From Ignavibacteriales bacterium (GTDB lineage: Bacteria; Bacteroidota; Ignavibacteria; Ignavibacteriales; Melioribacteraceae), in NCBI GenBank assembly GCA_026390795.1, contig JAPLFG010000001.1, forward strand, positions 434,001 to 498,000: a stretch of 64,000 nucleotides of DNA, given 5' to 3'. Shown here in pieces: positions 1-64,000 of this stretch; position 1 is the first letter of the stretch, and the number at the start of each line of letters is the position of its first letter. The position numbers and the translations under genes are program-made. Under the pieces are notes generated by a model. The model was not told the DNA's origin and did not search any database. It saw only the letters and a program-made list of their open reading frames with translations.

Positions 1-54
1 CTTACTAAACCACTGAACTTTCCGGAATGATTAACGGTTTAAAAGATAAAAAAG

Positions 55-1155
55 ATGATCGGATTTAAGTTTACCGAGTTTATTCCACACCCGGAAGGAG
101 GAGATCCTTTCGAACAATTGTTGAATATTTTTCTTCAACTATTAAATATCACTTCCGGCGATGTAGCAGAATCTTTGAGCATACTTAATGATTTGGACCG
201 GAAATTTAATATTACAAACGAAGAATATGGCATTGGTGATTTTATAGAAGATTTGAAAGAGAAAGGATATATCAAAGAGGAAGAAAACCGGGATGGCGAA
301 TTTATCATTACACCAAAATCCGAACAGGAAATCCGCAGAAGATCGCTCGAAGAAATTTTTAACAAACTCAAGAAATCCGGCAAAGGAAAGCATCAAACCC
401 CATTTACCGGAGAGGGAGATGAAAAAACATCAGACCGCCGGGATTATCAGTTCGGTGATCAATTGGATCAAATTGATGTTACAGCATCAATTAAAAATGC
501 ACAGATAAAACATGGTATTAATGAATTCAAATTGAACGAAGATGATCTGGAAGTTGAGGAACGGGAATTCAAATCTTCTGCCTCGACTGTTCTCATGATC
601 GATATTTCTCATTCCATGATTTTGTATGGAGAAGATAGAATCACACCTGCTAAAAAAGTTGCCATGGCAATGTCTGAACTGATTACAACTCAATTTCCTA
701 AAGATACACTTGATATAATTGTATTTGGTAACGATGCCTGGCCAATTGAAATTAAAGATCTACCTTATCTAAAAGTAGGACCTTACCATACTAACACCGT
801 AGCAGGACTTCAACTTGCAATGGACATACTTCGAAGGAAAAAGAATAAGAACAAACAAATTTTCATGATTACAGATGGTAAACCTACTTGCTTGAAAATC
901 GGAGCTAAATATTACAAGAACAGTTTCGGTCTCGACAGAAAAATTTTGAACAAAACTTTAGATCAGGCGGCACATTGCAGAAAAATCGGAATAACAATTA
1001 CAACATTTATGATCGCACGCGACCCATATCTGCAGCAGTTCGTTCGTGAGTTTACAAAAGTTAATCAAGGGAAAGCATATTATAGCAGTTTATCCGGCCT
1101 CGGAGAATTTGTATTCGAAGATTTTGTTCGGAACAGAAGAAAAAATGTTAAATAG
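55..1155 (+). CDS. VWA domain protein (MoxR-VWA pair)
   Basis: 366-residue soluble protein. The C-terminal half is a von Willebrand factor A domain: a MIDAS motif DISHS lies at residues 183-187 after a hydrophobic beta strand, and a later ITDGKPT segment fits the acidic MIDAS loop. The N-terminal half is charged and not recognised. The next gene, 12 bp downstream on the same strand, encodes a MoxR/magnesium-chelatase-type AAA+ ATPase, the usual partner of such VWA proteins in chaperone-like or cofactor-insertion complexes. The partnership is inferred from adjacency and family habit. The client is unknown. The start is the first ATG after an AG-rich stretch; the 54 bases before it hold nothing I can assign. 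Confidence 0.8.
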   Translation: MIGFKFTEFIPHPEGGDPFEQLLNIFLQLLNITSGDVAESLSILNDLDRKFNITNEEYGIGDFIEDLKEKGYIKEEENRDGEFIITPKSEQEIRRRSLEEIFNKLKKSGKGKHQTPFTGEGDEKTSDRRDYQFGDQLDQIDVTASIKNAQIKHGINEFKLNEDDLEVEEREFKSSASTVLMIDISHSMILYGEDRITPAKKVAMAMSELITTQFPKDTLDIIVFGNDAWPIEIKDLPYLKVGPYHTNTVAGLQLAMDILRRKKNKNKQIFMITDGKPTCLKIGAKYYKNSFGLDRKILNKTLDQAAHCRKIGITITTFMIARDPYLQQFVREFTKVNQGKAYYSSLSGLGEFVFEDFVRNRRKNVK

Positions 1156-1167
1156 AAAAGGGATTAA

Positions 1168-2673
1168 ATGATAAATAATTTTGAGAAAATAAAAACCCTC
1201 GGTGCACTAAAGAAGAGTGGTTATTTAGCTCTTCAAGTAAAAGAAGAAATGAGAAGGAATCTAATTGATTCATTGAAGAACAATTTAAATCCTTTCGACA
1301 ATATCATCGGGTATGAAGAAACTGTCATCCCGGATATTCAAACTGCGATTCTCTCGCGGCATAATATTATTCTTTTAGGATTACGAGGACAGGCTAAAAC
1401 AAAGATTGCTAGAATGATGATAAATTTACTTGATGAATTCATTCCGGGCATTGAAGGATCGGAATTAAATGACGATCCGTTCAATCCGCTATCAAGGTTT
1501 GGAAAAGATAAGATTGCCGAGCTCGGTGATGACACACCTATAGAATGGATTCACAGAAATGATCGTTATACCGAAAAATTAGCAACGCCGGATGTGACAA
1601 TCGCAGATCTGATTGGTGATGTGGACCCTATTAAAGCTGCATCATTAAAACTTCATTACTCGGATGACCGTGTAATTCATTTTGGATTAATTCCCCGCTC
1701 TAACAGAGGTATTTTTGTCATTAATGAACTTCCCGATTTACAGGCGAGAATACAGGTTGCTCTATTCAATATTCTTCAGGAGAAAGATGTTCAGATTCGC
1801 GGTTTCAAAGTGCGTCTTCCGCTTGATGTCCAATTCGTGTTCACTGCAAATCCCGAGGACTATACAAATAGAGGATCGATAGTTACGCCACTAAAAGATA
1901 GGATTGATTCTCAGATACTTACGCATTATCCAAAAACAATTCCGATATCAAGAAAAATCACTGCTCAGGAAGCCAGAATAACATCAGGACAAAAAGAAAA
2001 TATTGATGTACCCGAGCTTATGAAAGATCTAATTGAGCAGATTGCCTTTGAAGCGAGAGAGAGTGAATTCGTAGATTCTAAAAGCGGTGTATCAGCCCGT
2101 TTGACAATATCAGCAATGGAAAACATTATTAGTTATGCGGAACGCCGTCTTCTTCTGAACAAAGATCTGAAGACAGTTATCCGAATTTCTGATTTAGTCG
2201 GAATTATTCCGTCAATTACTGGAAAAATAGAACTCGTTTATGAAGGTGAACAAGAAGGTCCGGTAAAAGTAGCGCATATATTAATCGGCAAAGCTATAAA
2301 GAATCAATTCGTGAATTATTTTCCAAGTCCGGATAAAATTAAAAAGAAAAACGAAATGAGTCCATTTAATGAAATAACCGCCTGGTTTGCCCGGGGAAAT
2401 TCTGTTTCTTTATTGAACAAATTCCCCAATGATGAATATCGCAGAATTCTATTTTCTGTACCCGGTCTTGCAAAGTTAGTTGATAATCTTGATCTGGATT
2501 TAGATGAAAAAAATAAATTATTGCTAATGGAGTTTGCTCTTCATGGACTTTCAGAATTCTCAATGTTAAGCAAACATAATATTGAGAACGGACTTCAATT
2601 CAAAGATATGTTAAGCAGTATGTTCATAATAAAAGGAAATGAAGATGAGACTGAGGAAGAAGATTATGTGTGA
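1168..2673 (+). CDS. MoxR-like / magnesium-chelatase-type AAA+ ATPase
   Basis: 501 residues. Walker A GLRGQAKT is at residues 71-78, a Walker B-type strand IFVINE at about 182-187, sensor 1 in FVFTANPE near 223-230, and an arginine-finger-like PLKDRID near 241-247. This is the layout of the ChlI/MoxR AAA+ clade. It probably forms an ATP-driven ring that acts on a client together with the VWA protein encoded 12 bp upstream. No neighbouring tetrapyrrole genes point to true magnesium chelatase, so a chaperone-type role is more likely. The C-terminal 130 residues are not recognised. It ends shortly before a strong hairpin shared with the convergent MFS gene. Confidence 0.82.
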   Translation: MINNFEKIKTLGALKKSGYLALQVKEEMRRNLIDSLKNNLNPFDNIIGYEETVIPDIQTAILSRHNIILLGLRGQAKTKIARMMINLLDEFIPGIEGSELNDDPFNPLSRFGKDKIAELGDDTPIEWIHRNDRYTEKLATPDVTIADLIGDVDPIKAASLKLHYSDDRVIHFGLIPRSNRGIFVINELPDLQARIQVALFNILQEKDVQIRGFKVRLPLDVQFVFTANPEDYTNRGSIVTPLKDRIDSQILTHYPKTIPISRKITAQEARITSGQKENIDVPELMKDLIEQIAFEARESEFVDSKSGVSARLTISAMENIISYAERRLLLNKDLKTVIRISDLVGIIPSITGKIELVYEGEQEGPVKVAHILIGKAIKNQFVNYFPSPDKIKKKNEMSPFNEITAWFARGNSVSLLNKFPNDEYRRILFSVPGLAKLVDNLDLDLDEKNKLLLMEFALHGLSEFSMLSKHNIENGLQFKDMLSSMFIIKGNEDETEEEDYV

Positions 2674-2712
2674 GATAAGTTTTTAGTCAAAGTGATTCGG
2701 GTCCAAAATAAA

Positions 2713-2760
2713 AAGATGGACTTCAAATTCTTAAAAGAAAAGCGAATTGAAATCCATCTT
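2713..2760. terminator. bidirectional hairpin terminator between convergent genes
   Basis: Arms AAGATGGACTTCAAATTC and GAATTGAAATCCATCTT form a long, nearly perfect stem with a 13-base loop. It lies between the convergent AAA+ ATPase gene (plus) and MFS gene (minus), where a shared terminator is expected. A-rich sequence precedes the stem on the plus strand, which becomes a U-run for the minus-strand transcript. Confidence 0.6.
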
Positions 2761-2779
2761 CAGTTACAAATAATTATTT

Positions 2780-4351
2780 TTATTCAGCGTGTTTAGTTTT
2801 AAATCCTTTCATCATCCATTTACGCCCAATGATCAAGAATACCGGCGACAAAATTGCAATAAAACCGTAGATGAGCCACATAAATTCCGTATTCATTGGT
2901 ACAGAAGGTGTTTGCTCTGGAGAAGGACAATAATGCATTAAGAACCAACCGGAATAAAGACTTGTAACAACTTTTGTGAGGAACCATGGAAATTGTCCGA
3001 TGCCCATATAAATACCCGTCATGTTCCTCGGTGCAATTTCAGCAACCCATTGTAAAAATCTAGGCTGCCACATCGCTTCACCGATGGTCATAATAATTAT
3101 GTAAGCGATTAACGTATTTAAGTTCGGTCCTAACGCAAGAATAAAAGTTGGAGAAGCCATTACAAAAGTCCCAATGATCATCATTGTGTAAGCATTCTTT
3201 TTCGATGTAAGTGCCGCGATCATTGGAGTTAGAATAAAAATCAAAATCGGATTAAGATTTACAAAGAATTCAAAATTGTCTTTCACAAATCCCGCGAATG
3301 CCCTACTTGTATATTGCGGTATCGTAAGCCAATTGTGAGCGAATAAAGTTTGTACAGGTATCAAAGCAAAGATGAAGAACAGAAACCGTTTATCTTTTAA
3401 CGGAAAATTTTTTAGATAGAATTTTAATTTCTCTTTTGCTGTCATTTTAGCAAGTTCATCTTCATCTTCTTTCTGATCAATATTCTTTTCTTTAGCTGCT
3501 ATTTCTGTAGCTTTGGCAATTGCTTTTTTCGTCATAATAAAATAAACGACAGCAATTCCGGCAACTGTAAGCCCTACATATACCCAAAAGACACCAAGAA
3601 TACTTGAAGCTCTTCTGATCGGAGGAGAAATTAGTCCAGGCAAAAATCCGCCAAGGTTCATCAATGCATAGAGCATTGCATAACCCATTGCCGCGGTATT
3701 TTCATTTGTAAATTTTTTAACTGCTGCGTAAGCAGCCGGCTGGTACATTCCGTAACCGATAACAACACCAAGCATGCCTAACATAGAGTAGATGTGAGCA
3801 GAGCCAAATAAACCTGTAGAGCCTAGATGAGGCGCGGTAGATAATAGAATTCTTCCCAAAAACATGAATGAGAGTGCATACAATAGAGCTTTGCGTACTC
3901 CGACAATATCAACTGTGGCTCCGAGAAATAGCATACTTAATGTAATTCCACCAGTTAGAATACCTACCATATTTCCGGCGCGGATGTCGTCTAGTTTGAT
4001 ATAATCGTTGAAGTAAATTGCAAGAAGTCCAACAACACCAAAGTAAGTTAAACCTTCCAGTATGTATGAAATATTTAAACCGAGTAATGCACGGGAAGTA
4101 TGCGTAAGGTCTATAAAGGGTTGAGTTACTTCCCAAATGATATTAGTAAAAGTATTTTTTTCATCTCGTTCAACTTCCGCTCTTCCATAAATAAAAAGAA
4201 CAATTATTACAGCAATAGGTGGAACAATGGCTGCTAATAAAAACATTGCTATAGCATTAAATCCCTTTTTAATTGCTAATCGTGTAGCACCGAGCAGAAT
4301 AACAAAGTAAGTAATCAAAGCAAGACCGATTACTGAAACAAGTAGATCCAT
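2780..4351 (-). CDS. MFS transporter, possibly peptide-type
   Basis: 523-residue integral membrane protein with about twelve hydrophobic segments and a charged central loop (near residues 285-315) splitting two halves, typical of the major facilitator superfamily. GATVDIVGVRKALLYAL after the fourth segment of the first half resembles the MFS loop 2-3 signature. The long N-terminal hydrophobic pair and overall length recall POT/peptide transporters, but no substrate motif is clear to me. It is the last gene of a minus-strand run after murB, with 21 bp between them. Substrate unknown. Confidence 0.65.
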   Translation of the reverse strand: MDLLVSVIGLALITYFVILLGATRLAIKKGFNAIAMFLLAAIVPPIAVIIVLFIYGRAEVERDEKNTFTNIIWEVTQPFIDLTHTSRALLGLNISYILEGLTYFGVVGLLAIYFNDYIKLDDIRAGNMVGILTGGITLSMLFLGATVDIVGVRKALLYALSFMFLGRILLSTAPHLGSTGLFGSAHIYSMLGMLGVVIGYGMYQPAAYAAVKKFTNENTAAMGYAMLYALMNLGGFLPGLISPPIRRASSILGVFWVYVGLTVAGIAVVYFIMTKKAIAKATEIAAKEKNIDQKEDEDELAKMTAKEKLKFYLKNFPLKDKRFLFFIFALIPVQTLFAHNWLTIPQYTSRAFAGFVKDNFEFFVNLNPILIFILTPMIAALTSKKNAYTMMIIGTFVMASPTFILALGPNLNTLIAYIIIMTIGEAMWQPRFLQWVAEIAPRNMTGIYMGIGQFPWFLTKVVTSLYSGWFLMHYCPSPEQTPSVPMNTEFMWLIYGFIAILSPVFLIIGRKWMMKGFKTKHAE

Positions 4352-4372
4352 AATTCACCTTGAGAGTTTTGA

Positions 4373-5389
4373 TTAATAAATATTTACTTCTGGATTTAGA
4401 TTTATACCGAATTTATTTTGTACCGCTTTCTGAATACTTTCCGAAAATTTTTTGATCTCTTCCCCTGTAGCTCCGCCGAAATTTATTATCACCAATGCTT
4501 GTTTTTTGTATGTGCCGACCTTACCAATATTTTTGCCTCTAAATCCGCATTTCTCAATTAACCAACCGGCTGATATTTTGTATTTATCTTCTTCCACTTT
4601 AAAATGGACAAGGTCAATAAATTTTTCTTGAAGTTCATGGATTTTCTTCAGATCAACTTCGGGATTTTTGAAGAAGCTTCCGGCGTTACCGTATTTCTGT
4701 GGGTTAGGTAGTTTATCTCGTCTTATCCTTTTAACCAGCTCACTCATTTCTCTTAGAGTTAATTTATTTTGCTCACCCGGTTTAAGATACGATTGAAACG
4801 CCCGGTAGTTTAGATTGAAATTCTGTTCTTTCTTCAACCGTAAGACAACTTTTGTAATCAGAAAGCTGTTCTTATATTTTTTTTTGAAGATACTATCGCG
4901 GTAATCAAATTGGCATTCTTGTTTACTGAAAGATTTTTTTTCTCCGGAATCAATCATTATCCCGTCTAATGATACAAAAACATCCTTCAATTCAGCACCG
5001 TATGCGCCTATATTTTGGATTGGCGCAGCTCCAACTGTTCCCGGTATTAATGATAAGTTCTCAACTCCGTAAAAACCCTTTTCTACACAGTATGTTACAA
5101 AATCATTCCACTTTTCACCGGCTGCCGATTCTACTAGAACCTCTTTATCGTTTTCCTCAACTACTCTATTCCCTTTTGTAGAAATTTTTGCAATAAGTCC
5201 GTCGTAATCATTTGTGAAGAGAATGTTGCTTCCCCCACCGAGAAATAATTTTCTCTCATTTTTGAATTCATGATTTGTTAGTAATTCTTGCAGATCATCT
5301 TCAGTTTTGATTTCTACAAAATACCGGGCGTTAGCATCCACACCGAATGAATTATATCTTTTAAGCGAAACGTTTTCTTCTATTAGCAT
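4373..5389 (-). CDS. murB: UDP-N-acetylmuramate dehydrogenase
   Basis: 338 residues, normal MurB length. It reduces UDP-GlcNAc-enolpyruvate to UDP-MurNAc with NADPH and FAD in cytoplasmic peptidoglycan precursor synthesis. The FAD-binding GGGSN is at residues 51-55, the phosphate-binding IPGTVGAAPIQNIGAYG at about 115-131, and the proton-donor region GNAGSFFKNP near residue 240. The YRDS motif typical of type I-like enzymes is also present. It sits 17 bp after comEC in a compact minus-strand run. Confidence 0.95.
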   Translation of the reverse strand: MLIEENVSLKRYNSFGVDANARYFVEIKTEDDLQELLTNHEFKNERKLFLGGGSNILFTNDYDGLIAKISTKGNRVVEENDKEVLVESAAGEKWNDFVTYCVEKGFYGVENLSLIPGTVGAAPIQNIGAYGAELKDVFVSLDGIMIDSGEKKSFSKQECQFDYRDSIFKKKYKNSFLITKVVLRLKKEQNFNLNYRAFQSYLKPGEQNKLTLREMSELVKRIRRDKLPNPQKYGNAGSFFKNPEVDLKKIHELQEKFIDLVHFKVEEDKYKISAGWLIEKCGFRGKNIGKVGTYKKQALVIINFGGATGEEIKKFSESIQKAVQNKFGINLNPEVNIY

Positions 5390-5406
5390 TCTTTCTCTGT
5401 CATGGA

Positions 5407-7821
5407 TTAATAATTAAAACCGGCTTTCATCTGCTTCCAATTAATTGGGGTAATCGATCTGCCATCGGATTGGAATAATAATGCACCGTTTTTATCTGTG
5501 CGATAAATCCGGATATCATTTGCAGTCAACTTTTCCAATACTACTTTACTTGGGTGCCGGAATTTGTTAGCTATTCCCGCACTTATAATCGCAATTTCCG
5601 GCTTCACATTTTTTATAAATTCATCACTTGAACTTGATTTGCTTCCATGGTGACCAATCTTCAAAACATTCGACCGCAGAAAAGATTTATAAGTATTAAG
5701 ATAATTAGCTTCAGCTGTTACGCTTGCATCGCCTGTGAGAAGAAATGAAGTACGACCGGCAACTAATTTGAACATTCCGCTTCTATCATTAGAATTTTGA
5801 GATTCAAAATAATTGTTTATTGTGTCATTCAAAACATAAATACGCGAATTCCCAATCGAAATAATCTTTTTGGAATAATAATACGGCTTATAGTTCTGAG
5901 TGCGCAATAATTTTTCGAACTCTAAATCACTTGCTGATGAAGAATCAATTTTAGGTTTGTAGATCATTTTTATTCGGTGTTCCTTTACAATTGCTTCCAT
6001 TCCCCTATAATGGTCAGAATCAACGTGCGAGATAAACGCATAATCAAGTGTATCAATTTCAAGTTTATCAAGAAGCGGAAGAATTACCCGGCTTCCGTTG
6101 TCAAAATATTCGGTTCTGTCGCCGGCATCGATCAACGCTGTTTTCATATTAGGGAATTTTATTAGAAATGCATCTCCTTGCCCAACATCTATTGCCATAA
6201 CCGATAGAGTATTCTTCGGCATCAAATCATAATTATCAAAACGCATTAGCAATACCATGAGTGTTATTGAAGCAAAAACCGCAATTATTTTTGCGGATGA
6301 AGTGACAAATTTTTTGAGTATGTAAAAGATTTGGGTTAGGATTAAGTAAAAGATTACAGCATCATAAACCGAAAATTGATTTATGGTTATATATGAATAT
6401 TCTTTCTTTCCTAATAATTGGACAAACCAATAAGTAAAATATGTCATCAGTTCGTTTGCAGAAGCAAATACTGAACCGATCCAATGCGATACTGAACCAA
6501 TTACAATGGATAATATACCAAGAGCAACAATTGCACCCGAAACCGGAATGACAACGAAATTTGCTAAAAGCGCCGAAACCGAAAGCCTATGAAAATATGT
6601 AAGAGTGAACGGAAGAGTTCCAAGCTGTGCCGCAATTGATGTCATACAAAATATAACAATCCAATTAAGTGCTTTTGGTTTGATATGAAGATTATCAATA
6701 AACTTTTTAAGCGGCGGATAAATAATAATGAGCGATAAGATTGCCGAAAATGATAACTGAAAACTTGGATTAAATAATTCATTAGGACTTATCAGCAAAA
6801 TAATCAGAGCGGAAAATGAGAGTGAATTTAAGCTGTTGTAATCTCTTCCGGTTAACGGAGCCGCAAGCAATACTAACGCCATTAATGTTGATCTGAACAC
6901 AGGCGCATCTGCACCGGTTATAATTAGATAGAACAGTAATCCAACAAATGTTAGCAAATAGCGCGTGTAAATATTGAAGCGATTGAAGAGTACCAAAAAG
7001 ATCAGAACTATATATCCGACATGCAAACCGGAGACCGAAAGAACATGTACAACACCTGCATTTATAAAATAATCATTAACCTGATAATCAATTAAACTTC
7101 TGTCGGCAAGAATTAATCCTCGCAATAGAGCGCTGGTAGTTTTGTTATGAAGAATGCTGATTTGTTCATCTACCGTTTTCCTAATTTGAAAAATTAAATT
7201 CTTCACAACAGACATTTCTTTAGAAATGGACTTTACACTATCGGTATTATAAACATTTACAATTGCGACAATTCCTTTGCTGTTGAGATATTTTTCATAG
7301 TCAAACTCACCTGGATTTCTCTCGCTCCTCGGCTGCTGCACAGTTCCTTTAATACTTATCTTGTTCCCAACGGAGAACCCATTAAATAATTTTTCTGTTT
7401 TTTTGTTGTCATCATAAATGGAGCAGAGGAGATTATATTTTTCAACATAAATCTTTTCTTTTATTTTAACAGAGCTACTGATTAGATATAGATTAATCCT
7501 ACCATCTCGTTTTAATTCCAATCGATTAATGGTTCCATCAATTTTTGCATTTGAATATTTTGGCTCCGGGAATGGATAACGAACTTCAGTTTGATTGAAT
7601 AAGCCGAGATAGACCGTGCCGAATAACAGAATTGAAGAATAAAGCAAAATGCTCTTGACGAATTCCAGTTTTTCTTTCTTGATAATGAGCAGACTAATTG
7701 TGAAGCCGAGCAGAAGAGTAAAAAGAATTATTATTATAGAAATGGGTAAGTGCAAAATTGATTGAGCTATAATTCCAACTATAAAGATTATTACAAACCT
7801 TATGAGCGGATAATTATTCAA
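5407..7821 (-). CDS. comEC: ComEC/Rec2 DNA uptake channel
   Basis: 804 residues. N-terminal membrane helices and a soluble OB-like insert come first, then the competence domain with many helices (about 220-510), then a metallo-beta-lactamase domain from about 540. The latter has DVGQGDAFLIKF, the metal motif HVDSDH and GHHGSKSSSSDEF. ComEC moves single-stranded DNA across the inner membrane in natural transformation; the MBL domain is the proposed nuclease. The start is a TTG overlapping the TGA of the preceding gene (TTGA), so translation is probably coupled. A DNA-uptake gene is relevant because the same chromosome carries a cassette array that could capture imported DNA. Confidence 0.93.
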   Translation of the reverse strand: MNNYPLIRFVIIFIVGIIAQSILHLPISIIIILFTLLLGFTISLLIIKKEKLEFVKSILLYSSILLFGTVYLGLFNQTEVRYPFPEPKYSNAKIDGTINRLELKRDGRINLYLISSSVKIKEKIYVEKYNLLCSIYDDNKKTEKLFNGFSVGNKISIKGTVQQPRSERNPGEFDYEKYLNSKGIVAIVNVYNTDSVKSISKEMSVVKNLIFQIRKTVDEQISILHNKTTSALLRGLILADRSLIDYQVNDYFINAGVVHVLSVSGLHVGYIVLIFLVLFNRFNIYTRYLLTFVGLLFYLIITGADAPVFRSTLMALVLLAAPLTGRDYNSLNSLSFSALIILLISPNELFNPSFQLSFSAILSLIIIYPPLKKFIDNLHIKPKALNWIVIFCMTSIAAQLGTLPFTLTYFHRLSVSALLANFVVIPVSGAIVALGILSIVIGSVSHWIGSVFASANELMTYFTYWFVQLLGKKEYSYITINQFSVYDAVIFYLILTQIFYILKKFVTSSAKIIAVFASITLMVLLMRFDNYDLMPKNTLSVMAIDVGQGDAFLIKFPNMKTALIDAGDRTEYFDNGSRVILPLLDKLEIDTLDYAFISHVDSDHYRGMEAIVKEHRIKMIYKPKIDSSSASDLEFEKLLRTQNYKPYYYSKKIISIGNSRIYVLNDTINNYFESQNSNDRSGMFKLVAGRTSFLLTGDASVTAEANYLNTYKSFLRSNVLKIGHHGSKSSSSDEFIKNVKPEIAIISAGIANKFRHPSKVVLEKLTANDIRIYRTDKNGALLFQSDGRSITPINWKQMKAGFNY

Positions 7822-8705
7822 TCATACATCTCCATAATTGCCGGTTTTATATCATACAATTTCTTAATCTTTTTGGAAAGGAATTCTGCATTTTTCCCAG
7901 CTGAAATTCCGATTGCTGGATTAAGTGTATGCATTTTTATTGAGAGATCCTCAAAATTTCCGTGGTCAGAACAGACAACTAAAGTCATCTCTTTTGTCAG
8001 ATTAGTAATCAAGTGATAAAGAAAACGGTCCAGTACACCGGTTGTGTATTCCAACCACTCAATATTTCTGCCGTGTCCTAAGTGATCGGTATGAAAGATT
8101 TCAAAAAGAGTAAAATGATTTTTTGAACCGATTCGTAAAAGTCTGTTTGCTGCAGTTTCCGCCTTGATGATCGGTAACTTATAATTCATCCTTTCAACCA
8201 ATCGCCGGTTATCTATTTCTGCACTGAGTGCATTACCTTTATGAAGATCGGATATTTTATTCAACTTCATACCGTTCAATATACAACTTAATGTTGTTAC
8301 GCTTAATCGTCTTCTGCCGGAATTAACATAATCGAAAAATACTTTGGGATATGCATTGGCAAATGCAACTTTCTTTTTTCTTTTCATGAATTCCAGAAAA
8401 ATATTTTTTTCTTTTATAATCGGCACCAATGTAGAATACGGATATGGACCAAAGTGCTTCCCTATAATTTTCGATGCATTCACTCCACAAAATATCGCTG
8501 TTTGACCTGTTCCGCTTAATGGTATTTCGGGAATACCCATAAGAGGATCTACCGGAAAGAAAAAAGCATTTTCGCCTTTTAACTTCTGATTGCCCAGATG
8601 TGGTATTGTACCAAATATTTCGGAGAATGTTTTGAATCCGTATTTGAAAAAAGGATTATTCTGATAATCTTCTTTCCCGATTCCGACTCCGTCTATGAAT
8701 ACCAT
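7818..8705 (-). CDS. alkaline phosphatase/phosphoglycerate mutase superfamily metalloenzyme
   Basis: About 295 residues. The N-terminal MVFIDGVGIG supplies the first metal Asp of the superfamily; SGTGQTAIFCG carries the likely nucleophile Thr or Ser; EIFHTDHLGH and CSDHGNFEDLS supply the remaining metal His/Asp ligands. This matches the binuclear-metal core shared by alkaline phosphatases, phosphopentomutases and cofactor-independent phosphoglycerate mutases, but it is shorter than those. I prefer the ATG at 8705 because the longer reading from 8774 runs into dtd; an AGAGGGAGTAGG stretch sits before it. It overlaps comEC by 4 bp. Substrate unknown. Confidence 0.72.
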   Translation of the reverse strand: MVFIDGVGIGKEDYQNNPFFKYGFKTFSEIFGTIPHLGNQKLKGENAFFFPVDPLMGIPEIPLSGTGQTAIFCGVNASKIIGKHFGPYPYSTLVPIIKEKNIFLEFMKRKKKVAFANAYPKVFFDYVNSGRRRLSVTTLSCILNGMKLNKISDLHKGNALSAEIDNRRLVERMNYKLPIIKAETAANRLLRIGSKNHFTLFEIFHTDHLGHGRNIEWLEYTTGVLDRFLYHLITNLTKEMTLVVCSDHGNFEDLSIKMHTLNPAIGISAGKNAEFLSKKIKKLYDIKPAIMEMYD

Positions 8706-8721
8706 TATCGTTGAATGCAAC

Positions 8722-9213
8722 CTACTCCCTCTTTTCACTTTTTGATTCAACAATGATAGTGACCGGACCGTCATTAAATATTTTCACAAGCATCATCGCA
8801 CCGAATATTCCGTGTTTAACTTTTTCATCGCCAAGATTACTTTTCATCCGCTGAATAAATTTATTATACATTTCTTCAGCAATTTCCGGACGAGCGGCTT
8901 CTATAAAAGAAGGACGGTTTCCTTTTCTAGCATCGCCATATAATGTAAATTGAGATATCACAAGAACTTCTCCATCAACATCTTTCAAAGAGAGATTCAT
9001 TTTCTCATTTTCATCTTCTCCCGAATTAAAGGGATCCCTTCGGGAAAATATTCTAAGATTAGAACATTTATCAGCCACGAATGAAAGATCCTCATAAGTA
9101 TCCCCTTCTTTGACGCCGAGAAGAATTACCATTCCTTTTTTTATTTCAGAGAAATATTCCGGATTATTAATCGTTACGAAAGCTTCAGAAACTCGTTGGA
9201 CCAACGCAATCAT
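8722..9213 (-). CDS. dtd: D-aminoacyl-tRNA deacylase
   Basis: 163 residues. It removes D-amino acids (and glycine from tRNA-Ala) from mischarged tRNAs in the cytoplasm. Diagnostic features are the N-terminal MIALVQRVSEA, the active-site SQFTLYGDARKGNRPSF and the C-terminal GAMMLVKIFNDGPVTI, which holds the Gly-cisPro motif that excludes L-residues. Its ATG overlaps the prmC stop (ATGA, 9210-9213), so the two are probably translated together. Confidence 0.95.
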   Translation of the reverse strand: MIALVQRVSEAFVTINNPEYFSEIKKGMVILLGVKEGDTYEDLSFVADKCSNLRIFSRRDPFNSGEDENEKMNLSLKDVDGEVLVISQFTLYGDARKGNRPSFIEAARPEIAEEMYNKFIQRMKSNLGDEKVKHGIFGAMMLVKIFNDGPVTIIVESKSEKRE

Positions 9214-10061
9214 TTCAACTCTCCCGATATTACCCGTTCAATTTGCTGATAATCTTTTATGATCTCAATATTACAGAAATCATTTCCAGAAAGGATTTTC
9301 TCAACATCTTCAAACTGATCTTTTCCAATTTCAAAAAATATTTTACCCCCAATTTTCAGAAATGATTTAGATTTCTCGGTAATCATTCTATAAAAATCGA
9401 GACCGTCATTAGAATCAGTCAATGCGATAGTTGGTTCATAATCTTTGATCTCCTTTTGCAGCGTAGGATATTCTTCCGCACTTATGTACGGTGGATTCGA
9501 TATGACAAGATCGAATAAACCAGCCTCTCTTGGTAAGTGAGCAACGTCTGAATGAATAAATTTAATCCGAGATTCGGCATTGTTCAGAATAGCATTTTCT
9601 TTTGCAACTTCGAGTGCTTTAGCAGAAACGTCAACCGCAGTAATCTCTACATCCTCTAAATTTCTTGCCAGTGCAACCGGAATGTTTCCGCTTCCCGTAC
9701 CAATATCTAAAATATGCAAACCGGTTTTATCTTTACAAAACTTTATAATTTCTTCAACAAGGATCTCAGTTTCGGCGCGCGGGATTAGAACGTCCCGAGT
9801 TACTTTAAATTCCAGACCATAAAATTCAACTTTGCCGATAATATACTGGAGCGGTTCATATTTTCCTCTTCTGCCAATCCATTCGCGGTATTTATCAATC
9901 TCATTTTCTTTCAACGGTTGATCGAACTTTAAGTATAAATCTAAACGCTTGCATTTTAGTATTTCAGCAAGTAAAAGATCGGCATTCAATCGTGCCGATT
10001 CAATTCCTTTCTTATCAAGATATTCGGAAGATAATTTCAAGGACTCCAGAACAGTGAGCAT
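9210..10061 (-). CDS. prmC: peptide chain release factor N5-glutamine methyltransferase
   Basis: 283 residues, full length. It methylates the Gln of the GGQ motif in release factors RF1/RF2. The SAM-binding DIGTGSGNIPVAL is near residue 117 and the catalytic NPPY near 187; the N-terminal helical region is the RF-binding domain. It appears to be the first gene of the prmC-dtd-phosphatase-comEC-murB-MFS run on the minus strand, with about 100 bp of AT-rich sequence between it and the histidine kinase stop. Confidence 0.95.
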   Translation of the reverse strand: MLTVLESLKLSSEYLDKKGIESARLNADLLLAEILKCKRLDLYLKFDQPLKENEIDKYREWIGRRGKYEPLQYIIGKVEFYGLEFKVTRDVLIPRAETEILVEEIIKFCKDKTGLHILDIGTGSGNIPVALARNLEDVEITAVDVSAKALEVAKENAILNNAESRIKFIHSDVAHLPREAGLFDLVISNPPYISAEEYPTLQKEIKDYEPTIALTDSNDGLDFYRMITEKSKSFLKIGGKIFFEIGKDQFEDVEKILSGNDFCNIEIIKDYQQIERVISGELK

Positions 10062-10159
10062 TAAACTCCGGTATTTATTTTAAAATGAGATAAGTAACAG
10101 CGGAAAGATAAAAAACTATTCAGTTGTTTACAGGTTTCTTTCTATAATTCGATAAGAAG

Positions 10160-13100
10160 TTAAGATAAAACGATTGGTAATGTAAAGCTTATTTTTGTTC
10201 CGATTCCGGGTTCACTTTCGACATGAATTGTACCGTTATTTTTTTCGACAAATTCCTTACATAAAATTAAACCTAATCCTGTTCCGGTTTCGTTTTTTGT
10301 CCCCTGCGTGGAAATTGATTGATCAATTCTAAAAAGTTTCTTTAAATTTTCAGCAGGAATCCCAATACCGTTATCAATCACCATTATTTCGATTAAGTCA
10401 TTTTCAATTTTTGATTCTATTACAATGGTACCGTCTTCCCGCGTAAATTTGATTGCATTAGTAATAATATTTCTTATTACGGTATCCAGCATATTTCTAT
10501 CGGCAATTACGTAAATACCACGCTCAATTTTATTTATAAGAGTAATATTTTTTAAAAAAGCACTATTTCTCAACAGTACAAAACTGCCAACTATTACTTC
10601 ATATAGTTCAATTTTTTCGGATTTATAATCAATTTTTCCCATTTGATGTCTTGACCAGACCAGCAAATTTTCTAACAATGAATAAGCTTTTGTTGATGTA
10701 TTTAGAATTCCGTGTAGAAAATTATTTCTTTCATCATCAGTGAGAGTTTCCTCTTCACTAAGCAATAGTTTAAGAGCGCTGTTGATAGATTGAAACGGAT
10801 TTTTGAGATCATGTGAAATTATACTAAAGAATTTATCTTTGGTTTGGTTAAGCTGGAGAAGTTCATCTGAGATTTTTTGAATTTCGTCGGAACTTCTTTT
10901 TCGTTCAATAACTTGTGCAACTTGTTCTGCTATATAAGTTAAAAGCTGCATTGCAGTTTCGTCATAAGCATTTTCATTTTCGTAATCTTGGCAAACAATT
11001 ACACCAATAGTTTTTCCATTTACTTTGAGCGGAACTCCAAGCCAGATTGCTTGAGGTTCTCCAATCAGTTCCACTTCTCCCATTTTTCTGAGCTGCAAAT
11101 CCAAATTTGAATCAACCAGCATTCCCCTTCCGTTTCTTAAAACATATTCGGTTAGTCCTTTCCCGGTTTTTTTAGTCGGCTGCGGCGGATCAAATTCATC
11201 AACAAAATAAGGAAAAGAAATCAAGTCTGATTTTTCGTCATAAATTGCAATGTAAAAGTTCTTTGCAGTAATTAGCGTCGAAATAACCTCATGAATTCTT
11301 TTGTAAAGAGCGTCCATGTCAGTTGCAATAAATGTTGCTTCGGAAATTTCATAAAGTGCTTTTTGTACCAATTCAACTTTTTTACGTGTGGTAATGTCGC
11401 GGAAATTCCACACTCTACCTATAATTTCGTCTCCCATTCTCTGAGGTATTGAAAGCCGTTCATAAAAGCGTCCATCTTTGAATTCTAAGACGTCATAACT
11501 CTGCAATTCCGGGTTTGCATATAATTCTTTTACTTTTTTTATAAATGCTTCTGGATCTTTAAGTTGCTCTAGAACGAAATTTAACATCTGACTATCTTCA
11601 CCGGAGTCAATAAGTGAAGCCGGAATATTCATGAGATCTGCAAACTTTTGATTAGCTTTTGAAATTTTACCATCTCTGCCAATTACAAGAATTCCATCTG
11701 CCGTCGATTCAATTGTAGTATCTAAGAGCGAGTGATTGTAAATACTATCTTCATAAATTCGTTTACGCTCGCTAATATCCCGGTTTATTGAAAGGACTGC
11801 TGTCTTTCCTTTGTAATCAATAATAGAAGAATTTATAAGCAGATGAATTACAGTTCCATCTTTTCTGAATTGCTCGGTTTCAAATTCGTCATATGTTCCT
11901 TGCTTAAGTAACTGCTGCAATTGTTTTTCTCCAACTTCAACATCTTTCGAAATGGATTTAAGACTCATTCCGATGAATTCTGATCTTGAGAATCCATAAG
12001 TCGCTAATGCCCGATGATTAGCTTCCAAGATAATTTCATTTTCCGGCTCGAATATTATGATTGCGTCATTGGCATTTTCAAAAAGGGTTTTATATTGTAA
12101 CTCTGATTCTTGTAAGGATTCTTCCGCGTTTTTATGTTCTGTTATGTCTGTAAAAGATGCAATTATTTTTTGACTTCCGGTTGTAAGTGAGATAGACATT
12201 AGGCCATGTTTTATTTCACCATTCTTATTATAAAACTTGAATTCATATCTATTGGGAGCATCGTTTGGATTAAGAAGTCTTCTTCTGTTATATTCTTTTA
12301 AGCGTTCCAGATCATCAGGCGGTATTTGTTGAGTCCAGTTTATGCCGCATACTTCCTCTTTAGTATAACCGCTTAGTTGACAGTAAGCATCATTCACCAT
12401 TGAAATTGTAGTATCTGGATTTATAATAGCAATAGCAGCAGAATTGTTTTCGAAAATAGCACGAAATCGTTCTTCACTTTGTTTTAATTCTTCCTCTGCC
12501 CGCTTCCGCATCGTGATATCATGTGCAACTCCTTGAAGTCCGATCACTTTATTATTTTTAACTACTGGATGTTCATATACCTCAAGCAAAATTTCTCCGC
12601 CATTGGCGTGCCGGATTTCTACAAATGTGGCACCATATTCATCCTTACCCGAAAGATGTATTTGGGTTTTAGCTTTGGCTAAATTGTTAAGTTCTGAATC
12701 AATTGCAAACCAATGTTTTTGACCGATCCAATCTTCAACACTATAACCTGTAATATTCTTTATAGAAGGAGAAATATATGTGACATTACCTGAAGTATCT
12801 TGAGTATAAAAGAAAAAATAAGGAGTACCCTCAACAAGAATACGCATCTTCTCTTCACTTTCTCGAAGTTTAATCTCTGTATTCTTGCGTTCAGTAATAT
12901 TTCTTACTGTACTAAAAACACTTATTAGTTCTCCATCAATGATCAGAGGTCTAGCGGTATGAGAAAGCCAATTCACTTCACCATCCTGTCCAATAAATCT
13001 GTATTCAAAATCATTTATTTCTTTACCTGTCAATGCATCCAGCATTTTTTTAAATACTATTTCGCTGTCTTCCGGATGTATATAACTCGGAAATGTTTGA

Positions 13101-14134
13101 CCCTTAATTTTTTCCGGGTCATGACCAATTACTGATATTGCTTGGCGACTGAGAAACGTAATAAATCCATCCTTATCCTGAACCATTGTCATATCAGGGC
13201 TGGTTTCAACCATTAAACGGAAGAGTTCTTCTCTTTCTTGTAAAGAATTGTCAGCATATTTCCGTTCAGTGACATCTCTATGAATTCCCAAAAAACCGAT
13301 AATCTCACCAGAATCATCCAAGATTGGATTATTCGAACCATCAATTGTAATTAAACGCCCATCTTTTGTTTTATTTTGGATCTCTCCTCTAACTGAATTT
13401 TTAGATAATAATGTGGACCAAAATTGTTCATAGGTAAACTGGGATAATAAATTTGATTTCATTATACGGGGTGTTTTACCAATTATTTCTTCTCTGTTGT
13501 AGCCATAAATTTTTTCGAATGCTTTATTGATAAATTCAATTCTACCATTTTTATCTGTAATAAATATTGCGTCTTCGGAATGATTTATACCCATCTGAAA
13601 TTTTTGAAGGCGATCTTTTAATTGTTCCAGGCTAAAAGATTGATGCAATTCGGAATTGCTAAGATTATCTTCCAATTTTGTTGCATTTGAACTTGCTCTG
13701 GGTGAAGCATAAGAATTTTCTTTTGACTTCAATTCCTTGTTAACATTATGTAGTTTCAATGCCATTTTAATTAATGCAAGAAGTGCAAATTCCTTTGAAT
13801 CTTTTATAATATATCCATAGGAGGCAATTTGCTCCGTCTTTTCTATAATTTCAATTTCAGTATGAGAAGAAAGAAATATTATTGGTATATCGTGTTTATG
13901 TAAGATCTCTTTTGCAGCTTGGATTCCGTCAATTCCGCTCCCCAGATTTATATCCATGAGAATTAAGTCGATTGGATCTTTATATTTATAGACAATCGCA
14001 ATGGCTTGTTCGCCGTTAAAAACATTAATTACATCGTAACCAGCTTTTTTGAGCCAGCGAGTCTCAGTCATCGCTAAAAGCTCTTCATCCTCAACCAAAA
14101 GTATTGTTTTTTTATTTTTCACTAATCCTGCCAA
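10160..14134 (-). CDS. receiver-multi-PAS-GAF hybrid histidine kinase
   Basis: 1324 residues with no predicted membrane helix, so probably a cytoplasmic sensor. In order: a receiver domain (about 8-125, phospho-acceptor Asp61 in ILMDINLG), six PAS or PAC units (about 180-910, several ending in DITERK-like PAC tails), a GAF domain (about 920-1065), a HisKA dimerisation helix with SIISHDLKNPF (phospho-His), and a HATPase_c domain with NAIKF, DNGIGIP and GTGLGL. An N-terminal receiver means it is itself an output target as well as a kinase. No response-regulator gene is adjacent, so its partner and signal are unknown. Confidence 0.9.
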   Translation of the reverse strand: MAGLVKNKKTILLVEDEELLAMTETRWLKKAGYDVINVFNGEQAIAIVYKYKDPIDLILMDINLGSGIDGIQAAKEILHKHDIPIIFLSSHTEIEIIEKTEQIASYGYIIKDSKEFALLALIKMALKLHNVNKELKSKENSYASPRASSNATKLEDNLSNSELHQSFSLEQLKDRLQKFQMGINHSEDAIFITDKNGRIEFINKAFEKIYGYNREEIIGKTPRIMKSNLLSQFTYEQFWSTLLSKNSVRGEIQNKTKDGRLITIDGSNNPILDDSGEIIGFLGIHRDVTERKYADNSLQEREELFRLMVETSPDMTMVQDKDGFITFLSRQAISVIGHDPEKIKGQTFPSYIHPEDSEIVFKKMLDALTGKEINDFEYRFIGQDGEVNWLSHTARPLIIDGELISVFSTVRNITERKNTEIKLRESEEKMRILVEGTPYFFFYTQDTSGNVTYISPSIKNITGYSVEDWIGQKHWFAIDSELNNLAKAKTQIHLSGKDEYGATFVEIRHANGGEILLEVYEHPVVKNNKVIGLQGVAHDITMRKRAEEELKQSEERFRAIFENNSAAIAIINPDTTISMVNDAYCQLSGYTKEEVCGINWTQQIPPDDLERLKEYNRRRLLNPNDAPNRYEFKFYNKNGEIKHGLMSISLTTGSQKIIASFTDITEHKNAEESLQESELQYKTLFENANDAIIIFEPENEIILEANHRALATYGFSRSEFIGMSLKSISKDVEVGEKQLQQLLKQGTYDEFETEQFRKDGTVIHLLINSSIIDYKGKTAVLSINRDISERKRIYEDSIYNHSLLDTTIESTADGILVIGRDGKISKANQKFADLMNIPASLIDSGEDSQMLNFVLEQLKDPEAFIKKVKELYANPELQSYDVLEFKDGRFYERLSIPQRMGDEIIGRVWNFRDITTRKKVELVQKALYEISEATFIATDMDALYKRIHEVISTLITAKNFYIAIYDEKSDLISFPYFVDEFDPPQPTKKTGKGLTEYVLRNGRGMLVDSNLDLQLRKMGEVELIGEPQAIWLGVPLKVNGKTIGVIVCQDYENENAYDETAMQLLTYIAEQVAQVIERKRSSDEIQKISDELLQLNQTKDKFFSIISHDLKNPFQSINSALKLLLSEEETLTDDERNNFLHGILNTSTKAYSLLENLLVWSRHQMGKIDYKSEKIELYEVIVGSFVLLRNSAFLKNITLINKIERGIYVIADRNMLDTVIRNIITNAIKFTREDGTIVIESKIENDLIEIMVIDNGIGIPAENLKKLFRIDQSISTQGTKNETGTGLGLILCKEFVEKNNGTIHVESEPGIGTKISFTLPIVLS

Positions 14135-14248
14135 AGTATAGAAACGCCATTATATTGTCGTAGTGAAATTAATTTAATTTAGTGTCATGTGATGTGATTT
14201 CAAGTAAAACTCGTTGAGTAATTATCGCAAACGGATTAAAATTGTTTA

Positions 14249-14295
14249 GTGGATTTCGAACTGAATAAATCGACTCAATTTCTTCTAAAATCCAC
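14249..14295. promoter_or_regulatory. inverted repeat in the divergent intergenic region
   Basis: Perfect 8-bp arms GTGGATTT (14249-14256) and AAATCCAC (14288-14295) are separated by 31 bp. They lie in the roughly 355-bp region between the histidine kinase (minus) and the cytochrome c gene (plus). This could be a regulatory palindrome or a weak hairpin. I saw no clear promoter boxes or other gene in the rest of this gap. Confidence 0.25.
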
Positions 14296-14489
14296 AGTTA
14301 TCAGTGACACACAGAATGGTCTTTCCTCTTCCTTAACAACTCAATATAGCTATTACAAATTAGTAATAATGTGATTTGTAAATAAGGGAAATTGATTTTT
14401 ATTCTATATGGAATTATTTAGGATTATATAGTGTTAAACAGATGAAATAATCAATTATTTCAGACTAAATGTTTAAGGAGAGATTAAAA

Positions 14490-14948
14490 ATGAAATACAA
14501 ATTGCCATTACTCGTCACTGTTTTATTTATACTTACTTTTATCTTCACTAGATTTATTCTTGCTTCATCTTTTAAGACAAATTCAAGTAATCCGATCACT
14601 GTAATTAATCAAAACAGTAAAGTCGAATGGAAGGCTCCCCCATTTGCAGATAAAATGAAGAATCCTTTAGAAGCAGATCTTAAAGTAACAAAGGATGGCA
14701 AAATTACTTATACAACTAATTGTGCAAGCTGTCATGGTGATAAAGGAGAAGGTAACGGTCCGGCCGCTGCCGCCTTGAATCCAAAACCCAAAAACCTATC
14801 ATCAGAAAAAGTACAGCTACAGTCAGACGGCGCCATCTTCTGGAAAATAACAACTGGCAATCCTCCAATGGTTTCGTGGAAAGATGCTCTAACCGAAAAA
14901 CAACGCTGGGGACTAGTTAATTATATCCGTCAACTCAGGAAAAAATAA
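14490..14948 (+). CDS. small monoheme cytochrome c
   Basis: 152 residues from the ATG at 14490, preceded by an AAGGAGA ribosome-binding site that overlaps a longer in-frame reading beginning at 14469; the RBS decides the start. An N-terminal hydrophobic segment (signal or anchor) is followed by a class I cytochrome c domain with heme motif CASCHG near the middle and a probable Met ligand in NPPMVSW. It is likely a periplasmic electron carrier. The next gene, 17 bp downstream, encodes an outer-membrane-like protein with one CxxCH, suggesting a joint redox role. Confidence 0.85.
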   Translation: MKYKLPLLVTVLFILTFIFTRFILASSFKTNSSNPITVINQNSKVEWKAPPFADKMKNPLEADLKVTKDGKITYTTNCASCHGDKGEGNGPAAAALNPKPKNLSSEKVQLQSDGAIFWKITTGNPPMVSWKDALTEKQRWGLVNYIRQLRKK

Positions 14949-14965
14949 TCAACCGGGAGAATAGT

Positions 14966-16306
14966 ATGAGATATTTATATGGATGGTTTTCACACAGCGC
15001 AATATTTTTCTTACTCTTTATCTTAGTGGAGTATAATAATACATCCGCTATCCCGAGTTTTGCAAGGCAGACAAACTTATCATGCAACACTTGCCATACA
15101 ATCTTTCCAGAGCTCAATGCTTTTGGTAGATTATTCAAACTAAACGGATACACTTTAGTTGCTTCCGAAACAGTTCAAGCTATGTCTGATAGTGAAACCG
15201 TTGCATTAAGAATAACTAAAATCCCGCCAATTTCTGCAATGATGATTGCATCATATACTTACAAGAGTAAAGAACAACCGTCTACACAGAACAGTAATTT
15301 TTCTCTTCCTCAACAGTTTAGCTTATTTTATGGTGGAGCTATTACTCCAAAAATTGGAAGCTTTATACAGGTAACTTACAGTGATCAAGACGGCGCTATT
15401 GGTTTGGATAATTCTGAGATAAGATTTGCAGATCAAACAGAATTTGCAAATGAAAGTTTTACCTATGGTGTTACGTTGAACAATAACCCATCTATGCAGG
15501 ATCTTTGGAACAGCACACCAAGCTGGAGATTTCCTTTTACTTCATCATCCGTCTCTCCTAGTCCAATGGCTTCAACACTGATTGAAGGCGGGTTAGCCCA
15601 GAGTGTAGCCGGTCTCGGTGTTTATAGTTTATGGAATAATTTAATTTATACTGAAATTTCCTTATACAGATCCGCTCAGCAAGGAGCACAAAACCCGCCT
15701 GATTCAAGTTCAACAAGCGTACTAAAATCAGTTGCTCCTTATTGGCGTCTAGCTCTGCAAAAACAATGGGATACTTTTTATTTAGAACTTGGAACATACG
15801 GCTTATCTGCTAACCTTTATCCCATTGGCGTTTCAGGATTAACAGATCAATATACAGATGTTGGTTTTGACTTGAATATTGAAAAAGTTATTGATAATAA
15901 TATGTTCACAGTTCATGGGTCATTGATTCATGAATCACGAACTTCCAATGCAGATTTTACAGCAGGCAATACAACAAATCTATCGGGAACTTTAGATTCT
16001 TTTAGATTAGTAGGCAACTACTATTTGCATAGTCAAATAGGATTCTCTTTAGGTTACTTTTCAATAACAGGTGATGGTGACGCACTCTTATATGCACCGG
16101 AGAGTGTTAATGGCAGTATAAATGGAATTCCCAACAGTAACGGTTTAATATTTGAATTTGATTACCTACCCTGGTACAATACCAAATTAGCAGTTCAATA
16201 TTTAGCTTATACTAAGTTTAACGGAAGTAGTGATAATTATGATGGGCAAGGCCGTGCTGCATCGGATAACAATAATTTGTACTTATCGTGCTGGGTAGCT
16301 TTTTAA
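14966..16306 (+). CDS. outer-membrane-like beta-strand protein with one N-terminal heme motif
   Basis: 446 residues. It has a signal peptide, then SCNTCH near residue 40, which can bind one c-type heme, then about 380 residues of alternating hydrophobic/aromatic strands ending in an aromatic residue (WVAF), as in beta-barrel outer-membrane proteins. I do not recognise a named family. The cytochrome c gene directly upstream suggests electron transfer at or through the outer membrane, but that is inference. A Rho-independent terminator follows. Confidence 0.6.
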   Translation: MRYLYGWFSHSAIFFLLFILVEYNNTSAIPSFARQTNLSCNTCHTIFPELNAFGRLFKLNGYTLVASETVQAMSDSETVALRITKIPPISAMMIASYTYKSKEQPSTQNSNFSLPQQFSLFYGGAITPKIGSFIQVTYSDQDGAIGLDNSEIRFADQTEFANESFTYGVTLNNNPSMQDLWNSTPSWRFPFTSSSVSPSPMASTLIEGGLAQSVAGLGVYSLWNNLIYTEISLYRSAQQGAQNPPDSSSTSVLKSVAPYWRLALQKQWDTFYLELGTYGLSANLYPIGVSGLTDQYTDVGFDLNIEKVIDNNMFTVHGSLIHESRTSNADFTAGNTTNLSGTLDSFRLVGNYYLHSQIGFSLGYFSITGDGDALLYAPESVNGSINGIPNSNGLIFEFDYLPWYNTKLAVQYLAYTKFNGSSDNYDGQGRAASDNNNLYLSCWVAF

Positions 16307-16315
16307 TAATAAATT

Positions 16316-16338
16316 AAAGCCCCATTATTGGGCTTTTT
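16316..16338. terminator. Rho-independent terminator, likely bidirectional
   Basis: AAAGCCC and GGGCTTT arms around a short loop are followed by a T-run (plus strand) and preceded by A-rich sequence. It lies between the convergent outer-membrane gene (plus) and the end of the respiratory operon (minus). Confidence 0.8.
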
Positions 16339-16364
16339 CATATCATCAAAAAAAATAAGCTATA

Positions 16365-17720
16365 CTATTGCCCTTTTTTATAAGTCTTTAAGAGGTAATC
16401 AGCAATAGCTTCAGCTTCTTTTGGTTTAAGTCCTTGGTTTGGCATTGCCGGATAATCCGGATTCACTTTTACCGGATTCAAAATAAACTTTACTAGAAGA
16501 TCTCTCTTCCCCTCATACTTAGGCATTGTAGTATTGTATGGGGGTCCCACAACTTTATGATCGAAACTATGACACGCGATGCATCTTCCGTTATATATAT
16601 CGGCACCGCTTATAGGTGCACTTACACCCATTTCTTCTTGAGTCTTCTTTTCGTAAGAATCATATTCTTTTACAAGATTTGCAGTTTGCATTTTAGTTGC
16701 AGTATCAAATGCTAACTGGTCTTTGATCACAAGAAATAAAAACACAAGTACCAGAAAAATAATCGCGGGTGTACTATAATTAATTGAGGAATCTTTTATC
16801 ATCTGATAAAAAATAATAGCAGTAAGTAGAAGTAGAATCAGTATTACAACTACAATTCCGAAAAAATCGAATGAGAGTGAATTAATCTGCCTTGTCATAA
16901 CATTTAGTACAATTATACAAGGCAGAATAAGTGTTGCAACTAAACCTGACTGTAGACTAAATTTTTTAACAAATGATGTGTAATTATCATCAAGTTCAAT
17001 TTCTTTTTTATGTCTAAACGATAGATATAAAACAAGTGCTGATGTAATTGCAAAGGCACCGGCGAGGAATTGTGAAAAATCAATCAAAGCAGAAAATGAG
17101 AAAATTAAGCTAAGCAGATTATTGCCACTTGCCCAATTAGAAGTATCGGATGCAAGTTGCACTGCGCTCAAGACTAGGTAAATAGTGAATGCTAAAAATA
17201 TAACTGCATAGAAACCGCTTTGACGATGTAATTTTCGTGTCTTAGCAGAATAAGAGGAAATTTCTCCCTTTAATTCTACTCCACCGGCATCATTAAGATT
17301 CTTATCTTCGGCAAATTGGAATATTTCTTTTAGATGGAAAGTATATTTATAAGTGTAAACTAAAAATAGGGCCACCATTAAAAATAAAAGAGCAAGCAAT
17401 AAGAATTCCGAGACGTTCAAACCGCTGTTATGCAATAGCTGTGCATAACCAAATACGGCACTTAAAATAGGTACAACACCGAATGCAATTGTAACAACTT
17501 TATTAAAGGTGATAATGTCGATCAGTTCTTTCGAAAACCGATTAGCTCTTTGATCGTCATATTTTTCTGCTTTTCTTCTAAAGAATAATGAATAGACGAG
17601 CGAACCGAAAACAATACTAATGTACAGGAAGAAAAGACTAAAAGTCAGCGACAAAAGATATTTAAGCAATACCAGATGGTGCTCTGATTGAGGTAGAACC
17701 GAATTATTTAATACATCCAT
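16365..17720 (-). CDS. membrane protein with C-terminal cytochrome c domain
   Basis: 451 residues. About nine hydrophobic segments occupy residues 20-345; then comes a class I cytochrome c domain with CIACHS near residue 385 and a Met-containing AMPNQG ligand region near 425. It is the last gene of the actABC-oxidase operon, 11 bp after the heme O synthase gene, so it probably delivers electrons to, or is a subunit of, the cytochrome oxidase (whose subunit II lacks its own heme domain). I do not know this fusion by name. Confidence 0.7.
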   Translation of the reverse strand: MDVLNNSVLPQSEHHLVLLKYLLSLTFSLFFLYISIVFGSLVYSLFFRRKAEKYDDQRANRFSKELIDIITFNKVVTIAFGVVPILSAVFGYAQLLHNSGLNVSEFLLLALLFLMVALFLVYTYKYTFHLKEIFQFAEDKNLNDAGGVELKGEISSYSAKTRKLHRQSGFYAVIFLAFTIYLVLSAVQLASDTSNWASGNNLLSLIFSFSALIDFSQFLAGAFAITSALVLYLSFRHKKEIELDDNYTSFVKKFSLQSGLVATLILPCIIVLNVMTRQINSLSFDFFGIVVVILILLLLTAIIFYQMIKDSSINYSTPAIIFLVLVFLFLVIKDQLAFDTATKMQTANLVKEYDSYEKKTQEEMGVSAPISGADIYNGRCIACHSFDHKVVGPPYNTTMPKYEGKRDLLVKFILNPVKVNPDYPAMPNQGLKPKEAEAIADYLLKTYKKGQ

Positions 17721-17731
17721 AATTTAACCAA

Positions 17732-18616
17732 TTAAAAACTTTTAAATAATAGTTTATCTAATGATATAATTATTACAACTGCCAATACATAAAAATTAAT
17801 TTTCAGAAATGCTTTCCTGAATATTATTCTTTCGAGATAATTAGAAAGGATTGATTTCGTTTGCCACAAAAGCCAGGCTCCAAGAATAAACATCATAGCC
17901 GCAGCATAAATACTTGAAGAAAAAGATAAGAATGGAATTAACAAACAGCTTGTTGCTAGAGCGGCAATCCAAACAAATGTAATTCTGCCAAGCTGAAAAT
18001 CTGTAAACGTTTTTGTTAGAGTTGGGAATCCTGCTCTCTCATAATCTTTACTGTGAATCAATAACAAAAGCCAAAAATGAGGAATTTGCCAGATAAAAAA
18101 GAAAAATGCCAAAGCTAAAATCTCTTTATCAAATACATAACCGCCGGATGCAACCCATCCAATCATTGGAGGAAGCGCACCGATTACCGATCCCGGTACT
18201 ACTGCCATTGCGTATTTTTTCTTCATCGGAGTGTAAATAACATTATACCAAATTAACGCAACTACTCCGAGTAATAATGCAGTAATATTTGAGGAGAAAT
18301 AAATTATTCCCAATCCAGCAACTACTAATGTAATTGATACAATTATTGCATAACGTTCAGAAATTCTCCCAGATGGAATGGGCCTTCCCTTTGTTCTTTC
18401 CATCATCGCGTCTGTAAATCTTTCCTGGTAATGATTAATTGAAGAAGAACCGCAAGCAAGCAGGAAGACACCCAAGACACACAGAATCAATGCCGGTTCA
18501 AATTTTCCGGAATGAAATAAATATCCAACCGAAGTTGAGAATGCGACAAAGAAAGTAATTCGCACCTTCCCAAGTTCCAAAATTATTGCAATATGTTTTT
18601 TCATTAATTCGATCAA
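17732..18616 (-). CDS. ctaB: protoheme IX farnesyltransferase (heme O synthase)
   Basis: 294 residues with about nine membrane helices. It adds farnesyl to heme B to make heme O, the precursor of heme A for the oxidase encoded next to it. The prenyl-diphosphate-binding Asp-rich NHYQERFTDAMMERTKGRPIP region is clear (about residues 60-82, using the TTG start at 18616). An ATG at 18604 gives a 290-residue alternative beginning MKKHIAI, which may be the true start. No ctaA (heme A synthase) is visible nearby. Confidence 0.92.
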   Translation of the reverse strand: MIELMKKHIAIILELGKVRITFFVAFSTSVGYLFHSGKFEPALILCVLGVFLLACGSSSINHYQERFTDAMMERTKGRPIPSGRISERYAIIVSITLVVAGLGIIYFSSNITALLLGVVALIWYNVIYTPMKKKYAMAVVPGSVIGALPPMIGWVASGGYVFDKEILALAFFFFIWQIPHFWLLLLIHSKDYERAGFPTLTKTFTDFQLGRITFVWIAALATSCLLIPFLSFSSSIYAAAMMFILGAWLLWQTKSILSNYLERIIFRKAFLKINFYVLAVVIIISLDKLLFKSF

Positions 18617-18624
18617 AATAATCT

Positions 18625-19260
18625 CTACTCGGTTGGTGTTTCAGTTTTTACAGGCTGCCAGGGACCGCCGTACCACTTTGTAAAATCATTGTCGTTGATT
18701 ACTTTCACCTTAGTATACATTTTCGCATGATCTAATCCACAATACTCAGCACAGGCGATATCGTAATTACCAATTTCTCGCGGTGTAAAGTAAAGATGGT
18801 GGGTCTGACCGAATATAATATCTTCTTTTATTCGAAATGCTGGAATATAAAGACAGTGATTAACATCTAAAGATTTCATTTCCAAATCAATTGCAGTATG
18901 CTGAGGAACATAAAGTGTATCCGTTTTAATACCATTGGGATATTGAAATGTAAACTGCCACATGCGTGCGGTAACGTTAACCACAAAAGGATTTTCGGGT
19001 CTTTCTCTAAATTCTCTATAACTGGTATAACCGAAATAAAACATCGAAAGTACAAGAAGAGTCGGAATTACAATCCAGACGATCTCAAGCAATAAATTAC
19101 CATGTATATCAACGGGCTGATGACCTTTCTTCCGGTTGTATTTGAATACAAAGTAAATCATTGTTGCAGTAATTCCGATTAGAAGAACAACCGAAACTGC
19201 TACAATATAGAGCATTACAAAATCTACTGATTCAACATGAGCTGTTGGAGCTGGAGACAT
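18625..19260 (-). CDS. coxB: cytochrome c oxidase subunit II
   Basis: 211 residues. Two N-terminal membrane helices are followed by a periplasmic cupredoxin domain with the binuclear CuA site: CAEYCGLDHAKM provides both Cys, His and Met ligands, and DVNHCLYIPAFRIKED holds the upstream His. WQFTFQYPNG is the aromatic electron-entry region. There is no fused cytochrome c domain, unlike classical caa3 subunit II, so an external cytochrome c from this operon must donate electrons. It lies between subunit IV and ctaB. Confidence 0.93.
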   Translation of the reverse strand: MSPAPTAHVESVDFVMLYIVAVSVVLLIGITATMIYFVFKYNRKKGHQPVDIHGNLLLEIVWIVIPTLLVLSMFYFGYTSYREFRERPENPFVVNVTARMWQFTFQYPNGIKTDTLYVPQHTAIDLEMKSLDVNHCLYIPAFRIKEDIIFGQTHHLYFTPREIGNYDIACAEYCGLDHAKMYTKVKVINDNDFTKWYGGPWQPVKTETPTE

Positions 19261-19269
19261 TTCAAATCC

Positions 19270-19557
19270 TCAACGATAAAGAATATCAAAAAATGTTAAT
19301 AGGAATGCAATGAACAATGTAAATCCGCTCAGTGCAATGAAAACCTTAAATATTGGTTCATCAAATTTTATGTGCATAAAAATATTTATGACCAAAGCCG
19401 ATTTGATAGCGGCAATACAAAGAGCAATGAAAAGTGTATATCTGCCTAAATTAACTCCCGCAACAGTAACAGTTATTGAAGTAAATGCCAGAAGAGCCAT
19501 CCATACTAAAATGTATGTTCCGTAACTGATATGATGCTGTTTATTATTTGCTTCCAT
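19270..19557 (-). CDS. cytochrome c oxidase subunit IV family protein
   Basis: 95 residues with three membrane helices, matching the small prokaryotic subunit IV (CtaF/CoxD type) that packs against subunits I and III. The position between subunit III (27 bp upstream) and subunit II (9 bp downstream) supports the call more than sequence does. Confidence 0.8.
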   Translation of the reverse strand: MEANNKQHHISYGTYILVWMALLAFTSITVTVAGVNLGRYTLFIALCIAAIKSALVINIFMHIKFDEPIFKVFIALSGFTLFIAFLLTFFDILYR

Positions 19558-19584
19558 GAATCTTCCTTCTTAATGTACCGACTA

Positions 19585-20214
19585 CTATTGAATTAAATAG
19601 AATAGTGGAAATAAGAAAATCCAAATCAAGTCAACAAGGTGCCAGTATAGTCCGGAGTTTTCCAGCTTAACATAGTTATCAGGAGTAACTTTTTTTCTTA
19701 TAATGAAGACTAGCATAAATGATAAGATTATCATCCCGATTATTACGTGCAGCGCGTGAAGACCCGTCATAACAAAATACAAACCATAGAAAAGAATTTG
19801 CCCGTTTGGTTTTGAAGTCAACTCTTTAGAGCCGGGAATAATTCCGTGAGAAAATTTAGTTTCCCATTCAAAATATTTATTCACCAAAAACATAAACGCC
19901 ATAATCAATGTTAGTGAAAGCATGGTGACCGATAATAATTTATTCCCTTTTTGAAGGGCGGCAATGGAAATAGCAACCGTTAAACTGCTCGTTAAAAGAA
20001 TTATTGTGTTCAGTGTTCCGATGCCGGTATTTAATTCCATAGCTGCAGTTCTAAATTGATCATGATATTGATAACGGTAAACAGAATAGATCAAAAATAA
20101 ACCGCCGAACAATAAGACTTCGGTTAGAAGGAAAAGCCACATTCCCATTCTGGCACCTACATCATCCCGGTGTGCGAGATTCACTTCTGCAACTGCATCG
20201 TGATGATCACTCAT
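19585..20214 (-). CDS. coxC: cytochrome c oxidase subunit III
   Basis: 209 residues, about five membrane helices, the short form of subunit III found in caa3-type oxidases. HRDDVGARMGMWLFLLTEVLLFGG near the N-terminus (residues 15-38) and the later ALHVIIGM and YWHLVDLIWIFLFPLFYL are family signatures. Its start overlaps the end of subunit I by 8 bp, indicating translational coupling. Confidence 0.93.
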   Translation of the reverse strand: MSDHHDAVAEVNLAHRDDVGARMGMWLFLLTEVLLFGGLFLIYSVYRYQYHDQFRTAAMELNTGIGTLNTIILLTSSLTVAISIAALQKGNKLLSVTMLSLTLIMAFMFLVNKYFEWETKFSHGIIPGSKELTSKPNGQILFYGLYFVMTGLHALHVIIGMIILSFMLVFIIRKKVTPDNYVKLENSGLYWHLVDLIWIFLFPLFYLIQ

Positions 20215-21865
20215 TCGTCATCTCCTTCAATTGACTGAAATCGTACGGCTCGTGAGTTATTACCGGTATCTCTTTAAAATTTTCCATCGGTGGAGGAGAA
20301 GAGATATGCCATTCCAATGTTACCCCGCCCCAAGGATTTGAAGTGGCTTTAGGTCCTTTTAAGTATGCGTGAATAAAATACCCGACAATGAAAAATAAAG
20401 TACTAACTAAAATCCAAGAGCCAACCGTTGAAACTTCCTGATACGGTGTAAACTGTGGGAGATAAGTATAATATCTTCTAGGCATTCCCATATAACCCAT
20501 TATAAATTTCGGGAAGTAAAGCATATTGAAACCTATGAAATAAGTTACAGCCGATATTTTTGCGAACTTCATATTGTACATTCTTCCGAACATTTTTGGA
20601 AACCAGTAATGAAATGCCGCTATAAATATTGTCCCGGTTCCACCGAACATAACATAATGAAAATGTGCAACCACAAAATATGTGTCGGTTAGATGTATAT
20701 CTGTTGCCAATGATCCGAGCACCAGACCGGTTAAACCTCCAATAGAAAATAAAAATATGAATGACATCACCCACAAGAACGGCGGCTGAGGATCGATAGA
20801 ACCTTTATACATAGTTGCAACCCAGTTAAATATTTTTACACCGCTGGGAAGCGCAACAAGAAAAGTTAACAATGAAAAGATCCAATTGCTTGTATCGCTT
20901 TGTCCGCTTGAAAACATATGATGCCCCCAAACTAGGTAGCCGATAAAAGCTATTGCCAAAGATGAATACGCAATCTGCTTGTATCCGAAAATTGTCCTTC
21001 GTGCAAAAGTCGGGATGATTTCGGAAACAACACCCATTGCGGGCAGGATCATTATATAAACTGCCGGATGTGAATAGATCCAGAACATATGCTGATACAA
21101 GACCGGATCACCTCCGAGTGCCGGGTCGAAAATTCCAACACCGAAAGCTCTCTCGATAATTACGAGGAGAATTGTAATTGCTATAACTGGTGTTGCAATT
21201 ATTTGGATCCAGGCAGTTGCGTATACTGACCATACAAACAAAGGCATTTTGAAAAAAGACATTCCCGGTGCACGTAAACGATGTGTAGTTGTTACAAAAT
21301 TTATCCCGGTTAATATTGATGAGAAACCGAGAATGAACGCGGCAAATATTGCAAGAGAAACATTCGACCCGCTTCTTACACTATAAGGAATATAAAAAGT
21401 CCAGCCGGTATCTATGGGACCGCCGGGTAAAAACAATGAGGTTAATGCTAGTATTGCCCCAACCATATATACATACCATGAAAGTAAATTCAATCTTGGG
21501 AAAGCAACATCCCGCGCTCCGATATGAATTGGTAAAAAGAAATTTCCAAATATCGCTGGAATTCCGGGAATGATAAACAAGAAAATCATTATCACCCCGT
21601 GCAGAGTGAACAACGAGTTGTACGTCTGCGCAGAAAATAATTTTCCGCCGGGAGAAAGTAGCTCCAGGCGCATAAGTATGCCAATGATAGCTCCAACCAG
21701 GAAGAATGAGATGATTGCATACATATACATAAGTCCGATTCTCTTATGATCTTTTGTAAGCAACCAGGAGAGAATACCAGTATATTTATTCGTACTCTGT
21801 TCGTAAAAAGATTTTTCCGCTTTAGGAACAGGCAGATCCGTTGGAGAAATAGTTCCGTTAGCCAT
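20207..21865 (-). CDS. ctaD: cytochrome c oxidase subunit I, A2-type
   Basis: 552 residues with twelve core helices and the heme a/a3-CuB His ligands (WGHHMFSSG for CuB; VVAHFHYVMFG for hemes). The helix VI segment reads YSHPAVYIMILP. The D-channel Glu of A1-type oxidases is absent and the YSHP pattern is present, which defines the A2 type found in Rhodothermus-like caa3 oxidases. It catalyses O2 reduction with proton pumping in the inner membrane. It overlaps sco (upstream) and coxC (downstream) by 8 bp each. Confidence 0.95.
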   Translation of the reverse strand: MANGTISPTDLPVPKAEKSFYEQSTNKYTGILSWLLTKDHKRIGLMYMYAIISFFLVGAIIGILMRLELLSPGGKLFSAQTYNSLFTLHGVIMIFLFIIPGIPAIFGNFFLPIHIGARDVAFPRLNLLSWYVYMVGAILALTSLFLPGGPIDTGWTFYIPYSVRSGSNVSLAIFAAFILGFSSILTGINFVTTTHRLRAPGMSFFKMPLFVWSVYATAWIQIIATPVIAITILLVIIERAFGVGIFDPALGGDPVLYQHMFWIYSHPAVYIMILPAMGVVSEIIPTFARRTIFGYKQIAYSSLAIAFIGYLVWGHHMFSSGQSDTSNWIFSLLTFLVALPSGVKIFNWVATMYKGSIDPQPPFLWVMSFIFLFSIGGLTGLVLGSLATDIHLTDTYFVVAHFHYVMFGGTGTIFIAAFHYWFPKMFGRMYNMKFAKISAVTYFIGFNMLYFPKFIMGYMGMPRRYYTYLPQFTPYQEVSTVGSWILVSTLFFIVGYFIHAYLKGPKATSNPWGGVTLEWHISSPPPMENFKEIPVITHEPYDFSQLKEMTNE

Positions 21866-22655
21866 TTATTTTAGCTCCTTCATTCTTAACTTTTTTCTTC
21901 TTTAACAACATTACAGCAAGAAAAATACCGACACCTACAATTGTTACTGCGCCGGAAATTCTTGTAACATTTAATGTATACTTTTCACCGCTTGGGTCGT
22001 AGCTGAAACAAAGTCTTAAAACTTTTGATATAGTAGGATTTTCTTTTCCGCTCCCGGCTTCAAGTAAAGCCATTTTCATATCAAATGGATTAAAATCAAT
22101 ACCAAAAAGGTAACGGCATATTTTTCCATCGGGTGAAATTGAAATTAATGTTGTAGCGTGAGTAAAATCTTTATTTGTTGGCTTATAATAAAATCCGCAT
22201 ACATCGGTTACTTTTTTAATGCTTGTACTGTCGCCGGTTAAAAAGATCCAATCGTTTGGATTGAAATTCCTTTTAATAGTCTGAAGGTAACTTCGCTTCC
22301 ATTTCGCGGCAATTTCGGGAGTCTCATGGGGATCAAAACTCAAACTAATTACTTGAAAATCTTTGCCCGGTTCTAATTGAATCTTATCAATTGTCCATGC
22401 TAATTCGGACTGCATTGGACTGCATAGACCGGGACATTCATAATACACCAGAGCAAGAATTGTAGGTTTGTTTATAATATCTCTTAAGGCAACAGTCTTC
22501 CCGTCCGAAGTTTGAAATGTCAAATCAAGAGGTATATGATTTCCTAGCTGTTCATCAATTCCAATTTTGATTTTTCCCTCTGCGTATAGATTGTATGATA
22601 AAAAGGAAATGATTACTGCCGCAATCCATGATATGTTGTTTCTAAATAATTTCAT
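21858..22655 (-). CDS. SCO1/SenC copper chaperone
   Basis: 265 residues. It has an N-terminal signal or anchor, a thioredoxin-fold domain with the copper-binding pair in YECPGLCSPMQSEL and the distal His in DFTHATTLI, and an additional C-terminal membrane helix followed by a Lys-rich tail. SCO proteins load CuA in oxidase subunit II. It is encoded directly before the oxidase genes and overlaps subunit I by 8 bp. Confidence 0.9.
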   Translation of the reverse strand: MKLFRNNISWIAAVIISFLSYNLYAEGKIKIGIDEQLGNHIPLDLTFQTSDGKTVALRDIINKPTILALVYYECPGLCSPMQSELAWTIDKIQLEPGKDFQVISLSFDPHETPEIAAKWKRSYLQTIKRNFNPNDWIFLTGDSTSIKKVTDVCGFYYKPTNKDFTHATTLISISPDGKICRYLFGIDFNPFDMKMALLEAGSGKENPTISKVLRLCFSYDPSGEKYTLNVTRISGAVTIVGVGIFLAVMLLKKKKVKNEGAKING

Positions 22656-22663
22656 TTATCTAT

Positions 22664-23593
22664 TCACATTGTTGTCGATTTCAAATAATCATACAAGTTT
22701 TTCCATTCATCCTTCGATAATTCAACAACTGCCGGGCGAAAACCAGCATTGATCGGATTCGCCAAAACATCATTTACAAATTTGTCAAGGTTTTGCTCTC
22801 CGTTAGATCTGATAAATGATGTATAAATTTTTGATAGATTAATCGAATATTTTTTGATCGTTTGAACCTGGGCATTCTCCGGTGTCGAATTTATTTTTGC
22901 TTGAAAGCTCAAATATTTTTGATTCGCTAATGAATTTTCTTCAATCAATTTACTTTCTGCCAAGCTGACATGAATATTATTTGGGACTGTCGTTCCAGCT
23001 GACAAGTTATACGCAGCATCGAGTGGAATTAATTGATCATAAGTAATTTCCGGAAATTGCGCGAATGTTCTTATATATGAAATAATAGCAAATCGATCAG
23101 ACGATGGAATATATTCATAAGCTGCCATTCCATTTTTAACAATTCCCTCTTGTAAAGTTTTATACATTTGATCAATGTTTCTTCCGTTAGTCCAGCCTTC
23201 CGTTGAATGAAAATTTCTTGGCTTTTTAACTAATGCCGCTCCTGCGGGTCCATCGCCCAACCCGTTTTCGCCGTGACATGATTTGCAATTTGTATTAAAT
23301 AATTCTTTCCCCCTCGCAATAAATTCCGGCGTAGGAGATTTTACAAGTTCTAAATTAACTGGAGTAGTTACTCCTCCCCTTTTCAACTCAATATCTTTCT
23401 TAATTAAAGTTGAATCTGTAATACCAACAGTCTGAACATTGAATGAAATTTCATTCAAGTGTTTGACGAAATAAATTCCAAGTACAAGAATTAGAACTAA
23501 GAATAATGGAAAGATCCAGCCGAATAAACGGATGGGGTTTTTCAATAATTCTTTAAAATTTATTTCATCTTCCGGTTTTTTGTATGAGTTCAT
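22664..23593 (-). CDS. membrane-anchored monoheme cytochrome c
   Basis: 309 residues. One membrane helix (about 22-45) is followed by a periplasmic class I cytochrome c with CKSCHGENGLGDGPAG near residue 104. The C-terminal 130 residues are helical and unassigned. It lies between actF and sco. In other ACIII clusters ActE is a monoheme cytochrome c; here an ActE-like domain is already fused to ActD, so this is an extra cytochrome that may shuttle electrons from ACIII to the CuA of the oxidase. That role is inferred from position. Confidence 0.78.
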   Translation of the reverse strand: MNSYKKPEDEINFKELLKNPIRLFGWIFPLFLVLILVLGIYFVKHLNEISFNVQTVGITDSTLIKKDIELKRGGVTTPVNLELVKSPTPEFIARGKELFNTNCKSCHGENGLGDGPAGAALVKKPRNFHSTEGWTNGRNIDQMYKTLQEGIVKNGMAAYEYIPSSDRFAIISYIRTFAQFPEITYDQLIPLDAAYNLSAGTTVPNNIHVSLAESKLIEENSLANQKYLSFQAKINSTPENAQVQTIKKYSINLSKIYTSFIRSNGEQNLDKFVNDVLANPINAGFRPAVVELSKDEWKNLYDYLKSTTM

Positions 23594-23605
23594 TTTTCTA
23601 TATGA

Positions 23606-24784
23606 TTATAATCTAAAATCAATTCCACGTTTAAGTTTTGGATCGCCTACAGGAACAAGGTTTTCCTTTCTAGATTTATAAATAAAGACAAGAATTACCA
23701 AACCTGCTATCATAATTGGAAATCCCAGTTCAATCCATCCGAATGTTACCTCTCCATTGCTGAAGTTAGGGGCAGTCAGCCAGTACAAATCAAAATAGTG
23801 AGCGAATAAAATAACGCCTGCAATAATTATTAATCTTTTTGGATTCATCTTAGCTGGCTGAGAGAGAAGACCTACATAAGGAATCAAAAAACGAAACACC
23901 AACATTCCAATTGTTACAAATTTCCAGTTCCCTTCCCAGCGTGCCAAAAACCAGATTGTTTCTTCAGGAAGATTTGCATACCAAATTAGTAAGAACTGGC
24001 TGAATGCAATGTATGCCCAGAAATTTGTGAAAGCAAAAAGAAGCGCTCCAAGGCTATAGTAACTATCTGTATTAATTCCTTTAACTAAATAACCTCGTTC
24101 GCTCAAGGGAATTATAAATATTGTTGCAACCGCAAGTGCGGCTAGTACGGTTCCGGAGAAATAGTAAACACCAAATATTGTAGAGAACCAATGAGGTGCT
24201 AGGCTCATGAGCCAATCAATAGCGGCGAACGAAATTGTTAATGCAAATACCGGCATAAAGATGGCGGAAAGTTTTATATTCTTTTTTGTTAAACTTTGGT
24301 CTTTTGTCAAATCTTGCGTTCGAGAATTTTTGGTGATGAAATAATAGAATGCCAACCAAATCAACCAAAACACAACAACACGAATGATGAAAAAACTAAC
24401 ATTAAGATATGGCGCCTTATCTACTAATATTTTATCGGTTGGTGCGGGATGAGTCCAATGGAAAACATTGTTCATGTTTAACAAAAGCGGAACAAAAAGA
24501 ATCGGAAGAATTACTATTAACGATGACAGAAATTCGCCTATCCTTCTGAAAGGTGTGCTCCACACAGCGCCAGCGACATATTCTATAGCAACAAAAAAGA
24601 GTGAGCCGACTCCAATACTCGCGAGAAAAGTAAATCCAATGATATTGTTATATGCGGCTCTGGTTGGATTGACGATATAACCAAGAATTACTATAATCAT
24701 TCCTACGATCAATAAAATCAGACCGACCGATTTAACTTTACCCGGCAGTTCTTTCTTTTGATATTCAACAGTAGAAGAACTCAT
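23606..24784 (-). CDS. actF: alternative complex III subunit ActF
   Basis: 392 residues with about ten membrane helices and no cofactor motif, matching the second large quinol-oxidoreductase membrane subunit of alternative complex III (ActF, related to ActC/NrfD). RIGEFLSSLIVILPILF and the SFAAIDWLMSLAPHWFSTIF segments fit the family. The ATG overlaps the ActDE stop (ATGA, 24781-24784). It acts in the inner membrane in quinol oxidation and probably proton movement. Confidence 0.88.
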   Translation of the reverse strand: MSSSTVEYQKKELPGKVKSVGLILLIVGMIIVILGYIVNPTRAAYNNIIGFTFLASIGVGSLFFVAIEYVAGAVWSTPFRRIGEFLSSLIVILPILFVPLLLNMNNVFHWTHPAPTDKILVDKAPYLNVSFFIIRVVVFWLIWLAFYYFITKNSRTQDLTKDQSLTKKNIKLSAIFMPVFALTISFAAIDWLMSLAPHWFSTIFGVYYFSGTVLAALAVATIFIIPLSERGYLVKGINTDSYYSLGALLFAFTNFWAYIAFSQFLLIWYANLPEETIWFLARWEGNWKFVTIGMLVFRFLIPYVGLLSQPAKMNPKRLIIIAGVILFAHYFDLYWLTAPNFSNGEVTFGWIELGFPIMIAGLVILVFIYKSRKENLVPVGDPKLKRGIDFRL

Positions 24785-25923
24785 TGTAGATCCGACTCCT
24801 TAGCGTTAAGCGCTCTTTGTAATACACGCAAATAATTTATTACCGCCCATCTTTCTTCAACAGAAAGTTGAGTTGCATAAGACGGCATAGTATTTTGACC
24901 TTCCGTTAAGACTGCAAAGATTCTTCCATCACTCCAATTTCTAACCTTTTCCGAATGTAAACTCGGCGGATTTGGAAATTGTCCTCTTAATCTGCTGTCG
25001 CCTTCGGCATGATAACCATGACAAGGACTGCAATAGATATCAAATTTTATTTGACCAAGTTTTAATGATTCTTTAGAGATAGGAATTGGGTTTACCAATT
25101 TTTCTCCGGCAACATCGGGCTGACCTTTAAATTCGTAAGGCATGTAACCGCGGGCAACAGTTCCGGCAACCGGCTGACGCATTCCAAATCCATCAGAAAA
25201 AACTAAACTTTTCTGCTGCGCACTTTGCTTTGGTTGTTCCATCATCCAATTAAATGGAAGCATAAACATAAGTTTATTGAGAGTGAAGTAAGTTGCTCCA
25301 GATGAAATTAAAGCAACAACAAATAGAAAAGTTAAAAATTTCGGCTCAATTATTTTGTGCTTATGAGTTAGTTCTTCGTTATCCCAGTAAACAGAATAAA
25401 TTTCTTTTGCATGAACCGATTCAAATAAATTTCTAACTTTGGCCTCATCAAACTTTGGATCATCTGCCTGAATACTAATTCCGTATTTGTCGGCAGAAAC
25501 TTTTTTCATGTAATCTGTACCGTGTAGCGGATGAGCATTATTCGGAAGTTTGAAAAAGATAAGAAGCATAATTAGTACCGTTGCAATAGAAGCCGTTAAT
25601 ACAGTTACTTCAAATACAACCGGGATATAAGCGGGAAATGAAAATAGTGGCTTACCGCCTATTACAATAGGATAATCAATTGCCGAAACCCACCACAAGC
25701 TCAAAAATGCCCCTATCATTCCGGCTAAACCAAATACTAAAGCAACATAGCTAAGCTTAGATGGCGGCAGCTTCATTACTTTATCCATTCCATGCAGCGG
25801 ATAAGGAGTATGGACATCATACTTTGTGTAGCCTTGCTCAACTACTTTCTCGGCTGCATGTGAAATTTGGTCAGGTGAATCAAAAATTGCCGCAAAACTA
25901 TATAAGATTTTTTCGCTCATCAT
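24781..25923 (-). CDS. alternative complex III ActD-ActE fusion (DUF3341 + cytochrome c)
   Basis: 380 residues. The N-terminal DUF3341/ActD part (about 1-180) has two membrane helices and the conserved [17 protein letters not shown] third helix (about 198-220) leads to a C-terminal class I cytochrome c domain with [14 protein letters not shown] near residue 298 and MPSYATQLS as the probable Met-ligand region. In the founding ACIII these are separate subunits, ActD and ActE; here they are one polypeptide with no frameshift needed. It is linked to actC and actF by 4-bp overlaps on both sides. Confidence 0.87.
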
Positions 25924-27290
25924 TGATGTTCCTTATGAGAAGGTTGAGCGCCATTTGAAACAGATTTTACTTCTACCATTGATATTACCGGTAAAGTCTT
26001 TATGAATAAAAGAACACACGTCAAGAAAAATCCAAAACTTCCGGCTAGGATCATTCCGTCAACATAAGTTGGTGTATAATGGTGCCAGCTTGAGGGTAGA
26101 AAATCTCTTGAAAGCGATGTAACTATAATTACAAATCTCTCAAACCACATTCCGACATTGACGAATATTGCAATTACAAACATCACCGGAATTGTTCTTC
26201 TAATTTTTTTGAACCAGAAAAGCTGCGGGGTAATTACATTGCATGTTATCATCGTCCAATATGCCCATGCGTAAGGACCGAGTGCCCTATTCAAAAATGT
26301 AAATCTTTCAGCTTCTACGCCGCCGTACCAAGCAATAAAAAATTCCATTGCATAAGCATATCCAACCATAGATCCAGTAAGTAGCATAATCTTATTCATC
26401 TTATCGAGAGTATCGAGCGTGATGATATGTTCATAATTGAAAATTTTTCTTACAATTATTAAAACATTCTGAACCATGGCAAATCCAGAGAATACGGCGC
26501 CCGCGACAAAGTAAGGAGGAAATATTGTTGAATGCCATCCGGGAAGAATTGAAACTGCAAAATCGAAACTGACAATTGTATGCACAGAAAGTACGAGTGG
26601 TGTGGCAAAACCGGCAAGTACTAAATAAACCATTTCGTAATGCTGCCAATGCCGGTTCGAAAATCGCCAGCCCAAACTGAATGTTGAATAGAATACTTTT
26701 TTAATTTTACCAGTTGTTTTCTCACGTAAAGTTGCAAGATCGGGAATCAATCCAACATACCAAAAGATTAATGAAACTGTTAAGTAGGTTGAAACAGCAA
26801 ATACATCCCATAGTAATGGTGATGTGAAATTTACCCACACCGAATGTTGACTTGGATAAGGGAAAAGATATCCGGCTAACCATGGACGCCCTACATGGAT
26901 CAATGGAAATAATCCTGCAGTCATTACAGCAAATATTGTCATTGCTTCTGCAGCTCGCGCAATTCCGGTTCTCCATTTTTGTCTGAATAAAAATAAAATT
27001 GCCGAAATCAATGTACCGGCGTGACCAATACCGACCCAAAAAACAAAGTTAGTAATATCGAAAGCCCAACCAACGGGGATATTGTTTCCCCACATTCCGA
27101 TACCATAATAAAAAGTTAGACCAAGACCGATAACAAGTAAAGATGCTAATGATAATGTTATTGATAAAGCGATGTAATATTTTCTATCAGGTTTAGTATC
27201 AAGAGGTTTTGCAATTAATTCATCTAATTCGCGTAACGATTGTTTCCCTTCTATAACTGATACTTCTCTAGTATAATCTAAAGTACTCAC
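25920..27290 (-). CDS. actC: alternative complex III subunit ActC (NrfD/PsrC type)
   Basis: 456 residues, about ten membrane helices. This is the NrfD-like quinol-binding membrane subunit of alternative complex III. Typical segments include [36 protein letters not shown] and [12 protein letters not shown]. It oxidises quinol at the membrane and passes electrons to the ActB iron-sulfur clusters. Start and stop overlap actB and actDE by 4 bp each, so the complex is made from one coupled message. Confidence 0.92.
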
Positions 27291-30200
27291 AGTATCTCCT
27301 CTGAATGAGTATTTCGAAGTTTGGCAATATATGTTACGTTCGGTTTAACATTTAGCTCTTCTAAAACATGATAAGACAAATCGTGATCTCTAAGTTTTGC
27401 GACTAATGAATCCGGATCGTTTGCATCTCCGAATGTAATTGCCGTTGTTGGACATGCCTGCTGGCAGGCAGTAACAACATCTGTTCCTTTTAATTCTTTT
27501 CCATCGCGAATCGCATTTGAGCGTGCTTCCATGATTCTTTGAACGCAGAATGTACATTTCTCCATCACACCGCGGGAACGGACTGTAACTTCGGGATTGT
27601 GAACAAGCGAAGTCAAATCGTTTTCATAATATGAATCTGCAAAGTGATCTCGGTAATTGAAAAAGTTGAATCGTCTTACTTTATATGGACAGTTATTTGA
27701 GCAATATCGGGTTCCAACACAACGGTTATAAACCATTTGGTTTAATCCGTCGGGACTGTGATTAGTTGCGTTAACAGGGCAAACATTTTCGCATGGAGCG
27801 TTATCGCAATGCTGGCAGAGCATTGGTTGATGACTTATAATTGGTTCATCCGGAGTGCCGGAATAATAACGATCAATTCTCAACCATTGCATTTCACGAC
27901 CGACTTCCACTTGATCCTTACCAACAACAGGAACGTTGTTCTCAACATTGCATGCAGTTACACATCCGCCGCAAGCTGTACATTTGTTGAGATCAATAGC
28001 CATAGCCCATTTATGTCCGGTGTATTTATGTTCGGTAGTAATACTGAAAAGTTTTTCTTTCTCAGCATGAAGGAAGTTTGGTTCTTTCTTATACTTTTCA
28101 ACAGTACCCTCTTGAATGATATTTCTCTTACGGTGAATATCCTTAACGAAAGTATCATCAAGCGAATGATGTTCTTGAGTTGAAACAAGTTTATGTGATC
28201 CGCTAATTTTTTGTATCGAAATGTTCTCATATATAAAAGGTGAAGACGAATAGTTTTTTGATTGAAGTGTGACTGCATTAAATCCTACATCTTTGCCAAC
28301 ATTTCCAACAATTTTTCTTCCGTAACCAAGTTCAATGTTGATTGTGTTAGTATCAACACCGGGTTGAACAAGAACAGGTAAAGTTAAATTCTTACCGTTC
28401 ACTTTAACTTCAACTAGATCATTCATCTCAACTGAAAGCTGTTTTGCAAGATTTGGTGAGATTGATGCGTAATTATCCCAAGTTACTTTCGAAACGGGAT
28501 GCGGTAATTCCTGAAGCCAGCCGTTATTAGAAAATTTTCCGTCACCCAGAAAATAACTTTCGGTCAAATGAACTGTATAACCTTGTGTCGGATTAATTTC
28601 TTTTGAAGATGAAAAAGAATTTAAGTTAAACTTAGAATCTTGAGATAACTCATTGAATATAACTACGCCATCATGAAGAGCAGAGTACCAAAAAGTTTTT
28701 GTATCCGAAAGAGCATTTTTCTTTGCAAAAATTGTCGCATTGAAATTATTCATCAAATACTGATGATAATAATCTTCTTTGAAAGAATTGGAATCATCCG
28801 CGATCCAAGTTAGTAGAATCGATTCTTTTTGCCGTGTATTGAAGATTGGAGATATTACCGGTTGTTGTAAACTATAAACTCCGCTTCGTATGTAAGCATC
28901 TCCCCAAGATTCAAATGGATGATTTATCGGCAAAGTATAATTTCCGGCTGCCGAAGATTCATTTTCGGTTTCAGTTAGAGTGATAACAGTTTGTACTTTT
29001 TTTAGAGCGGATGAATATCCATAATCTTCGGGCAATGTAAAAACCGGGTTGCAATCAAATTGAATCAGCACACCAACTTTACCGTTACTCATTGAATCAA
29101 CAAGTTGTGAGATTTCTTGTTGCGTTGATTGCTTTACTACCGACTTTGAAGTTGATGAATAATCATAAAGAGCTATATTGCCGAGTACTTCATTTAATAG
29201 ATTTACCGCGATATGAACTTCTTTCGGAAGAGTATCGCCAGCGTAAATTATGGACTTACCACGGTTCTTATTCAAATCATTAATCAAATAAGAAATTTTC
29301 TCTTTTTCATTAGAGTTCAAGGATGAAAGCTGGAATTTTTCAATTTTAGATTTTGCGGCTACGTCCAAAGAGAATGCAGAACTGTTTTTAATCAATTCGT
29401 TAATCAAAGTCATTACGAACTGATACTGCTTTACGGGTGAAAGACTTACACGGTAATCAGCCATCATTCCGGTCAAACTCATTCTTCCTTCTGCAACATA
29501 GAGGCGGTTGAAATCAGTTTTTCCAACTACTTCTCTTTTTGCCGCGTACTTTCTCATGTTCTCAATATAGCTCCCCTCATTTCCAAGAAAATCGGCATCA
29601 AGGGCGAGAATTATATTTGCTTCATCAAATTTAATTGATGGGTAATCGAAGGTCCCGTAACATTCATACCAGGCATTTCTTCTTTGTTCATCATTAAGTA
29701 ATGTATGAGAATAAATTTTTGTTTTTGGATATTTCACAACAAAATCATCTAATACTTTTTTAGTTGTTGGAGACGAAATTAATCCTGTAACAATCGCAAT
29801 TTCATTCCCGTTACTAATTGTTTCACTTAATGATGAGATGATTTGGTTATCAACTTTTTTCCAACTAACAACATTTTTATTATACAACGGATCGTGCAAT
29901 CTTTCCGGATCATATAAATTTAGAATGCTTGCCTGTCCTTTAGCGCAAATCTTTCCTTGGTTAATCGGGTGATCCGGGTTGCCGTCAATTTTGATCGGTC
30001 TTCCTTCGCGTGTCTTTATTAGGATTCCGCAAGCTTGTCCGCATCCGTTGCATGTTGATGCATAGTAGTTTGCGACTCCCGGAAAAACTTCTTCCGGAAG
30101 TTTGTTGTAAGGAATAATCTCGCCTTTATCTCTGTAGTCTGTACATGCGGTTGCAGTAAGCGCGGTAGAAGCCGCAAGAAGAGCTAAAAATTTTCTACGT

Positions 30201-30352
30201 GAAATTCCGGAAATTTTTTCTGGATCGAATTTTTCCGTTACTTCGTCTAAAAATTCGTTGTGTTTTAACTTCAGAGATTCAGGATCGTTATTATAATCTT
30301 GTAAACTTTTCCACAATTCTTTTTTATCTGACGAATTCAAAGAATCACTCAT
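27287..30352 (-). CDS. actB: alternative complex III subunit ActB (MopB-like/iron-sulfur)
   Basis: 1021 residues. A twin-arginine motif [12 protein letters not shown] near residue 50 ends in a lipobox-like TATAC, so export by Tat is expected (tatC lies in this window). A molybdopterin-oxidoreductase-like domain (about 80-730) keeps a Cys-rich CNGCGQACG plus ICAKGQ. A ferredoxin-type C-terminal part (about 790-985) has [39 protein letters not shown] and CQQACP. Known ActB binds no molybdenum and carries one 3Fe-4S and three 4Fe-4S clusters. It relays electrons from ActC to the hemes of ActA/ActE. Confidence 0.93.
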
Positions 30353-30354
30353 TT

Positions 30355-30531
30355 CTAAACCTTATTATTTCTTTTAACTGAAAAAGGATGAATTGCGATT
30401 TTGATTTTCTTTTCTCTAGAGACTTTATCTAACTTTGAAAAGAAATTTAACGGTATGGCCGAGACAATTGCCAAAAGTAATGTGCTCTTACCCAACGTTG
30501 TAAAAAATTTATTTCTATTCATATTTTCCAT
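30355..30531 (-). CDS. small single-pass membrane or secreted protein between actA and actB
   Basis: 58 residues from the ATG at 30531 (MENMNRNKFFTTLG at the N-terminus); an internal ATG at 30522 is an alternative start. A Lys/Arg-rich beginning is followed by a hydrophobic stretch STLLLAIVSAIPLNFF, then a basic tail ending KRNNKV. The stop lies 2 bp before the actB start codon and the frame begins 17 bp after actA, so it fills the gap exactly in operon orientation. The shape resembles a signal anchor. I know no family; it may be a small accessory subunit or assembly peptide of ACIII. Confidence 0.55.
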   Translation of the reverse strand: MENMNRNKFFTTLGKSTLLLAIVSAIPLNFFSKLDKVSREKKIKIAIHPFSVKRNNKV

Positions 30532-30547
30532 CTTAACCTCTAATCTT

Positions 30548-31117
30548 TTAACGATGACAGGCCGAGCAATTTTCCGGACCGATATTAACTTTTTGCAGAT
30601 ACGGCAGTTCTGCTTTCGGATTTCTATGACAATCTAAACATGCAGTCATCGTAAATGGTTTAACTTCTTTAATCACTTCCATTTCTTTTACATCACCATG
30701 GCAGCTGGCACACTCAATTTGCTTATTCACATGAACGCTGTGATTGAAATATGCATACTCAGGTATTTTGTGTACGCGTTTCCATGGAATTGGTACTCCT
30801 GTTTCATAATAATGAGTGAGCTTTATTATTTCCGGTTTGTCCTTGCGCGAAACAGTATGACAATTCATGCAAATATTTACCGATGGGATTATTGCGTGGC
30901 GTTCTTTAGTAACACCAATATGACAATACTGACAATCTATTGCCATTTGTCCCGCATGTAATTTATGAGAGAATTTAATTGGCTGTTCCGGTGCGTATCC
31001 AACGCTATCTCTTTCCGGTCTTGAGATGTAAAAAGTTAAAATGAATGAAGCCACAACAACGAATAAAGTTAAAGGGAGGCGAATCTTTAGAGCATAATCA
31101 AGTACTGTTCTCTTCAT
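30548..31117 (-). CDS. actA: alternative complex III multiheme cytochrome ActA
   Basis: 189 residues. A single N-terminal membrane helix is followed by five CxxCH heme motifs (CQYCH, CMNCH, CASCH, CLDCH, CSACH), the pentaheme pattern of ActA in alternative complex III. It sits in the periplasm, anchored to the inner membrane, and receives electrons from ActB. It is the first gene of the respiratory operon, with a promoter-like element about 130 bp upstream. Confidence 0.93.
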   Translation of the reverse strand: MKRTVLDYALKIRLPLTLFVVVASFILTFYISRPERDSVGYAPEQPIKFSHKLHAGQMAIDCQYCHIGVTKERHAIIPSVNICMNCHTVSRKDKPEIIKLTHYYETGVPIPWKRVHKIPEYAYFNHSVHVNKQIECASCHGDVKEMEVIKEVKPFTMTACLDCHRNPKAELPYLQKVNIGPENCSACHR

Positions 31118-31248
31118 TTATTTCCCGTAAGTAAGAAAATGTTCTTGTTAATTATTTCTATAATTAAATATGAATAAATTATTATCCAAGCACTAGTGTC
31201 GGATAATTATAAAAAGATAAGACATACACTTATCAAAAATTTAGTAAA

Positions 31249-31279
31249 CAAAGATAATAAAGGAAATTTAAAATCCAAA
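31249..31279 (-). promoter_or_regulatory. Bacteroidota-type promoter for the act-oxidase operon
   Basis: On the minus strand, TTTG (31279-31276), a 19-base spacer and TATCTTTG (31256-31249) match the -33 TTTG / -7 TAnnTTTG consensus of Bacteroidota sigma factors. It is the only good match in the 310-bp gap between the actA start and the polyprenyl synthase stop. This would leave a leader of about 125 bases before actA. The rest of the gap is AT-rich with no gene. Confidence 0.45.
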
Positions 31280-31427
31280 TTCATCATCGGATTGTCCTAT
31301 CTCAAATAAATCAAAATTCTTTTGTTATACTATTTATTTTACAAGACACAGAAACTGATCAACTGATTTTTCTTTTAAATACTTCTGCACGCGGAATTAT
31401 ATTTTTGAATATGAGAGGATTAGAAAA

Positions 31428-32408
31428 CTAATTTATTCTTTCAACTACAAAACTTACCAATGATTCGAGCGCGTTGCGAGATTCAGATTCATCGAATATT
31501 TTTAAACAGTTAAGTGCTCGATTGGTATATTCAACTGCGATTTTATCTGCATAATTTATTCCGTCATATTTCTTAACGAATGAAATTACTCCATCAATAT
31601 CAGATTTTTTTGCGCCGTTCTTAATTAGTTTAATGATCTTACTATTTTCTTCTTTGGGGGCCTGTTTTAATGCGTAGATAAGAGGAAGTGTAATTTTCTT
31701 TTCTTTTATATCTCCACCGAGGGGTTTACCAAATATTTTTTTTGTGCCGATGTAATCAAGTATATCATCGCGGATCTGGAATGCAATTCCAAGATTTTCA
31801 CCAAACTCTTTCATCGCAGTAATTTTATCAGCATCTTCAGTTGTTGCCCGCGCACCTATTTCGCAACAAGTTGAAAGTAGCGATGCTGTTTTATCGGAGA
31901 TTATTCTAAAATATGTTTCTTCATCAATGTTAAGTTTTCTTGTTTTATTAATTTGCAGAAGTTCACCTTCCGACATTCGTTTAACTGTACTGGTTATAAC
32001 ACGCAAGAAATCGAAATCGTTGCCATCAACTGCTAACATTAATCCTCTTGATAGAAGATAATCTCCCATCAAAACTGCAATTTTATTTTTCCATACTGCA
32101 TTTATTGAAGGAAAACTGCGCCGGGTTTCTGCATTGTCAACTACATCGTCATGTACAAGAGTTGCTGTATGAAGGAGTTCAACTAAGGTTGCACCTCTAT
32201 AGCTACGTTCTTTTATTCCGCCGCAGATGTTACTTGAAAGCAGCACAAGAAGTGGACGAATCTTCTTTCCTTTTTGTTTTAGGAGGTAACGAGTGATTAG
32301 TTCTAGAAGAGCAACTTTTGATTTTAATGCCTGACTGAAAAGCTTATTAAATTGCTTAAGCTCATTTTCAATCGTATGATTTATTTCAGAGAGAGATTTG
32401 TTCGTCAA
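31428..32408 (-). CDS. polyprenyl diphosphate synthase
   Basis: 326 residues. It is a trans-polyprenyl synthase with a first Asp-rich motif in HTATLVHDDVVD (about residues 81-92) and a second in FQIRDDILDYIG (about 205-216), plus GKKIRPLLVLL. Length and motifs fit octaprenyl/heptaprenyl synthases that make the side chain of the respiratory quinone used by ACIII. The frame opens with TTG overlapping the tatC TGA (32405-32408). Chain length cannot be read with confidence. Confidence 0.88.
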   Translation of the reverse strand: MTNKSLSEINHTIENELKQFNKLFSQALKSKVALLELITRYLLKQKGKKIRPLLVLLSSNICGGIKERSYRGATLVELLHTATLVHDDVVDNAETRRSFPSINAVWKNKIAVLMGDYLLSRGLMLAVDGNDFDFLRVITSTVKRMSEGELLQINKTRKLNIDEETYFRIISDKTASLLSTCCEIGARATTEDADKITAMKEFGENLGIAFQIRDDILDYIGTKKIFGKPLGGDIKEKKITLPLIYALKQAPKEENSKIIKLIKNGAKKSDIDGVISFVKKYDGINYADKIAVEYTNRALNCLKIFDESESRNALESLVSFVVERIN

Positions 32409-33184
32409 GGTTTCTTTTGAAATATTTTCGAAACAATAATACTTATTTCGTATAAGAAAACCAATGGAATGGCAAGCATAACTTGAGACACAGGATCGGT
32501 ACCTGGAGAAAGAAATGCTGCGAGAATCATAATAATAACAATTGAATGACGGCGGTATTTTCTCATCAGTTTAGGAGTGAGAATTCCAATTTTTGAGAGG
32601 AAGAAAGAAAGCATCGGTAATTCAAAAACTAATCCGGCACCCAGAATAATACTTAGTACAATTGAGATATATTCATCAAGTGCAAAATTGTTTGCGATTG
32701 CTTGTGTACCAAATCCGGCGGCAAATTTTAATGTAAGCGGCAACATTAAAAAATATCCAAACACTATGCCGCATATAAAACAAAAAGTTGTGAAGAGAAC
32801 AATCCATTTAATGTATTTTTTTTCTTTCTGTCTGAGAGCGGGCGCAATGAATTTCCATAGCTGATAAATCACATTTGGAAAACTTATAATCAACCCTATA
32901 ACCATTGCTGTCTGAAAATAAAGAAAAAGTTGTCCGAACGGTCTGAGATTTTGTAATTTGAAATTAGCCGTCTTGGCTGGTATCAAAAGAACTTTATCAA
33001 CAAAGAAATCGCTGAAGTAGAGAGCTATTGCAGTTCCAATCAGAAGTCCAATGAGAGAATAAATAATTCTCCATCTCAACTCTTCAAGATGATCTAGAAA
33101 AGTCATCTCAACTTCATTCTTCGAACTTCCTTCTTCCCCGGAAGGATTTGATTCTGGTATTAATTTATCTTCTGATTCTGCCAA
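32405..33184 (-). CDS. tatC: Sec-independent protein translocase subunit TatC
   Basis: 259 residues, six membrane helices. It is the receptor of the twin-arginine pathway. The N-terminal MTFLDHLEELRWRIIYSL is the classic TatC signature with the Glu used for RR-signal recognition, and the FxP-containing loops follow. An acidic 25-residue N-terminal tail is extra. The Tat substrate ActB is encoded in the neighbouring operon. TatA/B are not in the window. Confidence 0.95.
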   Translation of the reverse strand: MAESEDKLIPESNPSGEEGSSKNEVEMTFLDHLEELRWRIIYSLIGLLIGTAIALYFSDFFVDKVLLIPAKTANFKLQNLRPFGQLFLYFQTAMVIGLIISFPNVIYQLWKFIAPALRQKEKKYIKWIVLFTTFCFICGIVFGYFLMLPLTLKFAAGFGTQAIANNFALDEYISIVLSIILGAGLVFELPMLSFFLSKIGILTPKLMRKYRRHSIVIIMILAAFLSPGTDPVSQVMLAIPLVFLYEISIIVSKIFQKKP

Positions 33185-33193
33185 TTATAATCT

Positions 33194-34489
33194 CTAAGAA
33201 AGTTCTGGGTACAACGGAAATTTTCCGCACAGTTCGGCAACTTCCTTTTTAATTTGTGAAAGTGCCGTGTCGTCATCAACATGTTTAATTGCTCTATCAA
33301 TAAAAGACGCAATCATTTTCATTTCATTCTCTTTCATACCGCGAGTTGTAACTGCTGGTGTGCCAATTCTTATTCCGCTTGTTACAAATGGGCTTTTCGT
33401 ATCAAACGGAATCATGTTTTTGTTAACAGTCATTCCAGCTGCGCCAAGAGTGTACTCAATTTTTTTGCCGCTTAAATTTTTAGTTGTCAAATCAATTAGC
33501 ATCAGATGGTTATCTGTCCCGCCGGAGACAATATCGTATCCAAGTGAAGTTATTTCGCCGGAAAGTGTTTTTGCATTTCGAATAATTTGTTTTGCATAAT
33601 CAGTAAATGAATCTTGTAGAACTTCCCCGAAGGCAACCGCTTTTGCCATAATTATATGCATCAATGGACCGCCTTGAATTCCCGGCATTACCATACTATC
33701 AAGCATTTCCGACATTAATTTTAACCGATCGCCTTTAAGAGTTTTAACCCCGAAAGGATTTTCACGGTCCTTCCCCATTAAAATAATTCCGCCTCTAGGA
33801 CCTCGTAAAGTTTTGTGCGTGGTTGAAGTAACAACATCACAATATGGAAGAGGATTATTTAATAACCCTTTTGCAATCAAACCGGCAGGATGAGCCATAT
33901 CCATCATTAAAAGTGCACCAACTTTATCTGCAATCATTCTAAATTTTTCATAATCCCAATCGCGTGAATAGGCACTTGCACCCATAACAATCAATTTTGG
34001 TTTTTCTTTTTTTGCTAGATCTTCAATTAAATTATAATCGAGTAGTTTTGTTTCCTTGTTAAGAGAGTAACCTACTGAATGATATATTTGTCCTGAAAAG
34101 TTAACCGGCGAGCCATGGGTTAAATGTCCGCCATGGTCAAGACTCAAACCAAGCATTGTATCACCCGGTTTGAGAAGGGTCATATAGACAGCCATATTTG
34201 CTTGAGAGCCGCTGTGCGGTTGTACGTTCACATATTCTGCACCAAATATTTTTTTCAATCGTTCGCGTGCAAGATCTTCCGCCATATCAACAAATTCACA
34301 TCCGCCGTAGTATCGTTTACCTGGATAACCTTCCGCGTATTTGTTAGTAAGAACCGAACCCGCAGCATTTAAAACCGCAAGAGAGACAAAATTTTCCGAT
34401 GCAATTAATTCCAGGTGGGTTTCTTCTCTGTTGAGCTCAAGCTGCGATATTTTAAATGCTTCTTGATCTTTTTGTAAGTAGTTAGTCAT
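33194..34489 (-). CDS. glyA: serine hydroxymethyltransferase
   Basis: 431 residues, normal length. This PLP enzyme interconverts serine + tetrahydrofolate and glycine + methylene-THF. The PLP lysine sits in [14 protein letters not shown] (about residue 226); the N-terminal LIASENFVS and [16 protein letters not shown] are substrate-site signatures. It lies 9 bp upstream of tatC in the same direction. Confidence 0.97.
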
Positions 34490-34689
34490 GGTAATATCGG
34501 TTTAATTTTTATTTCATGAATTAGATATTGTAGCATAAATTTTTCTTCTTAAATATGGTGTTCTACAGGATGAATTCAAAATAAAGTTTTTAATAGGATT
34601 GTTTTGGAAACAACGTAATGTTTCAAAATAAAGAGAGGCAGCATATTGAATGTAAGCAGAAACCATAAAATATTTTATAGTCAGATTTC

Positions 34690-35943
34690 TCACCTATCGG
34701 TGCGAAGGAACCAAAATTCTCCCAAGCTAAAAGAGACATTGAATTTAAAAATGTTTTCGGAAATCAAATTGTTATCAGTTGTCCCGCGTCTTCCGTATTG
34801 AATACTTAGATCGAGCGTGCTATCATAAGTTGTACCATAACTAATTGGTAAACCAACACCGCCATAAATTGAGAACTGATTTATTCCGTATCCGTTTATT
34901 TTATACTGAGATTGTTCATAACTAATTCCTGTTCTCAATGTAACATGATCCCAATAAGAATCAGAACGGTTTTCAATATCTCTGAATTCAAAACCTAAAC
35001 TCATTTTATAATAATCTTGCAGATTGCTTGATTTGAATCCGTTGTTTGTGTACTGACTGAACGGCTGATATAGATAATCCAGAACAAATGTGTATTTATC
35101 AATAAAATTGAAAGAAGCACCCACACCCCATTTATACGGTACTTTGGTTTTAGAAGAGCCTGTAGAAAGTGCAAAAGTACCGATTGTTGAGGTCGAATTA
35201 TCTACACTATCCGCAGACAATGTAACATCCGGGCTGAATGTAAATCCAATTTTAAAATCTTTCAGATCAGTTATGCCTAAAACTTTAGAAAGATTACCGG
35301 AGATCAAACCAGCAGAGATACCAATTCCATGATAACTTGTTTCTCTTGAATATGATGCGTTTTGCAATTTAGAACCCGACACAAACGTGACGGAAGAATT
35401 ATTACCGATTCTGCCGAAGTAATAATCATATGTAACACCAATGGCGAAATCTAAAGGGAGCCGATAAGATGTTCCCAAAACAAATTTTGAGATTCCGCCT
35501 TCTCCAGAATATTTAACCGTGTAGTCATCGGTAAGTGCATTACTCTGAGTTTGTAAAACATCATAAGCTACATCCGAATATGGTACTAAACCAATCGCGA
35601 ATGAAATTCCATAATCACGATTAATCGGGAACCCGCTCATCAAACCATTAAAGTGCAAGTTGGTATGAAATACCGACGATGCCGAATTTTGAGAATTGTT
35701 ACCGGTATAAAGTAATCCGGTCTCAAAGCGAGTATACTGCAACTCATTTAAACTTGCCGGATTGATAAAACTCAAATAGTCTTTATCACTTAGAGCAATA
35801 CCCAATTCGCCCAACGCAAATCTTCTTGAAGAAAAAGGAGAATGCAGATCCCCAAGACCAAAGCGAGAATAAATTGAACCTCCGTCCGCTAGAAGCGGAG
35901 ATGCCGATAATAATAACAATACGAAAATTTTTAATTGTCTCAT
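34690..35943 (-). CDS. outer-membrane beta-barrel protein
   Basis: 417 residues. The signal peptide runs to about residue 19 (MRQLKIFVLLLLSASPLLA), followed by SIYSRFGLGDL and many amphipathic strands. The pattern is that of the porin-like or FadL/PorV-like outer-membrane proteins common in Bacteroidota and Ignavibacteria. GxGISAG and aromatic girdles occur throughout. It lies 3 bp after a lipoprotein gene and probably forms an operon with it. No specific function is visible. The 200 bp downstream contain a duplicated TTCAAAATAAAG stretch and no gene. Confidence 0.6.
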   Translation of the reverse strand: MRQLKIFVLLLLSASPLLADGGSIYSRFGLGDLHSPFSSRRFALGELGIALSDKDYLSFINPASLNELQYTRFETGLLYTGNNSQNSASSVFHTNLHFNGLMSGFPINRDYGISFAIGLVPYSDVAYDVLQTQSNALTDDYTVKYSGEGGISKFVLGTSYRLPLDFAIGVTYDYYFGRIGNNSSVTFVSGSKLQNASYSRETSYHGIGISAGLISGNLSKVLGITDLKDFKIGFTFSPDVTLSADSVDNSTSTIGTFALSTGSSKTKVPYKWGVGASFNFIDKYTFVLDYLYQPFSQYTNNGFKSSNLQDYYKMSLGFEFRDIENRSDSYWDHVTLRTGISYEQSQYKINGYGINQFSIYGGVGLPISYGTTYDSTLDLSIQYGRRGTTDNNLISENIFKFNVSFSLGEFWFLRTDR

Positions 35944-35946
35944 GAA

Positions 35947-37140
35947 TTATTTTTTCTGCATGTAAGTTATTTTTAGTTTAGGACGCAATGCTTTATTGGG
36001 ATCCTTGCTGCCGTAAAATGCAATTCGAGCTGCCGAGTAGGTTTCGTCTATAAGGCTAATTATCATTCCTTGGTTAGCAACACCGCTCAACCATTTTTGA
36101 ATTATCCAAGAGATATCCCCGGAGAATACATTTCCATTGCGAACCAGTAAAACGGAGTAGCTGCTGTCGCTTGAAAGTTTTTTGGTAGTGCTGTCTGCTA
36201 AAATTTGAACAATTGCTGAATCCGATTTTAAAGAGCCGTCAAGCGAATTCAGTTCATCTACAGTTAATTCTAAAGTTGCTTTATTAATTATAGAATTTTT
36301 TGCTAATGATGAGATATCAAAAAAAAGATTGCCTCTAAGTGAATAACTCCCTTCTAGGTAGAAATCATTCCCGGCAGTTGGTAAAGTGCCGGTTACTACA
36401 TGTAGATCTTCATAAGGTGTAACATTGAGCGTATCTTTAAAACCGGTAGAAGGTCTTTCTAAGATGACATTTAGAATCGATTCAGTTGCTGTTGATAAAC
36501 CTTGAATTCCAAGAAAGCCTAGAATTTTCTGTGTTGAAGATTTTGGTTTAAATATAATACCATAATTTTTTGGTGCTGCCGTACTATCAGCCTTACGCAT
36601 CAGCCATTCTTTAACAGCATTAGAGTTTAGATTAAAGTTTAGAGTAGTATCTGTCGTTGTGAGGTTTGATTTGATATCGCTAGCATCATAATTTAATTGT
36701 GAAAGACTATCTCTATCAAAACCAATCTCTGTCCAAGGACTTCTAATTTGATAGATTGAGAAATCGAAGGAAGCTAAACTATCGCCCAGTGTATATTGTG
36801 GTCTAAGCTGCATTGAAGCAGATCTTACAACTAATTCACCAGCTTTTAATCTTGTGAGTAAAGAATCGGGTAGATAAATATCATACAATAGAAGCATTGA
36901 AGATTCGGCATACGAAGTTTTGCCAAGCAGAACATATTTTGAAGTACCGAGTTTTGTAGTAGTTGAAGACCATCCAGATTTTTGAGAGATATCAGATTGG
37001 TAACTATCAAGTTGGTTAAAATTAAATTGGTCTTGTTCAGAAACTAAGTTGGAACCAACCGAAGTAGGATCTTGATTACACGAGATGAAAATTACTATAA
37101 GAGCTACTGCAAAAGAAGATAAACGCAAAAATCTGATCAA
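35947..37140 (-). CDS. large surface lipoprotein, unknown function
   Basis: 397 residues. The signal peptide ends in the lipobox VIFISCNQ (Cys near residue 21), so a lipidated envelope protein. The body repeats beta-rich segments beginning with patterns such as KASLELTV- and SASMQLRP-like strands, as in DUF4270/DNRLRE-type proteins of Bacteroidota, but I am not certain of the family. It sits directly after gmhB (adjacent coordinates) and before the barrel gene, which suggests a shared envelope role. Confidence 0.5.
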   Translation of the reverse strand: MIRFLRLSSFAVALIVIFISCNQDPTSVGSNLVSEQDQFNFNQLDSYQSDISQKSGWSSTTTKLGTSKYVLLGKTSYAESSMLLLYDIYLPDSLLTRLKAGELVVRSASMQLRPQYTLGDSLASFDFSIYQIRSPWTEIGFDRDSLSQLNYDASDIKSNLTTTDTTLNFNLNSNAVKEWLMRKADSTAAPKNYGIIFKPKSSTQKILGFLGIQGLSTATESILNVILERPSTGFKDTLNVTPYEDLHVVTGTLPTAGNDFYLEGSYSLRGNLFFDISSLAKNSIINKATLELTVDELNSLDGSLKSDSAIVQILADSTTKKLSSDSSYSVLLVRNGNVFSGDISWIIQKWLSGVANQGMIISLIDETYSAARIAFYGSKDPNKALRPKLKITYMQKK

Positions 37141-37716
37141 TTAATTTCCTCCGGATAAATCTTTGATTACAAAATCGCACGCTTCAATAAAATTAGCGGC
37201 TGTAAAATTGGGCTTTTTCCCAAGATTATGCAAGGTAGAAATTTCTTTTTCAAAAGACTCACTATTTAGCAAAACAGTTTTTAATCCGGCATTGATTCCA
37301 CACTCAACATCGCTCGATTTATCACCGAACATGTATGATTCGGATAGATCAATCTTGAAATCGTCTGCAGCTTGAACAACCATAAATGGAGAAGGTTTCC
37401 TACAAATTGATTTTTCCGGCGGATCAATATCAGGATGATGCGGACAAAAATAAAATGCATCAATGGAAGCTCCGTCAATCATCAATAAATCGTTAATTCT
37501 ACTGTTGACTGCTTCAACATCCTCAATTGTCATTAATCCTTTTGCTATTCCGGCCTGGTTCGATATGACAATAATCTTAAAGCCGAAATCTTTCTTCAGT
37601 TTTTTAATTCCTTCGGCTACCCCGGTAAGAATTATAATCTCTGATGGATCTTTGATGTAACCGGGATCGTGATTGATTGTTCCGTCACGATCTAAAAATA
37701 TTGCTCGCTGCATCAA
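37141..37716 (-). CDS. gmhB: D-glycero-D-manno-heptose 1,7-bisphosphate 7-phosphatase
   Basis: 191 residues. HAD-superfamily phosphatase of the histidinol-phosphatase/GmhB branch: FLDRDGTIN (catalytic DxD) near residue 9, ISNQAGIAKG (motif II) and FGDKSSDVECG (motif IV). The Cys/His zinc loop FCPHHPD...CRKP is retained. The expected role is in ADP-heptose synthesis for LPS. GlgA is encoded immediately upstream. A related histidinol-phosphate phosphatase role cannot be excluded from sequence alone. Confidence 0.85.
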   Translation of the reverse strand: MMQRAIFLDRDGTINHDPGYIKDPSEIIILTGVAEGIKKLKKDFGFKIIVISNQAGIAKGLMTIEDVEAVNSRINDLLMIDGASIDAFYFCPHHPDIDPPEKSICRKPSPFMVVQAADDFKIDLSESYMFGDKSSDVECGINAGLKTVLLNSESFEKEISTLHNLGKKPNFTAANFIEACDFVIKDLSGGN

Positions 37717-39210
37717 TTAATCGGTAAGTTTTTTATAAAGATCTACATACTTCTTAGAAGAATTTAACCAGCTGAAATCGGACTTCATTCCATTTCGCAT
37801 TATTGTCTGCCATGTTTCTTTATCGCTTGTAAAAATCTTCAATGCTGCTTTGATCTCCGCAACCATCTCTTTAGCAGAATATTTTTCAAACATAAAACCG
37901 TTACCGGTTTTGGTTTTAGGATTAAACTTCTGAACTGTATCAGCCAGACCGCCGGTTTTACGGACAATAGGAACTGTTCCATACATCAAACTGTACATTT
38001 GGTTCAATCCGCACGGTTCAAATTCCGACGGCATTAAAAACATATCGGAACCGGCTTCGATTAAATGAGCAAGCTCATCATCAAAACCAATATAACAAGA
38101 AAACTTGTTATGATACTTTGAACCCATGCTGGAGAAAAATTTGTGATATTTTTTATCGCCCGTTCCAAGAATGACAAAATGAAGATTCAACTTCATTATT
38201 TCGTCAAAGGATTTTTCTATCAGGTCCATTCCTTTGTGATCGAATAACCGAGAGATCATACTAATTACCGGTGTATCATCACTTGGTGTGAAATTAAAAT
38301 TATTCGCTAAGGCTTGTTTACTCTCTTTTTTCAGTTCAATATTCTTTGAAGAAAACCGTTTAGGAATTTTTGTATCTACTTCGGGATTCCATATAGTGTC
38401 ATCTATTCCATTAATAATTCCATAAAGATCTTTCTTCCGTTTACTCAATACCTCGTCAAGACCAAATCCAATTTTTTTATCCTTGTAAATTTCTTTTGCA
38501 TAAGTTTCACTTACGGTGGTAATCATATCAGAGTAGAGCAATCCGCTTTTTAGAAAATTTAACTTCCCTTTGTGAAGAATACCTTTTTCTGTATCCAGTT
38601 CTTTTGGTAATGCGGTCTTATAAAAATTTGCTTTCGGAAAAATACCTTGGAAAGAGAGATTATGAATAGTGAACAATGTTTTAATCGGCTTGAATATAGG
38701 ATCGTTTTTATAAGTTGATTTTAAATATGCAGGTATTAATCCCGTCTGCCAATCATTGCAATGAATAATGTCAGGAGTCCATCCTAATTTTGTGATCAAT
38801 TCAAAAACCGCGCGCGCTAAAAGAATAAAGCGTTCATCGTTATCGGGATAATCTTCACCCGTCAATGGATCGGTATATAAGCTGTGTCTGCTGCCGTAAA
38901 ATTGCGCATTATCTAAAAAATAAATTTGAACGCGGGTTTTTGGTCCAATTAAAAATGAAGATCGTAAAGAAAACACGACTTCACTCTCGCCAATATTTAT
39001 TTTAAGATCTTTGAGGCGAACAACCTCGTGAATCTTAAATTTCCTCTCATCAATAGCTCCGTACTTGGGCACAATTATTCTTACAAAGTGCCCCATCTCT
39101 TGAAGCTTTTGCGGCAAAGCCGATGATACGTCTGCCAAACCGCCTGTTTTAATGAATGGAACCACTTCTGACGTCGCAAATAGGATTTTAAGCTTTCTTC
39201 CTGAAGACAT
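37717..39210 (-). CDS. glgA: glycogen synthase
   Basis: 497 residues. GT5 family glucosyltransferase adding glucose from ADP-glucose to glycogen. The N-terminal KTGGLADVSSALP (ADP-glucose binding) and C-terminal EFEPCGLNQMYSLMYGT with a following KTGGLADTV are both present, as expected for a complete two-domain GT-B enzyme. No branching enzyme or glgC lies nearby. It is transcribed divergently from hutI; the 120-bp gap between them probably holds both promoters, but I could not fit a good consensus. Confidence 0.95.
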   Translation of the reverse strand: MSSGRKLKILFATSEVVPFIKTGGLADVSSALPQKLQEMGHFVRIIVPKYGAIDERKFKIHEVVRLKDLKINIGESEVVFSLRSSFLIGPKTRVQIYFLDNAQFYGSRHSLYTDPLTGEDYPDNDERFILLARAVFELITKLGWTPDIIHCNDWQTGLIPAYLKSTYKNDPIFKPIKTLFTIHNLSFQGIFPKANFYKTALPKELDTEKGILHKGKLNFLKSGLLYSDMITTVSETYAKEIYKDKKIGFGLDEVLSKRKKDLYGIINGIDDTIWNPEVDTKIPKRFSSKNIELKKESKQALANNFNFTPSDDTPVISMISRLFDHKGMDLIEKSFDEIMKLNLHFVILGTGDKKYHKFFSSMGSKYHNKFSCYIGFDDELAHLIEAGSDMFLMPSEFEPCGLNQMYSLMYGTVPIVRKTGGLADTVQKFNPKTKTGNGFMFEKYSAKEMVAEIKAALKIFTSDKETWQTIMRNGMKSDFSWLNSSKKYVDLYKKLTD

Positions 39211-39330
39211 TTATGATTGTCCTTCGAATTTTAATGTGCAAAATTACGAAAATAGAGCGGGATAGACAAAAATATTGGCAAATAAAGATTTGATTTCTCT
39301 ATTTTTGAAATATTCTTTAATTATGGACTT

Positions 39331-40581
39331 ATGAAAACATTATTTAAGAACCCAGCTCAAATTGTATCGGTTGATACCAAAAACAAGCATTTCAAGCGCG
39401 GTAAAGAACTTTCTGAAATCGGCGTGCACTCGAATCATTCCATTATGGTTGAAAATGGTCTGATCAAAGACCTAATTCCAAATTCTTCCCTCTCAAAGAT
39501 TTCAGCAGATACAACTGTTGATCTGAAAGATTTGATAGTTTTACCGGGGTTAATTGAATGTCACACTCATGCTGCATTTGCGGGTTCCCGCGCCAACGAG
39601 TTTTTGTTGCGATTGAAAGGAGCTACTTACGAAGAAATTTCAAAAGCCGGCGGGGGAATTATTTCTACGATGCAGGCTGTCCGCAATTCTTCATTTGAAG
39701 AACTAGTAAAACTATTAAAACCAAGAGTTGATCATTTCATTTCTCAAGGTGTTACAACTTTGGAGATAAAGAGCGGATACGGATTAAGTTATTACGACGA
39801 AATAAAACTTCTGCAAGTTATTAATCATTTTAAAACCAATTCTGCGATCGAAATAATTCCAACATTTCTTGGTGCTCATACATTTCCGCCGGAATACAAA
39901 AACGATCATAAACAATATCTTGATCTTATCACTAATGAGTTGCTTCCATATATAATAAAAAACAAATTAGCCGATCATGTGGATGCATTTTGTGAGAAGA
40001 CTGCTTTCTCTACCGAAGAAGTAGATAAAATTTTTACAAAAGCGAAAAAACTTGGTTATAAATTACGTCTGCACACGGATCAATTCAATAGCATCGGCGG
40101 AATGGAAGTAGCATTAAAACATAAAGCTTTATCAGTAGATCATCTTGAAGTTATTCCAGATGATGAAATTCCAAAATTATCTAAAAGTGAAACTGTTGCC
40201 GTTCTTCTGCCGGGTGTTTCTTTATTCTTAGATTATGATTATGCACCCGCGAAAAAATTGATAGATAACAATGCTATCGTTGCTCTTTCAACAGATTTCA
40301 ATCCCGGTTCATCACATATTCCAAATCTTCATCTAATAATGCAGGTTGCTGCTTTAAAAATGAAAATGAGTGTAGAGGAAATAATTTCGGCTGTTACAAT
40401 CAATGCGGCAAAAGCAGTCGATAAAAATGAAACAGCGGGCAGTATTGAAATTGGGAAGCAGGCTGACTTTGCAATTTTTAAAGCAAAAGAATATTCAGAA
40501 ATTATTTATAACATCGGAATTAATTTGAATAGATATACAATAAAAAAAGGTGAAATAATTTATCAAAATACGGAGAACTAA
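39331..40581 (+). CDS. hutI: imidazolonepropionase
   Basis: 416 residues. Amidohydrolase-superfamily enzyme of histidine degradation (imidazolonepropionate to formiminoglutamate). The metal motif ECHTHAAFAGSR is near residues 75-86, the substrate arm GYGLSYYDE around 150, HTDQF near 250, and STDFNPGSS near 318. Its TAA shares one base with the ftcD ATG. Histidase and urocanase genes are not in the window. Confidence 0.95.
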   Translation: MKTLFKNPAQIVSVDTKNKHFKRGKELSEIGVHSNHSIMVENGLIKDLIPNSSLSKISADTTVDLKDLIVLPGLIECHTHAAFAGSRANEFLLRLKGATYEEISKAGGGIISTMQAVRNSSFEELVKLLKPRVDHFISQGVTTLEIKSGYGLSYYDEIKLLQVINHFKTNSAIEIIPTFLGAHTFPPEYKNDHKQYLDLITNELLPYIIKNKLADHVDAFCEKTAFSTEEVDKIFTKAKKLGYKLRLHTDQFNSIGGMEVALKHKALSVDHLEVIPDDEIPKLSKSETVAVLLPGVSLFLDYDYAPAKKLIDNNAIVALSTDFNPGSSHIPNLHLIMQVAALKMKMSVEEIISAVTINAAKAVDKNETAGSIEIGKQADFAIFKAKEYSEIIYNIGINLNRYTIKKGEIIYQNTEN

Positions 40582-41618
40582 TGCCTCATACTGATGGGAA
40601 AAAAATTATTGAATGCGTCCCAAACTTTAGCGAAGGGAAAAATCTGGAAACATTTGAAGCTATTAAAGAAGCGGTCGGAAAAGTTAAAAATGTAAAACTA
40701 TTGAGTCTAGAACCGGATGCCGATTACAATCGCGTTGTTGTTACACTTGCCGGTGATGAGAACGGAATTTTAGAAGGAACATTAAATGCTTGCCGTACCG
40801 CAGCTGAAAATATTGATATGAGAAGACACAAAGGCGAGCATCCGCGTCTTGGTGCGATTGATGTTGTTCCTTTTGTTCCGGTTGCAAACGTAACAACAGA
40901 AGAGTGTGTGAAAATTTCCGAAGAATTTGCAAAAATTATTTCTGCGGAACTTAAAGTGCCGGTATATCTCTATGAGAGTGCCGCGCGCAAGGCAGATAGA
41001 AAAAGTTTAACCAGCATTAGACAAGGTGAATATGAGGGTCTCGAAGAAAAACTAAAAGACCTAAATTGGGTTCCGGATTTTGGTGAACCTGTCTTCAATC
41101 CGAAATTGGGCGCCTTAGTAACCGGATCACGTTTCTTCCTTGTTGCCTATAACGTAAATATCAAATCGAACGATGTGAAATTTTCCAAAGAGATTGGAGA
41201 AATATTACGGGAAAGCGGTTATTCCAAACGGGACGAGAACGGACATATTATTAAAGTTGACGGAAAGGTAGTTAAAATACCAGGTCGATTGAAAGAAGTA
41301 AAAGGGATGGGGGTTGCGTTGGAGAAATACAACATCACACAAGTTTCTATGAACTTGACTAACTATAATACTACACCAATTCATGTCGCCTTCGAAGAGG
41401 TAAAGAAAGAAGCGCATCGACTTGGTGTTGAAGTCAACGGAAGTGAAATTGTCGGCTTAGTTCCGCTTGAAGCACTTTTGCAGGCCGGGAGGTTTTATAC
41501 AAATGGGAAAGAATCGGATGAACATAAATTAGTTAATGCAGCAATCGAAAATCTTGGATTAAGTGCGCTCCATCCATTCAAACCGGAAGAAAAAATAATT
41601 GAATATATGATTCAATAG
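40581..41618 (+). CDS. ftcD: glutamate formimidoyltransferase
   Basis: 345 residues. Transfers the formimino group of formiminoglutamate to tetrahydrofolate, the step after HutI/HutU. The N-terminal IIECVPNFSEGKN and the RHKGEHPRLGAIDVVPFVP segment with catalytic His are diagnostic. Only the transferase domains are present; the cyclodeaminase domain, fused in animals, is encoded separately by the next gene. Confidence 0.95.
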   Translation: MPHTDGKKIIECVPNFSEGKNLETFEAIKEAVGKVKNVKLLSLEPDADYNRVVVTLAGDENGILEGTLNACRTAAENIDMRRHKGEHPRLGAIDVVPFVPVANVTTEECVKISEEFAKIISAELKVPVYLYESAARKADRKSLTSIRQGEYEGLEEKLKDLNWVPDFGEPVFNPKLGALVTGSRFFLVAYNVNIKSNDVKFSKEIGEILRESGYSKRDENGHIIKVDGKVVKIPGRLKEVKGMGVALEKYNITQVSMNLTNYNTTPIHVAFEEVKKEAHRLGVEVNGSEIVGLVPLEALLQAGRFYTNGKESDEHKLVNAAIENLGLSALHPFKPEEKIIEYMIQ

Positions 41619-41670
41619 AAATTAGCTTTAAGCTATTAGTCATTAGTATTTTTAAAGAAAAGGAATTGAC

Positions 41671-42303
41671 ATGAACTTATCAAAAACACTCGAAGAATAT
41701 ATAAATGAACTCTCATCCAACTCTCCTACTCCTGGAGGCGGTAATGTTGCGGCATTATGCGGTGCACTTTCTGCAAGTCTTGGCATGATGGTTTGTAATT
41801 TGACAATCGGCAAAAAGAAATATATTGAGGTCGAGCAGGAGATGATCCAGGTAAAAGAAAAATTGGAAGGTTATCAGAAGAATTTTATTATTCTTGGTGC
41901 TATGGATAATTCAGCATTTGATAAAGTAATGGAAGCATTTAAACTTCCTAAGGAAAGCGATTCTGAGAAAGCGTTCCGCACAAACAAAATTGAAGAAGCA
42001 ACAATTGGCGCTGCCGAAGTTCCTGCCGATGTTATGCGGAAATGCATCGAAATTCTACCCTTGCTGAAGATTGTTATTGAGAAAGGAAATAAAAATTCTT
42101 TATCGGATGCAGGCGTAGCTGCCTCACTGATTAATACGGCTGGTAAATCGGCATATTTAAATGTTTTAATTAATTGTTCGTCTCTAGGTAATCAAACAAT
42201 TGCCGCAGAGATAAAGAAACGTGCTGATATTCAAATGGAAGAGATTTCCAGGTCAAGTGAATATCTTTTAGAACAAGTCACAAAGCTATTCAGCAATGAT
42301 TAA
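41671..42303 (+). CDS. formiminotetrahydrofolate cyclodeaminase
   Basis: 210 residues, all-helical. The N-terminal SPTPGGGNVAALCGALSASL is the signature of the cyclodeaminase (FchA / FTCD C-terminal) family, which converts 5-formimino-THF to methenyl-THF and ammonia. It follows ftcD by 52 bp and completes the one-carbon-recovering branch of histidine catabolism. Its last 8 bp overlap the start of the NamZ-like gene. Confidence 0.9.
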   Translation: MNLSKTLEEYINELSSNSPTPGGGNVAALCGALSASLGMMVCNLTIGKKKYIEVEQEMIQVKEKLEGYQKNFIILGAMDNSAFDKVMEAFKLPKESDSEKAFRTNKIEEATIGAAEVPADVMRKCIEILPLLKIVIEKGNKNSLSDAGVAASLINTAGKSAYLNVLINCSSLGNQTIAAEIKKRADIQMEEISRSSEYLLEQVTKLFSND

Positions 42304-43600
42304 AAACTTAATTAGATTCTTTAATGACGTAGTGCACAAGGAAATCAGATCATACACGCTCAATTTCTTTTGCACTCAATCACTATTTTTTCTAATATTT
42401 TTTTCAGCATCATCTGTCAAATCGCAGAAAGTGTCTCTCGGAATTGACGTCCTTCAAAAGAATAATTTTTCTATTCTTGCAGGAAAGCATGTTGGACTAA
42501 TTACAAATCATACCGGTGTAAATAGTAAACTTCAATCGACTGTTGACTTATTTAAGCAAGCGAAGAATTTTAAATTGGAGGCAATCTTTTCTCCCGAGCA
42601 CGGAATAAAAGGAATGATTGGTTCTGGACAATTATATGAGAACTACACAGATTCAGCAACAGGTATAAAATATTTTTCACTTTACGGGAAGACACAAAAA
42701 CCGACAAAAGAAATGTTAGCCGGAATTGATGTTCTTGTTTATGATATCCAAGATATTGGTGTACGCTCGTATACATACATCAGCACATTAGGATTAGCCA
42801 TGGAAGCGGCGGCTGAAAATAATATTCAGTTTATTGTTTTAGACCGGCCTAATCCGCTCGGCGGTTTGCGAATTGAAGGTAATGTTGTTGAAGATGATTT
42901 TGTTTCGTTCGTCGGCAAATACAAAATTCCGTATGTATACGGGTTAACCTGCGGAGAACTTGCAAATCTTATTAATTCCAAAAGCGCGATTGGAAATAAT
43001 GTAAAATGCCGGTTAAAGGTAGTAAAGATGGAAGGTTGGAAACGTAAAATGCGATACGATGATACCGGCTTGATCTGGGTCCCGACTTCTCCAAATGTTC
43101 CATATCAGGAAACACCATCGTACTTGGTTGCAACCGGAGTCTTGGGTGAACTTGTAGTTTTTGGAATCGGTATCACTTACACACTTCCCTTTCAAACATA
43201 TGCTGCAGAATGGATTAATGCAGATACTCTTGCAAAAAAAATGAATGATCTTAATTTGCCGGGTGTATTATTCAGACCGATCTCTTACAAAATTTTATAC
43301 GGCGATTGGAAAGATAAAATTTTAAATGGGGTGCAGATTCATATAACTGATTCTGACAAAGTTAACTTACTGGAGCTTCAATTTTATTTTCTACAAGTTC
43401 ATCACAAACTATATCCAGACATAAATCCATTTACACTTGCTACTACGAACCGAATGAAAATGTTCGATCTTGTTATGGGGACTGATAAAGTAAGAAAGAA
43501 ATTTTCCAACGATTTCCGGGTTGAAGATATTAAAAAGTTTCTAAGAAAAGATCTTGACTGGTTCCGCAAACTTTCACAAAGATATTACTTATATAATTAG
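42296..43600 (+). CDS. DUF1343 exo-beta-N-acetylmuramidase (NamZ-like)
   Basis: 434 residues. A signal or anchor segment at about 25-42 is followed by the DUF1343 domain: GIDVLQKNNFSILAGKHVGLITNHTG, then FSPEHGIKG and VYDIQDIGVRSYTY, with VLDRPNPLGG later (each a hallmark of the family). The characterised member NamZ releases terminal MurNAc from peptidoglycan fragments, so this is probably a periplasmic cell-wall recycling enzyme. It overlaps the cyclodeaminase gene by 8 bp although the pathways are unrelated. It is the last conventional chromosomal gene before the cassette array. Confidence 0.88.
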   Translation: MIKNLIRFFNDVVHKEIRSYTLNFFCTQSLFFLIFFSASSVKSQKVSLGIDVLQKNNFSILAGKHVGLITNHTGVNSKLQSTVDLFKQAKNFKLEAIFSPEHGIKGMIGSGQLYENYTDSATGIKYFSLYGKTQKPTKEMLAGIDVLVYDIQDIGVRSYTYISTLGLAMEAAAENNIQFIVLDRPNPLGGLRIEGNVVEDDFVSFVGKYKIPYVYGLTCGELANLINSKSAIGNNVKCRLKVVKMEGWKRKMRYDDTGLIWVPTSPNVPYQETPSYLVATGVLGELVVFGIGITYTLPFQTYAAEWINADTLAKKMNDLNLPGVLFRPISYKILYGDWKDKILNGVQIHITDSDKVNLLELQFYFLQVHHKLYPDINPFTLATTNRMKMFDLVMGTDKVRKKFSNDFRVEDIKKFLRKDLDWFRKLSQRYYLYN

Positions 43601-43815
43601 ATAAATTTTTGGGAACAGTTTTTAGGGATGACAGTTTTAAATTTAATATCATGTTAGTAACCAGGCACTAATTTTATATCTTCAATATTCCGAAGCCTAT
43701 GCCACTTTGTCTTTAAATACACCATACATTTAAGCGTAGCTTTCATTTAATAAATAAGTTGGTCTTGGAAAATTAATGCTCCACTTCAAATTTTAAAACA
43801 AAATTTAGAATGCTC
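43601..43815. other. boundary spacer between chromosome and cassette array
   Basis: 215 bp with no gene. It contains an A/T-rich hairpin-like CTTTAAATACACCATACATTTAAG stretch but no recognisable attC end beside the M50 stop codon. It may be a decayed attC or ordinary spacer marking the distal end of the array. Confidence 0.4.
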
Positions 43816-44355
43816 CTAAAGAGAGAAGAATTTATATGTCGCGATTACCAAAAGTTGACACACGGTGCTCATCGTAAAGAAATAACTATTCTGCTTCAAA
43901 TTTATTTTTAGCTTATAACTTGCTCTCAATACCAGCATGAGTAATATCAATAGTACAATTAATGCAATCGTATATGTTCCAATGCCAAGAATTGCAGATA
44001 TTCTCGCTTCATCTTGATTACTGAATCCGCCAAAGACAAGTGAAAAAAACCGCATAAACGATTGAAAGAATACGAAAGGATATAGATAGATGGTATTATA
44101 TTTCTCGATGACTAGTAAAAATAATATGGAAAAAAGAATAGTAAATGCGGGTCCGCCTATACTAACATATAAATCATGACTTGCATCAATATAGTATCCA
44201 TCTTTAACCCAAACATAATTTAGGGTGTACATCATATTATTGCCTAAAACTTCTCCAATAATCCAATGTCCAAATTCATGAAAGAGATAAGAGGCATATG
44301 CAACTGGAATGAATAATATAAAAAGCTTAACTAATAATTTTTTATCCAAACTCAT
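43816..44355 (-). CDS. M50-like membrane zinc metalloprotease
   Basis: 179 residues, about five membrane helices. FHEFGHWIIGEV near residue 26 supplies the HExxH-like metal site (HEFGH) within the first membrane region, as in site-2-protease-like M50 enzymes. A second metal ligand motif (NxxPxxD-type) is not obvious, so activity is uncertain. A GTTATAA core site lies 26 bp upstream, so the gene appears to start a cassette, but no attC follows its stop. It is probably the most distal, eroded cassette. Confidence 0.55.
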   Translation of the reverse strand: MSLDKKLLVKLFILFIPVAYASYLFHEFGHWIIGEVLGNNMMYTLNYVWVKDGYYIDASHDLYVSIGGPAFTILFSILFLLVIEKYNTIYLYPFVFFQSFMRFFSLVFGGFSNQDEARISAILGIGTYTIALIVLLILLMLVLRASYKLKINLKQNSYFFTMSTVCQLLVIATYKFFSL

Positions 44356-44380
44356 TATTTGAACTAAACCTCAGATTGCG

Positions 44381-44554
44381 TTATAACAGTATTGCTTTTA
44401 AGCCGTCGCATAACTACAAGGGCTACATTTTCAATGCAAATTTATTTATATAATCAGTTTTGCATTGATCAAACACCTTAATAATCAACCAACGTTGTAA
44501 AACTAATTTGAAACACTCAATATGGCCGCGCTGAAGTAGGTATTGTTGTTGCGT
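44381..44554 (-). repeat. attC site 1 (degenerate)
   Basis: 174 bp. The low-coordinate end on the minus strand reads GTTATAA (R'-like); the other end reads ACGCAAC (R''-like, one mismatch to RYYYAAC). Inner arms AAGCCGTCGC and GCCGCGCTGAAG partly pair. It is less conserved than the others, as expected for the oldest site at the distal end. Confidence 0.5.
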
Positions 44555-44567
44555 CGCGTATTCGGTG

Positions 44568-45638
44568 CTATCCTTTATCATTTTTATTTTTCAGATATGT
44601 ATGCATAAATTTTCCGAACTTTTTATCCTTCTGTCTCTTTTCTAAATATGACATTTCGTTATACAATGATTCTTTATAGATTTTTATATAATTGTTATAC
44701 CGCTCAACAGTTAGTTTTTCTTCTTCAACTGCTTTTAAAATTGCACAACCTTTTTCAATAATATGAGTGCAATCCTTATAGCGGCACTCTTTTGATAATT
44801 CTGCAATTTCATTAAATGTATCGTCGAGACCCGAATCAATAGACATTATTCCGAGTTCACGCATTCCGGGATTATCTATCACAATCGACCCATTTTCTAA
44901 AACTATAAGTTCGCGTCGTGAAGTAGTATGTTTACCTCGTCCGTCCTTCTCTCTGATTGGTTGAGTTTTATACAGGTCCCTGTGTATGAGGTTATTTAAT
45001 AATGTAGTTTTACCAACACCGGATGAACCAAGCAGACAAAAAGTTTCGGAAGGAGTAAGGAGTGTTTTAATATTTTCTATTTCGGACAAATTGTTGTTAC
45101 TGAATACTTCTATTTTAATACCCGGAATGATTTTGTAAATATCGTTTTTCTTCTTTTCAATCTCATCTTTGTTTTTTAAATCACTTTTACTTAGGAATAT
45201 AACTGGATTAATATTACTCTCGTTTATCATCACTAGGTAGCGTTCCAATCTCCTTAAATTAAAATTGGAATCAAGAGATTGCATTATTATTGCTGTATCT
45301 ATGTTAGCTGCGATCAGTTGATAATCGACTTTTTTACCTGAGGTTTTCCTTTTTAATAATGATTTACGGGGAAATATTTCGTTAATGATAGCTAATGAAT
45401 CATCGTCAAAAAATTGAGCATAGACCCAATCTCCTACAGTGGGGATATCTAAGGATGAATCAGTATTGAATAAAAATTTTCCGGTTAATTCAGAATAAAT
45501 ATCATTTTTGCCGTTTGAAACAACAAAACTATTTTTATTCACACTGATTACTCTTGCAATTTGGGAATCAACTAATTTTGTCGTTTCAATTTTATCTTGG
45601 AACCATTTATCGAATCCAAGTCTTTCAATACAATTCAT
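44568..45638 (-). CDS. rsgA: RsgA-like circularly permuted GTPase
   Basis: 356 residues from the ATG at 45638 (a TTG at 45683 would add 15). An N-terminal OB-fold is followed by a circularly permuted GTPase: G4 FLSKSDL comes before G1 LLGSSGVGKTTLL and G3 DNPGMREL. A C-terminal zinc knuckle ECRYKDCTH...GCAI follows. RsgA releases assembly factors from the 30S subunit. Its location, one gene into a cassette array, is unusual for this housekeeping family, so it may be a second, mobile paralogue. No attC separates it from the next gene upstream. Confidence 0.85.
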   Translation of the reverse strand: MNCIERLGFDKWFQDKIETTKLVDSQIARVISVNKNSFVVSNGKNDIYSELTGKFLFNTDSSLDIPTVGDWVYAQFFDDDSLAIINEIFPRKSLLKRKTSGKKVDYQLIAANIDTAIIMQSLDSNFNLRRLERYLVMINESNINPVIFLSKSDLKNKDEIEKKKNDIYKIIPGIKIEVFSNNNLSEIENIKTLLTPSETFCLLGSSGVGKTTLLNNLIHRDLYKTQPIREKDGRGKHTTSRRELIVLENGSIVIDNPGMRELGIMSIDSGLDDTFNEIAELSKECRYKDCTHIIEKGCAILKAVEEEKLTVERYNNYIKIYKESLYNEMSYLEKRQKDKKFGKFMHTYLKNKNDKG

Positions 45639-45683
45639 ATTTTTTTGAGTACCTGGCAGCGTTAAGTTTAAGTTGCTGTGCAA

Positions 45684-46013
45684 TGAAGCATTTAAAAACC
45701 TAAGTCGATAATTAATAAAAATATTTTTAGAATCATTCTGAACAAAATACTATAAACAGAACCGCAAATTTATAAATTTCACAAAAGTCGAGTGCGAACG
45801 AATCAGTTAGCTTGAACCTCTTGTTGAGCAATTATAATTCATTTTTTTTGTAATTATAAACCACTGATTCATAAAATTTAAGACAAATCATAAAATATAT
45901 TCATAATTATATCAAGGAAATTGTTCGGCGTTTTCATAAGCCACTTATCAGAATTAAGTTTCCTTTTTTAATCTTTTAACAAAGAACAATCCACTTCGCC
46001 GTCTCTATAAAAT
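45684..46013. other. spacer without recognisable attC
   Basis: 330-bp AT-rich gap between two array genes. It holds an all-A/T hairpin (TTATAATT/AATTATAA around a T-run near 45832-45867). I found no core sites, so the attC expected here is missing or too decayed to see. No gene is supported. Confidence 0.4.
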
Positions 46014-46589
46014 TTAAACTCTTTGCGAACCACGGAATCCCCTTGCGGCATAGTAAGATTCTGCACCGTTGTGATAGACAAAGACAGTGTCATAACGACG
46101 ATCACAGAAGAGGGCACCGCCAAGTTTTCTAATTTCTGAAGGTGTTTTCACCCAGCATGAAGTTTTTAAATCGAAATTTCCAAGTTTCTGCAGCTCCCGA
46201 TATTGTTCTTCTGTTAGAATTTCAATACCTATCGCTGCAGCCATATCTATTGCGTTATTATTCGGTTTAAATTCTTTCCTTGACTCGAGAGCTTCGCGGT
46301 CGTAACAAACGCTTCTGCGTCCGATAGGGCTTTCCGTCGAACAATCATAAAAAATGTATTCAGCCTTCTTTTTATCATAACCAATAACATCCGGTTCCCC
46401 GCCGGTTCTTTCCATTTCGTTGATAGACCACAGTTTTTCTGGACTAGCTTCCAGTTTTGACTCTACTTTAGCCCATTCAAGATCTTTGTGACGATTCATA
46501 TTTTTCTCAAAACGGGTCTTCAATGTTCTAAGTAGTTTTTCATGTTGTCCGGGTGTCAATTTCTTTTTATTGCGATTTATGTTTTTCAT
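46014..46589 (-). CDS. DUF4256 family protein
   Basis: 191 residues, soluble. TPGQHEKLLRTLKTRFEKNM at the start, GGEPDVIGYD, YDREALESRKE and the end SYYAARGFRGSQRV match the DUF4256 family seen widely in mobile and accessory contexts. Function is unknown to me. About 150 bp of spacer lies between its start and attC site 2, including a perfect GCTTATA/TATAAGC palindrome at 46714-46737. Confidence 0.75.
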   Translation of the reverse strand: MKNINRNKKKLTPGQHEKLLRTLKTRFEKNMNRHKDLEWAKVESKLEASPEKLWSINEMERTGGEPDVIGYDKKKAEYIFYDCSTESPIGRRSVCYDREALESRKEFKPNNNAIDMAAAIGIEILTEEQYRELQKLGNFDLKTSCWVKTPSEIRKLGGALFCDRRYDTVFVYHNGAESYYAARGFRGSQRV

Positions 46590-46737
46590 AATTTTATATT
46601 ACCTCTGTTGAGTAAGTGTTACTAAGTTCCCCCTGCTGCTTTTTGGTTTTACTTAAATATACATCAACCTTAGGATTCATTCTACTCCTTGTTATAGTAT
46701 GTTACTTTAATTTGCTTATATAACGTCAATTATAAGC

Positions 46738-47000
46738 ACCTAACGGCGATCTTGCTAAAGCGCCCTTCATAATTATTTGTTTTAAGATCAGTTCTGTTTT
46801 ACAAAGCAACTTTGAACTACAAACTTACTCTATCCAGGACGTGAGATAATATCTATTATTTTCTCACAATCAATTTATTACACAAATAATTTTTAGAATA
46901 AATAATGTTTGTTTTTCTATCTCACGTCCAAATACTAAACCCAATAACTATATCTAAAGACTGCGTTATAGACACGGTCGCTTTGAGTTGCGGGTTATAC
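46738..47000 (-). repeat. attC site 2, carrying a 93-bp insertion
   Basis: 263 bp. R'' GTATAAC and R' GTTAGGT in minus-strand reading; inner arms CTAAAGCGCCC and CGGTCGCTTTGAG. Removing the palindrome-ended insert at 46837-46929 leaves 170 bp, the normal length for this array. Confidence 0.8.
46837..46929. mobile_element. 93-bp palindrome-ended mini-element, copy 1
   Basis: Perfect 12-bp terminal inverted repeats GGACGTGAGATA / TATCTCACGTCC enclose an AT-rich centre with an internal CTCACAATC. It interrupts attC site 2. A second copy with the same layout but compensating base changes at the ends is in attC site 9. No coding capacity. It may be a MITE-like element or a structured insertion; no clear target duplication is visible. 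Confidence 0.65.
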
Positions 47001-47011
47001 AGGTAACTCAA

Positions 47012-47545
47012 TTATAATATTCTAGTTTTCCAATCTCGTCGCCATAATTCTTTTTTTAATTGCTCATAAACGTTAAATACAATTGGACATATTGAATAAT
47101 ACTGAACTACTCCCATTAACCTTGTCCAAAAGTGTTCTTTATGTAAATGTGGAAACGATTCACAATCTTTAGGTCGATTAATATAATTAGAACATTTATT
47201 CTCTTTTAAAAACGGACAAGGAACAGAATTGAAATTGTATTTATCTTTTCCCTCATCTGAAATAACTAAATAATTAGACTTAAATTCTTCAATACTCCTA
47301 TTTAGACTTGATGAAAACTTAACCACATCTTCTTCATCTAATATTGGATAAACAACTTTGCAGCAGTTTGCGCATTTTGTGCAATCTATTTGTGATGTAA
47401 CCTCATTATTTATCTCGAAAACAATTTTATCTAGTTCCTCAGCTTCTATATCTAATCTCTTTAAATAAGAACGAAACTTCCAATTCTCATCTTCTTTCTG
47501 TTTACCAACCAACTTAATAGTATCTAAATCTGTTTCCACTTTCAT
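47012..47545 (-). CDS. YkgJ-type cysteine-cluster protein
   Basis: 177 residues. Cys pattern CTKCANCCK near residue 55 plus CPFLKENKCSNYINRPKDCESFP near 110-132 is the YkgJ (CxxCxxCC) family, thought to bind a metal or iron-sulfur cluster. Function in the cell is unknown. It is the sole gene of its cassette; the stop lies 11 bp from the attC R'' site. Confidence 0.8.
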   Translation of the reverse strand: MKVETDLDTIKLVGKQKEDENWKFRSYLKRLDIEAEELDKIVFEINNEVTSQIDCTKCANCCKVVYPILDEEDVVKFSSSLNRSIEEFKSNYLVISDEGKDKYNFNSVPCPFLKENKCSNYINRPKDCESFPHLHKEHFWTRLMGVVQYYSICPIVFNVYEQLKKELWRRDWKTRIL

Positions 47546-47567
47546 TTTCTACTACTCATACTTACCA

Positions 47568-47754
47568 GTATAACGAAGTTGTTTTTAAGCCTCCGCCCAT
47601 AACAGCAAGGCAGCTTTGAAAAACTTTGCCAATAATTATTTATTAATTCATTTTGTTAACTACACTCAAAGAGCTACTTGCTTTTATAATGCAATTTTAT
47701 AACCAAATAAATGCCGCTATGTTTAAAGCAGTCGGGTGGAAGAGCTTGTTATAA
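47568..47754 (-). repeat. attC site 3
   Basis: 187 bp. R'' TTATAAC, R' GTTATAC in minus-strand reading. The plus-strand start TAACGAAGTTG..TTTAAGC, CCGCCCATAACAGCAA and AGTCGGGTGGAAGAGCTT arms match the other sites. It sits between the YkgJ and PEP mutase-like cassettes. Confidence 0.8.
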
Positions 47755-47810
47755 GCGCTTTTAATTTTGTTTTATTTTTAAGATCTTCCAACGTCTTAGC
47801 TAAGAGTATT

Positions 47811-48680
47811 TCATTTATTCAACCCTATTGCCATTTTATAAGCCATCGCAGCGTCGGGAAGTGGTGTTAAGGTATTTAATAAAATATTGTAACTCCCTTT
47901 TTCAGATAGTTCGTCAGCAACTTTTTTTATCAAAGCTAATGTCGCTTTCATCAAACCTGAACCCAGACTTAAACGGGCAACACCTAAATCCTGAAGTTCA
48001 CTTACGGATGGCGGTATTCCTGCCCCAATCCCTGGATTTGCAAGAATATTAATGGGGGCATTAATTTCCTTAACCAATGTTGAAATCGTTTCTTTTTCCC
48101 ATACAGGTTGTACGAATATACAGTCGGCACCAGCTTCCCTGTATTTATTGCCACGCTTAATTGATTCAGATAATTTTTCTCGTGGCGAACCTGACGAAAT
48201 ATAAAATGAATCCGTTCTTGCATTAATTACTAAATGAAAACTCAATGAATCTGATAATTCACGAATAGCTGATATTCTTTCACAAAATTCCATCTCGTCA
48301 ATTAATGTTGGATTTAAATCAATACTGTCTTCAATGTTTATTCCAACAATGCCTGTTGCAATTATCTTTTTAACAGAATCAATTATTTCGTTTAAATTAT
48401 TTCCATATCCGGCTTCTATATCCACAGTTACCGGAGCTTGTACTCCATTTGCGATTCCCGTAATAGTTTCAATCATTTCTGATAATTGTATTACTTGGCA
48501 GTCAGGATAACCTAAAGAGGCAGCTATTCCCATACTTGTTGTTGCAATTGCTTTATAGCCACATGCTTCTATTAATTTAGAACTTCCGATGTCCCATGAG
48601 TTTAACAGAACCAGAATTTCTTTGTCTTGATGATATTTCAAGAACAGTTCGGCTTTTCCTTTTTGAATACTTGAAACCAT
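47811..48680 (-). CDS. isocitrate lyase/PEP mutase family enzyme
   Basis: 289 residues, a TIM barrel. LNSWDIGSSKLIEACGYKAIATTSMGIAASLGYPD at the N-terminus (about 26-60), VDIEAGYGN (metal-binding Asp/Glu) near 94 and INIEDS near 125 match the PEP mutase/2-methylisocitrate lyase-like family. The lyase KKCGH signature is absent, so it is not a true isocitrate lyase. Substrate unknown. It is a single-gene cassette; its attC R'' starts 56 bp after the stop. Confidence 0.82.
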   Translation of the reverse strand: MVSSIQKGKAELFLKYHQDKEILVLLNSWDIGSSKLIEACGYKAIATTSMGIAASLGYPDCQVIQLSEMIETITGIANGVQAPVTVDIEAGYGNNLNEIIDSVKKIIATGIVGINIEDSIDLNPTLIDEMEFCERISAIRELSDSLSFHLVINARTDSFYISSGSPREKLSESIKRGNKYREAGADCIFVQPVWEKETISTLVKEINAPINILANPGIGAGIPPSVSELQDLGVARLSLGSGLMKATLALIKKVADELSEKGSYNILLNTLTPLPDAAMAYKMAIGLNK

Positions 48681-48744
48681 AATATGGTCCTTTCTAAATG
48701 TTTAATATAAATACGTCTGACTTCTCATTGACCTTGAACTAAGC

Positions 48745-48916
48745 TTATAACGGCGTTGTTTTTAAGCTGCCGCTCAGAACAGCAATGCAGCTTTGAAAAA
48801 CTTTGCCGATAATTATTTATTAATTCATTTTGTTTACTACATTCTAAGAGCAACTAATAATTACAACACAATTGCCGCACCGTTTGAAGCGGTCGGCCTT
48901 GAAGAACTGGTTATGC
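48745..48916 (-). repeat. attC site 4
   Basis: 172 bp. R'' GCATAAC, R' GTTATAA in minus-strand reading. Inner arms TTTTTAAGCTGCCGCT and AGCGGTCGGCCTTGAAG pair imperfectly, the hallmark of attC folding. It is closely similar to site 3 in its central third. Confidence 0.85.
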
Positions 48917-48923
48917 GTTGATA

Positions 48924-49676
48924 CTATTTATTTTTTTCTTTCCAAACTGTTTTTGCTGTGGCACAAACCTTTTTACTATCTTGATTTTTTATAGCATGAA
49001 CAAAAGAATTGTCATTAATATTCTTCTGAGTTAAAGACATGATTGTATCCCCATTTCGAACTTCTGAAACAAAACGCCCTTCGATAGAACTCAAATAACA
49101 ATTGTCAACAATATCTTCATCCATGGAATCGATTACCCATTGCAAATATCTGATATTATTTAAATGCTTATACATATCTATGTCAAACCGATTAACATCA
49201 TATTTCTTATTATAACTTTCAGATTCATTTACTTCTATATTAATAGCAATGTTATGTTTTATTGATTCTTCATTATAGTAAGACCATTTCTTTTTGATCT
49301 CGTCAAATATTTGGACAGGTCTTCTCCTTTTTATATCAAAGAAAACCCATAGACCTTTAGCTCTTCCTATAATATTTTCTTGTTCATCATAAATAATGTT
49401 TTCCCTTATTCCTTTTATAAATGAGTAACTTGACATCCATGTTCTGATAATGATCTTTTCTTTATAAGTAGGATAACGGTCCATTTGTATAATTCCAGAA
49501 AGCAATACCCAGCCGATATCTTGTTCTTTAAGATCATACAAACTGTTATCTATAGAATAACAATGATCTGCGGCTGTTTCTTCGAGTAAAGTTAAAATAG
49601 TAGTGGGTGAAGTGTCGCCAGACTTATCCATTTCAGAATACCTTAGCTCAAATATTTTATCAAAATGATTTTCCAT
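48924..49676 (-). CDS. acyl-ACP thioesterase
   Basis: 250 residues with two hot-dog folds. FELRYSEMDKSGDTSPTTIL at the start, WVLLSGIIQMDRYPTYKEK and NRFDIDMYKHLNNIRYLQW (catalytic Asp-His-Asn region) are typical of bacterial FatA/FatB-like acyl-ACP thioesterases, which free fatty acids from ACP. The stop lies 7 bp from attC site 4. As a metabolic enzyme carried in a cassette it could change lipid composition; no partner genes are adjacent. Confidence 0.88.
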   Translation of the reverse strand: MENHFDKIFELRYSEMDKSGDTSPTTILTLLEETAADHCYSIDNSLYDLKEQDIGWVLLSGIIQMDRYPTYKEKIIIRTWMSSYSFIKGIRENIIYDEQENIIGRAKGLWVFFDIKRRRPVQIFDEIKKKWSYYNEESIKHNIAINIEVNESESYNKKYDVNRFDIDMYKHLNNIRYLQWVIDSMDEDIVDNCYLSSIEGRFVSEVRNGDTIMSLTQKNINDNSFVHAIKNQDSKKVCATAKTVWKEKNK

Positions 49677-49731
49677 CTTCTTCTTTTTTTAATTATCTAA
49701 ATATTCGATTTAGCTTTGTTAAACCATAGAC

Positions 49732-49920
49732 GCCTAACGGCGTTGTGTCTAAGCCGAAGCCCAGAACAACTATGCCAAATTTATTAAACAACTTTTTAAT
49801 TAGAACTAAACTTTCATTTACAAACTAAACCCAACAAATAAACCGAAACGGTAGAACAATCTTTTAAACTACACAAATGCCAAATTCGAAAACGCTTTCG
49901 GCTTGAGGCACTTGTTATAT
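49732..49920 (-). repeat. attC site 5
   Basis: 189 bp. R'' ATATAAC and a consensus R' GTTAGGC in minus-strand reading (plus-strand GCCTAACGGCGTTGTG). Arms CTAAGCCGAAGCC and CGCTTTCGGCTTGAG pair well. The plus-strand start is almost the same as that of site 9. Confidence 0.85.
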
Positions 49921-49951
49921 TGCATATTAACTATATCTGTATAACACTGCT

Positions 49952-51175
49952 CTATTTCCTTGATTCTCTAAGCCATTTGGATATTTCTTTCCAGGATGGC
50001 TCTTTGCCATACATTAAAATTGAAAGTGAGAAAATTCTTCCGGCTGCTTTCCGTAAATACCAGATGGATAGTATTAGTAGGATCAAAGAAAGTAATATCT
50101 CTATAAATGGCACATCTGTTAAAACCAGTCTTGCTGATAGAACCGGCGAAGAAGTGAGTGGAAACAAAGATAATATTTTCATCACTAACGAATCCGGATT
50201 TCCAAGAGCGTAAAATGCAATCGCAACCGGTATGACCGGCACCATCATTAAAGAACTTCTCGCTGAAGTATTCGGGTCGTTAATTGTGGCAGCTATTGCC
50301 GAAAAAAAAGTGTTCCATAAGAGAAAACCGCTAATGGATAAAATAAATAATACAACTATTAATAATGGATTGGTTATCGAAAGTGGCATAGACCAACCGC
50401 TACCGAACATTGAAGAAACCATAATAAACACAACCGTGCTTAAAGCACTTGTTACAAGCAAAACAATTGATAACAATGATATACCTAAAATCTTACCGTC
50501 TATCCAAGTTTTGGGACTAATAGCAGATGCTATTACTTCAGTTATTCTAAGTTGTTTCTCCCCAGTTATGGCTACAAATTGATAAGACAATCCAAAGAAT
50601 ACTCCAAGCAACATTAATCCAATAAATATTCCGGCTGAAACCTTCTCGCCGGTACTACTTTCTTCTCTTTTGGTTTCGGTGTAGTTCATTTTTATTTGAG
50701 CTTGCTGAAAAATATTTTTAAGTTGCTCTTGGGAAATATTTGATTGCTTAAGTATGATTTGTTGCCGTGCCGCAGTAAGCGCTTTCTGCAATTCTCCTAA
50801 CCAGGCGGGTTTTTTATTTACTATTAGCTCAATATTATCAATATCGTTTAATATTAGTATTCCACCTATTTCTTTTTTAGCCAATAACTTTTTCTGCTCA
50901 TCTGTCTCAGTAAATTCTTTTTTTGTTAGTTTGATTTTACTTTCATTACTTAATTTGATAGGAAGAACATGGCTGTTGATAATGACTAATTGAACATTAT
51001 CATCACTGAATTTTTCTATGAGAGCTTTTCCGCCAAAAATTAAGAGACTAATCAATGCACTAATCAACAGAGTGATGATCTGATCTTTTAATTTGAACCA
51101 TCTGTTGAATTCCCATTTAGCAACCTCAAGAGTCAATTTGATCTTTGAGCTTTTCCCATTATTCATTACTTGCAC
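49952..51175 (-). CDS. ABC-2 type permease (NatB-like)
   Basis: 407 residues. One N-terminal helix, a large extracytoplasmic region (about 55-190), then five or six C-terminal helices: the layout of NatB/ABC-2 sodium- or drug-efflux permeases. VSAGIFIGLMLLGVFFGLSY and SARSSLMMVPVIPVAIAFYA fit the membrane core. It overlaps the ATPase gene by 17 bp, so both subunits are made from one two-gene cassette. Confidence 0.82.
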   Translation of the reverse strand: MQVMNNGKSSKIKLTLEVAKWEFNRWFKLKDQIITLLISALISLLIFGGKALIEKFSDDNVQLVIINSHVLPIKLSNESKIKLTKKEFTETDEQKKLLAKKEIGGILILNDIDNIELIVNKKPAWLGELQKALTAARQQIILKQSNISQEQLKNIFQQAQIKMNYTETKREESSTGEKVSAGIFIGLMLLGVFFGLSYQFVAITGEKQLRITEVIASAISPKTWIDGKILGISLLSIVLLVTSALSTVVFIMVSSMFGSGWSMPLSITNPLLIVVLFILSISGFLLWNTFFSAIAATINDPNTSARSSLMMVPVIPVAIAFYALGNPDSLVMKILSLFPLTSSPVLSARLVLTDVPFIEILLSLILLILSIWYLRKAAGRIFSLSILMYGKEPSWKEISKWLRESRK

Positions 51176-52106
51176 CTTTGTCCTTACTAATTTTCTCTAT
51201 AAATATGTCGTGTAAAGATATATGTTCAGTCTTTATGGAAGTTATTCTATAGTTTGAAGCGGCTTTGTTAAGCAACCCCGATAATGATTTGTTTTGCTTT
51301 AAGAATATTTTTACTTCAGTATCATTAATAGATTCAACTTTTTCCACAGCATCATCATTTTGGAGCAACGATAAATCAGGTATGCCCTCAACATTTATTA
51401 TTATTTTTTCTCCGGTAGAAAAGTCTTTCTTTATTTCATCAACGGTTCCATAAGCAATTTTTTTCCCATTGTTTAAGAGTAAAACACGGTCGGCAATACG
51501 TTCAACCAAGTGCATTTGGTGTGCACTTAATAGTATAGTGGTCCCTTTATCGCGAAGTTCTTTGATTATCATTAAAAATGCTTCTTGATTGATAGGATCG
51601 AAACCAGCAAAAGGTTCGTCAAGTACCGCAAATGATGGATTGTGAAGAACAGAAGAAATAAACTGAACTTTCTGTTGATTTCCTTTTGAAAGTGTGCTTA
51701 GTTTTTCGTTTTTTCTCTCGTATAATTCAAGTTTTTCAAGCCATTCTTCGGCAGACTTCTCAGCTTGCTTTTTGATCATACCTCTGATGACACCCATAAA
51801 AACTAAAGTCTTTATAATTGGGATTTCTTGATATAATCCACGTTCTTCGGGTAAATAACCAAGTTCAGAAGCAAGAGGAATCTGGGAACTTTTATTTTCA
51901 TTTAAGTAAAATTCAATTATTCCTTCATCGGGTTTAATTATGTCCATCAACATACGCACTATAGTGGTTTTTCCAGCACCATTAGGACCAAGCAACGCAA
52001 ATATTTCTCCTCTATTTATACTGAAGGAAAGATTATTTACTGCGGTAATTTTTCCAAATTGTTTTAGTATTGAATCTACCTTCAGTATCTCATCTGATTT
52101 TTTCAT
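51159..52106 (-). CDS. ABC transporter ATPase (NatA-like)
   Basis: 315 residues. Walker A GPNGAGKTT near residue 39, signature LSKGNQQKVQ near 138, Walker B AVLDEPFAGFD near 157 and an H-loop LLSAHQMH. NatA-type C-terminal extension of about 85 residues. It partners with the overlapping permease gene. Exported substrate is not predictable; NatAB relatives extrude sodium or peptides and drugs. Confidence 0.88.
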   Translation of the reverse strand: MKKSDEILKVDSILKQFGKITAVNNLSFSINRGEIFALLGPNGAGKTTIVRMLMDIIKPDEGIIEFYLNENKSSQIPLASELGYLPEERGLYQEIPIIKTLVFMGVIRGMIKKQAEKSAEEWLEKLELYERKNEKLSTLSKGNQQKVQFISSVLHNPSFAVLDEPFAGFDPINQEAFLMIIKELRDKGTTILLSAHQMHLVERIADRVLLLNNGKKIAYGTVDEIKKDFSTGEKIIINVEGIPDLSLLQNDDAVEKVESINDTEVKIFLKQNKSLSGLLNKAASNYRITSIKTEHISLHDIFIEKISKDKGASNE

Positions 52107-52142
52107 TAAACTCCTTTTTCGAATGAGAGAAAATTTATTGCA

Positions 52143-52330
52143 ATATAACGGCCTTGCAACTAAAGCGCCGCCCCAGAACAGGAATGCCGAATAATTGCAA
52201 CAACTTTTTATTTATAAAAAAAATTATTAGAACAACCAACTTTAACAAGCAATTTGTTTTTATAACCACACACAAAATTTAGAACAATGCCGCACTGAAA
52301 AACGGCGTCCGCTTGATTGGCGGGTTATAT
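52143..52330 (-). repeat. attC site 6
   Basis: 188 bp. R'' ATATAAC, R' GTTATAT in minus-strand reading. Arms AACTAAAGCGCCGCC and AACGGCGTCCGCTTGATT. The centre (TTTTTATTTATAAA, AGAACAA, AAGCAA) is shared with site 12. Confidence 0.82.
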
Positions 52331-52354
52331 TGCGTCTTTGATTTTATCATAATT

Positions 52355-52372
52355 ATGTCATAATATTGACAT
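52355..52372 (+). promoter_or_regulatory. palindromic operator before the toxin-antitoxin pair
   Basis: ATGTCA-TAATAT-TGACAT, perfect 6-bp arms, lies 23 bp before the antitoxin ATG, where Phd/YefM-type antitoxins usually bind to repress their own operon. The AT-rich region around it probably contains the cassette's own promoter. Confidence 0.5.
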
Positions 52373-52394
52373 AGAAAAATAAAGAGTATAAACT

Positions 52395-52667
52395 ATGCCA
52401 ATAATAAAACCCATATCTGATTTAAGAAACAAATCAAATGAGATTTCAAAACTTGCAAACGATTCTAATGAACCAATCTATATCACTAAGAATGGTGAAG
52501 GTGATCTAGTTGTCATGTCAATGAATCATTATTCCAAGATGCAACTCAAACTTGATTTGCTTTCAAAATTATCACTTGCCCAGAAACAAAAATCAACCGG
52601 TGATACTGGAAACAGTCTTAAACAAGTTATGACTAAAATCCGGACAATGATAAATGAGCAAAAATAA
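52395..52667 (+). CDS. Phd/YefM-family antitoxin
   Basis: 90 residues. PIIKPISDLRNKSNEISKLA, EPIYITKNGEGDLVVMSMNHY is the Phd/YefM DNA-binding fold (N-terminal dimer plus operator contact); the C-terminal tail would wrap the toxin. It overlaps the toxin start by 14 bp. It is one of only two array genes on the plus strand, opposite to the cassettes around it, which is common for toxin-antitoxin cassettes with their own promoter. Confidence 0.88.
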   Translation: MPIIKPISDLRNKSNEISKLANDSNEPIYITKNGEGDLVVMSMNHYSKMQLKLDLLSKLSLAQKQKSTGDTGNSLKQVMTKIRTMINEQK

Positions 52668-52965
52668 TTTTAGCGTTCGACTTTTAAGTATCGCAGAAGA
52701 AGATTTCACTGAAATAATTTCTTTCATTAATGCTGATAATATAAAAGCCGCTGCAAATCTCGCCGACAAAATTGAAAAGAACTTAGAATTACTTGCTGAT
52801 AATCCTTTGTTAGGTAAATCTCCCAGCGATTCTGATCTTAAACTGCTTGGATACCGATATTTGATTATTGAGAACCCCCTAATTTTTTACACAATAGAAA
52901 AAAGAACAATTTTGATTCATAGAATGCTTCACGGTGCAAGAAACTATAAACCACTTCTCCTTTAA
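52654..52965 (+). CDS. RelE/ParE-family toxin
   Basis: 103 residues. VRLLSIAEEDFTEIISFI at the start, ADKIEKNLELLADNPLLGKSP, and a C-terminal LIHRMLHGARNYKPLL are typical of RelE/ParE toxins (ribosome-dependent mRNase or gyrase inhibitor). RHLHGARD-like ends favour the ParE/RelE group, but the exact target cannot be assigned. It is paired with the overlapping antitoxin; such pairs stabilise large cassette arrays. Confidence 0.88.
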   Translation: MSKNNFSVRLLSIAEEDFTEIISFINADNIKAAANLADKIEKNLELLADNPLLGKSPSDSDLKLLGYRYLIIENPLIFYTIEKRTILIHRMLHGARNYKPLLL

Positions 52966-52978
52966 CAATTTTCAAGCA

Positions 52979-53204
52979 ATATAACGGCGTTGCGCCTAAC
53001 CCGCCGCCCATAACAAGGAAGCCAAGTAAAACACAACTGATAAATATTTAGCCGTAGGTGCTTATCTTGCGTCAGCAAAGCACCGAAGGCAAGTTAATTA
53101 ATTAGAACGAACACTTAGAACAAAATCTATAACTAAAACACAATTTCAAAAATCACAAATTCGCCCAACTAAAATGGCGGTCGGCGTTGAGGTGCTGGTT
53201 TTAC
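52979..53204 (-). repeat. attC site 7 (with extra apical hairpin)
   Basis: 226 bp. R'' GTAAAAC, R' GTTATAT in minus-strand reading. It is longer than most because of a 40-bp hairpin at 53051-53090 (GCCGTAGGTGCTT ... AAGCACCGAAGGC). Confidence 0.75.
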
Positions 53205-53210
53205 CAAAAT

Positions 53211-53882
53211 TTATTTTATGACTAAATCCTTTATTTCCCACACTCCTAATGACTTATCACTGAAAATGCCATCCCTTTCAGTACAATTCTCATTAATAAT
53301 CAGGATAGGTTCTGGAAAATTGAAAGGAGTTTTCATAAAATTCAATGGACGCCAACCACCAGTTACTATATTATTGTTTATTTCTTCTTGAGTAAACGTA
53401 GTTATCATTAAATATCTTGAATTACTTTTTTGGATATTTGATAAGGCTTTCCAAATATCCATTATTGATAAGTGGACTAAGCAATCTCGGCAAAAAACCA
53501 GGTCCATTGATTCTTGAATATCTTCAAGCATATTGAATTGCACAAAATTTATATTATCACTTTTGTATTTCTGATTATTTCTATGGACAATGTCTTCTAC
53601 TATATCACCTCCCAAATAAATATTATTGGAGAGATTAATTTCTTTAAACCAATTAAAGTCTCCACAAGGAATGTCAAAAATAGTTTTAATATCCAGTTCT
53701 TTTATAACCTTCGGCAATTCTTTAATAACGGTTTTTACTTGCGCTAATGCCGACCCAAATCCAGAAACCGATTCTTCTTCGTGCCAAACATTTTTCTTTT
53801 CAATCTCTGTAAATATTTCTTTTGTAGATCTGTTTAGAAATCTACTGCCATCTGAATAAACATATAGTTTTGAACGATCCAT
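53211..53882 (-). CDS. class I SAM-dependent methyltransferase
   Basis: 223 residues. KTIFDIPCGDFNWFKEI (about 65-81) is the SAM-binding glycine/acidic loop variant; GGDIVEDIV is motif II, NFVQFNMLED motif III and LVFCRDCLVHLS motif IV. This resembles uncharacterised Rossmann methyltransferases of sugar or natural-product type. Substrate unknown. It is a single-gene cassette, with the stop 6 bp from attC R''. Confidence 0.78.
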   Translation of the reverse strand: MDRSKLYVYSDGSRFLNRSTKEIFTEIEKKNVWHEEESVSGFGSALAQVKTVIKELPKVIKELDIKTIFDIPCGDFNWFKEINLSNNIYLGGDIVEDIVHRNNQKYKSDNINFVQFNMLEDIQESMDLVFCRDCLVHLSIMDIWKALSNIQKSNSRYLMITTFTQEEINNNIVTGGWRPLNFMKTPFNFPEPILIINENCTERDGIFSDKSLGVWEIKDLVIK

Positions 53883-53901
53883 ATTGATCTCACAATTTTT
53901 G

Positions 53902-54066
53902 GTATAACGACGTTGAGTTTAAGCGGACGCCATAAAGTTCCCGCTACAAATACAACGACTTATTGTTTATGTTATTTTATTTTTGTTCTGCCTCAACTTT
54001 CACAACAAAGACAAACTACAAATACCACGACCGACTACAGCGTTCCGCTTGAGACGCGGGTTAGGC
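53902..54066 (-). repeat. attC site 8
   Basis: 165 bp. R'' is the exact consensus GCCTAAC; R' is GTTATAC. It belongs to a sub-family with sites 10 and 13 (TTTAAGCGGACGCC ... TACAGCGTTCCGCTTGAGACGC). R'' supplies the stop codon of the next gene. Confidence 0.88.
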
Positions 54067-54432
54067 GTTGCCAACATCCAATAAAAAAATGATTCCTCGT
54101 GCGACTAGAAACGCTAATACAGTACAAACCAATCCAATAGTCAGCATCGGAGGTCCCCACACGACTGAAGATATCCCGGCAGTTAATACAAATGAGATTA
54201 ACCAAGCGAGCCGAACTGAACGACGCAACTTATGCCAGTAAAAACAAGTAACAGTAATCAACAAGCTAAAAAGTCCAAACACAATCTGAACAACGGTTTC
54301 CACTTTTTGGCCAATTGTCTTGGATCGAGGAATTTGATTGATCCCACCCGACAATGACACCCAAGCCAAAACAAAGAGAAGAAGTATTGTGCTTATCAAA
54401 ATGATCCGTCGAACTGCCATGCTTAGTTTCAT
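54061..54432 (-). CDS. small membrane protein, unknown
   Basis: 123 residues, four predicted membrane helices (about 10-30, 45-65, 72-92, 98-118) with short polar links. No family recognised. The TAA stop lies inside attC site 8 (54061-54063, within GCCTAAC of the minus strand), so the cassette's gene ends in its recombination site. Confidence 0.6.
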   Translation of the reverse strand: MKLSMAVRRIILISTILLLFVLAWVSLSGGINQIPRSKTIGQKVETVVQIVFGLFSLLITVTCFYWHKLRRSVRLAWLISFVLTAGISSVVWGPPMLTIGLVCTVLAFLVARGIIFLLDVGNA

Positions 54433-54449
54433 ATATCTTTCTTTAATGC

Positions 54450-54737
54450 GCCTAACGGCGTTGTGCCTAAGCCGAAGCCCAGAACAACTATGACGCTCTT
54501 GGCAACATCCTTTTTAGTTTTAAAATCAACTTCGTTTTATTCAGGGTGTGAGATAAAAAACCGATTAACTCACAATCCTTGTTCTTCAATAATCTTTTTG
54601 CAATAAGATATTTAGTTTATTTCTATCTCACACCCTAAATCAACTTTTAACAACATACTTACACTGAAAAACTAAACCCAATAACTTTATCAAATGACCG
54701 CATCGTAGATGCGGTCGCTTTGAGTTGCTGGTTATAA
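54450..54737 (-). repeat. attC site 9, carrying the second mini-element
   Basis: 288 bp. R'' TTATAAC, consensus R' GTTAGGC in minus-strand reading. Arms CTAAGCCGAAGCC and GCGGTCGCTTTGAG. Without the insert at 54543-54636 it is 194 bp. Confidence 0.82.
54543..54636. mobile_element. 94-bp palindrome-ended mini-element, copy 2
   Basis: Perfect 13-bp terminal inverted repeats AGGGTGTGAGATA / TATCTCACACCCT around an AT-rich centre with internal CTCACAATC. Same organisation and length as the copy at 46837-46929. Where copy 1 has ACGTGAG/CTCACGT, this has GTGTGAG/CTCACAC, so the ends changed together. It sits at a different place within its attC. Confidence 0.65.
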
Positions 54738-54767
54738 GCGTCTTAAAATTTAATAAAACACAATTAT

Positions 54768-55067
54768 TTATCTTGAGTATGCTTGAATCTCATCGATTAG
54801 TCCACTTTTAAAAGCACGTTTTACTATTTGCCAATCGCCTTTTCTATTAAAATAGAGACAACAATAATTACGTTGCATAAGTGTTCCGTTAAATAGATAA
54901 AATTCCATTTGGTTAATACCTTGTTGGTTCTTAACGAAACCTAAAGCGTAATCTATAAAACGCGTCATTGCGATTGTCGAATCTTTTGTTAGATGACTCA
55001 TTAGATAATCAATATCTTCTTTTTGACCATTGGTTGCTCTATGAATAAAATCATTTATTATTCCCAT
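54768..55067 (-). CDS. small soluble protein, unknown
   Basis: 99 residues, mixed alpha/beta, no signal or membrane segment. Contains LFNGTLMQRNYCCLYFNRKGDW. I recognise no family. It is flanked by attC sites 9 and 10 in normal cassette orientation, which is the main support that it is a real gene. Confidence 0.6.
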   Translation of the reverse strand: MGIINDFIHRATNGQKEDIDYLMSHLTKDSTIAMTRFIDYALGFVKNQQGINQMEFYLFNGTLMQRNYCCLYFNRKGDWQIVKRAFKSGLIDEIQAYSR

Positions 55068-55127
55068 GCTAGTCTTAATATTATAACAATAACTAATACA
55101 TTATAATTATTTGGATTTACCTTTAGC

Positions 55128-55292
55128 TTATAACGGCGTTGCGTTTAAGCGGACGCCAAAAGGTTTCCGCTACAAATACAACGACTTATTTTTTACGTTA
55201 TCTATTTACTTCCTTTCTTCAACATTCGCTACAATGATAAACTGCAAATACTGCGACCCGCTACAGCGTTCCGCTTGAGACGCTTGTTATAT
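55128..55292 (-). repeat. attC site 10
   Basis: 165 bp. R'' ATATAAC, R' GTTATAA in minus-strand reading. Same sub-family and length as sites 8 and 13. It provides the TAA stop of the amine oxidase gene (55287-55289). Confidence 0.88.
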
Positions 55293-56615
55293 GCGGTTTT
55301 TTAAAATTTGTTCAGCTGCCCACCTTCCCGATTCTGACGCTCCTTCAGTAAATGGCATACTCATATAGTCACCAGCTAATAGCACACGTTCTTCTAAATA
55401 CTTGTAGTCCCTATACTGCACTAAATCTTTTGCTCTTCCTATATGCGAATAAGGTTCAGCATGCTTCCAACGGTAAATACGTGTAGAAGAAATTTTATTA
55501 GATAGCCCAGGTAAATATTTTAAAGCCTCCGACACTACTGTTTCAACAATTGAATCATCCTTATCAAACATCATAGACTCAGATGCTTTGTTTGATAGCA
55601 TAATATTTAATAACTGCCCATGATGAGTATATTTATGATTTTTGTTCGATTCAATACCAATCGAAGCAATATTCTTTCGTTCTGCGCGTGGGATTAGCAA
55701 CCCATATACATCCTTTAAATGATCAGGCAATAAAAATTTTTCATTTGTCATGATTGCAATATTTATGTTAGTGCTGTAACGTGTTGACATTAGCCTATTT
55801 GTAATTTCGCAACTACTAGTAAAAATTTGTCCAGCATTAACAGCAGGTATTGCCAGAATCACATACTCAGCTTTTGTTTGAGAATTGTTTACATTGACAC
55901 TGACTGAATCGGAACTGCTTTCAATGCAGCTTACCAGCGAATCAAGATCAACATCCAATCGTGATGCTATCGATTCGGCCAAAGTCCCAATTCCACCAGA
56001 GATAGATAAAGTGCGGCTACGCCTAAAACCAAACGCTAACAGGGCCATTGATAACGAAAGAGATGTCGCTTCAGGTTCTTGGAAGTAGAATCCTTGTAAC
56101 ATCGGCTCGAATAAATATTCTGTTACAATTGGGTCAATCATTCTATTAGTCCAAGAAGACACGGATTCATTATCAAAAGATGCCCATTTGCTGTAGTCAT
56201 TGAGCGAAAGTGAATTCAATGATTGACGCAATTGCCAACTTCGCCAACCAAGTTTTAACCAGGCTGAAAGGTTTAATAAACCGCTTGTCAATGTGTGAAT
56301 AGGATTATCAAGACGCATTCGGCATATTTTTCCATTTCGTACAATTGCACTCCAAGGAGAAGTCTCGTGGATGTTGCTTTTCAATCCAAGTTCAGCAGCA
56401 ATGGACAATAAGAGATTGTATTCGCTCGATAAAAATTGAGCACCTCGATCCAAAATAAAGTCATTGACTATATCTGTTGTCATTCTACCACCGACTCGAT
56501 CGGAAGCTTCAAACAATTTTACACTTATTCCTTTTTGGGCAAGAAAATAGGCTGCTGTAAGACCAGCAATCCCAGCTCCAATGACTATTACTTGAAACGA
56601 TTTAGATTCCGACAT
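55287..56615 (-). CDS. FAD-dependent amine oxidase/protoporphyrinogen oxidase-like protein
   Basis: 442 residues from the ATG at 56615. A longer reading from 56660 lies inside attC site 11 and is rejected. N-terminal FAD-binding VIVIGAGIAGLTAAYFLAQKG, then EASDRVGGRMTTD, DRGAQFL and the C-terminal LAGDYMSMPFTEGASESG are typical of the flavin amine oxidase/HemG-like superfamily. The 5' leader is only 4 bp from R', so translation signals come largely from attC. Substrate unknown. Confidence 0.82.
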   Translation of the reverse strand: MSESKSFQVIVIGAGIAGLTAAYFLAQKGISVKLFEASDRVGGRMTTDIVNDFILDRGAQFLSSEYNLLLSIAAELGLKSNIHETSPWSAIVRNGKICRMRLDNPIHTLTSGLLNLSAWLKLGWRSWQLRQSLNSLSLNDYSKWASFDNESVSSWTNRMIDPIVTEYLFEPMLQGFYFQEPEATSLSLSMALLAFGFRRSRTLSISGGIGTLAESIASRLDVDLDSLVSCIESSSDSVSVNVNNSQTKAEYVILAIPAVNAGQIFTSSCEITNRLMSTRYSTNINIAIMTNEKFLLPDHLKDVYGLLIPRAERKNIASIGIESNKNHKYTHHGQLLNIMLSNKASESMMFDKDDSIVETVVSEALKYLPGLSNKISSTRIYRWKHAEPYSHIGRAKDLVQYRDYKYLEERVLLAGDYMSMPFTEGASESGRWAAEQILKNRI

Positions 56616-56619
56616 AAGC

Positions 56620-56807
56620 ATATAACGGCATTGCAAATAAAGCGCTGCCCAGAACAACAATGCAACACTGAAAAGCCAATGCCAATATTTATTTATAAAT
56701 ATGTTTTGCTAACTAAACTTAAAGAGCAATTCACTTTTACAACGAACACCAATGATTTGAAAAATGCCACAACTTTTAAATCAGTCGCTTTGAGTTGCGG
56801 GTTATGC
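56620..56807 (-). repeat. attC site 11
   Basis: 188 bp. R'' GCATAAC, R' GTTATAT in minus-strand reading. Arms CAAATAAAGCGCTGCCC and TCAGTCGCTTTGAGTTGCGGG. It separates the amine oxidase cassette from the two-gene membrane cassette. Confidence 0.85.
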
Positions 56808-56811
56808 AACT

Positions 56812-57207
56812 TCATAATTTTACAAAATATTTTTGCTCTAGTTGCTTTTTATAACATTCTTTCCAATCAATTAAGCCAATCCAACTGAACAATAATGTAA
56901 GTGGGATTATTATGAATATAACTGAATGGATAAAAGTAGAATGATTTATTATAATAACATTTATTATAAATGATATAAGTAATCCGATAAGTGCCCCATA
57001 TTTGATTATATGAACTACTTTATTCTTATTGGTTGGAATAAGTTTCTCAATTCTTTTATCTCTGCTCCTATCAAGATATTCAAACAATACGAATATTAGA
57101 ACAACAAATACCAGAATATTTAAGAACTCTAGTCGAGATGAATTTGGTTGGTAAATCTGATTAACAAGAAATGGAAGTATAAATATTAATGGATAATATT
57201 TTTTCAT
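56812..57207 (-). CDS. small membrane protein, unknown (second gene of cassette)
   Basis: 131 residues from the ATG at 57207, which overlaps the stop of the upstream gene as ATGA (57204-57207). Four hydrophobic segments with a charged loop FEYLDRSRDKRIEKLIP. No family recognised. The stop is 5 bp from attC R''. It probably acts with the co-encoded 68-residue membrane protein. Confidence 0.6.
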   Translation of the reverse strand: MKKYYPLIFILPFLVNQIYQPNSSRLEFLNILVFVVLIFVLFEYLDRSRDKRIEKLIPTNKNKVVHIIKYGALIGLLISFIINVIIINHSTFIHSVIFIIIPLTLLFSWIGLIDWKECYKKQLEQKYFVKL

Positions 57208-57410
57208 ATACTTTGACCACCATTTTTTTTCTTGGCAGAAATATTTTTTAACGATAATACTGAAAGCGTCAGAAAAACAATTAGGGCAATAATGGAGAAA
57301 ACAATTTTCCATACCGTTCCAGAATCAACACTTTTCATTAACGCATAAAATGAAAAGAATGCCATTAACAATGGCAAATAGAGTATCCAATAATTTGATT
57401 TATGTTCCAT
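57204..57410 (-). CDS. very small membrane protein, unknown (first gene of cassette)
   Basis: 68 residues from the ATG at 57410 (MEHKSNYWIL). Two hydrophobic helices and a basic C-terminus KNISAKKKNGG. A longer reading upstream runs into attC site 12 and is not credible. It overlaps the next gene by 4 bp. The paired membrane proteins recall small two-component membrane toxin/immunity or transport pairs, but nothing proves that. Confidence 0.55.
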   Translation of the reverse strand: MEHKSNYWILYLPLLMAFFSFYALMKSVDSGTVWKIVFSIIALIVFLTLSVLSLKNISAKKKNGGQSI

Positions 57411-57462
57411 ATTATTTTCTCCAACCAGTTGCATAACGGCGTTGTCTATAGAAAAGAAAGTC

Positions 57463-57829
57463 AAGAAAAAACAGTTCATCCTTGGGATTTATAATCCCAC
57501 ATTTCTGACTTCGGTCTCACAGACAACACTCATGTTGATTATTATTTTTGTTGAATAACTTCTATTTAATATTTCTTCAGTTTTATCTTTCTTTGCTCGC
57601 TACTTCTTTTATGTGTTTGTTTTACCAGTCGTCTATCTGAGCTCTCTGTTTGGGCTACGGCAAATTTTAGTATAAACTGGGAGTGGTTAACCGCCGCATT
57701 TGGAATATTCCCTAAACATCATGGGACTTCAAACGCCGTTTTGAACTCTCTCTCCCACACTTTCAGATCATCTCTAAAGAAAATGAAGTTCTGCTTTTGT
57801 TTTAATAATCAATTTTTGTCTTTCTCTAT
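57463..57829 (-). ncRNA. candidate bridge/seekRNA of the IS110-family element
   Basis: Non-coding region after the transposase stop, the position of the guide RNA in IS1111-type elements. Two adjacent stem-loops are visible: TGGGA/TCCCA (57722-57726, 57753-57757) encloses TTCAAA/TTTGAA with AACGCCGTT (57732-57740); GGGA/TCCC (57679-57682, 57709-57712) encloses ACCGCCGC (57690-57697). Read as minus-strand RNA, the first equals the plus-strand left flank AACGGCGTT (57435-57443). The second contains GCGGC, complementary to the right flank GCCGC (58998-59002). Opposite polarity of two guides is what a target loop needs. Exact RNA ends are unknown. Confidence 0.5.
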
Positions 57830-58900
57830 TTATGCAGCTTCTCTTTCCTTTTTGTTATCTCTCCATTTGTATGGTTTGTATTTTTCACCGCTCTTTATTA
57901 TTCCCAAACTTATCTTGGCTATGTATCTGGCTACTGCATGCTTCGCATTATGTTCGGCAAATTTTTTCTCCTTCAGTAAATACTCATAATACTCTCTCAA
58001 CGGATTTTCCGTTGATGTTACTCTTACTGCTGCCGATTTATATACTCCTTTTAATCTTCTGGAATACCTTGGGATTCTTTTACCGTAACTTCTTCCTCCA
58101 CTCAGCTTATCATGTTTTACTAAGCCACAGTAAACTAGATAATGATTACTACTCCTAAATCTTTTTCCATCTATTACTATCGATAATATCGTTACGCTGC
58201 TTATCGGGCCAAGCCCTGGGATACTTTGTAAACTTCTTATCACCTTGTTCTTTTTACTTATCTTGGAAAACTCTTCCTCATACCTCTTTTTCTTTTCTTG
58301 GTATGATTCTATTTTCTCATCCAGCTGCTCTACAATAAACTTATTTACTCGACTCCCTTCAAGTTCCTCTTTTTTCTTCCACGACTTATTCTCTGCACGA
58401 TATAAGGCAGACTTCTGATTTAATAATCTTACTCCAGCTTTTACTTCATCATCATAATAACTTACTAACTTCCTCAACTCATACAACTCATTAGTGCTAT
58501 GATAAACTTCCTTCATCATTCCATTCTTGAGCAGCTTGCATAATTTACCAGCATCTATTCTATCTGTCTTTGGTCCATCACTTAACAACCTGTTTCTGTA
58601 TGGATCACAAATAAATATTTTCTCAACATAATCATAGAGCTCTACATACAACCATTGGCTCGTTGTTGTCTCTTCTATTGTCAGTATCTTGTTCCCCTTC
58701 AGGTTTGTCAGGTATATCTTCAGTTCTTTCAGATCTGATGGGACATCTATTGTCTTGGGCTCAATATCTGTTTTACCAATTCTGGCTATTGCCATATTTC
58801 TTTCCGACCAATCAAGTGCTATGTAGTGGTCGTAATTTTCAGTTGTTGTCAAAGAACTGTTGCTCTTCTTTTTATATCCACTTATTTTATTTGTAAACAT
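57830..58900 (-). CDS. IS110-family transposase (DEDD recombinase)
   Basis: 356 residues, full length. N-terminal RuvC-like domain: YIALDWSERNMAIARI (first Asp, about 27-42), TIEETTTSQW (Glu), TDRIDAGKLCKLL (Asp pair). A central coiled region is followed by the transposase_20 part SIPGLGPISSVTIL and YCGLVKHDKLSGGRSYGK, holding the Ser used with the DEDD site. A strong AAGGAG ribosome site precedes the ATG by 7 bases. It recombines the circular element into a target chosen by its guide RNA. The reading frame is intact. Confidence 0.93.
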   Translation of the reverse strand: MFTNKISGYKKKSNSSLTTTENYDHYIALDWSERNMAIARIGKTDIEPKTIDVPSDLKELKIYLTNLKGNKILTIEETTTSQWLYVELYDYVEKIFICDPYRNRLLSDGPKTDRIDAGKLCKLLKNGMMKEVYHSTNELYELRKLVSYYDDEVKAGVRLLNQKSALYRAENKSWKKKEELEGSRVNKFIVEQLDEKIESYQEKKKRYEEEFSKISKKNKVIRSLQSIPGLGPISSVTILSIVIDGKRFRSSNHYLVYCGLVKHDKLSGGRSYGKRIPRYSRRLKGVYKSAAVRVTSTENPLREYYEYLLKEKKFAEHNAKHAVARYIAKISLGIIKSGEKYKPYKWRDNKKEREAA

Positions 58901-59167
58901 TTTAGGTCTCCTTGCTTTGTTTGAGATGCCATAATTTATTCCGATCCTTTGGAATATGCACCTACTAAGTGAGTGAGACCTTCTTTTCTAATTTACCGCC
59001 GCTAACCGGCAGCCCAGAACAAGAATGCCGAATAGTTGCAACGACTTTTTATTTATAAAATTGTTTCTTAGAACAAACTACTTTATAAAGCAACTGAGTT
59101 TTGTAAATGCACCAAAATAATTATTCAAATGCCGCACTGAAAAACGCTGTCCGTGTTGAGCGGCGGG

Positions 59168-60049
59168 TTATAACGCATTTTTTAATTTATCAATCACAAA
59201 ATCATAATCCTCTAAAACATTTTTATTAAAACTCTCATACTCCTTTACTACTCTTTCCTTTTTTTCTGGTAACAAATAATTAATTACTTCATAAGTCTGT
59301 ATTAAATCAATCTGTGCTAGGTTAACAAGATTTGAAAACAAATAAATATTCTGTGGCATTGGTCGCCCTTTCAGATTGGAAATAAAGTTTTCGGTGACAA
59401 TACCCGATTCTGAATGAACAAATATGCTGGCAGATTTATAAATGCTTAGATAGATTCTACTTAGTTTAATACTGAGAATTAAATCATCTTGTGGAACTAA
59501 TTTGTCTCTTTTTTGACACATTGCAAATGCGTTTAATGGCGACCATTTGCGTTTTAACTTATCATTCTCCCAATCAAAATCTGGATCGATACTTTTTTCA
59601 TTAAAATAAGCTTGGAATGTTGCATATTCCATTTTATCTGCGAAAGCTCTTTCTACAACCGAAAACAATTCTGGGTCAATATTTTTAATAGCTTTCGCAT
59701 AACGGAATTCATTTCTCTTTATATCTTGAAGAAAAGCATTAAATCCTTCTTCTTTATCAGCGTGAATAAGGTAAGAGAAAACTATTAATTGTTCTAAACG
59801 AACGCGTAATAAGGCATAAGCTTCCAAAGGTTGAGCATGCGTTGTTAATAACCGAATTGATAAACTTGTGTTTAGTGCATGATACATCATCATTGATAAT
59901 AATTTTGATTCAATTGAACCCCAGTTTTCCTCAGATTGTCCACCGAGTCGATTTGACAAAACATAAGCTTGCTCAGAATAATTAAGATACTTTCTTAACT
60001 GCGGAATCTGATTAATAAGAGGACCATAATATTTTTGCTTAAACTTCAT
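59168..60049 (-). CDS. DUF5677-like helical protein
   Basis: 293 residues from the ATG at 60049 (a TTG at 60055 would add two). All-helical: AYALLRVRLEQLIVFSYLIHADKEEGF and an HSESG motif near residue 213 resemble DUF5677/AbiV-like HEPN-type proteins, but I am not certain. Such helical proteins occur among defence and mobile-element genes. The TAA stop is inside attC site 12 R'' (59168-59170). Confidence 0.5.
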   Translation of the reverse strand: MKFKQKYYGPLINQIPQLRKYLNYSEQAYVLSNRLGGQSEENWGSIESKLLSMMMYHALNTSLSIRLLTTHAQPLEAYALLRVRLEQLIVFSYLIHADKEEGFNAFLQDIKRNEFRYAKAIKNIDPELFSVVERAFADKMEYATFQAYFNEKSIDPDFDWENDKLKRKWSPLNAFAMCQKRDKLVPQDDLILSIKLSRIYLSIYKSASIFVHSESGIVTENFISNLKGRPMPQNIYLFSNLVNLAQIDLIQTYEVINYLLPEKKERVVKEYESFNKNVLEDYDFVIDKLKNAL

Positions 60050-60062
60050 TTTCAACTCTGCG

Positions 60063-60227
60063 TTATAACGGCGTTGCGTTTAAGCGGACGCCACAAGGTG
60101 TCCGCGTCACATACAACGACTCACTGATTATGTTATTTAGTTACTTTTTCTTTCCTCTTTTACTACAATGTTGAACTGCAAATGCCACGACCGGCTACAG
60201 CGTTCCGCTTGAGACGCGGGTTATATG
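60063..60227 (-). repeat. attC site 13
   Basis: 165 bp. R'' ATATAAC, R' GTTATAA in minus-strand reading. Same sub-family and identical length as sites 8 and 10, including TTTAAGCGGACGCCA and ACAGCGTTCCGCTTGAGACGC. Confidence 0.88.
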
Positions 60228-60232
60228 CGACT

Positions 60233-61042
60233 TCATTTTAGTCTTCCGTCTAAATAATCTTTTATTGTATCCTTAGCAACATTTTGCAGAATGTGGTCTT
60301 GAGTGTTAGCAATTATTTCAAGAAATGGAATGGCTTTTTCTTTAAATCTACTAATCATTACTCTCATTGCCCACGATCTAATATTTGTGGCTTCATTGGG
60401 TAATACTTTCAAAGGAATATCCCCATTTATGATTCCTTTTAAATACTCTATCGTGCATGTCGTGAAAGTGAGTTCGTCATATACTGCTTTTTCAGCTTCC
60501 TTTAACTCAACTCTATCATACCCTTCATTTGATGATTCAACTTGATAACCAACCAGAGAATATCTTATTTTTTTCCATTTACCTTTAGTATTAAATCTAT
60601 CCCACATACTAAAATATTCTCCAGGCGCAATAGTATAAACATAACCTAAAGAAGACAAATAACACCAATTGCAGGGCTTTGTCGGAGACCACTCATTTTT
60701 TTTATTGCGATATTCTTTTCGTATCCACCCGAGATGATTGATTTCTATTCGAAAGGTATCAGCAGAATTATTTATCAAATAAATAACGAATTTTAATTCA
60801 TTGATTCGATATAGTGGATCGAATACAATTTTAGCTCTTTTGAAATCAGCATAGAGATATATTTTATGTTCATAGATAGGTATGTATTTAGGCAAGCGAT
60901 TAATTGCATGAACACCATTATCTACATTGATTTCTGGTAAAGGTACAGTTACCCACGTACTATCAGTATCAAGAGAGTCTTTTACTTGAGCATTCATATT
61001 AAATAGATTGACGACTATAAATAACAAGATTAGTTTTGACAT
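60233..61042 (-). CDS. secreted protein, unknown
   Basis: 269 residues from the ATG at 61042; MSKLILLFIVVNLFNMNAQ is a good signal peptide. An in-frame ATG at 61078 lies within attC R' and is less likely. The middle is beta-rich (YLINNSADTFRIEINHLGWI), and the C-terminal 60 residues (SWAMRVMISRFKEKAIPFLE...) look like a HEAT-type helical repeat. No family recognised. Single-gene cassette, stop 5 bp from attC. Confidence 0.6.
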   Translation of the reverse strand: MSKLILLFIVVNLFNMNAQVKDSLDTDSTWVTVPLPEINVDNGVHAINRLPKYIPIYEHKIYLYADFKRAKIVFDPLYRINELKFVIYLINNSADTFRIEINHLGWIRKEYRNKKNEWSPTKPCNWCYLSSLGYVYTIAPGEYFSMWDRFNTKGKWKKIRYSLVGYQVESSNEGYDRVELKEAEKAVYDELTFTTCTIEYLKGIINGDIPLKVLPNEATNIRSWAMRVMISRFKEKAIPFLEIIANTQDHILQNVAKDTIKDYLDGRLK

Positions 61043-61076
61043 GGATATTTTTAAGAATAATTTCAAATATACTAGC

Positions 61077-61300
61077 ATATAACGGCGTTGCAACTAGCCG
61101 GCGCCACATAACAAGACTGCCGATTAATAAAACAATGCCAATAATTAAGCAGACGGTGCGTAACTTAAACCATACGCGCCGGCTGCAACATTTTAGTTTA
61201 TAAGTAAACTGCCAATAAACATTTTGACTTTTTGCACTTACCCCAATAACTTTTAAAATGCCACTCTGAAAACGGCGTCCGGCTGAGTTGCTGGTTATAT
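61077..61300 (-). repeat. attC site 14 (with extra apical hairpin)
   Basis: 224 bp. R'' ATATAAC, R' GTTATAT in minus-strand reading. Contains an additional hairpin at 61149-61186 (GCAGACGGTGCGTA ... TACGCGCCGGCTGC), comparable in place to that of site 7. Confidence 0.75.
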
Positions 61301-61304
61301 GGCA

Positions 61305-61922
61305 TCATTTACTTACTATCTTATACTTTGAGACAATGCTTTCATAATTAGAAAATGATTGATAAATCGGTTCAAAAGAATACGGATTATAGCAATCCTT
61401 AAAATCGATTGGTTTCCTATTCTTGTCTTGATAGTATTGATAATTATTAATCATTTTAAAGTTAGAATCGAAGTAGTAATCCTTGAATTCTCTCATGATC
61501 TCAGTGCATTCACTATTAAAATAATTAAGACAATACCTATAGAATATAGTTTTCCCATCTTTACCAAAATAGTATTCATTAGTAAGGAACCAATCACCAG
61601 ATTCACTAAAAGGCATTACATAAATGCAAATGGGATTCCTATTAAGGTCATAATATATCTGATAAGTTTCTTCAAGATATTCTGGTAACTCATCCTTTGG
61701 CTTGTATTCGAAAACTACTTTATTGGTATCTAATGCATAATATTTAACTCTTACCGAATCATGTGCGATTAAGGAATCGACATTAATAACCGATAGATAA
61801 ATACTTTTTGTTTGTTTTGATACAATATCAGTCACCATGGAATTTTCACTTTTCTGGTCCTTCTTTGTGGTACAACAATAAAGTAGTAGAACTAATAATG
61901 AGTATAAAAATATTCTTCTCAT
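61305..61922 (-). CDS. lipoprotein, unknown
   Basis: 205 residues. Signal peptide with lipobox LLLYCC (Cys16 or Cys17), then a polar, Tyr-rich beta protein with YYFDSNFKMINNYQYYQDKN, reminiscent of MORN/antitoxin-like repeats but not assignable. Single-gene cassette between sites 14 and 15. Confidence 0.6.
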   Translation of the reverse strand: MRRIFLYSLLVLLLYCCTTKKDQKSENSMVTDIVSKQTKSIYLSVINVDSLIAHDSVRVKYYALDTNKVVFEYKPKDELPEYLEETYQIYYDLNRNPICIYVMPFSESGDWFLTNEYYFGKDGKTIFYRYCLNYFNSECTEIMREFKDYYFDSNFKMINNYQYYQDKNRKPIDFKDCYNPYSFEPIYQSFSNYESIVSKYKIVSK

Positions 61923-61931
61923 ATTTATGCC

Positions 61932-62118
61932 ATATAACGACGTTGCGTTTAGCCCGCCGCCAATAACAACAATGACGACATTATCAACGCAACTATTTTT
62001 TATAAATCAGTTTTGTTTTGTAATCACACTTTTAAGAACAACTTACTTTGAAATACTAAACCCGAAAAACCACTACGACCGATTTGAAGAAGCGGTCGGG
62101 CTGAGACGCGGGTTAGGC
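61932..62118 (-). repeat. attC site 15
   Basis: 187 bp. R'' is the exact consensus GCCTAAC; R' is GTTATAT. Arms GTTTAGCCCGCCGCC and AAGCGGTCGGGCTGAGACGCGGG pair well. Confidence 0.85.
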
Positions 62119-62131
62119 ATTAATTATAATG

Positions 62132-62968
62132 TTACCGTACATCTGGGTCGATGCTTTTTAAGTACTGCTTTACATTATTATTATATTCATAGTTATTGTT
62201 TTCTAAAACGATCAAATATTCACTCATATATTTACCAAAATCAGTGTTTGGATTACGAAGGACATATCTTTTGTAAATCATAAGAATATTTGGATCTAAT
62301 TTATTTTGTTTTGTTCCGCTATTAAACAAAGGATGGTAATCCATTGGTATTAAGTAGAAATGCTCATACCGATTAATTGTTCTTTCAATTTGTACTTTTT
62401 GCGAAAAATCATTATGCATTAATAAAAATTTTTCCCATCTTAAAATTCTATCACCTAATTCGTCAAAAGTAATTCTCATACCGCCATCTTCATAGAAGTC
62501 CTCATTTTTATCTTCCTCGTCAATTATATTATAATATTCTACTAAAGTTGGAGAGATGTACTTCCCAATATTCTTTAATAAGTAATCAGTATTAATTACA
62601 AGATTAAAAGCATCACCTTCATTATCTGCAATTCTAAATCCATTTTTAAGAAAGAACGCATTAATCGAATCCATTGCATTTGGGGAATTCTGTGTCATAT
62701 GAAAAGAAGGGAACGTATATCTATACTTCTTGTAAAAATTATTAAAAATTGAATCTGCTTCTGATAAATTTTTTGCAGTTTTAATCTTGATAAAAATAGA
62801 ATCTCGGAATTGAATGTTTGGTTTTATTATCTCCAATAATTTCTCCTTTGTAGGCACAATAAAATTGTTAGAAATGCCATTTGTTGATTTGTTTTTTTTG
62901 AGTTCAGTATTATTTTGCTCAGAACAATTTAAAAAAATTAGAATAAATACAAGAATTATTAACCTCAT
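62132..62968 (-). CDS. lipoprotein, unknown
   Basis: 278 residues. Signal peptide with lipobox ILIFLNCSEQ (Cys15), then a mostly helical soluble domain with LSEADSIFNNFYKKYRYTFPSF and YEHFYLIPMDYHPLFN. No family recognised. Single-gene cassette; stop 13 bp from attC site 15. Confidence 0.6.
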   Translation of the reverse strand: MRLIILVFILIFLNCSEQNNTELKKNKSTNGISNNFIVPTKEKLLEIIKPNIQFRDSIFIKIKTAKNLSEADSIFNNFYKKYRYTFPSFHMTQNSPNAMDSINAFFLKNGFRIADNEGDAFNLVINTDYLLKNIGKYISPTLVEYYNIIDEEDKNEDFYEDGGMRITFDELGDRILRWEKFLLMHNDFSQKVQIERTINRYEHFYLIPMDYHPLFNSGTKQNKLDPNILMIYKRYVLRNPNTDFGKYMSEYLIVLENNNYEYNNNVKQYLKSIDPDVR

Positions 62969-62984
62969 AAATTATCCTCTAAAT

Positions 62985-63162
62985 GCCTAACAGCGTTGCA
63001 ACTAAAGCGCCGCCCATAACTACTATGACGCTTACGGCAACTACCTTTTTTGTTTTGAAATCAACTTCGTTTTATCAATCAACCTTGAATAACAAACTTA
63101 CTCTGAAAAGCTAAACCCAAAAATATTTTAAAGACGCGGTCGCTTTGAGTTGCGGGTTATAT
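62985..63162 (-). repeat. attC site 16
   Basis: 178 bp. R'' ATATAAC, consensus R' GTTAGGC in minus-strand reading. Arms ACTAAAGCGCCGCCC and GCGGTCGCTTTGAGTTGCGGG. Very similar to sites 2, 9 and 17. Confidence 0.88.
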
Positions 63163-63168
63163 GCGACA

Positions 63169-63765
63169 TTATTTATTCGTTAATTTCTCTTTTTCACGAA
63201 GCTTAATAAAGCTATAACTTAAATATGAGAACCATACAGACCAACCAATATGGAAAAACCTCTGCTTTACTCCCAGATACTCGCCCAATAAATTTGGGAA
63301 ATATGTTATAAAACCAAGCGACATTATAATAAAACTGATCACAGACATTTGTTTTAGCATGATTAAGTTGTTTTCTCTTTTCCATAAGAAAAAGCCTAAT
63401 AATGGAGAAAGGAATAAAAGTATTGATGGCATTCCCATAATTAGATGCATTCTCAAGGGGAATGGAAATATTGCAGCGCCACCTATGGAGAACGAATAAG
63501 AAAGTAAAACTAGAATTGGGATTATACTCATGTCATAAATTTTACATGTTTGATAAAGTCCTAGTATGAACAATACACTTAGTATGGCACATACAATTAA
63601 ACCCAATGAAAATAAATACTGAGTGTTAGTTCCTATTTCACCTAATTCACTTACCATTCTTGTCAAATGATTGTAGTCACCTAAAATATAACCACAAATA
63701 ATTGTTGTCATCCAAAATACAATTGGAATAATTATTCCAAGATATAATAATTGTTTTTTGTGCAT
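63169..63765 (-). CDS. DUF998 family membrane protein
   Basis: 198 residues, six membrane helices. GYILGDYNHLTRMVSELGEIGT near residue 26 is the DUF998 signature (a conserved SELG after the first helix). Function unknown. Single-gene cassette, stop 6 bp from attC site 16. Confidence 0.78.
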   Translation of the reverse strand: MHKKQLLYLGIIIPIVFWMTTIICGYILGDYNHLTRMVSELGEIGTNTQYLFSLGLIVCAILSVLFILGLYQTCKIYDMSIIPILVLLSYSFSIGGAAIFPFPLRMHLIMGMPSILLFLSPLLGFFLWKRENNLIMLKQMSVISFIIMSLGFITYFPNLLGEYLGVKQRFFHIGWSVWFSYLSYSFIKLREKEKLTNK

Positions 63766-63791
63766 TGTTTAATATTCACTTTACTATTAGC

Positions 63792-63981
63792 ATATAACGG
63801 CGTTGCAACTAAAGCGCCGCCCATAACTACAATGACACTTTTGCAACTACCATATTATTTTAAAATCAGTTCTGTACTGCAAATCAACTTTTAACAATAA
63901 TATTAATCTGAAAAGCTAAACCTTATAACTACATCAAACGAATGCGTCAAAGACGCGGTCGCTTTGAGTTGCGGGTTATGT
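63792..63981 (-). repeat. attC site 17
   Basis: 190 bp. R'' ACATAAC, R' GTTATAT in minus-strand reading. Arms AACTAAAGCGCCGCCC and GCGGTCGCTTTGAGTTGCGGG. The last 19 bases of the window would be the 3' end of a further cassette. Confidence 0.88.
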
Positions 63982-64000
63982 GCTAAAATATATAATTACC

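What the first reader, a model, noticed from the sequence alone, without database searches (positions are those of the whole stretch)
46837..46929. Homologous 93-bp palindrome-ended insertions inside two attC sites
Copies at 46837-46929 and 54543-54636 share length, terminal GTGAGATA/TATCTCAC, and internal CTCACAATC, yet differ elsewhere. The end pairs changed together (ACGTGAG/CTCACGT versus GTGTGAG/CTCACAC), so pairing is maintained. They sit at different positions of their host attC, so they inserted separately. The internal CTCAC can pair with the left GTGAG as an alternative hairpin. I know no described mini-element confined to attC sites.
Basis: seen in the sequence. Interest (0 to 1): 0.75.

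Follow-up and report, generated by a model that had tools for sequence, protein, structure and literature searches.

The report
Tiny mobile hairpins inside attC sites
Short hairpin-forming DNA inserts of about 97 bases, too small to code for an enzyme, sit mostly inside the recombination sites of bacterial gene-collecting arrays in Ignavibacteria and close relatives, and look like miniature mobile elements that use those sites as a landing pad.

Summary
Observation confirmed. Window 46833-46929 and 54540-54635 are copies of one non-coding element with 12-bp perfect inverted ends. Both lie inside attC sites, at different positions; insert-free attC sites occur in the same array. The genome holds four copies, all in attC, one of them decayed. 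I scored 29 copies from searches of up to 391 genomes of the class: 22 in attC or attC remnants (three by reading only), 7 elsewhere. A pattern scan blind to attC gave nine credible matches (a subset of the 29), all in attC. The outer stem pairs in 228 of 228 cells, with double changes at five of 12 positions. No target duplication; the right flank is mostly YAAA. One attC holds two copies. So this is a non-autonomous mobile element strongly concentrated in attC, not confined to it. No parent transposase was found. Nearest kinds are REPINs and archaeal SMR-A repeats; IS1111-attC and group IIC-attC introns fail defining tests. Single-strand (HUH/Y1-type) mobilisation in trans seems most likely to me, but is inferred.

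The parts
46738..47000 (+). host attC site 1 (R'' ACCTAAC ... GGGTTATAC), 166 nt without the insert
   Evidence: scan; both flanks score above all 300 controls; boundaries set by hand
46833..46929 (+). mini-element copy 1, 97 nt (TCCA tail + inverted-repeat-bounded core 46837-46929)
   Evidence: model R1, 110.1 bits; junction against insert-free attC
46837..46848 (+). left inverted-repeat arm GGACGTGAGATA
46918..46929 (+). right inverted-repeat arm TATCTCACGTCC
46863..46871 (+). internal CTCACAATC (possible partner of the left GTGAG)
   Evidence: only partly kept in the family
54450..54737 (+). host attC site 2 (R'' GCCTAAC ... TGGTTATAA), 192 nt without the insert
54540..54635 (+). mini-element copy 2, 96 nt (TTCA tail + core 54544-54635)
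   Evidence: (98.2 bits)
54544..54555 (+). left inverted-repeat arm GGGTGTGAGATA
54624..54635 (+). right inverted-repeat arm TATCTCACACCC
62985..63162 (+). insert-free attC of the same type, empty-site control for copy 2
63792..63981 (+). insert-free attC of the same type, empty-site control for copy 1

Best explanation
The segment is a non-autonomous mobile element of about 97 nt whose single strand folds into one hairpin (16-nt inverted ends TTCAGGGCGTGAGATA ... TATCTCACGCCCTAAA in the family consensus, variable middle). It is moved in trans and inserts without target duplication, next to a short YAAA motif, mostly in the central AT-rich part of integron attC sites. Shown: the unit, junctions without duplication, several positions, two copies in one attC, strong concentration in attC, and a stem kept by compensatory change. 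Inferred: that it moves through single-stranded DNA by an HUH/Y1-type (IS200/IS605- or RAYT-like) enzyme. Read on the attC bottom strand, most inserts stand 3' of TTTR and end in TGAA, as such elements stand 3' of a target tetranucleotide; attC bottom strands exposed during cassette recombination or replication would be the landing pad.
For: Own genome: 4 of 4 copies in attC, one of them a decayed attC. Pattern scan of the species-genome collection, blind to attC: 11 matches in 10 stretches, two read as chance inside ORFs, the other 9 in attC, each with at least one flank above all controls. All 19 loci with 60 bits or more under model R1 or R2 are in attC or attC remnants. Of 22 attC copies, 10 have both flanks and 7 one flank above every one of 300 control sites. 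Joined flanks match insert-free attC across the junction in 17 of 22, mostly without a gap there. Right flank YAAA in 18 of 22, TAAA in 16. One attC (L098) carries two copies at different positions. In G139 three copies are 98.8-100% identical while the 100 nt of attC beside them are 88-91%. Stem: 228 of 228 cells paired, 5 pairs with double changes. IS200/IS605 transposition uses ssDNA and neither gains nor loses bases (PMC7923331, passages). REPINs have the same layout of inverted 16-mers, spacer and hairpin (PMC3116915, passages). Y1 genes lie on the same contig as a copy in G007 (245 nt away), G005 (about 250 nt from a short non-attC copy) and G006 (about 3 kb), which is suggestive at most.
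Against: No Y1 locus with these ends as its own: 33 loci scanned (3 of 3 own hits, 30 of 55 hits in eight genomes); the only match within two mismatches is G007's attC copy, which falls in the same locus. The G005 Y1 gene has no second copy of the ends within its 6.6-kb contig. No exact end (YAGGGCGTGAGATA) around a transposase-sized interior in 164 genomes (exact match only). IS200/IS605 elements have palindromes near their termini, not terminal inverted repeats. Several insert-free homologues do not have TTTR at the site (TATT, TACA, TTAT) and three or four own copies deviate (AAAT, CAAA), so the target rule is not clean. Seven of 29 copies lie outside attC. Orientation (18 to 2, two unclear) suggests one strand, but YAAAC is itself 36 to 7 strand-biased in attC middles, and copies are not independent.
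Confidence: 0.55

Rival explanations
1. An ordinary MITE of a DDE transposon whose parent is missing from the data. attC sites are over-represented only because they are non-coding, fast-evolving, and exchanged with cassettes.
For: 12-bp (about 16-bp with tails) inverted ends, no ORF, no parent with exact ends in 164 genomes.
Against: No target duplication in 17 empty-site comparisons. All 19 strong loci in attC or attC remnants, although the roughly 30 attC sites read in the own genome make up only some thousands of its 4.08 million bases. Ends covary base by base, though ends recognised by one transposase could do that too.
Confidence: 0.17
2. A non-autonomous derivative of an IS110/IS1111-type element, like the IS1111-attC group, guided to attC by a bridge/seekRNA supplied in trans.
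For: IS1111 elements have 11-13 bp subterminal inverted repeats; ISKpn4 and ISPst6 target attC (PMC11187229, passages). The left tail outside the repeat makes the ends subterminal here too.
Against: IS1111 terminal extensions are 7 (or 6) and 3 bp and the target is one end of attC; here 4 and 0 (or 4), in the middle of attC, at several sequence-diverse positions. IS110-family genes were not searched for.
Confidence: 0.12
3. Not mobile now: a structural module of some attC lineages, gained a few times and spread by cassette exchange, possibly kept because it changes attC folding or blocks readthrough.
For: Copies at the same position in different genera. Own copies on C1:480833, C4:140655 and C1:380017 share a site. 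The insert adds a separate hairpin of about -6 to -17 kcal/mol in ten attC sites.
Against: At least six distinct positions, two copies in one attC, elements more alike than adjoining attC in G139; copies outside attC.
Confidence: 0.1
4. A by-product of the integron integrase: IntI excises and reinserts the folded hairpin at secondary sites.
For: IntI acts on the attC bottom strand (PMC2727003, start of abstract), the strand preferred here; IntI is present in the own genome.
Against: Junctions lack a constant GTT/AAC core (reading). IntI is found in 60 of 164 genomes of the order at E <= 1e-60, the element at E <= 0.01 in 10. Copies exist outside attC.
Confidence: 0.06

Closest known systems
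REPINs (REP doublets forming hairpins), thought to be mobilised by RAYT (Y1) transposases
   Same: Similar size, conserved 16-mer ends as inverted repeats, variable spacer, full-length ssDNA hairpin, non-autonomous (PMC3116915, passages read).
   Different: Ends are TTYA-G..., not a GTAG-type tag; few copies; concentrated in attC instead of spread through extragenic space; no RAYT/Y1 gene with these ends among the 33 loci scanned.
SMR-A small mobile repeats of Haloquadratum walsbyi (archaea)
   Same: About 110 bp, prominent inverted ends, no target duplication, too short for a transposase, strong preference for palindromic targets, mobiliser called enigmatic (PMC3119063, passages read).
   Different: SMR-A targets the near-terminal palindromes of IS605-type elements and PATEs; here the targets are integron attC sites in bacteria. 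I did not compare SMR-A sequences.
IS1111-attC group (ISKpn4, ISPst6)
   Same: Mobile DNA that targets attC; short subterminal inverted repeats (PMC11187229, passages).
   Different: Autonomous IS with DEDD transposase and seekRNA; 7/3-bp extensions; insert at one end of attC.
Group IIC-attC introns
   Same: Target the attC bottom strand as a folded single strand (PMC7923331, passages).
   Different: Ribozyme/reverse-transcriptase elements, most at TTGT/T within R''; this element is a simple 97-nt hairpin in the central region.
IS200/IS605-derived PATEs
   Same: Transposase-free, no target duplication, flank oligonucleotide as target (PMC3119063, passages).
   Different: PATEs lack terminal inverted repeats; here they are perfect.

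Membership tests
REPIN | two conserved 16-mer ends in inverted orientation with a variable spacer | tested here: met
   alignment A3 and pair counts; tails TTCA/TAAA nearly complementary
REPIN | ssDNA hairpin over the whole unit | tested here: met
REPIN | GTAG-type tag at the palindrome | tested here: not met
   the 19 aligned copies begin TTYA, TTAA or TCCA before the stem, not GTAG
REPIN | association with a RAYT gene carrying the same ends | tested here: not met
   33 Y1 loci scanned; the ends occur only in L166, as G007's attC copy near a Y1 gene; 25 of 55 hits were not read
REPIN | many copies dispersed in extragenic space | tested here: not met
   4 copies in the own genome, at most 8 loci in one genome (G217, nine rows, one locus counted on both strands, one of the short type), mostly in attC
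SMR-A small mobile repeat | about 110 bp, inverted ends, no target duplication, no transposase relation | tested here: met
   93-103 nt for uninterrupted full-length copies, junctions, no parent
SMR-A small mobile repeat | insertion into IS605/PATE palindromes | tested here: not met
   hosts are mostly attC sites; G039 lies in another palindrome
SMR-A small mobile repeat | sequence homology to HqIRS42/43/55 | not tested
   sequences not fetched; the paper says the three families lack sequence similarity
IS1111-attC | DEDD transposase and seekRNA region inside the element | tested here: not met
   the element is 97 nt, too short to code for one
IS1111-attC | terminal extensions of 7 (or 6) and 3 bp; target at one end of attC | tested here: not met
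   4-nt left tail; insertion at 0.42-0.75 of attC length in the 10 copies with both boundaries
Group IIC-attC intron | intron RNA with reverse transcriptase, insertion at TTGT/T in R'' | tested here: not met
   length and position; no Rfam family reached its gathering score in the window
IS200/IS605-derived element | no target duplication, fixed tetranucleotide at one flank | tested here: inconclusive
   no duplication; YAAA at the right flank in 18 of 22, but several insert-free homologues lack it
IS200/IS605-derived element | ends shared with a Y1 element | tested here: not met
   part of the Y1 hits only
DDE MITE | target duplication and a DDE parent with the same ends | tested here: not met
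   no duplication; no pair of exact ends around a gene in 164 genomes; DDE genes were not searched for as such

The most novel reading that the evidence does not exclude
A distinct class of miniature hairpin elements, present in at least three families of the class that includes Ignavibacteria, that is specialised on single-stranded attC: it enters the exposed bottom strand of integron recombination sites and travels onward inside cassettes, a parasite of the integron and a bacterial counterpart of the archaeal SMR-A repeats that land in palindromes.
Probability: 0.45. Interest if true: 0.75.

Novelty: new variant of a known kind. Interest (0 to 1): 0.6.

Why it matters
In the passages read here, the elements described as attC-targeting are large ones (IS1111-type insertion sequences, group II introns). 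A transposase-less hairpin that lands in the middle of attC would suggest that the folded single strand itself is a target, would give a natural record of how often attC bottom strands are exposed in cells, and would offer a second, independent system in which to solve the enigmatic movement of small hairpin repeats. It also adds a source of length variation of attC sites.

Tried and rejected
Rfam scan of the window: no family at its gathering score. A mechanical stem-pairing score for calling attC around each copy did not separate attC from controls and was dropped (most attC copies had p above 0.05); arm profiles worked better. A general palindrome score around the insertion points did not mark the attC copies either; only G039 (0 of 300 controls as high) and G369 (p 0.013) stood out. 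Minimum-energy folding of whole attC bottom strands was uninformative: pairing of the terminal arms was counted in 1 of 10 cases, with or without insert, so the effect on recombination is unknown. Inner GTGAG/CTCAC hairpin as a conserved structure: not supported. Y1 genes as parent: no shared ends. Viral contigs: one match, read as chance. Plasmids: none. The phage collection was not searched. Literature: nine answered searches. No title or abstract beginning in the listings describes a miniature element in attC; one search listed 15 of 87 papers, most subscription papers are not held, and the IS1111-attC paper of Tetu and Holmes 2008 is known to me only from a citation (not held).

Row handling: L093 and L095 were read as chance (inside ORFs, outer bases not complementary). 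The nine other matches are a subset of the 29 copies, not additional. Not in the 29: three truncated G139 copies at contig edges (beside attC by reading), a right-end remnant in an attC of G005 (L034), and reverse-strand rows of the same loci. G217 C139, G138 and G005 C109 are 62-63 nt short relatives, counted as non-attC. The flank identities in the last table are spoiled by end-gap trimming and were not used; only the G139 comparison is. The family, order and class searches used Infernal's stricter filters, and the class search drew 391 genomes from a larger group, so weak copies may be missing.

Full report
What is there. Window positions 46833-46929 and 54540-54635 hold two copies of one element. 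Each has a left tail (TCCA or TTCA), a 12-bp arm (GGACGTGAGATA or GGGTGTGAGATA), an AT-rich middle, and a right arm that is the exact reverse complement of the left one. Both sit inside attC sites of a cassette array: attC 46738-47000 and attC 54450-54737. The window is G000:C1:434001-498000, and the array runs on to near the end of contig C1 (last attC at 505896 of 506861). An integron integrase gene lies at the edge of another contig (C4:274-1311, TIGR02249, 434.7 bits, cut-off 265).

Insertion, not ancestral attC. An alignment of four filled and six insert-free attC sites of the same type shows two different insertion points, and the insert-free sites are continuous across both. Joining the flanks of each copy and searching the fetched DNA gave junction-spanning matches for 17 of 22 attC copies, mostly without a gap at the junction (one-base gaps in G119 and G217_C34a; the matches of G097 are only 71% identical), so about 96-97 nt are gained and nothing is duplicated. 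For the other five attC copies (G024b, G139a, G217_C87, G217_C431, G217_C337; two of them at contig ends) and the seven copies outside attC no empty site was found.

How many and where. In the own genome model R1 finds four copies at E 5.7e-13 or better, all in attC; the next distinct hit is at E 4.08. One of the four (C1:380017) sits in a decayed attC: it fails both arm profiles but has two matches to insert-free attC. Matches occur in 7 of 79 genomes of the family at E <= 0.05, 10 of 164 of the order at E <= 0.01 and, with the wider model R2, 11 of 391 drawn from the class at E <= 0.05. A pattern scan of the species-genome collection, which knows nothing of attC, gave 11 matches in 10 stretches; two lie in ORFs of other bacteria and lack outer pairing, and the other nine (Ignavibacteria MAGs, Ignavibacteriales UBA8501, Stygiobacter, and the MAG OSL_B.mb.4) are all in attC. 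Several G handles are the same contigs by length and coordinates (G024, G065, G119, G150, G217); this is an inference, and it means that these nine are among the 29 below. I scored 29 copies: 22 in attC or attC remnants, 7 not. By arm profiles, 10 of the 22 have both flanks above every one of 300 control sites, 7 have one flank, and 5 have neither; of these five, two (own C1:380017, G141) have matches to attC and three (G139a, G217_C431, G217_C337) rest on reading the sequence. None of the seven non-attC copies passes either profile. All 19 loci of 60 bits or more under R1 or R2 are in the attC group; the non-attC ones score 39-49 bits, and three of them are short 62-63 nt forms. Two attC copies (G141, G097) also score below 50 bits, and one (G007) is interrupted and came.

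Mobility. The copies occupy at least six different positions in attC (reading), between 0.42 and 0.75 of its length in the ten with both boundaries. L098 has two copies at different positions in one attC. In G139 three copies in three attC sites are 98.8-100% identical over 84-88 nt, while the 100 nt of attC to their left are 88-91% identical; their right sides are cut off by contig ends and could not be compared. The copy in G007 is itself interrupted by another repeat.

Structure. In 19 aligned copies the outer 12 pairs are formed in 228 of 228 cells; 5 pairs have changes on both sides, 14 cells in all, against a shuffled mean of 2.5. The copies were collected with searches that reward pairing, so the 100% is an upper bound, but the sequence changes themselves are real. 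With the tails, the usual bottom-strand ends are TTTA ... TGAA, which pair with one G-T wobble; on the top strand the same position is a C-A mismatch (reading).

Mechanism. The flank to the right of the insert is YAAA in 18 of 22 attC copies, TAAA in 16. On the bottom strand that reads TTTR followed by the element, which ends in TGAA. Lack of duplication, a short word at one side, and a hairpin-forming unit fit single-strand transposition of the IS200/IS605 or RAYT kind, and attC bottom strands are known single-strand folds. By the tails, 18 copies have one orientation relative to attC, 2 the other and 2 are unclear (p 0.0004 if all were independent, which they are not). This need not mean strand choice, because YAAAC outnumbers GTTTR 36 to 7 in the middles of 24 insert-free attC sites, although YAAA and TTTR are equal, 99 to 98. 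Against the idea: none of 33 Y1 loci has these ends as its own; some insert-free homologues lack TTTR at the site. Y1 genes do lie on the same contigs as copies in G007 (245 nt), G006 (about 3 kb) and G005 (about 250 nt from a 63-nt non-attC copy), but in G005 no second copy of the ends frames the gene. The mobiliser is therefore unknown.

Integrons without it. The integron integrase is found in 60 of 164 genomes of the order at E <= 1e-60, 57 over the cut-off, and the element in 10 at E <= 0.01. So it is an occasional tenant of attC, not a part of it. Some genomes with the element (G005, G006, G024) show no integrase; two of these are incomplete.

Compared with what is known. REPINs share the layout and hairpin but not the tag, dispersal or a linked RAYT with the same ends (PMC3116915 and PMC8266576, passages). 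The closest in behaviour are the SMR-A repeats of Haloquadratum, about 110 bp, inverted ends, no duplication, landing in palindromes of IS605-type elements, with an unexplained mobiliser (PMC3119063, passages). IS1111-attC insertion sequences and group IIC-attC introns also target attC but differ in size, ends and position (PMC11187229 and PMC7923331, passages).

Verdict. A real family of non-autonomous hairpin elements strongly concentrated in attC; new variant of a known kind; mobiliser unproven.

Noticed in passing
L002 (G000:C4:140483-140842) and L003, L078, L113: Some of the same attC sites carry other small G+C-rich palindromes (for example CCCGCGTTCTTTGCGGG, CCCCGCTCTGCGGGG in L002) that are absent from the insert-free relatives aligned: perhaps a second kind of short insertion in attC.
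   Followed up: no
G000:C4:274-1311 (-): Integron integrase at the very edge of contig C4, while the main array runs to the end of contig C1; how they join, and whether the integrase is inverted relative to the array, cannot be told.
   Followed up: partly
L162 / L126 (G007:C102:3620-3860): A copy of the element in attC is itself interrupted by a repeat of about 145 nt (TCATTCTGAACGGAACGAAGTGAAGAATCT...), and a Y1 transposase gene lies about 245 nt further on.
   Followed up: partly
L197:6146-7258 (G217:C139): A 63-nt relative lies at the junction of a PAS/histidine-kinase-like ORF and an ORF with a sigma-54 DNA-binding domain (PF04552); the end of that ORF looks like a GIY-YIG domain by eye only.
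   Followed up: partly
L119:3557-3619 and L156, L160: A short 62-63 nt subfamily (GGGGGTGAGATA...TATCTCACCCCC), 94% identical between G005 and G217 of different families, lies outside attC and may be nearer to the mobiliser.
   Followed up: partly
L120:2300-2900 (G039): A copy lies between the arms of another palindromic repeat (TTAAACCTGTTAAGTAAT), which has a second, element-free partial copy 400 nt away.
   Followed up: partly
order of the window's genome: Integron integrases are very common here: 60 of 164 genomes at E <= 1e-60.
   Followed up: yes
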